Shown: positions 1 to 23,910 of the stretch, in pieces
How positions within the stretch are numbered: the stretch's first letter is position 1
How the letters are laid out: each line of letters starts with the position of its first letter
Source: a virus
Reading direction: 5' to 3' (one strand)
Length of the DNA: 23,910 nucleotides
IMG/VR virus record: IMGVR_UViG_3300009786_000080
Span: 1 to 23,910 of that record
Notes under the pieces: generated by a model
Database searches by the model: none
What the model saw: only the letters and a program-made list of their open reading frames with translations
Told to the model about the DNA's origin: nothing
Translations under genes and position numbers: made by a program

Positions 1-324
1 ATTAATGTATATTCAATGCGACTAATCAATGAGTTAAAAACGTTTATTTGGCACAACGGTAAGCCACAAGCAATGAGAAGTTATAATGATGATCTTGTTA
101 TCTCTCTAGCAATAGCATGTTGGGTCCGCGACACAGCCCTAACTGTTAATCAACAAGAGCTAGAATATACAAAGGCATGCTTAAATTCAATGGTACAAGT
201 TAATACTAGAATCAACACCACAATGCCAGGAATGGAAGGATATAACCGCCAAGAAGCTGTAGATGAAAAACTCTTTCAATTTAAAGAAGATTATAAACAG
301 TATTCATGGCTCATTAAAGGATAA
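1..324 (+). CDS. Terminase large subunit, C-terminal end (gp17-like, partial)
   Basis: The frame is open to the window start (codons for I-N-V-Y-S precede the Met at 16), so this is the last ~107 residues of a longer protein. The phrase RSYNDDLVISLAIACW resembles the end of the nuclease domain of T4-type large terminases, where an acidic residue in an (N/H)DDLV motif is thought to be the third metal-binding aspartate. About 75 residues follow it, consistent with the family's C-terminal tail. The family packages DNA into proheads: an N-terminal ATPase (outside this window) pumps and this domain cuts concatemers. The portal gene, its docking partner, starts 3 bases after the stop, and the AAAGGA ribosome site for the portal lies inside the last codons here. 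Identification is by motif and neighbour; the ATPase half cannot be checked. Confidence 0.85.
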   Translation: MNVYSMRLINELKTFIWHNGKPQAMRSYNDDLVISLAIACWVRDTALTVNQQELEYTKACLNSMVQVNTRINTTMPGMEGYNRQEAVDEKLFQFKEDYKQYSWLIKG

Positions 325-327
325 AAA

Positions 328-2310
328 ATGGCAGACAGCACAAAAAACAATCCCGCTAACCCCCAATCAGAACTATTTCGACGGCTAACTAGACTTTTTT
401 CGGGCCCAATTACTAATTGGCGCACCCAACAGAATCGTAAAATTCGTCGTACTTCTCTAGATCGATATGCTACAGAATTCAGATCGGCATCGGGTCAGCA
501 ATTCCGGAAATCGGAGTATAGTCCTTTTGATGTCATGCATTCTAAAATCATGGCACAACAAAACCGTGCCGAACGATACACAGATTATGAACAAATGGAA
601 TATATGCCAGAACTGGCTTCGGGTTTAGACATTTATGCCGATGAAATGACTACTCACTCATCGCTAGAATCTATGTTACATATTAAATGCCCTAATGAAG
701 AAATACGTGCAGTACTACACTCTCTTTATACAAATGTGCTTAATCTAGAACATAATTTGTTTGGTTGGTGCCGGTCCATGGTTAAATTCGGAGACTTTAT
801 GCTTTATTTGGATATTGATGAACGTTTGGGGATTAAACAGGCAATCGCTCTTCCTATAAAAGAAGTAGAACGTCTCGAAGGCGAAGATCCAACAAATCCT
901 CAATATATCCAATATCAATGGAACTCGGCTGGTATGACTTTCGAAAATTGGCAAGTGGCCCATTTCCGTATTTTAGGAAATGATAAATATGCCCCCTATG
1001 GGACCTCTGTTTTAGAGGGCGGCCGCCGTATCTGGCGCCAACTCGTTCTAATGGAGGATGCAATGATGGCCTACCGAATTGTGCGCTCCGCAGAACGAAG
1101 AGTTTTTTATATGGATGTAGGAAATATTGCCCCGCAAGATGTAGAACAGTATATCCAAAAAACTATTACAGCCATGAAAAGGAATCAAGTGGTAGATTCT
1201 AATACTGGACGCGTGGATCTTAGATATAACCCTTTGTCTGTGGAAGAAGACTTTTTTGTTCCTATCCGTGGCAACGATTCATCAAAAATTGAACAACTTG
1301 CAGGCGGCGCCTTTACGGGCGATATAGATGATGTTAAATATTTGCGTGATAAACTTTTCGCAGCCATTAAAATACCTCCTGCGTATTTATCTGCCGACCG
1401 GGAATCATCCGAAGATCAAACTACTTTGGCTCAAAAAGATGTACGTTTTTCGAGAACTGTTCAGAGACTACAAAGAGCGGTTATTTCGGAACTGGAAAAA
1501 ATAGGCATCGTGCATCTCTATACATTGGGATTTCGAGGAGATGATTTAGTTAGTTTTCGATTAAAACTTAATAATCCTTCGAAAATTGCCGAATTACAAG
1601 AAATGGAACATTGGAAAGCCAAGTTCGAAATTGCCGGAGGAGCGACAGAAAATTTCTTTTCAAGGCGCTGGGTTTCTGAACATATTTTTGGGCTTTCAGA
1701 AGAGGAATTTTTAAGGAATCAGCGTGAGATCTTTTTTGATCGCAAATACGAAGCCCAAGTGAATGCGGCCGCTGAATCTATGGCAGAATCAGAGGCTTTC
1801 GCGGGGTCCGCCGGCGAGGGGTTATCCGCAGATCTAGGAGGAGGCCTTGGCGATGACATGGGCCTGGAAGGAGGAGATCTTGGAGGAGACATAGAAGGAG
1901 GAGACCTTGGTGTCGACCCCGCTGCCGCCACCGACGCAACGGGAGGTGATGAAGACACTACGCTTTTGGCCGCCCCGCCGGCCAAACGCGACTCTGAGAC
2001 AGGGAAGGTACTTACCCATAAGTCAACAAGACCATCAGCAAAGGGCCACACATATACATCAGTTAAACATGCATCTGGTGATGGCAGAAACGGGCGCCCC
2101 CAAAATTACCGAGCAAAGGGGATCCCAAAACCAAAAACGTGGTTACCGGGTTCTCCTGGGTTAAAGAGTTTGGGAAAAGGGATTTACGAACACCAGGAAT
2201 CTACTTATAATCAAGAAGAGGATCTATTATTCGAAGCTTCCAACGAAGTAAAAACTTTAATAGCAGAGTTAAGTAATCTGGAGATTAAGATAAATGAAGA
2301 TGAAGCATAA
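328..2310 (+). CDS. Portal vertex protein (gp20-like) with long C-terminal extension
   Basis: This protein forms the dodecameric portal ring through which DNA enters the head and to which the neck attaches. The 660 residues include typical gp20 features: an N-terminal RxxRYxDYEQMEYMPELASG-like segment (about residues 72-92), the clip/stem region with NTGRVDLRYNPLSVEEDFFVP (about 290-315), and PPAYLSADRESSEDQTTLAQ (about 350-369), followed by the helical crown. T4 gp20 has 524 residues. The extra length is a Gly/Asp-rich repetitive linker (about 493-541, with GGDLGGDIEGGDLG) and a basic, then acidic, tail. The ATG at 328 has AAAGGA upstream inside the terminase gene. The end overlaps the next gene by 17 bases. 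The tail contains L/I-x-E tripeptides of the kind cut by T4-type prohead proteases (for example LIAE), but processing is only an inference. Confidence 0.92.
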   Translation: MADSTKNNPANPQSELFRRLTRLFSGPITNWRTQQNRKIRRTSLDRYATEFRSASGQQFRKSEYSPFDVMHSKIMAQQNRAERYTDYEQMEYMPELASGLDIYADEMTTHSSLESMLHIKCPNEEIRAVLHSLYTNVLNLEHNLFGWCRSMVKFGDFMLYLDIDERLGIKQAIALPIKEVERLEGEDPTNPQYIQYQWNSAGMTFENWQVAHFRILGNDKYAPYGTSVLEGGRRIWRQLVLMEDAMMAYRIVRSAERRVFYMDVGNIAPQDVEQYIQKTITAMKRNQVVDSNTGRVDLRYNPLSVEEDFFVPIRGNDSSKIEQLAGGAFTGDIDDVKYLRDKLFAAIKIPPAYLSADRESSEDQTTLAQKDVRFSRTVQRLQRAVISELEKIGIVHLYTLGFRGDDLVSFRLKLNNPSKIAELQEMEHWKAKFEIAGGATENFFSRRWVSEHIFGLSEEEFLRNQREIFFDRKYEAQVNAAAESMAESEAFAGSAGEGLSADLGGGLGDDMGLEGGDLGGDIEGGDLGVDPAAATDATGGDEDTTLLAAPPAKRDSETGKVLTHKSTRPSAKGHTYTSVKHASGDGRNGRPQNYRAKGIPKPKTWLPGSPGLKSLGKGIYEHQESTYNQEEDLLFEASNEVKTLIAELSNLEIKINEDEA

Positions 2311-3115
2311 TAAAAAACGTAATACGGCTTTTATTTTTGAAGTATTGGTGAGGGAACTCACTAAATCTATTATCGAAAAAGATGCCAAGCAAAAGAAGAT
2401 TATTTTATCTCTTATTAAAGAAAATTTTAAAAGCAACAGCGCGCTGGGCCGCGAGCTAGAACTTTATAAAGCTCTCTTAGAGACGCAGGGTATAGAAATA
2501 GATGTGGCCGAAAAACTTATTTTTGAATGCAGAATGCAGCGCTGTACTATTGATCACAAGCAACTATTTTGTGAACAAACTACACTCATCAGTAAAATTA
2601 ATAAACATATTTCCAAGAGCGCTTTTACTATTTTTCTCCCCAACTATCGTAATGTGGCTAGTGTTTATCAAATCTTTAATCCAAACACTAAAACCAAACA
2701 GAGGGTTCTTCTAGAAAAACAAATTATAAATCAAATGGTAATCAAAGAGAACAAAGAGGAACAACTCCTACAGCCGATTAGCAATTTAACTTTAAAGACA
2801 TTTGTCAAAAACTTTAATCATAAATATGCGGATGGTCTCATAAATGAGCAAAAAAAGTTACTCCATAAATATATTTCTTCTTTCCACGACGGGGGGACGG
2901 AAATGCGTGTATTTCTGAATGAAGAGATAGAGCGCCTTAAAATAGAAATACAACACTCTCTCAAACTTGAAGAAATCCAAAACGATTCAGATATGTTTCA
3001 AAAAACGAAAGATGTTTTAAATATTTTGAATAATACTTCCAAACGTCCCATAGATAGCCCGTTGATTCAAGATATTTTGAAGATTCAGAATTTAGTAAAG
3101 GAAATCAAGCACTGA
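2294..3115 (+). CDS. Conserved-type phage protein of unknown function, between portal and protease
   Basis: I do not recognise a named domain. The protein has 273 residues and is basic and strongly helical, opening with MKMKHNKKRNTAFIFEVLVR and ending in long charged helices (about residues 200-272). It has no signal peptide or membrane segment. Start 2294 is preferred because GGAGA at 2280-2284 is 9 bases upstream; the alternative ATG at 2300 would be 15 away. It overlaps the portal gene by 17 bases and the next gene by 1 base (TGATG), so it is probably translationally coupled to both. In T4 the equivalent position is held by small prohead-core genes 67 and 68; a core or assembly role is possible from position only, as no sequence similarity to them is visible. 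Confidence 0.8.
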   Translation: MKMKHNKKRNTAFIFEVLVRELTKSIIEKDAKQKKIILSLIKENFKSNSALGRELELYKALLETQGIEIDVAEKLIFECRMQRCTIDHKQLFCEQTTLISKINKHISKSAFTIFLPNYRNVASVYQIFNPNTKTKQRVLLEKQIINQMVIKENKEEQLLQPISNLTLKTFVKNFNHKYADGLINEQKKLLHKYISSFHDGGTEMRVFLNEEIERLKIEIQHSLKLEEIQNDSDMFQKTKDVLNILNNTSKRPIDSPLIQDILKIQNLVKEIKH

Positions 3116-3660
3116 TGGCTATCACAATCAAAGTCGGAAGAAAAAAAGAAGAAATAACTCTTAAATTAGAAGCGCGCCGAACCTTGGATGGAAATATACT
3201 CATTTATGATCATGATGATATGGATATCGCGCTGCTTTTAAAAGAAAAGAAAATTTTGACTTTCCCTAAAGAAAAGGCAACCGATACACTTTATGATTCT
3301 CAAAATAGATTATTTGAATTTTTACGAAAAAAGGGACTCATTATTTTAGATTCAATTCGAGGAGGTAATATCTTCGGGTCTATAGAAGCTATGATAGCAG
3401 AGTCTATAAATGAAGATTACGATACGGTAAGTTATCTTCTATATGGAATTTCCGAGTTCATAGAACACGAAAAACCATATATGGATTATATTAAAGATTA
3501 CGAACAAATGATGGATGACTATCTTACAGAGCCAACGGAGGAAGACTCCACTGAACTAGGTGAAGTCCCCCAGATGGCCCAGAAGGGGACAATACGCCCC
3601 GGATATAACTACGCTCCCTATTGGATGAGTTATATGCTTGAAAACCAAAAGAAAAAATAA
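3115..3660 (+). CDS. Hypothetical acidic phage protein
   Basis: This 181-residue protein is not assigned to a family. The N-terminal half is charged and mixed alpha/beta (MAITIKVGRKKEEITLKLEA). The middle (about residues 70-135) is helical, with DSIRGGNIFGSIEAMIAES and DTVSYLLYGISEFIEHEKPY, followed by an acidic linker rich in Glu/Asp/Thr (about 138-155) and a Tyr/Pro-rich end (RPGYNYAPYWMSYML). The ATG overlaps the upstream stop by one base (TGATG), and its own stop overlaps the next ATG by one base (TAATG). These overlaps mean the three genes at 2294-3956 are almost certainly translated as a coupled set. The ribosome site is AAAGGA at about 3098-3103. Its position suggests a head-assembly function, but nothing in the sequence proves one. 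Confidence 0.8.
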   Translation: MAITIKVGRKKEEITLKLEARRTLDGNILIYDHDDMDIALLLKEKKILTFPKEKATDTLYDSQNRLFEFLRKKGLIILDSIRGGNIFGSIEAMIAESINEDYDTVSYLLYGISEFIEHEKPYMDYIKDYEQMMDDYLTEPTEEDSTELGEVPQMAQKGTIRPGYNYAPYWMSYMLENQKKK

Positions 3661-3956
3661 TGTCTCTTCTTTACTTTGTGTTAACGGCCTATGGTTTAAC
3701 TCAACTTCTCTGTTATGGAAAGATCTTTGGCAAGATTAGACCGGAAGGATATTTTTGGAGATGCCCAATGTGCATCGGTTTTTGGGTTGGAGTCTTTTTG
3801 TGCGGTATAAACCCTTTCACAGAACTATTTACCTATGAACTTACAGTTATAAATTTTTTAATTTGTGGGTGGATAAGTTCAGGAACTTCATATATTTTAA
3901 ATATGATTTTCGGTGATTGTGGCTTTAACATACATCACCAGAAAGGGGGTGATTAG
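3660..3956 (+). CDS. Small integral membrane protein with CPMC motif (DUF1360-like)
   Basis: This is a 98-residue hydrophobic protein. Three membrane segments are visible at about residues 1-20, 37-52 and 60-84. Between the first two lies WRCPMCIGFWVG, a C-x-x-C followed by G-x-W-x-G, which resembles the hallmark of DUF1360-type small membrane proteins (typically CPWCxGxWxG) found in bacteria and phages; their function is not established. It is coupled by a one-base overlap to the upstream gene. Its last codons double as an unusually strong Shine-Dalgarno sequence for the micro-ORF that follows. A membrane protein inside a prohead-assembly cassette is unexpected. It might anchor prohead assembly at the membrane, as T4 proheads are initiated there, or act on the host envelope; both are inference. 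Confidence 0.75.
   Translation: MSLLYFVLTAYGLTQLLCYGKIFGKIRPEGYFWRCPMCIGFWVGVFLCGINPFTELFTYELTVINFLICGWISSGTSYILNMIFGDCGFNIHHQKGGD
3934..3953 (+). promoter_or_regulatory. Very strong Shine-Dalgarno sequence in a small hairpin
   Basis: AAAGGGGGTGAT at 3942-3953 is complementary over 11-12 bases (one G-U pair) to the 3' end of bacterial 16S rRNA, and an ATG begins 6 bases later at 3960. ATCACC at 3934-3939 is the exact inverse of GGTGAT at 3948-3953, so the RNA can fold with the AAAGGG part exposed in the loop. No other ribosome site in this window is this complete. Whether the hairpin modulates translation is an inference. Confidence 0.5.
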
Positions 3957-3959
3957 AAA

Positions 3960-4049
3960 ATGTTAGAAACGTTAAAAAGATGGATGCTCCAGCCAGTTCG
4001 TCTATGCAAAAACGGCTGTATGCCCGCGCGGGTGGCGCCCGCATTTTAA
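3960..4049 (+). CDS. Possible 29-residue micro-ORF upstream of the protease gene
   Basis: ATG at 3960 opens a 29-codon frame ending in TAA at 4047-4049. It encodes a basic peptide (MLETLKRWMLQPVRLC then KNGCMPARVAPAF) with two Cys residues. The evidence that it is real is the near-perfect Shine-Dalgarno sequence at 3942-3953 with 6-base spacing, and the fact that it fills an otherwise empty 111-base gap in a tightly packed operon. The end of the frame carries a GC-rich inverted repeat (4028-4042). It could be a leader peptide that sets translation of the protease, whose ribosome site starts a few bases downstream, or a small structural or core peptide. I recognise no family. Confidence 0.4.
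   Translation: MLETLKRWMLQPVRLCKNGCMPARVAPAF
4028..4042 (+). repeat. GC-rich inverted repeat, possible weak terminator or attenuator
   Basis: GCGGG at 4028-4032 pairs with CCCGC at 4038-4042 across a 5-base loop, followed by ATTTTAATTT. The left arm also belongs to an overlapping 10-base palindrome CCCGCGCGGG (4023-4032). It lies in the last codons of the micro-ORF and 18 bases before the protease gene's ribosome site ends. The stem is short and the T tract is interrupted, so strong termination is unlikely; attenuation or mRNA structure near the protease start is as plausible. Confidence 0.35.
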
Positions 4050-4067
4050 TTTAAAGGAAATAGAGAC

Positions 4068-4679
4068 ATGTCTAAAGTTTTGCTCAGAGAATATTATGAA
4101 CTTTGTGATGGCGGCATTTGTCAGGATTTATTAACTGAATCCGAGAAGGCCGAAGTCGCCAATGGAGGAATGTATCTTGTGGGCATGCTTCAATGTGGAG
4201 ATACCAAAAATGGAAATGGCCGAGTATACCCTACCAAAGTTTTGGCAAGAGAAATTAAAAATTATCAAAAATTAGTTGATGAGAATCGCGCTTTGGGAGA
4301 ATTAGATCACCCGGATGATTCTGTCATTAATCTTAAAAATGCTTCTCATATGATTGTCAATATTTTTATGGATGGACCCAAAGTAATGGGGAAAGCTAAA
4401 GTTTTGGATACACCCTCCGGAAAAATTCTCCGGTCACTTGTTGATTCTGGAGTTAAGCTGGGTATATCATCGCGGGGATTAGGGTCAGTTCATGAAGGCC
4501 GCGAAGGGACAATTGTAGAAGAGGATTTCCAACTTATTTGTTTTGACTTCGTTTCCGAACCGTCTACCCCCAACGCATATATGGAGTTGCGTGAAGGGAA
4601 AACTCTATCAGAACCCAATATTTTTACCAAAGCTGACCGAATTAATCGAGCTTTGAATAATGTGTTGGGGAATAAATAA
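4068..4679 (+). CDS. Prohead core protease (gp21-like serine protease)
   Basis: This enzyme cleaves the scaffold, the capsid protein N-terminus and other prohead proteins during maturation, and then itself. Its 203 residues are close to the 212 of T4 gp21. Family hallmarks are visible: NGNGRVYP (about 48-55); ALGELDHP with the probable catalytic His81; KLGISSRGLGS with the probable nucleophile Ser134 or Ser135; and FDFVSEPSTPNA (about 159-170), the conserved acidic motif after the core strands. The ATG at 4068 has AAAGGA about 10 bases upstream. The stop codon is immediately followed by the next ATG. It lies before the scaffold and capsid genes, its substrates. The assignment is by motif; which of the two adjacent serines is catalytic is taken from the family pattern, not proven here. 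Confidence 0.93.
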   Translation: MSKVLLREYYELCDGGICQDLLTESEKAEVANGGMYLVGMLQCGDTKNGNGRVYPTKVLAREIKNYQKLVDENRALGELDHPDDSVINLKNASHMIVNIFMDGPKVMGKAKVLDTPSGKILRSLVDSGVKLGISSRGLGSVHEGREGTIVEEDFQLICFDFVSEPSTPNAYMELREGKTLSEPNIFTKADRINRALNNVLGNK

Positions 4680-5657
4680 ATGAGCAAACTGTGGTGCAGC
4701 TTTGATAAGCACAAGCTTATGACGGAAAACTGGCGCGAATTTATCCAAGAGGAAGAGGGGTCGACCGTTATTGGGGATGCTGACGAATTAATGAAGTTAA
4801 ATTTGAGAAATTTTATTGATCAAGTACAGCTTAAACCGAATCAAGCCGCCATACTGAACGGATTGGGCGACGGCGCCCTGAATGATGATAAATTTACTGT
4901 AGAGAGTGTCATTGTGACGTGCCGCGATTTGCGCCCAACACAAAATGAAGTTGTGATGTCAAAATCTCTGGAATACCCCCTGGTCCATGCCGGAGATTTT
5001 ATAAAATACACTTCCAGCAATGGCCCTTTTAAGGTAGGTCCACCCGGAAACGACGCCATCATTACTTTTGGGGGCAAATATGTTATCGATGGTCACCATA
5101 GATGGTCGGCTTTATATTGTTGCAACCCCGACGCACAGTTACATGCATTTAATATTAGCAAACCGGGTGAAACAGCCGATGACGTGCTCAAGGGAGCCCA
5201 AGCGGCTATTATGCACGCGTTGGGTCGCATACCGGCCAATAAAGGAGGGGGCATCAACCTTTTCACTGTTGACCAAAAGACAGTTTTGGAGTATGTCCAC
5301 ATGCTGCTCAAGAAACATCCTAAAAGTGCCCAAACCCTTCACAAATATTTAGAAGAAAAGGGAGTTTTGAAAGAATACCGCCAAATGGGGACACAGTTAG
5401 TTTTTAAACCTCTGACAACCCGCGTAATATGGCCCAATATTAAAGTTTTAAAGACAGAAAGTCCCCCAATGGACTCGGCAACTAGCCGACCATTCATGCC
5501 CCAAACTGATATGGTAGGAGGAGTGGTAGCCGGCGGTGAAACCCCAGCAGCTTTGGAACCCTTAGTGAGGGGAATAATAAATACCGAAAAACCATTCCGG
5601 AAAGGCCGGCGAGGCTCGTCAATCAACCTGAATCGATTAAAAGGCCAAAAAAAGTAG
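4680..5657 (+). CDS. ParB/sulfiredoxin-fold domain protein in the head operon
   Basis: The 325-residue protein carries a ParB-like core: LRPTQNEVVMSKSL (residues 84-97) matches the ParB box 1 pattern, and YVIDGHHRWSALY (134-146) matches the DGHHR box in which the fold binds nucleotide or phosphate. A helical region follows (about 195-235), then a Pro/Gly-rich, basic, probably disordered tail (about 265-325, ending GRRGSSINLNRLKGQKK). ParB-fold proteins include CTP-dependent DNA clamps, nucleases and sulfiredoxins; no helix-turn-helix is obvious, so plasmid-type partitioning is unlikely. The ATG directly abuts the protease stop, which implies coupling; an internal ATG at 4719 lacks a ribosome site. 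Placement between protease and scaffold suggests a structural or DNA-handling job in head maturation, but this is unproven. Confidence 0.8.
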   Translation: MSKLWCSFDKHKLMTENWREFIQEEEGSTVIGDADELMKLNLRNFIDQVQLKPNQAAILNGLGDGALNDDKFTVESVIVTCRDLRPTQNEVVMSKSLEYPLVHAGDFIKYTSSNGPFKVGPPGNDAIITFGGKYVIDGHHRWSALYCCNPDAQLHAFNISKPGETADDVLKGAQAAIMHALGRIPANKGGGINLFTVDQKTVLEYVHMLLKKHPKSAQTLHKYLEEKGVLKEYRQMGTQLVFKPLTTRVIWPNIKVLKTESPPMDSATSRPFMPQTDMVGGVVAGGETPAALEPLVRGIINTEKPFRKGRRGSSINLNRLKGQKK

Positions 5658-5681
5658 CAGAATATAAGGAAAGGATTTAAG

Positions 5682-6113
5682 ATGAAAAGAAGCGAATTAA
5701 AAAAGGTTTTAAAACCTCTTATCAAAGAATGTATCAAAGAAGTTATCTTTGAAGAGGGCGTCTTGTCGGGACTTATAAGCGAGGTGGTTCAAGGTTTGGC
5801 CGGCCAACAAATGCTCACAGAAACTACCCATGTGTTATCACAACAAAATCCTCCCGCCGCTCAATATCAGCAAGAGGAGGTAGATCCTCATCTTCACGAA
5901 GAACTCGAAGAAAGAAAAAGAAAATTAGAAGAATCTATGGGATCTCAATTCTCTGGTATTTTAGACAATACCCAACCTTTATCCAAGGGCGGGTCTCTAA
6001 ACGAATCACCGTCCCAAAGTCCCCTGTCGGCTTATGCCCCTAATGACCCGGGCGTAGATATATCCGACCTCGTGCAGATGGCTGGGGGGCAGAATTGGAA
6101 ACATATGATTTAA
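5682..6113 (+). CDS. Hypothetical head-cassette protein with amphipathic N-terminal helix
   Basis: This 143-residue protein is not assigned to a named family. It opens with MKRSELKKVLKPLIKECIK and continues as a helical, alternately charged and hydrophobic segment (to about residue 42) that could bind another protein or a membrane face. The middle is Gln/Pro-rich, then a Glu/Arg/Lys-rich helix (about 72-87), then a Ser/Pro/Gly-rich region. The end, GVDISDLVQMAGGQNWKHMI, looks like a short docking peptide. Several L/I-x-E tripeptides (LTE at about 45-47, ISE at about 32-34) could be prohead-protease sites. The ribosome site AAGGAAAGGA lies 6 bases upstream. A prohead-core or scaffold-associated role fits its position and its disordered, helical make-up but is inferred. 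Confidence 0.75.
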   Translation: MKRSELKKVLKPLIKECIKEVIFEEGVLSGLISEVVQGLAGQQMLTETTHVLSQQNPPAAQYQQEEVDPHLHEELEERKRKLEESMGSQFSGILDNTQPLSKGGSLNESPSQSPLSAYAPNDPGVDISDLVQMAGGQNWKHMI

Positions 6114-6116
6114 GAG

Positions 6117-6145
6117 TGACTAAAGGTAATATTAGTCAGTTATTT
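6117..6145 (+). terminator. Hairpin with T-rich tail upstream of the bS21-like gene
   Basis: TGACTAA at 6117-6123 and TTAGTCA at 6132-6138 form a perfect 7-base stem with an 8-base loop, followed by GTTATTTTTA. It starts 4 bases after the upstream stop codon and ends just before the AAGGAG ribosome site of the next gene. The AU-rich stem would make a weak terminator. Because the downstream gene encodes a small RNA-binding ribosomal protein homologue, a regulatory role on its own mRNA is an alternative. Confidence 0.4.
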
Positions 6146-6162
6146 TTAGCAAGGAGAAACCA

Positions 6163-6411
6163 ATGGCAAAAAAACCTGCACACGTTTTAGTGAGCCCCCG
6201 AGGTCGTAATGATACTCCTCAACGGATGATTAAACGATTTATAAAAAAAGTTAAAAAATATAAAATAATAGAAAAATGTAGAGAAACGATGCGATACGAA
6301 AAACCTTCTGAAAAGAGGCGTAGACAGCGGAAAAATCGCGACAGACTTATTAAAAAAGCGAATGAAGAGAATAAAGAAAAACAACCAACTAATTATAATA
6401 GAAAGAACTAG
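6163..6411 (+). CDS. Ribosomal protein bS21 homologue (phage-encoded)
   Basis: This 82-residue protein is extremely basic. The segment RMIKRFIKKVKKYKIIEK followed by CRETMRYEKPSEKRRRQ (residues 21-55) matches the bS21 pattern: a first helix of the form (A/M)x(R/K)RFKKKVxKxGI, a turn, then RxxxxYEKPSxKRRR and a basic second helix. Bacterial bS21 is usually 58-71 residues; here about 20 extra N-terminal residues (to about 20) and a short tail are present. bS21 sits at the 30S subunit near the mRNA exit channel and helps initiation. Phages, including marine ones, are known to encode bS21; proposed roles include replacing host S21 to favour phage mRNA. The ribosome site AAGGAG is at 6151-6156. 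Its location in a virion-assembly cassette is notable. A basic head-internal protein is the main alternative. Confidence 0.75.
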   Translation: MAKKPAHVLVSPRGRNDTPQRMIKRFIKKVKKYKIIEKCRETMRYEKPSEKRRRQRKNRDRLIKKANEENKEKQPTNYNRKN

Positions 6412-6422
6412 GAGATCTCCAA

Positions 6423-6839
6423 ATGGCAACCAATAGCTATAAAAGCGGCCTCGGAAACGCGGCATCTTATCAGGTTTCGGGCCTGCCTTGGGTCTCTGGA
6501 GCAATCGATGTCGCGGCCGAAGTGGCTGCTAGCGGAGGCCCCATGCTGGTTCAATTCCCATATGTCACACAATGGCTTACCATCCATAACCATGATACAG
6601 CGAATGATTGTTTCATGGCTTTTGTCTCGGGAGGTCTGCCATCCGCCGGCGGGACTAACTTTATAAAAATAAACGATGCAGGCCCAACACATCCAAACTC
6701 GCCCACTCCACTGCGCTGGAAAGTTACTGAAATATGGATAGAGGGGCCATCGACAGATATTGATATTTTAGCCGGCCTCACCGGAATTTCACCAACTCAG
6801 ATTTTTGAAAATTGGAGCGGTAGTGCAGGCGTTGGGTAA
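6423..6839 (+). CDS. Putative capsid decoration / virion surface protein, copy 1 of a tandem pair
   Basis: The 138-residue protein is beta-rich, with abundant Gly, Ser, Thr, Asn and Trp and few charges, and begins MATNSYKSGLGNAASYQVSG. There is no signal peptide or membrane segment. Together with the next gene it forms a tandem paralogue pair with the same beginning and the same end (GLTGISPTQIFENWSGS). The internal sequence FPYVTQWLTIHNHD (46-59) suggests a small beta-sandwich. Genes of this size, composition and position, just before scaffold and capsid, often encode decoration or head-fibre proteins; the name is an inference from those features. The start has AGGAGAT at 6410-6416, which overlaps the upstream stop and lies in the palindrome GGAGATCTCC. 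Confidence 0.7.
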   Translation: MATNSYKSGLGNAASYQVSGLPWVSGAIDVAAEVAASGGPMLVQFPYVTQWLTIHNHDTANDCFMAFVSGGLPSAGGTNFIKINDAGPTHPNSPTPLRWKVTEIWIEGPSTDIDILAGLTGISPTQIFENWSGSAGVG

Positions 6840-6858
6840 TTCAAAGGAGCAAGGATAA

Positions 6859-7284
6859 ATGGCAACCAATAGCTATAAAAGCGGGCTTGGAAACGCGGCC
6901 TCTTATCAGGTTTCAGCACTCCCTTTCATTTCGGGTGCAATAGACGTAAATGCGGAATCAACAGCCGGCACTGTACCGTTTAGAGTTTCTTTCCCATATG
7001 TCACACAATGGATTACCATCCATAACCATGATAATACGCTCGGTCATAATGTTTTCATGGCTTTTGTTTCTGGCGGTCTCCCATCGCAAGGTGGCACTAA
7101 CTTTATTAAAGTTATTGACGCTGGCAACCCGGGCCCGCCCAATTCACCGCCGCCATTATATTGGAAAGTTACTGAAATCTGGCTAGAGGGAACAGCTGAT
7201 GAAGTTGATATCGTTGCAGGCCTCACCGGAATTTCACCAACTCAGATTTTTGAAAATTGGAGCGGAAGCTCGGGAGTCGGGTAA
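6859..7284 (+). CDS. Putative capsid decoration / virion surface protein, copy 2 of a tandem pair
   Basis: This 141-residue paralogue of the preceding gene starts 19 bases after it. The first ~19 residues and the last ~24 are almost identical to copy 1, and the central part is clearly diverged: copy 1 has WLTIHNHDTANDCFMAF while copy 2 has WITIHNHDNTLGHNVFMAF with a small insertion. At DNA level 47 bases at the 3' end (7219-7265 versus 6774-6820) are identical, as are the first 26 bases. The ribosome site is AAAGGAG at 6842-6848. The pair probably arose by duplication, with the ends kept the same by selection or gene conversion. A virion-surface role is inferred from composition and location; two variants could occupy different sites on the capsid or recognise different partners. 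Confidence 0.7.
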   Translation: MATNSYKSGLGNAASYQVSALPFISGAIDVNAESTAGTVPFRVSFPYVTQWITIHNHDNTLGHNVFMAFVSGGLPSQGGTNFIKVIDAGNPGPPNSPPPLYWKVTEIWLEGTADEVDIVAGLTGISPTQIFENWSGSSGVG

Positions 7285-7312
7285 GTCGCAGAGAGAATGC
7301 GGGAAACCTCCC

Positions 7313-7337
7313 ATAAAAAGGGTCATTTGCTTTTTAT
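7313..7337 (+). terminator. Perfect inverted repeat after the decoration-type genes, possible terminator
   Basis: ATAAAAAG (7313-7320) and CTTTTTAT (7330-7337) are perfect inverse complements around a 9-base loop; the right arm supplies a five-T run. It lies 28 bases after the upstream stop and 4 bases before the ACTATTTAT motif. The stem is AT-rich, so termination may be weak. It is annotated because the same hairpin-then-motif arrangement recurs in three other gaps. Confidence 0.45.
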
Positions 7338-7350
7338 AAACACTATTTAT
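7335..7350 (+). promoter_or_regulatory. Candidate late promoter: TATAAACACTATTTAT
   Basis: This contains the ACTATTTA core shared by four gaps in the window and ends 31 bases before the scaffold ATG. The preceding TATAAA makes a 16-base block nearly identical to that before the gp13-like gene (TATAAAAACTATTTAA). T4-type late promoters are AT-rich 8-mers (TATAAATA) read with a phage sigma factor, so a variant is plausible. Function is inferred from repetition and position. Confidence 0.5.
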
Positions 7351-7381
7351 TGATGAACAAATTTCCAGAGGGAACTCATTA

Positions 7382-8413
7382 ATGTTATCATTACTAGACC
7401 AGGCTATTGTGGACGCCGGCGCTCTCAAAGAGGCAGCTATTAAAAATGCTGAAGCCGCAGTTATCGAAAAATATGCGCCGGATATTAAAAGGGCGGTGGA
7501 AACTCTTCTAGAACAAGAAGATGGTGACGAATTCAATATGGGATTGGGAGCTGATGAAGAGGCTTTAGAGGTTGACAGCGAAGATGGGCTAGAAAACTCA
7601 GAAATAGTAGATGAAATACCCCTAGCCATTTCCCCCGAAAAAGAAACGGATGTAATCGAGTTAGATCTAGGAGAATTAAGCAAATTGGCTGATAAATTAA
7701 CAGCCGATGAAATGGGCAATCAAATGTCCCATAAGGTCGCAGCACCAGATGACCCCGAAGGTATGCGTCCCCCTCCTTCTCACGATGACTCTAGTCCAGA
7801 AAGTGTTCCTGTGCCTATCTCTCTGGAAGAAGAAGAAGAAATGGATATAGATGAGCTTCTGGAAGAATTAATAGTTGATATAGATCCTAAAAGTATCGGA
7901 ACCGGGAAATTTACACCCGATGGTATCTTAGATTACCAGGAACAATTAAAATTAGCTCATATGGCTGGCACCCAAACCCAAGCCGAGCTAGAAGAATTAC
8001 GAAGTGCGATCGAGCGTTTAGCAGAAGAGAGAAATAATATTATTTCTAAAAATAAAAAGCTGCTTAGGACGGTTCGAAGCCTTCAAGAAAAGTTTGAAAA
8101 AGTTAACCTCTCAAATGCGAGGTTGCTTTACACGAATCGAGTTTTGACAAATAACTCCCTGAATGAGCGACAAAAAATGAAAATTGTTGAATCTTTGTCA
8201 GCCGCCGATTCAATCGAAGAAGCCAAGGTAATCTTTGAAACCCTTCAAAGCGCTGTGGGCAGCATCCATCAACGGAAGCCGCCACAATCACTGCGCGAAG
8301 CTATTCATCGACCCTCCAACGTTTCTTTGAGACGAGAGCCGAAATCAGCAGAGAGTCCAGAAGTGTCTCGAATGCAGATTTTAGCAGGCATTAAGAAAAA
8401 TGAACAACAATAA
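7382..8413 (+). CDS. Prohead scaffold / core protein (gp22-like)
   Basis: The 343-residue, highly acidic protein forms the internal core on which the capsid assembles and is then degraded by the prohead protease. The N-terminal helix (MLSLLDQAIVDAGALKEAAI) precedes a Glu/Asp-rich disordered region (about 45-180). A long coiled coil follows (about 199-245, AELEELRSAIERLAEERN), then the gp22-type conserved block NLSNARLLYTNRVLTNNSLN (about 242-261) with the following MKIVESL segment. Multiple L-x-E tripeptides (LLE, LAE) are expected protease sites. T4 gp22 is shorter (about 270 residues). The gene directly precedes the capsid gene, the classic order, separated by 14 bases. The start has GAGGG about 12 bases upstream, a modest site. 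The coiled-coil block and position make the assignment fairly firm. Confidence 0.88.
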   Translation: MLSLLDQAIVDAGALKEAAIKNAEAAVIEKYAPDIKRAVETLLEQEDGDEFNMGLGADEEALEVDSEDGLENSEIVDEIPLAISPEKETDVIELDLGELSKLADKLTADEMGNQMSHKVAAPDDPEGMRPPPSHDDSSPESVPVPISLEEEEEMDIDELLEELIVDIDPKSIGTGKFTPDGILDYQEQLKLAHMAGTQTQAELEELRSAIERLAEERNNIISKNKKLLRTVRSLQEKFEKVNLSNARLLYTNRVLTNNSLNERQKMKIVESLSAADSIEEAKVIFETLQSAVGSIHQRKPPQSLREAIHRPSNVSLRREPKSAESPEVSRMQILAGIKKNEQQ

Positions 8414-8427
8414 AGGAGAATTTTACA

Positions 8428-10233
8428 ATGTCAGTACTTAAAAAGCTAACTGAAGGCATTGTTCGTCGCGATCTTTCTAAGGACGGTGAAGCACTTTTAA
8501 ATAAGTGGAAACGCACTGGTCTTTTGGAGGGCATTCAACACGATCGAGGCCAACATGGAATGGCAGTCTTGCTTGAGAACCAAGCAAAGGAACTTCTTCG
8601 TGAAACCAGCACTATGGCTGGTGGAAGCGTGGAGGGTTTTGCATCTGTTGCATTCCCAATCGTCCGTCGAGTCTTCGGCGGCCTAATTGCTAACGATCTC
8701 GTTAGCGTTCAGCCCATGAGTTTACCCTCTGGTCTGATCTTCTTCCTAGATTTTACCGTGGACACCCTTACGGGCGCCGCACGTCTAGGATATCCAGATG
8801 GATCATCCATTTATGGTCAAGGGGCAATCGGCTCCCAGATCACGGGTGGCGTTTCGCTCAGAGGAGCCCTCGCGGAAGAAAGCTTTTATTCTTTGAATAA
8901 TGGTTATTCCTCTCCTACGGGTTCTTCCGTCGGCCTTAACTTTGCAGTAGTGGCCTCGGGTACAGTTGGTAATGCGGGCACCTGGACTTCAACTACAACC
9001 GCTGGTACCACGTTCGCTGGTACTGGATATGGAACTTTGCAGGATGCATTAGTTCGCTTTGATCCTGATTTGAGTGGATCCAACGTCGCTGTGGCTTTGG
9101 GTACTCTTGCCCAGTTCCAAGGTGGCGCATTGATTTCACCGCACGTTCCTGACGGGCAGTTGAATGTAAAGGACTATATTACCATTACAATCACCAACCT
9201 CACCAACCCGGTTAATCCCCAGGATACAGGTCAGCAAGTTCGTCGATTGACGCGAGATGACTTGGATGGTGTTGCCCCGACAACCAATATTGCTACCGAT
9301 CTCTATTTCGTTTGCGCAGCAACCGGTTCAGAGTTAACAACTGACCTTTCCCGTTCTTTGGACAATGCGTCTCAAGGTTCATGGGCAGTTGAAGATGACT
9401 TCCAGCAAGGTGGTGCTTTAGGCGCTATCGTAGGTGACCCTGCATGGGGCTTGGAAGACAACGAGCGCATCCCCGAGATTAACATTCGAGTTGATTCCGT
9501 GGCTGTTACAGCAATGACCAAAAAGCTCAAAGCTAAGTGGACGCCAGAATTGGCTCAAGACTTGAATGCGTATCACAATCTCGATGCCGAGGTTGAGTTA
9601 ACGTCTATCCTGTCCGAGCAAATTGCGCTGGAGATCGATCAAGAGATTCTCGAAGATCTGGTCAAGGGTGCAACCGCTGCTACTCTGTTTTGGTCACGTC
9701 TTCCTGGTAAGTTCGTGGATCGTGAGCGAGGTACCGTTATTAACGCTGCCGGCGCGCAACCATTCCCAGATTTCACGGGTAATGTAAGTGAGTGGTATGA
9801 AACCCTCGCTGAAACTATCAATGATGTCTCAGCACAAATCCATCGCAAAACTTTGCGAGGCGGTGCCAACTTCGTGGTGACCTCGCCGGAAGTTGCCAAC
9901 ATTCTTGAGTTTACGGCAGGATTCCGTGGGCAGGTTACTCATGACGACGATCGAGGTTCCATTGGAACCGTTAAGGTCGGAAATCTGAGCAAGAAGTGGG
10001 ATGTATATGTAGATCCTTATTTCCCCCGGAACGTTGTTCTGGTAGGTCGTAAGGGATCTTCTTTCCTCGAAAGCGGATATGTATACGCGCCATATGTGCC
10101 ACTCCAGATGACTCCGACCATTTTTGGACCGGAAGACTTTGTGCCGCGTAAGGGTGTTATGACTCGTTACGCCAAGAAGATGGTTCGACCAGATATGTAT
10201 GGTCTTGTCGTTGTAGAGGATTTGCTAGGTTAG
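8428..10233 (+). CDS. Major capsid protein (gp23-like)
   Basis: This HK97-fold shell subunit has 601 residues against 521 for T4 gp23. Family blocks are visible: GFASVAFPIVRRVFGGLIAN (about 70-89), VSVQPMSLPSGLIFFLDF (about 92-109), and the best match at about 348-410 (RIPEINIRVDSVAVTAMTKK, then LKAKWTPELAQDLNAYHNLD). It ends TRYAKKMVRPDMYGLVVVED. The N-terminus holds two candidate prohead-protease sites of L-x-E type, LTE|G (7-9) and LLE|G (32-34), so the mature protein probably lacks the first 34 or so residues. Residues about 155-290 contain Gly/Thr/Ser-rich sequence, probably the surface insertion domain. Translation should be strong: AAAGGAGAA sits 7 bases before ATG and overlaps the scaffold stop. 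Codon use is more GC-rich and even than in neighbours, as often seen in highly expressed genes. A strong terminator follows. Confidence 0.96.
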   Translation: MSVLKKLTEGIVRRDLSKDGEALLNKWKRTGLLEGIQHDRGQHGMAVLLENQAKELLRETSTMAGGSVEGFASVAFPIVRRVFGGLIANDLVSVQPMSLPSGLIFFLDFTVDTLTGAARLGYPDGSSIYGQGAIGSQITGGVSLRGALAEESFYSLNNGYSSPTGSSVGLNFAVVASGTVGNAGTWTSTTTAGTTFAGTGYGTLQDALVRFDPDLSGSNVAVALGTLAQFQGGALISPHVPDGQLNVKDYITITITNLTNPVNPQDTGQQVRRLTRDDLDGVAPTTNIATDLYFVCAATGSELTTDLSRSLDNASQGSWAVEDDFQQGGALGAIVGDPAWGLEDNERIPEINIRVDSVAVTAMTKKLKAKWTPELAQDLNAYHNLDAEVELTSILSEQIALEIDQEILEDLVKGATAATLFWSRLPGKFVDRERGTVINAAGAQPFPDFTGNVSEWYETLAETINDVSAQIHRKTLRGGANFVVTSPEVANILEFTAGFRGQVTHDDDRGSIGTVKVGNLSKKWDVYVDPYFPRNVVLVGRKGSSFLESGYVYAPYVPLQMTPTIFGPEDFVPRKGVMTRYAKKMVRPDMYGLVVVEDLLG

Positions 10234-10266
10234 TGAAATAGGCTAGTTAAAAAACTTAAATATATA

Positions 10267-10294
10267 CCCTCCTCTGGAAACAGAGGGGGGTTTT
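10267..10294 (+). terminator. Intrinsic terminator after the major capsid gene
   Basis: CCCTCCTCTG (10267-10276) pairs with CAGAGGGGGG (10281-10290) in a 10-base stem with one T-G pair, closed by a GAAA tetraloop and followed by TTTT. It lies 33 bases after the capsid stop. This is the clearest Rho-independent terminator in the window and would end the most abundant transcript. Confidence 0.92.
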
Positions 10295-10299
10295 GTGTA

Positions 10300-10315
10300 T
10301 ATAAAAACTATTTAA
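10300..10315 (+). promoter_or_regulatory. Candidate late promoter: TATAAAAACTATTTAA
   Basis: This is a second copy of the TATAAA-N-ACTATTTA block, 5 bases after the capsid terminator's T run. It ends only 16 bases before the ATG at 10332, and the ribosome site GGAGGA (10320-10325) follows at once. If it is a -10-type element with transcription beginning 5-6 bases downstream, the leader would be very short and the ribosome site partly lost, so either initiation occurs nearer the motif or the element has another role. Confidence 0.5.
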
Positions 10316-10331
10316 AGATGGAGGAACCTAT

Positions 10332-11600
10332 ATGGCACTACCCGTTTTAACCCCTATAAGTCAGATGAGCAAATCTATTTTGCCTATCACTGGCACCGCT
10401 GCGAATGTTGGAACCACACTCCCTCTCTCTATTTATGGAGTCGTGGGAGAATCCTTATATGACGCAAACTTCGTTTCCGGCGCGGTAGACCAGGTGGCCT
10501 ATACTTATAAAAAACTAGGAGGAGATGTTTTAGATATCGAACTCAAGGAAGGTAATGTATATGCTAATTATCAGGAAGCAGTTCTCGAATACAGTTATCT
10601 AGTGAACCTTCATCAGACAAAAAATGTTCTTTCTGATGTTTTGGGTCAACAGACAGGGACTTTCGATCAAGATGGTCAGCTTCTCACCGGGCCCGCAGGT
10701 GTTAACCTAAAATTCCCTCGCTTTACTTTCCAATATTCTCGCAGAGTTGGCGATGGCTATTCTCATGAGGCTGGGTTCGGAGGAACTATTCCGATCTATT
10801 CGGCTTCTTTTAATCTGCGTCAAAATATTCAAGATTATGATTTACAAGCTATTATTTCGCAATCTGCTACAAGTCCAACCTCAGACTTTTTTGGGGTGGT
10901 TGGAGATAAACGATGTATCATCCGCAAAGTTTATTTTAAAACGCCTCAAGCAATGTGGCGCTTTTTCGGATATTATGGCGGATTAAATGTAGTGGGTAAC
11001 CTTTTGTATTATGGTCAATATACTGACGATTCTACTTTCGAAATTATTCCGGTGTGGCAAAATAAACTTCAAGCCATGGCCTATGAAGATCACTTATGGA
11101 CACGATTATCTCATTATTCATATGAGCTAAAAGACACAAGATTAAGAATTTTTCCTACACCTCAAGTCATCGATACCTATAATAAAATGTGGGTTGACTT
11201 TAATGTCGAGCCAAATGCTTGGGAGAACGACAATGCCTATGATATGGGGATTGATGGAATAAATAACTTAAATACAATCCCTTTTGATAATATACCTTAT
11301 GAAAATATTAATGCTATTGGTAAACAATGGATCCGCCGATTCTCTTTAGCTTTATCTAAAGAAACATTGGGACAGATCAGAGGAAAGTTTTCTTCTATTC
11401 CTATTCCCGGAAACGATACTCAATTGAACGCCACTGAACTTTTGGGCCAAGCCGCGACCGAACAAACAGCTTTGAGAGATGAACTGAAAGAAATTTTAGA
11501 ACAAGTTACATATAATCAACTTATGAAAGATGACGCAGAAATAGCCGGATCGGTGGAGGCGATTTTTAAAGAAATCCCCATGCTTATTTATCAAGGATAA
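10332..11600 (+). CDS. Neck / head-completion protein (gp13-like)
   Basis: After packaging, gp13 and gp14 close the T4 portal and form the neck to which the tail joins. The assignment rests on YKKLGGDVLDIELKEGNVYA followed by NYQEAVLEYSYL (about 59-90), which follows the gp13 pattern (R/K-x-LG-x-P-V-x-x-I-E-V-x-D-x-Q-I-x-x-x-I-x-x-A-L-x-x-Y-x-x-x-H), and on the location between capsid and other neck genes. At 422 residues it is longer than T4 gp13 (309). Further features are an aromatic block (MWRFFGYYGGLNVVGNLLYY, 208-227), EDHLWTRLSHYSYELKDTRL (252-271) and a C-terminal helix with Gln/Glu (about 378-405). The ribosome site GGAGGA is 6 bases before the ATG. Similarity is weak and read by eye; virion location near the portal is more certain than the gp13 name. 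Confidence 0.68.
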   Translation: MALPVLTPISQMSKSILPITGTAANVGTTLPLSIYGVVGESLYDANFVSGAVDQVAYTYKKLGGDVLDIELKEGNVYANYQEAVLEYSYLVNLHQTKNVLSDVLGQQTGTFDQDGQLLTGPAGVNLKFPRFTFQYSRRVGDGYSHEAGFGGTIPIYSASFNLRQNIQDYDLQAIISQSATSPTSDFFGVVGDKRCIIRKVYFKTPQAMWRFFGYYGGLNVVGNLLYYGQYTDDSTFEIIPVWQNKLQAMAYEDHLWTRLSHYSYELKDTRLRIFPTPQVIDTYNKMWVDFNVEPNAWENDNAYDMGIDGINNLNTIPFDNIPYENINAIGKQWIRRFSLALSKETLGQIRGKFSSIPIPGNDTQLNATELLGQAATEQTALRDELKEILEQVTYNQLMKDDAEIAGSVEAIFKEIPMLIYQG

Positions 11601-11608
11601 TCTAATAC

Positions 11609-12145
11609 ATGGCAAATGACGATGAATGGAACGATGGCCCTCGCAAACCCAACCCCGATCAGGGGAAGTGGGAACAGCCCGAAGCCCCCCCTCCACCTCT
11701 CTTTTTGGGAGAAAAAGAAAGAAATTTAGTTAAACAGGTTAACGATGAATTGCTCGAAAGAGTGATAGGCCAACAAATAGTTTACTACCCGATTTCCCGA
11801 GATAAAAGTAACTATCATTCGCTTTACGGGGAAGCCATCGAAAAAAGTTTTTTATCCCCCGTTAGAGTTTATGCTTTAATTGAGTGGCCAGATGCAACTA
11901 CAGTTTATGCAGATAATATGGGGTTGGATAAGGAGTGGCATTTAACTATTCATTTCCATCGTAGACGGTTATGTGAGGATCAAGATACCTTCGTCCGCGA
12001 AGGAGATTTTATTTTATATGGGGAAACTTTGTATGAGATTACTAAAACATCTCTACCGCGTATGCTTTTTGGGCAAGTCGAGCATGCATTTGAAATATCG
12101 GCCGTCTGCCTAATGGCTAGAGAGGGACTTTTTGATGCCCAGTGA
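11609..12145 (+). CDS. Neck protein (gp14-like)
   Basis: The 178-residue protein has an N-terminal acidic/Pro-rich segment (1-30) and a folded domain in which LVKQVNDELLERVIGQQIVY (40-59), YGEAIEKSF (73-81), FHRRRLCED (116-124), FVREGDFILYGETLYEI (128-144) and a final ISAVCLMAREGLFD (163-176) follow the order of gp14-type neck proteins: a helix before V-x-Y-x-P, D/GEA, a beta arm, R-x-GD-L-I-x-Y-x-x-x-x-x-E-I, and a terminal beta strand before a C-terminal E-x-F-D. In T4, gp14 sits below gp13 in the neck. AAGGATAA at 11593 supplies the ribosome site. It overlaps the following gene by 11 bases. T4 gp14 is longer (256 residues); a general head-tail connector is the alternative reading. Confidence 0.7.
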   Translation: MANDDEWNDGPRKPNPDQGKWEQPEAPPPPLFLGEKERNLVKQVNDELLERVIGQQIVYYPISRDKSNYHSLYGEAIEKSFLSPVRVYALIEWPDATTVYADNMGLDKEWHLTIHFHRRRLCEDQDTFVREGDFILYGETLYEITKTSLPRMLFGQVEHAFEISAVCLMAREGLFDAQ

Positions 12146-13046
12146 AAAAGAAAAATATAAAGGTTATCGGGAATATTTTACAGATGATAAAATAGCTGTA
12201 CAGGATGAAAATCCGCAGCAAGTAGTGCAGCCCATGGCGCTTACCCCCTCAACTATTGAAACCATAGATAGAGCCCTCTTCAACTGGGTTAAGAGTGATT
12301 TAGATATCTTTGCTACCACCAATAAAGGGTGGAAAAAAGTAAATCTTATATGGGTAGCCAATGAAAGAGCATTCCAAATAAAAGATAACAAAGATATGCG
12401 GGATGCGAACGGGCGCCTGATACTCCCTTTAATGACCGTCAATAGAACCTCGCTTATTAAAGACCCAAATATGAAGGGAGTGGCTTGGGCTCATATCCCT
12501 CCCAAAAACGATGCCCAAGGGGGAGCGGTTCCATATGCGCGCAGGATCAATCCAGATAAAACTTCTAACTTTAATAATGCTGACGCAAATAAATTAACGA
12601 AAGGGAGGGATGAGAATTTTCCTCTCCCGAAGACTAAAACTGTTTATGATACTTTATATTCCCCGATGCCCGTGTATGTGGTGGCCAACTATGAGCTTAT
12701 TTTGCATGCGGAATATCAGCAACAATTAAATGAAATGTTTTCTCCTCTTATGGTACGAACTGGCCAAATTAGTAACTTTTTTATTGAATGGGATGGTCAC
12801 CGGTTTGAAGGCTTCATAGAGGGAGACTTCGGAATCGAGAATAATACTTCTAATCTCGGAGATGAAGAGAGGATCTATAAAGCCACTATCAATTTAAAAA
12901 TATTGGCTTATTTGCTCGGCGCTGGAAAAAACGAGCGCCGTCCATCGTATGCTACTCGGGAATCTTTCGTACAAGTTCAGATCCCTCGTGAGAGGGTTAT
13001 TTTTGGAGATGCACGCCCATGGGACAAGCCACCCACAAAGAAATGA
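12135..13046 (+). CDS. Tail terminator / sheath-stabiliser protein (gp15-like)
   Basis: T4 gp15 forms a ring on top of the tail tube and sheath, ending tail assembly and providing the surface that joins the neck. This 303-residue protein matches its layout: RLILPLMTVNRTSL (94-107); a central VYDTLYSPMPVYVVANYELI (170-189) then LHAEYQQQLNEMFSPLM (190-206), similar to the gp15-type element before the terminal domain; FIEWDGHRFEGFIEGDFGIE; ERIYKATINLKILAYLL; and a C-terminal IPRERVIFGD. T4 gp15 has 272 residues. I chose ATG 12135; TTG 12132 immediately upstream would add one residue and is less likely. It overlaps the upstream gene by 11 bases. A weak hairpin follows the stop. Assignment is by layout and neighbour context. 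Confidence 0.72.
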   Translation: MPSEKEKYKGYREYFTDDKIAVQDENPQQVVQPMALTPSTIETIDRALFNWVKSDLDIFATTNKGWKKVNLIWVANERAFQIKDNKDMRDANGRLILPLMTVNRTSLIKDPNMKGVAWAHIPPKNDAQGGAVPYARRINPDKTSNFNNADANKLTKGRDENFPLPKTKTVYDTLYSPMPVYVVANYELILHAEYQQQLNEMFSPLMVRTGQISNFFIEWDGHRFEGFIEGDFGIENNTSNLGDEERIYKATINLKILAYLLGAGKNERRPSYATRESFVQVQIPRERVIFGDARPWDKPPTKK

Positions 13047-13078
13047 AGTCTATAATTATATAGATTTTGAGTTTTTAT
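13046..13078 (+). terminator. AT-rich hairpin after the gp15-like gene, possible weak terminator
   Basis: AAGTCTATA (13046-13054) can pair with TATAGATTT (13059-13067), one G-T pair included, around an ATTA loop, followed by TTGAGTTTTTATT. It begins at the stop codon of the gp15-like gene. The stem is weak and the T run is delayed, so confidence is modest; support comes from its place before another ACTATTTAT motif. Confidence 0.4.
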
Positions 13079-13081
13079 TAG

Positions 13082-13090
13082 ACTATTTAT
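13082..13090 (+). promoter_or_regulatory. Candidate late promoter element ACTATTTAT upstream of the sheath gene
   Basis: Third copy of the shared core, 55 bases before the sheath ATG, in a 99-base AT-rich gap. The next two bases (AG) make CTATTTATAG, whose complement is the exact T4 late-promoter octamer TATAAATA read on the other strand. No gene is present on that strand, so a forward-acting element is the simpler reading. Confidence 0.45.
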
Positions 13091-13145
13091 AGGTTGAAAG
13101 CCATAGAATGTCAAGGTCCATATTTTAGGATAGGAGAACTATTAC

Positions 13146-16103
13146 ATGTCCGTTAAGAAATTTAAATTTGTATCACCGGGGATATTTCTCAGCGAGGTTG
13201 ATAACTCCCAGGTACCCGCCGATGATGAGGCCATGGGTCCCATTATTATTGGGCGCGCCCCCTTCGGGCCAGCTATGCGCCCGATCAAGGTGCAATCTTT
13301 TTCAGATTATATTCAACTTTTTGGAAATCCAGTTCCTGGACGCACTGGCGGAGATGTCTGGAGAAAAGGCAATCGCGCAGGACCTACCTACGGAATGTAC
13401 GGAGCTAAAGCCTATTTTGAACCGAACGTAGGTTCGGTTACATATTTACGTCTTCTAGGATGTCAGCACTCTGCCGTCGAATCACCGGCCGGCCTCGCTG
13501 GTTGGGAGACAACGAACGATAATACCACAACAATTAACGATAACGGCGGCGCCTATGGACTCTTTATTTGCCAAAGCGGTACCGTTAATCCAAGACAAGG
13601 ATATCTTGGAGGAATTTTTTATGTTGAATCAGGCGCCGTTGTTTTAACTGGAAGTTTGGCATCTTCCGGCTCGGGCCCCGCCGGCTTCAATGTGACGGGC
13701 GGTACCTGTGGACTCTGGGAGCCAAATGTTGCTTCTAACTTTGAATATAGAGCTTCTATTTTAGATGACTCCGGCGCGGTGGTGTATACGACCAACTTTA
13801 ACTTTAATGAGAGTTCGGATACTTTTATTCGAAAAGTATTTAATACCAACCCACAACTAACCAACGCAGATGTTGTCGACAGCAGCGGGTTTTCTCAAGG
13901 ACAAAATCTTTATTGGCTTGGAGAAAGTTATGCGAGCTGGATTAATTTAAAAGCTGATGAGAAAACCGTTGCTACCGAACGTATTATTGCGGCCAACGCT
14001 TATGCTACTTTGGTTCCTTTGGAACAACCAGGAGTAAATGGTCATAACAAAGCTGATTATCGTATCCCTTTCCAGGAAGCAAAAACTGGATGGTTCTTTA
14101 GTCAGGATATATCGACCGATTCGGCTTCATTCGCGCCCGATAAAATGCCGCAACTTTTCCGCTTCCATTCGCGAGATGGGGGACGTTGGATTCAAGACAA
14201 TCTTAAGGTGTCCATCTCCAATATTACGGCTGGAGATGCCGCATCCAGTATTACATCTTTGCAATACGGAACATTCTCCGTTATTCTACGATCAGCTTCT
14301 GATACTGATAAGGTGCCAGAAGTAGTAGAGCGCTATGATAAACTTAGCTTAAATCCAGCTTCTCCAGACTATATTAAAAAGAGAATTGGTGACAAATTTA
14401 TGATTTGGAGTGATGTCCAAGATCGATTATTAGCCAGGGGAGATTATAATAACCAATCACGATATGTTCGTATTGAAATGAATAATGTATTGGACGATGG
14501 CGGTTTTGATCCCGCTTATCTTCCCTTCGGAGTTTATGGTCCTCCCAAATTTAAATCTTGTCTTGTAGGATCTGGTTCAGTTTGCACGGGATCTGATGCA
14601 AGTTGGGTCAATGGAGGTACGAACTCTATTTATGCCATCACAGGCGCCGGAGCCGGTATTTCCACCGGCTCTGCTTCGGTTTTTGGAATTCCTCAATATA
14701 CCGCATCCTTAAACTTCCCAGAAGTTGCATTGCGACACACTTCCTCTGCCGGCAAGACTAATCTGGACCAGGCTTATTTCGGCCTAACCACTCAGTTGAA
14801 TATGGAAAGCGGAATCAACGACCTCTATGATAACGGGTATGCAGATTACTTATGGCCAATTCCTATGGCTTTGGCTGAAACGAATACACTGACCCACGAG
14901 GGCCCGGGATATGAGCCTCAGTGGGTGTTTACGCTAGATGATTTGGTGGTCGGACAGACTTCATCTGCCGGAGATATTACCGAAGTATTTTGGATCTCTG
15001 GATCCAGAAATGACATGTCATCCATAACCGCAGGAACAGCCTCATCTGGGTCACCGAATACTTTTCAAGCCGTATTGGACGCAGACTGTAGTCGATTTAC
15101 AGCCCCATTATTCGGAGGTTTCGACGGATTGGATATTACTGAGCTAGAGCCATTCCGGAATTCTTTGTTAAGTTCAGTAACTGAAACTAGTAGCTCTCCT
15201 TATTACACATTGCGCCGGGCGATGCAAACAGTGGCGGATCCAGAGTTTGTGGAGTGCAACCTAATCACAATGCCAGGAGTGACAGAAGAGAGTTTGACAA
15301 CGGATCTGATTGAGATATGTGAAGCACGAGCAGACGCTTTAGCCTTGATTGATATTCCGCATGTATACACCCCTTTCACTGAAAACGACAACCCTGCATC
15401 CTCGCGGTATGGTAGTGTTACATCGGCCATTTCATCCCTGAAATCCCGACAGCTTAACACTTCCTACGCATGTACTTACTATCCATGGGTACAGATCAGC
15501 GACACGGATGCGAAGAGAACGCTGTGGGCTCCCCCTAGTGTTGCTATTTTAGGCGTGTTCGCCACATCTGAAGACAAAGCGGCCGTTTGGTTTGCTCCCG
15601 CAGGATTCAACCGAGCCGGCTTGAGTGCCACATCGGCCATCCCGGTAATAGATGTTTCTGAACGACTTGTTTCAAAAGATAGAGACCGGCTTTATGAAGC
15701 TAATATTAATCCGATTGCCAAGTTCCCAGCTGAAGGAATCGTAGTTTTCGGCCAGAAAACTTTACAGCGCACTCAAAGCGCACTGGACCGAATTAATGTA
15801 AGGCGCTTGATGATTTATATCAAAAAGAAAATATCACGAATCGCCGCCACTGTTCTTTTTGATCAGAATGTTCAAGTGACATGGAATCGTTTCCTGGCCC
15901 CCACGAATGGATTCTTGGCCCTGGTACAGGCCAACTTAGGCTTAACCGAGTTTAAAGTTGTCTTAGATAGCACCACCACCACCCCGGATCTGATTGATCA
16001 GAACATTCTTTATGCAAAGATATTCTTGAAGCCAGCAAGGGCAATCGAATTTATTGCAGTTGACTTTGTTATAACTCGGACTGGAGCTTCTTTTGATGAT
16101 TAA
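13146..16103 (+). CDS. Contractile tail sheath protein (gp18-like), unusually long
   Basis: The sheath is a stack of hexameric rings around the tube that contracts to drive the tube into the host. The N-terminal segment FVSPGIFLSEVDNSQVPA (8-25), then MGPIIIGRAPFGPAMRPIKV and SFSDYIQLFG, is characteristic of gp18. At the C-terminus, EANINPIAKFPAEGIVVFGQ, RINVRRLMIYIKKKISRIAA and AKIFLKPARAIEFIAVDFVI are the conserved core that interlocks with neighbours. At 985 residues it is about 50% longer than T4 gp18 (659). The extra length lies mainly in the middle (about 110-640), rich in Gly, Ser, Thr and Asn, probably surface domains. The ribosome site is TAGGAGAA at about 13130-13137. Position before the tube gene is standard. 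Confidence 0.94.
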   Translation: MSVKKFKFVSPGIFLSEVDNSQVPADDEAMGPIIIGRAPFGPAMRPIKVQSFSDYIQLFGNPVPGRTGGDVWRKGNRAGPTYGMYGAKAYFEPNVGSVTYLRLLGCQHSAVESPAGLAGWETTNDNTTTINDNGGAYGLFICQSGTVNPRQGYLGGIFYVESGAVVLTGSLASSGSGPAGFNVTGGTCGLWEPNVASNFEYRASILDDSGAVVYTTNFNFNESSDTFIRKVFNTNPQLTNADVVDSSGFSQGQNLYWLGESYASWINLKADEKTVATERIIAANAYATLVPLEQPGVNGHNKADYRIPFQEAKTGWFFSQDISTDSASFAPDKMPQLFRFHSRDGGRWIQDNLKVSISNITAGDAASSITSLQYGTFSVILRSASDTDKVPEVVERYDKLSLNPASPDYIKKRIGDKFMIWSDVQDRLLARGDYNNQSRYVRIEMNNVLDDGGFDPAYLPFGVYGPPKFKSCLVGSGSVCTGSDASWVNGGTNSIYAITGAGAGISTGSASVFGIPQYTASLNFPEVALRHTSSAGKTNLDQAYFGLTTQLNMESGINDLYDNGYADYLWPIPMALAETNTLTHEGPGYEPQWVFTLDDLVVGQTSSAGDITEVFWISGSRNDMSSITAGTASSGSPNTFQAVLDADCSRFTAPLFGGFDGLDITELEPFRNSLLSSVTETSSSPYYTLRRAMQTVADPEFVECNLITMPGVTEESLTTDLIEICEARADALALIDIPHVYTPFTENDNPASSRYGSVTSAISSLKSRQLNTSYACTYYPWVQISDTDAKRTLWAPPSVAILGVFATSEDKAAVWFAPAGFNRAGLSATSAIPVIDVSERLVSKDRDRLYEANINPIAKFPAEGIVVFGQKTLQRTQSALDRINVRRLMIYIKKKISRIAATVLFDQNVQVTWNRFLAPTNGFLALVQANLGLTEFKVVLDSTTTTPDLIDQNILYAKIFLKPARAIEFIAVDFVITRTGASFDD

Positions 16104-16153
16104 AAATATTTTTCATACTACTTATCCATACCAACCCAGGGAGATCATGACTC

Positions 16154-16741
16154 ATGCCCGCAGTATCTAATTTTTGGACCACCCCCACAGGCGGCGACGG
16201 AAGAGATCCGAAAAGACAATATAGATTTCTTGTCTATTTAAATGGGATGGCCTCCGGCGCGACATGGTATGCCAAATCATGTAAAAAGCCCGAGATTACA
16301 ATCTCGTCCATCGAACATAACTATTTGAATCATAAATTCTACTATCCCGGTCGCGTAGAGTGGGGTGAAGTTAGCGTAGTTTTAGTAGACCCAGTATCTC
16401 CAGACGCAGCTGCCCAAACCGCTAAGATAATCCAAGCTTCCGGCTATTCCCCTCCGGCGACCCCGAATGATACAACCACTATATCAAAGGCTGCCGCCGT
16501 CCAAAACTTGGTAAGCGTGATAATTCAGCAAATCGATGGAAAGGGTGCGATGGTGGAGCAATGGACGCTTCAGAATGCCTTCATTATCGGAGTGTCTTAT
16601 GGAGAGTTAGATTATAGTGGAGACGACTTAACCGAAATTACGCTCAATCTTCGTTATGATTGGGCCGAATTGAAAGATTCCACTGATAAGGAATGGTTCG
16701 CTGCGGTTGTAACTCCAGTAACGAAGCCAACGCCAACATAG
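16154..16741 (+). CDS. Tail tube protein (gp19-like)
   Basis: This 195-residue protein builds the inner tube of the tail; T4 gp19 has 163 residues. The typical order is present: an N-terminal strand region with DPKRQYRFLVYLNG (18-31), AKSCKKPEITISSIEHNYLN (40-59), FYYPGRVEWGEVSVVLVDP (62-80) and, near the end, NAFIIGVSYGELDYSGDDLT (141-160) with EITLNLRYDWAE. These are strands of the beta-barrel tube fold also found in T6SS Hcp. The residues about 100-115 (Pro/Thr/Asn) look like an extra loop. I used ATG 16154; ATG 16147 is closed by a stop seven codons on. GGGAGAT at 16139-16145 is the ribosome site. It directly follows the sheath gene. Confidence 0.9.
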   Translation: MPAVSNFWTTPTGGDGRDPKRQYRFLVYLNGMASGATWYAKSCKKPEITISSIEHNYLNHKFYYPGRVEWGEVSVVLVDPVSPDAAAQTAKIIQASGYSPPATPNDTTTISKAAAVQNLVSVIIQQIDGKGAMVEQWTLQNAFIIGVSYGELDYSGDDLTEITLNLRYDWAELKDSTDKEWFAAVVTPVTKPTPT

Positions 16742-16769
16742 TGATAACCAACAAAAATAAAATTAACAT

Positions 16770-16783
16770 AGAGGTGTTATTTG
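16770..16783 (+). promoter_or_regulatory. Ribosome-binding site that selects a TTG start
   Basis: AGAGGTG at 16770-16776 is followed after 4 bases by TTG at 16781. No in-frame ATG occurs until codon 67, which lies after the conserved LPSEGKLYSDTHPL segment, so TTG must be the start of the gp26-like gene. It is the only gene in the window that clearly needs a non-ATG start. Confidence 0.7.
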
Positions 16784-17644
16784 GCTAGAAATAATAGGGA
16801 AAGGACAGGAGGCGCCGCGAAGGGCAGCCCGAGTCCCGCAAGCACTGGAGCCGGTGTACCCGAAAATGGCTCTTTAAACTTTTCGATTCCGACAGAATTT
16901 GTGGAACTCCCTTCCGAGGGGAAATTATATTCCGACACACATCCCCTGTTTGATCAATCGCATATCGAAATTCGACACATGACAGCAAAAGATGAGGATA
17001 TTCTTTCTTCACGTACATTGCTAAAGCAAGGCGTAGCTTTGGACCGCCTTTTACAAAATATTGTGGTCAATAAAGCAATCCCTCCCGAGAGTTTATATGT
17101 GGGAGATAAGAACGCCATTTTGGTGGCGGCACGTATTAGCAGCTATGGCGCAGACTATAAAACTAATATGGTTTGCCCGACTTGTTATACGAATCAAGAA
17201 GTTTTATTTGATTTACAGGAACAGAATATTTATAAAGGTGATGATTTCAAGAATTATGATATTCGATCAACCCCGGAGGGCACCTATATTATAAAAATTC
17301 CCACCATGGGTCTCGATATTGAAGTTCGGCTATTAACTGGAAAGCAGGAAAATCATCTAGCCAAACAGGCAGAGAAAAAGAAAAAACAGAAACTTCCAGA
17401 AACGATGACAACCGATCAATTTAAAGTTATAATTGTCTCAGTCAATGGCCATACCGAAAGATCAAATATTACATCTTTAATTGATTTTATGCCGGCGAAA
17501 GACGCGCGCTACCTTCGAAGCGCCTATGAGTGTATCAATCCCAAGTTAGATTTAAAACAACATTTCACTTGCGAAACTTGCGGATTTGAGACTGAAGCAT
17601 TGGAGGTTCCGTTTACGACGGACTTTTTTTGGCCTAAACAATAA
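16781..17644 (+). CDS. Baseplate hub protein (gp26-like, T4_baseplate family) with two CxxC motifs
   Basis: This 287-residue protein resembles the T4 baseplate-hub family (gp26; 208 residues in T4). The hallmark is FVELPSEGKLYSDTHPL (40-56), then IEIRHMTAKDEDILSSRTLL (62-81), LDRLLQNIVVNK (88-99) and VGDKNAILVAARISSYGADY (107-126). It carries a CPTC (132-135) and a CETC (264-267), which together look like a zinc ribbon. The first 36 residues are Gly/Ala/Pro/Ser-rich and probably disordered. In T4, gp26 belongs to the hub-assembly group and relates to hub and tape-measure assembly. Here the gene follows the tube and precedes a +1-frame overlapping small ORF and then the tape measure, the place of tail-assembly chaperone genes in many long-tailed phages. 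Starts at TTG. Confidence 0.82.
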   Translation: MARNNRERTGGAAKGSPSPASTGAGVPENGSLNFSIPTEFVELPSEGKLYSDTHPLFDQSHIEIRHMTAKDEDILSSRTLLKQGVALDRLLQNIVVNKAIPPESLYVGDKNAILVAARISSYGADYKTNMVCPTCYTNQEVLFDLQEQNIYKGDDFKNYDIRSTPEGTYIIKIPTMGLDIEVRLLTGKQENHLAKQAEKKKKQKLPETMTTDQFKVIIVSVNGHTERSNITSLIDFMPAKDARYLRSAYECINPKLDLKQHFTCETCGFETEALEVPFTTDFFWPKQ

Positions 17645-17855
17645 ATATATTGAAAGTGTATATGAAGAAATGTTTCTGCTCCAATATCATATGGGGTGGT
17701 CATTTATAGAAGCCTACAACCTTGCTATCACCATCCGAAGATGGTATCTGAAACGCTTGCAAACACAGTTTGAAAAAGAAGCTGAAGAGACAAAAAGGGC
17801 ACAAGGCAACTCGAACCCGGCACGAACTCCTCCAAAGCGACCTCCCGGGCAGTAG
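17586..17855 (+). CDS. Small ORF overlapping the gp26-like gene in the +1 frame (possible chaperone extension)
   Basis: The frame is open from TTG 17586 to TAG 17855, 89 codons, overlapping the previous gene by 59 bases. The protein-like part begins near 17640: YIESVYEEMFLLQYHMGW then FIEAYNLAITIRRWYLKRLQ, followed by a Lys/Glu helix and a Pro/Arg/Ala tail. This pattern (aromatic, 'HMGWS', then a helix with RRWY) is typical of small chaperone-like proteins downstream of gp26-type and tail-assembly genes. The only in-frame starts are TTG 17586 and ATG 17670; neither has a convincing ribosome site, and the ATG removes part of the conserved-looking start. A T7 run at 17624-17630 lies in the overlap, so production by +1 (or -2) frameshifting from the gp26-like gene is an option. 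The start is therefore uncertain. Confidence 0.6.
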   Translation: MRLKHWRFRLRRTFFGLNNKYIESVYEEMFLLQYHMGWSFIEAYNLAITIRRWYLKRLQTQFEKEAEETKRAQGNSNPARTPPKRPPGQ

Positions 17856-17857
17856 AT

Positions 17858-17892
17858 AGGGTCAGATCTTTATAGGTCTGACCTTATTTTTT
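17858..17892 (+). terminator. Intrinsic terminator after the hub genes
   Basis: GGTCAGATC (17860-17868) pairs with GGTCTGACC (17875-17883), one T-G pair, around a TTTATA loop; outer A-G and T-T positions extend it to 11 pairs. TTATTTTTT follows. It starts 3 bases after the small ORF's stop. This is a good Rho-independent terminator, second only to the one after the capsid gene. Confidence 0.85.
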
Positions 17893-17915
17893 ATATATTT
17901 AATACTGGGTGGCTT

Positions 17916-17924
17916 ACTATTTAT
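17916..17924 (+). promoter_or_regulatory. Candidate late promoter element ACTATTTAT before the tape-measure group
   Basis: Fourth copy of the shared core, 24 bases after the hub terminator's T run and 22 bases before the next ATG (17947), with AAGGAA at 17934-17939 as ribosome site. It would drive the 117-residue gene, the tape measure and the baseplate genes. The following A (17925) again gives CTATTTATA. Confidence 0.5.
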
Positions 17925-17946
17925 AATGGAATGAAGGAATTTATTT

Positions 17947-18300
17947 ATGGAATCTCTTAACGAAGAACAACTCGTATCTATAGAAATTGATTTGGATGAA
18001 CTAAAAAAGAACCAACTTAATGAAAGTTGGTTAGCTATGTTTGGCGGTGTTATCAAACTCATACTAGGCAAAATGTTTTCTCCAGCCTATGTCAAGCCTG
18101 CAGGCGGCTTTGTTAGTGTTAGGGGATCCCGAAATGAGGTTAATTCTTTTGCTCGTACTTTAGGCCGCGAAAAGAAATATTTGGAAGCACTTACCAAATT
18201 TGGATTAGATGATCCGCGTACTTTTCAAAATAAATCAAAACTCACCTTGGCTATTAAAAACTTTGAAGCTCAAACAGGTTTGATTTGGCCCTTTAAATAA
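17947..18300 (+). CDS. Small hypothetical protein upstream of the tape measure
   Basis: This 117-residue protein is not assigned to a family. An acidic N-terminus (MESLNEEQLVSIEIDLDELK) is followed by a hydrophobic helix (WLAMFGGVIKLILGKMF, 28-44), a Gly/Val strand region (GGFVSVRGSRNEV, 53-65), a basic helix (FARTLGREKKYLEALTKFGL, 68-87) and a compact end DDPRTFQNKSKLTLAIKNFE then GLIWPFK. AAGGAA lies 7 bases before ATG. It shares the tape measure's transcription unit and sits 16 bases before it. Chaperone or inner-tail proteins commonly occupy this spot, but the sequence gives no direct proof. Confidence 0.72.
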   Translation: MESLNEEQLVSIEIDLDELKKNQLNESWLAMFGGVIKLILGKMFSPAYVKPAGGFVSVRGSRNEVNSFARTLGREKKYLEALTKFGLDDPRTFQNKSKLTLAIKNFEAQTGLIWPFK

Positions 18301-18316
18301 TGGGAATATCAAATAA

Positions 18317-20719
18317 ATGGCTGAAAGCGTAGATGATGTATTAAAAAGACTTGGAGTCGCGGAAGATAAACGCGCTGACGTTCATGTTGCCATTGCCAAT
18401 CAACGCAAGAGATCCACGGAATATCTAGAAGAAGATATCGTAGAGATGCAGAAGAAACTTGATTATGAAGAGCAAATCCTCGGGTCAAAGAAAAGTCAGT
18501 TAGAGATTTATGAATTAACAAATAAAATAACGGCCGCCGAAGGCAAGCGCGACGTATTAAGGCTCGAAAACGACCTTGAAAAATATACAATAAATACCGA
18601 ATCATATAAAATCACTCTAAAAGCACTTAATACAGCCAGGGACCACCTACGCGTCGACGAACAACGCAATGCAAATTTAAGAGAATGGAGGGACACATTC
18701 AAGAGTATAACTGGCATTTCCAATGACTGGGAAAATAGTTGGTGGGGAAAACTAGCAAACGACCCGCAGGCTTTTAATCAAGCGTTTAAAGAAACCTTCA
18801 ACGCAATGAATATTCTTCATTCAACATCAGCTAAGATCGTCGAAGGCTCGATTGCCATGGCCGCTGCCCAGGACCAGGCTTTAGTAGGGTTCAATGTTGC
18901 TACGGGAGCCTCTGCGAAGTACGGAGAGGAGTTAATAGCTTTAGAACAGGGTATGTATACTCTTGGTGTGGGACTTGAAGAGGCTTCTGCGACCATGGGC
19001 GCCCTGGTTCAAAATGTGTATAACTTAGAGTCTGTATCTAAAAAGAGTCGGGTAGAGCTAGAACAAACAACAGCACTCTTAGAAAAAATGGGAGTAGACG
19101 CAAGTGTCACCACCCAAAACTGGCAGTTCCTCACAGCCGCGATGGGAGTCTCTGGCGAGCAAGCTACAAAAATGCAGCAAGACATGTTTTTAACCGCTCA
19201 ATCTCTTGGTCGACCAGCGAAAGAAATGGCTACGGCATTCGAAGCCAATCGAAAAGTTATGGCTAAGTTTGGGAAAGAAAGCACCGAGGTTTTCAAAAAA
19301 CTATATGTTAATGCCACTAAAGCCTCGATGTCGGTAGAACAACTTTTGAGCATCACAGAAAAGTTTGATACTTTTGAGGGCGCTGCTACATCAGTAGGAA
19401 AACTAAATGCTATTCTCGGGGGCCCCTTCCTGAATTCAATGGATATGGTGATGTCTACCGATCCAACCGAAAGAATGAAAAAGCTATCAGATGCGGTTAA
19501 TAATGCGGGTTTAAGTTTCGATGATATGAGTTATTATCAGCGTAAGGCGTTGGCGGACTCCATGGGATTAGCCGATGTTAGCGAACTTGCTCTTTTAATG
19601 GCTGGTGATTTTGATACTATGACTGACAGCCAAGAAATGAGTCAAGAACAATATCAAGAACTCGCCGCCCAAACAAAAGACTTTAATACGGTTATGGATG
19701 AAATGAAACAAATCGGCCGTATGTTGGTGGTTGATTTCTTACAGCCCCTTGTCACAGTCCTCAAAACAGTATTTGAATACCTGCAAATGGCAGCACCCGT
19801 GATCAAAGTATTAGCTGTTGGTATCCCCGTCCTATCAGCCGCCCTGGCGATCAATGCAATAAAGTGGAAGGTACTCGCCGGCGCCATCAGGGAGACCAAT
19901 TTTGCTATGAAAATGGGCCCGGGCGGGTTTATTAGTCTGATGGTTACATTAATAGCAATGAGTACTCAAATGAATGGGTTTTTTAGAGTCCTAACGGCTG
20001 GTCTTATAATGGCAACAGCAGCGTGGATGGCTTTGAACGTCGCGAGCGGCGGATGGATGTATATTCTGGGAGGCCTTTTAAGTGTTCTTATCATGCTTAT
20101 TGCATGGGTATTCCAAAACGATGTCGGGGCCTCCACCTTCCTTGAGGGTCTTTTTAAGATGGGGCATGCTTTTATGGAAATAGGTATAGGTATGTTATTT
20201 GCCGCTGCTGGAGTTTGGCTGCTATTACCGGCACTCGCAGCGCTTCTTATGATGTCATTGCCTCTTCTGGCGGCCACTCTACCGGGCGGCGCATTTTGGA
20301 GCTTGTCTACTGGTCTGGGGTGGATAGCTGATTCTATGAATAAGATGGATACTACCAAACTGGGAGCATTAACGGGTCTTTTCAAAGCATTGGCTGAAAT
20401 AACTGGCGAAGCTGCTGAAAATATCAGGGCAATGGGAACAGGAATAGCCGCCATGGGCGCCGGATTTACGATGATGTCGATGAGTCCTTTGGGAATAGCC
20501 TTGGCACCGGCGCTCCTCGCGGGAGGGACCGTGACTTCCATTGGTGGTCCACCCCGAGTCCAAGCAGGATCAGGAGCCCGTGGTGCTGTTGGAGGAGTCC
20601 GCACAGGAGGACGAGAAAAGCTTTTACCCCTTACGGTCAAAGTGGAGTTGGACGGTAATAAACTGGGTAGTTTTGTGAAGGACGTTGTAGTTAAAGAACT
20701 CAATGTTAATAAGGGATAA
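18317..20719 (+). CDS. Tail tape-measure protein
   Basis: This protein sets tail length and is ejected or rearranged on infection. At 800 residues it is the longest protein of the tail-interior set. Residues about 1-115 are a long charged coiled coil (EEDIVEMQKKLDYEEQILGS). A helical, Ala/Met-rich middle (about 160-470) follows, then a cluster of hydrophobic segments at about 495-520, 535-600 (for example GWMYILGGLLSVLIMLIAWV) and 615-660, and a Gly/Ala-rich segment near 720-755, ending in a short charged region. This coiled-coil plus membrane-spanning-helix design is usual for tape measures. It lies between tube/hub genes and baseplate genes as expected. At roughly 1.5 A per residue an 800-residue ruler would predict a tail tube near 120 nm, an inference from the known scaling. 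The ribosome site (GGGAATA) is weak. Confidence 0.88.
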   Translation: MAESVDDVLKRLGVAEDKRADVHVAIANQRKRSTEYLEEDIVEMQKKLDYEEQILGSKKSQLEIYELTNKITAAEGKRDVLRLENDLEKYTINTESYKITLKALNTARDHLRVDEQRNANLREWRDTFKSITGISNDWENSWWGKLANDPQAFNQAFKETFNAMNILHSTSAKIVEGSIAMAAAQDQALVGFNVATGASAKYGEELIALEQGMYTLGVGLEEASATMGALVQNVYNLESVSKKSRVELEQTTALLEKMGVDASVTTQNWQFLTAAMGVSGEQATKMQQDMFLTAQSLGRPAKEMATAFEANRKVMAKFGKESTEVFKKLYVNATKASMSVEQLLSITEKFDTFEGAATSVGKLNAILGGPFLNSMDMVMSTDPTERMKKLSDAVNNAGLSFDDMSYYQRKALADSMGLADVSELALLMAGDFDTMTDSQEMSQEQYQELAAQTKDFNTVMDEMKQIGRMLVVDFLQPLVTVLKTVFEYLQMAAPVIKVLAVGIPVLSAALAINAIKWKVLAGAIRETNFAMKMGPGGFISLMVTLIAMSTQMNGFFRVLTAGLIMATAAWMALNVASGGWMYILGGLLSVLIMLIAWVFQNDVGASTFLEGLFKMGHAFMEIGIGMLFAAAGVWLLLPALAALLMMSLPLLAATLPGGAFWSLSTGLGWIADSMNKMDTTKLGALTGLFKALAEITGEAAENIRAMGTGIAAMGAGFTMMSMSPLGIALAPALLAGGTVTSIGGPPRVQAGSGARGAVGGVRTGGREKLLPLTVKVELDGNKLGSFVKDVVVKELNVNKG

Positions 20720-20725
20720 TATTAT

Positions 20726-21670
20726 ATGACACTTGTACCTGCCGCAACAACTTATGCTAATAAAAAAGACGCATATATTTATATTGAATATCCTGGTATT
20801 GGCTTAACTGGGGACAAGGCCGTCAAATTCAAAGGGTTTTTAACAGAATATACGGATACCGTGACGGCCAACTGGAACAAAGAAGAACTTTTACAACGCA
20901 ATGATATGATTGCCACTTATAAAAATACAACCCGAACTGTTTCCATAGGTTGGAGTGTGCCCTGCAACGACGAGGCCGACGCCAAACTCAATTTGCAACA
21001 AAATGCTATTATGATGAGGATGCTTTACGGGTCCTATGCGATACCCCCCGGGATGCCAGCCGGAGGGGAAAAGAACCTTGCCCCAGGAACTCAAATTCTT
21101 CAGCAACCCCCTCTTCTTAAGGTGCGATTTGCTAATTTGCTTAAAGAAAAAACTGGCGAAGGTTTATACGTTGTTGTTTCTTCTTTTTCTTTTTCGCCCG
21201 ATTTGGAGGCTGGTTTTTTTGATTCGAAATCAGGCCAATTTTATCCCAAATCATGGTCTTTGAGTCTGGAAGGCGATGTATTACATGCCTCCGACTTAGG
21301 GTGGACAAGCGAAGGTACGTGGAGAGGAGAAAAAACTTTTCCCTTTTTAGCCGAGGAGTACGAAGTGGTAGGTTCGGATGCCGGTACGGCCACCGGCGGG
21401 GGAAACACGAAGCCGGCCGCCGAGACCCCAAACGACGGTTCACAAAATCAGAACGCCGAAGAGGGTTCGGCTGCAGTACCAATCTCCCCTGAATCGGGCG
21501 GCCCCGATCCAGCCCCTCCCGCGACACAGCAACAACAAAAACTGACCGAAGCGTCCAAAAAAGCCGATGAGCAGCTGGAGCCCACACCGGTCCCAAGCGA
21601 TGAGAACGCCCCAACCGACACCGGCGTCGACTACACCGGGCCCAGTAACCAGATGTTGCCCGCCACATAA
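20726..21670 (+). CDS. Tail/baseplate structural protein with disordered C-terminal tail
   Basis: The 314-residue protein has a folded beta-rich part (about 1-220) and a low-complexity tail (about 220-314) rich in Ala, Pro, Gly, Gln, Asp and Thr. The folded part contains KGFLTEYTDTVTANWNKEEL (36-55), then RNDMIATYKNTTRTVSIGWS (58-77), and VVVSSFSFSPDLEAGFFDSK and SLSLEGDVLHASDLGWTSEG. Proteins of this layout occur downstream of tape measures in marine T4-like phages; its fold resembles hub or tail-tip beta domains, but I cannot fix a T4 gene number. The ribosome site is AAGGGATAA at 20710-20718. It lies between the tape measure and the gp53-like protein, consistent with a role joining tube and baseplate. 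The tail's DNA is markedly more GC-rich than upstream sequence. Confidence 0.7.
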   Translation: MTLVPAATTYANKKDAYIYIEYPGIGLTGDKAVKFKGFLTEYTDTVTANWNKEELLQRNDMIATYKNTTRTVSIGWSVPCNDEADAKLNLQQNAIMMRMLYGSYAIPPGMPAGGEKNLAPGTQILQQPPLLKVRFANLLKEKTGEGLYVVVSSFSFSPDLEAGFFDSKSGQFYPKSWSLSLEGDVLHASDLGWTSEGTWRGEKTFPFLAEEYEVVGSDAGTATGGGNTKPAAETPNDGSQNQNAEEGSAAVPISPESGGPDPAPPATQQQQKLTEASKKADEQLEPTPVPSDENAPTDTGVDYTGPSNQMLPAT

Positions 21671-21683
21671 GGAAATATAAAAA

Positions 21684-22037
21684 ATGGCATCAGGAAGATA
21701 TAATAGCAGAGTAAAACGTTTTAATAGATCCGAGATTTATGAAGAACTACGAGCAGAGCGAGGGGTTAATCAGATTCAACAATATTTAACTCAACGCATT
21801 TATAAAATTACGGAAGAGGATCGAGCATCAATGGCTACAATCCGTCATATTTGGGAGACCGGAGATAGATATTGGAAACTAGCAGCTAGATATTACAAGA
21901 ATCCCGATTATTGGTGGATTATTGCTTGGTATAATCAAAAACCCACAGAGAATCATGTGAAGCGCGGTGATGTTCTTTTGATCCCGACGCCTCCCGAACG
22001 ATTAGCCGCAAAATATGTGCGCCCCAAGAATATATAA
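21684..22037 (+). CDS. Baseplate wedge protein with LysM-like domain (gp53-like)
   Basis: In T4, gp53 is a LysM-containing wedge component that clamps the inner baseplate. This 117-residue protein has a basic N-terminus, then IRHIWETGDRYWKLAARYYK (53-72) and NPDYWWIIAWYNQKPTENHV (73-92), then KRGDVLLIPTPPERL (93-107). The sequence of G-D-x-x-x-x-L-A-x-x-Y-Y-x-x-P-x-x-W-W-x-I and a final G-D-x-L-x-I-P is the LysM/gp53 signature of many phage baseplates. T4 gp53 is 196 residues, so this is a shorter form. The ribosome site is AAGGAAA 9 bases upstream. It lies before the large baseplate-type gene, typical of baseplate modules. Confidence 0.82.
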   Translation: MASGRYNSRVKRFNRSEIYEELRAERGVNQIQQYLTQRIYKITEEDRASMATIRHIWETGDRYWKLAARYYKNPDYWWIIAWYNQKPTENHVKRGDVLLIPTPPERLAAKYVRPKNI

Positions 22038-22058
22038 AAGAAAGGAATTTAAAAAAGA

Positions 22059-23910
22059 ATGGCTAAGAAACTAGAACCAGGCGAACCCGGATACAAAGCG
22101 CCGGCCCCCGAAGGGGTCCCTGATGTCGCGCCAGATATCGGGACTAAGGGCGCGAAATCCGGGTTTGGTTCGACCATACAGCAGAATGGCCTGCTTATCC
22201 AGGCCGGCGCTCATTTAACTATATATGATCTTATTCAATTCGGCCCAGGGGGCGTCATACCGGACGTTCTTACGCAGGATTTAAATGGAGCGTGGATCTC
22301 CCAAGACGCGTCAGCGGGGAGAGATATCCAGGAATATCTTAAGGAAAAACTTACTGGAACGGGGGGAGATACCCCGGCCTCATTTCCTTCGAAGGCCGGA
22401 TCCGGGTGGAAGAGCCAGCCAGAGATCACGGCGAATATTAAGGGCGCCTACCGTGATAAAAAAACACTGGGGCTGGCGATTTTAGATTGGGCTGGATTTG
22501 TAGGTTATCGCTGGATGCAGGGCGCCAAATTGAACACCGAATCCGTTGGCGTCGAAGTCGTCAAAGGCGCCGCGCTTGAAACTACCTACTGGGACAGCCT
22601 AGCTGGCGCTTATTACGATCAAGGCGGTAAAGGGTTCACTTATGGAGGTGAATATCTTTCGAATGAGAATAATTATGCCGGCACCACGCGTCTTACATGG
22701 GATTTAGCATTAAATATTCCCCTTCATTTGGACAGGGTGCGCCTCATGTGGCAACCCGTCGGAGGAATAAGATCCGAGTTTAACTTCAGTGAGTATTTCT
22801 TAACCGCCGACAATGTAACTCCTCATGGCGGTGATTCCACCAGTTTTCCCACAACCGGTATTCACGATCTCAACAACCCAGCCGCGACTGTAACCTTAGA
22901 TCATTTGCCATTCGGTGGTCGTTTCTTTCTAATGACAACTCAAGAATTCTGCCAAGAAACTGGAATAGACATTCGAGCATTAACTACTGGGAAATTCAAG
23001 CCCGTAGATTACAACTATATTTCGGGCGATCGTAAAGACACTCTTCTGAACGAGACTGATGGCGGACCGGAAGTACTCACTCAAGAAATGGTTGAGGACG
23101 CCGGCGCCGATTGGACAATTATTTATAATCGCCGCGATGCACGAAAGGATTTGATGAAAAAGGAGGGCGCCGCTAGCGGCAACTACGGTTCTAAGCTAAC
23201 TCCGGCCGATATTTTAGCTTATAACTATTTTTATATTAATGAAGATAAAGCCCAAGCCGCCTTTAATGTTCCCAAAGAAATCGATACTTTAAATGATATC
23301 CTAGCTCATCCAAAAAGCACCCCCGAAGATATCGCAGCTGCAAAGAAGAAAATCAAGTCTAAACTTAAAGCCGCGAAAAATCGATGTGACCCGGCTGGGG
23401 ATATAAGCCCATACGGCCGCGAGGGGAGTAGCACTGCCGAGCTAGCTTTTAACGAAAAATGTGTGTTGGCTGCTAATTTAACTTGGCTAGCCTACGCGAA
23501 CCGTATGCGAGGATTTCGAATTAAAAAATATAAACATATTGAGTTAACAGATGGCAGCCCGCCGGATTTTATAAATAAACTTTATATGCAAGAAGGATTC
23601 ATGGAGTTTGCTCACAATAGTACAAACCTCCAGCTTTCCCATATGCTACCATTTTATCGCTTTTATAAAATAACTTACGACGATGGCTGTCCTAATGATC
23701 AAGTGGAAATAGTTTTTCCTCAAAAATCTGATTTACTTTCGATGATTAGTTCTCATGGGCGCGGGCAAGTGGGGGTTAAAAATATTGAGTGGAAATATAT
23801 TAGCGACAATGTGTCAACTGTTCGAAACGATATAGAAGCTACTGTAACTTTATTTTTCCAAAATTTTAATGCCTTAACGGAGGTACACGACCCGGGTGAT
23901 AGACAATGGC
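22059..23910 (+). CDS. Large virion structural protein, baseplate type (partial, runs off window end)
   Basis: The ATG at 22059 opens a frame of at least 617 residues with no stop before the window end, so the gene is incomplete on the right. The start has AAAGGAA (22041-22047) and is preceded by the gp53-like gene. The N-terminal ~30 residues are Pro/Gly-rich (MAKKLEPGEPGYKAPAPEGV). The middle is mixed with Gly, Tyr and Trp (TRLTWDLALNIPLHLDRVRL). Near the end, LSHMLPFYRFYKITYDDGC, then GRGQVGVKNIEWKYISDN and STVRNDIEATVTLFFQNFNA, form a block found in large baseplate or tail structural proteins of T4-like marine phages. No catalytic motif is apparent. The first ~550 bases of the gene are rich in GGCGCC and GCCGGC. 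A baseplate wedge or hub function is likely but unspecified. Confidence 0.7.
   Translation, partial: MAKKLEPGEPGYKAPAPEGVPDVAPDIGTKGAKSGFGSTIQQNGLLIQAGAHLTIYDLIQFGPGGVIPDVLTQDLNGAWISQDASAGRDIQEYLKEKLTGTGGDTPASFPSKAGSGWKSQPEITANIKGAYRDKKTLGLAILDWAGFVGYRWMQGAKLNTESVGVEVVKGAALETTYWDSLAGAYYDQGGKGFTYGGEYLSNENNYAGTTRLTWDLALNIPLHLDRVRLMWQPVGGIRSEFNFSEYFLTADNVTPHGGDSTSFPTTGIHDLNNPAATVTLDHLPFGGRFFLMTTQEFCQETGIDIRALTTGKFKPVDYNYISGDRKDTLLNETDGGPEVLTQEMVEDAGADWTIIYNRRDARKDLMKKEGAASGNYGSKLTPADILAYNYFYINEDKAQAAFNVPKEIDTLNDILAHPKSTPEDIAAAKKKIKSKLKAAKNRCDPAGDISPYGREGSSTAELAFNEKCVLAANLTWLAYANRMRGFRIKKYKHIELTDGSPPDFINKLYMQEGFMEFAHNSTNLQLSHMLPFYRFYKITYDDGCPNDQVEIVFPQKSDLLSMISSHGRGQVGVKNIEWKYISDNVSTVRNDIEATVTLFFQNFNALTEVHDPGDRQW

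Follow-up and report, generated by a model that had tools for sequence, protein, structure and literature searches.

Probable programmed +1 frameshifting in a putative tail assembly chaperone gene of the PF12322 family

The window, by which we mean the whole stretch of viral DNA analysed here (23,910 nucleotides; IMG/VR record IMGVR_UViG_3300009786_000080, positions 1 to 23,910), carries a gp26-like gene whose 3′ end is overlapped by a small open reading frame (ORF). The gp26-like ORF closes with GAC TTT TTT TGG CCT AAA CAA TAA, its stop codon lying at 17642–17644. An initial annotation of the sequence had pointed out that seven T are read here as TTT TTT TGG and that an ORF in the +1 frame overlaps the end of the gene by 59 nt; the letters of the window confirm both. 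It had also estimated a joined product of about 357 residues, and a conceptual +1 fusion comes to exactly 357, with ...TTDFFGLNNK... at the junction. The locus comprises the following features.

16154–16741, + strand: tail tube gene, upstream of the gp26-like ORF (PHROG 4542, tail tube, 3.9e-24)
16781–17644, + strand: gp26-like ORF in frame 0, the putative short form (TAC-N), 287 aa, TTG start
17586–17855, + strand: +1-frame ORF, overlapping the gp26-like ORF by 59 nt
17602–17607, + strand: GGAGGT, Shine-Dalgarno-like, 19 nt before the P-site TTT, or 4 nt without the 15-nt hairpin
17608–17622, + strand: hairpin TCCGTT-TAC-GACGGA from RNA folding, adjoining GGAGGT and ending one base before the T run
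17624–17632, + strand: candidate shift site TTT TTT TGG, the run of seven T being 17624–17630
17631–17855, + strand: +1-frame tail (GLNNKYIESVYEEM...), C-terminal part of the putative long form (TAC-NC), stop at 17853–17855
17854–17889, + strand: terminator-like hairpin with a T tail immediately 3′ of the +1 stop, strong in a terminator scan
17947–18300, + strand: 117-aa ORF between the putative chaperone and tape measure genes, no function assigned
18317–20719, + strand: 800-aa ORF, a probable tape measure judging by its size and place

The gene pair is thus placed between the tail tube gene and the probable tape measure gene, with one 117-aa ORF intervening that had no Pfam or PHROGs match at E 1. 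The 800-aa ORF likewise gave no clear family match in Pfam or PHROGs; in three relatives (L088, L091 and L096) a tape measure is annotated at the equivalent position. Elsewhere in the window, at 6423–6839 and 6859–7284, two tandem ORFs have nearly identical starts (MATNSYKSGLGNAASYQVS...) and probably represent a duplicated structural gene.

The gp26-like protein falls in family PF12322, T4_baseplate (2.9e-13, 50.5 bits against a cut-off of 24.5), and matches PHROG 150, baseplate hub (2.7e-16). We modelled the gp26-like part and the +1 tail separately, with pLDDT values of 85 and 86, respectively. Over residues 25–124, the gp26-like model is nearest to the HK97 tail assembly chaperone (2ob9, Z 5.7) and to YqbN (3klu, Z 5.5), a chaperone relative; the next chain scored 2.4, and the Foldseek E-value was 1.8. 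A Foldseek search of the PDB with this model returned nothing at E 0.001 or better, and the gp26-like profile found no relative among PDB sequences. Among viral models, 63 matched at E 0.001, many of them PF12322-like, for example that of SP-15. The +1 tail is predicted to form three helices. It yielded nothing notable against the PDB by sequence or fold, and its profile showed no link to the C-terminus of T4 gp51. Searched alone, the small ORF gave weak matches to DUF6760 (0.0046) and to PHROG 634, baseplate hub assembly catalyst (0.097). The +1 tail likewise matched DUF6760 weakly (0.0034), as did 30 of the 48 relatives' tails that were submitted, out of 95. None of the papers searched names DUF6760, and a nucleotide-level search of phage records gave no match.

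This arrangement recalls lambda G/GT, which, in passages of a review (PMC5009743), is likewise sited between the tail tube and tape measure genes and specifies a short protein and a frameshift-extended form; likeness of this type does not require sequence similarity. The parallel had been drawn in the initial annotation and fits in gene order as well as in the nearest neighbours of the predicted N-terminal gp26-like fold. Unlike lambda, in which the shift is −1, the window would use +1, in a gene of the T4-like PF12322 family. The same review describes −1, −2 and +1 shifts in phage tail chaperone genes (PMC5009743, in part).

We collected 326 loci, repeats included, which represent 215 distinct 210-nt stretches, and from these a non-redundant set of 144 loci (<85% identity; 56 in group A, 51 in group B, 27 in group C and 10 in group G). 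Because the search pattern required Phe or Leu, then an aromatic or similar residue, then Pro, Thr or Ser, the tally covers only loci with such an end; no stop-containing locus of the first two scans was missed by it. Group A comprises window-type loci. A scan with the gp26-like protein gave 80, of which 78 had a gp26 stop, and in all 78, as in the window, the gene finishes T-rich with Phe-Phe (or Phe-Leu) Trp-Pro and the +1 frame is open across this end, leaving the contig in two. Group B, the relatives of Microcystis phage Mel-JY01, gave 78 loci with a stop out of 80, and all share the end (TTT TTT TGG CCT in 73, CTT TTT TGG in 3, TTT TTT TAC in 2). Group C holds relatives of Flavobacterium phage immuto; here 79 of 80 loci were usable, with TTT TTT TGG in 40, TTT CTT TGG in 34, TTT CTA TGG in 4 and TTT CTT TAC in 1. 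An extra scan with L025 returned 80 loci, mostly repeats of group A contigs, and genome contigs held 14, with Phe-Trp ends in 11 and TTC TTT C in 3.

From the first two scans we dropped L016, L017, L133 and L162, where the contig stops before the stop codon, and L178–L180, which are kin of 121Q with a −1 layout; from later scans, L224 and L308 had no closed ORF. Outside the tally stand L282 (RM378 itself, whose Phe-Trp-Asn end was missed by the search pattern although TTT TTT TGG is present), L188, L189 and L196 (TTC TTT CAT or TTC TTT CGG, +1 frame open) and L081–L085. The statistics given below ignore kinship among the sequences, which is handled only in a count on a FastTree tree. Named phages with the +1 layout are Mel-JY01, immuto, SP-15, LIS04, GXN1, LR756508 and RM378. 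In one Methylococcaceae MAG record of 305,838 bases, the gp26-like stretch occurs twice, near each end (L191 and L192); this record is possibly an overlapping circular phage contig.

Across the 144 loci, TTT_T or CTT_T occupies the P site in 143, the window having TTT_T. The P-site codon is TTT in 128, CTT in 15, CTA in 1 and TTC in none, and the A-site codon is TGG in 141 and TAC in 3. The longest T run measures seven in 121 loci, six in 3, four in 4 and three in 16. Directly after the site, the +1 frame reads Gly-Leu in 140 loci, Thr-Leu in 3 and Gly-His in 1, and conservation at the start of the tail takes the form F-G-L-x-x-x-Y. The frame is complete in 142 loci, where it continues beyond the site for 59 codons or more and beyond the gp26 stop for 169 nt or more; in the other 2 it runs off the contig.

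Codon choice at the junction is strongly skewed. Of the first 96 loci, 94 have TTT and 2 have CTT in the P site, compared with TTT in 678 of 934 other Phe codons of the same genes; the Pro that follows TGG is encoded by CCT in 95 of the 96, compared with 263 of 1178 elsewhere. Such choices would be expected under translation of the overlapping +1 frame (GGC CTN, Gly-Leu). In L199, the +1 Gly-Leu is retained despite a frame-0 change from Pro to Ser. Past the overlap, changes in the +1 frame follow a coding pattern, with differences of 30%, 13% and 59% at codon positions 1, 2 and 3 in group A comparisons.

The composition of the run bears on whether the ribosome or the polymerase changes frame. 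In transcriptional slippage, RNA polymerase would realign on the T run with help from the hairpin and drop one U, and normal translation would then yield the long form. The terminator scan does find the hairpin at 17608–17622 together with the seven T in the window, a T at −7, by which the run would become longer, is seen in 1 of the 144 loci, and a figure legend reports that a nascent stem-loop stimulates polymerase slippage in a Roseiflexus IS (PMC5009743). Hairpin and homopolymer do not, however, occur together in every member: the run is just three T in 16 loci and four T in 4, with the +1 frame intact, and changes between intact and broken runs number at least eight on the FastTree tree. 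TTC is never found at the P site, though C is tolerated elsewhere in the run (at the third base of the first codon in 4 loci, at its first base in 3, as CTT or CTA in 14 group C loci and as CTT in 2 group A loci). The short runs, their repeated changes and the missing P-site TTC argue, the last on pairing grounds, for a slip of the ribosome, and we regard slippage of the polymerase as improbable.

A −2 ribosomal shift on the T run, which would reach the same frame with one Phe added, had been offered in the initial annotation beside the +1 slip. Both tRNA-Phe can re-pair on the seven T after a −2 step, and phage Mu uses such a shift (PMC5009743, in part). Of the two slips, +1 is the one that the relatives favour: TTC TTT TGG, present in 4 of 144 loci, pairs well after +1, whereas −2 would place tRNA-Phe on TCT, and for TTT CTT TGG, still compatible with −2, a +1 step of the RF2 kind gives the better pairing. 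By these pairing arguments the −2 shift, too, is improbable. The single locus with CTA at the P site is not explained by a simple slip on that codon, but would be by one on the preceding TTT (TTT C). L087 near 3740 and four group C loci have a junction of TTT CTA followed by TTC or TGG, where ribosomes may shift on TTT C while the Leu codon CTA waits. We also considered a −1 slippery heptamer (X XXY YYZ) and rejected it for the window, whose −1 frame opens only 4 nt before the gp26 stop, after the T run, and is closed 65 nt past that stop.

If the small ORF were instead an independent gene, its translation would begin within or beyond the gp26 end, either from a ribosome site of its own or through coupling. 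In the window, the candidate starts are TTG 17586 and ATG 17670, at offsets of −44 and +40 from TGG, and neither has a Shine-Dalgarno match, which bears out the initial annotation. Between the last +1-frame stop and the site, ATG, GTG and TTG are all absent from 39 of 144 loci, and in 24 of 144 a +1-frame stop lies at most 17 nt 5′ of TGG. Among the 96 loci examined closely, 24 have no upstream start, 57 have only starts without a Shine-Dalgarno match and 15 have some start with one; except in these 15, we find a second ORF that overlaps in another frame without a usable start of its own and a conserved shift site at the overlap. Of the starts 3′ of the site in these 96 loci, a single one has a Shine-Dalgarno match (L149 at +49), and starting there would delete the conserved F-G-L-x-x-x-Y in each case.

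The small ORF is nonetheless a separate gene in public annotation (Mel-JY01, immuto, SP-15), and 7 of 56 group A loci have GGGGAGGT followed within 2–3 bases by a +1-frame ATG or GTG. In L021, L032, L035, L050, L052, L355 and L361, GGGGAGGTAA or a similar sequence adjoins a +1-frame ATG or GTG, 26 nt before TGG, with the seven T kept; in this clade the tail may have an independent start. Relatives with a start and ribosome site of their own, or without the T run, had been named in the initial annotation as counting against a frameshift. Both kinds exist: the 15 of 96 loci include the clade with GGGGAGGTAA before [A/G]TG, and the T run is broken in some relatives, yet the +1 frame is kept there. 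For the locus as a whole, we consider an independent gene slightly more improbable than polymerase slippage or the −2 shift. A homopolymer error in assembly, with the true gene in one frame, is next to negligible: some sequencing methods are prone to errors in T runs, but 16 of 144 loci have no run longer than three T and the layout recurs in named isolates.

Frameshifting itself is very likely, to judge from the relatives' conserved site, their +1 reading and the missing starts. The central proposal of the initial annotation, that a shift fuses the small ORF to the gp26-like protein, is supported as the best explanation of the site, the +1 conservation and the 39 of 144 loci without a start. 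Our sequence comparisons indicate that the gene is probably a tail assembly chaperone gene decoded by programmed +1 ribosomal frameshifting into a short and a long form.

In group A, GGAGG lies at the same place in 47 of 56 loci, 6 nt further upstream in 7 and is absent in 2; from GGAGGT up to the T run, the nucleotides themselves are fixed. Codon use there departs from that elsewhere: Glu is GAG in 40 of 40 versus 37%, Pro is CCG in 32 of 47 versus 16%, and Asp is GAC in 32 of 33 versus 32%. The 18 nt before the T run have a mean folding energy of −4.75 kcal/mol, versus −0.77 with synonymous random codons (z −24, and again −24 with 56 loci), and 83% versus 8% fold at −3.5 or below; upstream controls gave z −1.0 and +0.9. 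A hairpin potential above synonymous expectation is well supported in this group. We claim the hairpin for group A only, because in group B the excess is weaker and the control is also shifted (36-nt windows, z −7.2 and control −2.6; rerun, −8.5 and −3.3), and in group C the excess at the site is no larger than that of the upstream control (z −4.6 and −4.5).

In 47 aligned group A sequences, 31 of them distinct, 81% of cells are paired versus 80% in shuffles, and slid versions of the hairpin alignment pair far less (28–56%). Compensatory change is confined to one pair, with both sides changed in two distinct rows, and the covariation score was reached by 6 of 500 shuffles. Some loci have an alternative hairpin, GGTACCG...TACC. 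With covariation this thin, any function of the hairpin is best put conditionally, and the conservation could partly reflect the linear sequence. RNA directly 3′ of the site is more stable than synonymous random sequence in groups A (z −9.8) and B (−4.2) and less clearly so in group C (−1.4, −2.4), the control being imperfect for the first 3′ window because that window overlaps the gp26 end. A consensus fold or common helix 3′ of the site was looked for in the relatives and not found.

The GGAGGT and hairpin, which are new here, probably raise the shift rate in window-like phages. According to passages of the review (PMC5009743), Shine-Dalgarno stimulators act at a spacing of 3 nt for +1 shifts and 9–14 nt for −1 shifts, and a 5′ stem-loop in T4 gene 60 helps move the ribosome forward. 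The linear distance of 19 nt between GGAGGT and the P site is outside both spacings, which counts against a role as stimulator; without the hairpin, however, it becomes 4 nt. Together with the 3-nt spacing and the gene 60 stem-loop, this prompts the tentative reading given below, in which a Shine-Dalgarno contact would be spaced by the hairpin. The RF2 (prfB) +1 cassette similarly combines a CTT_T or TTT_T site with an upstream Shine-Dalgarno-like element, CTT_U being the RF2 shift site and UUU_U occurring in a few RF2 genes (PMC5009743, in part). It differs in having a stop codon in the A site and the Shine-Dalgarno element at 3 nt, in place of TGG and 19 nt (or 4 nt) in the window.

In the mechanism that we propose, most ribosomes would read TTT TTT TGG CCT in frame and stop at 17642–17644, producing the short chaperone of 287 aa. 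A minority would pause while TTT is occupied by peptidyl-tRNA-Phe and the Trp codon is still vacant, and the tRNA-Phe would slip one base forward, from TTT at 17627–17629 to TTT at 17628–17630, while TGG waits in the A site; relatives with CTT would slip from CTT to TTT, as in the RF2 gene. Translation would pick up again at GGC CTA, so that the long form has 357 aa and ends in the predicted three-helix tail. In window-like phages, GGAGGT and the hairpin just upstream would raise the shift rate, the folded hairpin bringing the spacing to 4 nt, near the 3 nt of +1 sites. By analogy with lambda G and GT, the short form may coat the tape measure and the long form may recruit tail-tube subunits. 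More tentatively, the hairpin at 17608–17622 might loop out its 15 nt and so bring the anti-Shine-Dalgarno contact to 4 nt from the P site, or zip up behind the ribosome and push it forward, and the chaperone family might have switched between +1 (TTT/CTT TGG) and −1 (T TTT TTC) on one conserved Phe-Phe codon pair and, in T4, abandoned shifting in favour of two genes; we offer this combined reading as possible rather than likely.

In T4, genes 26 and 51, both of PF12322, lie on opposite strands; T4 therefore has two separate genes of the family, whereas the window has one gene and an out-of-frame tail. Reportedly, Vladimirov proposed T4 gp26 and gp51 as TAC-N and TAC-NC in 2022, and frameshifting is said to be conserved in several T4-like groups. 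The title of that work concerns the identification of T4-like chaperone genes (Vladimirov and others 2022), and a passage citing it mentions that certain T4-like phages have a longer, fused gene beside a short one; chaperones made by frameshifting had reportedly been proposed before for some T4-like phages (Vladimirov 2022). According to one passage of the review, G–T frameshifting is a conserved trait of long-tailed phages, 'except T4' (PMC5009743). That T4 is without this frameshift had been remarked in the initial annotation and holds, but it is not new: 26 and 51 are each a full gene of PF12322, a point on which the 2022 paper reportedly builds. We found no literature on a +1 shift in the PF12322 chaperone family, in a search that lay outside the full text of Vladimirov 2022. 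Run on 13 records, the gp26-like profile had exactly one match in 12 and none in the thirteenth, T4; a second full-length PF12322 gene, as in the T4 arrangement, was not seen in those 12 records, the window covering only a 23.9-kb fragment.

Another paper (PMC12846349, in part) speaks of known T-rich −1 signals in the TAC-N genes of T4-like phages. There, phage Adele of the Vandenendeviridae has, like the window, a conserved T-rich site at the TAC-N end, with a −1 shift at GTTTTT. Jumbo phages, which are distant relatives (121Q, RaK2, CBB, PA5oct and others), share with the window the family, the Phe-Phe end and the out-of-frame tail, but theirs is −1: their PF12322 genes have T TTT TTC and a −1-frame tail ORF in 9 of 10 records (121Q, RaK2, CBB, Vibrio 2.275, Phosso, Atu_ph07, PA5oct, SCTP-2 and LR756511), and XacN1 has T TTT TTT. 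121Q and Phosso additionally have a start codon that could serve a separate gene. Judging by the jumbo records L092–L095 and L182–L187, the shift has apparently changed direction within the family.

In the public annotations examined, the long form does not appear: the tail is a separate hypothetical protein or omitted, or the records are without annotated genes. If the gene is decoded as we propose, 'except T4' would then apply to the T4 branch only, since its wider relatives in the sequence collections searched carry the frameshift layout. One protein family would then hold a natural series of +1 shift, −1 shift and two genes, in which the direction of frameshifting has changed, together with a candidate 5′ stimulator.
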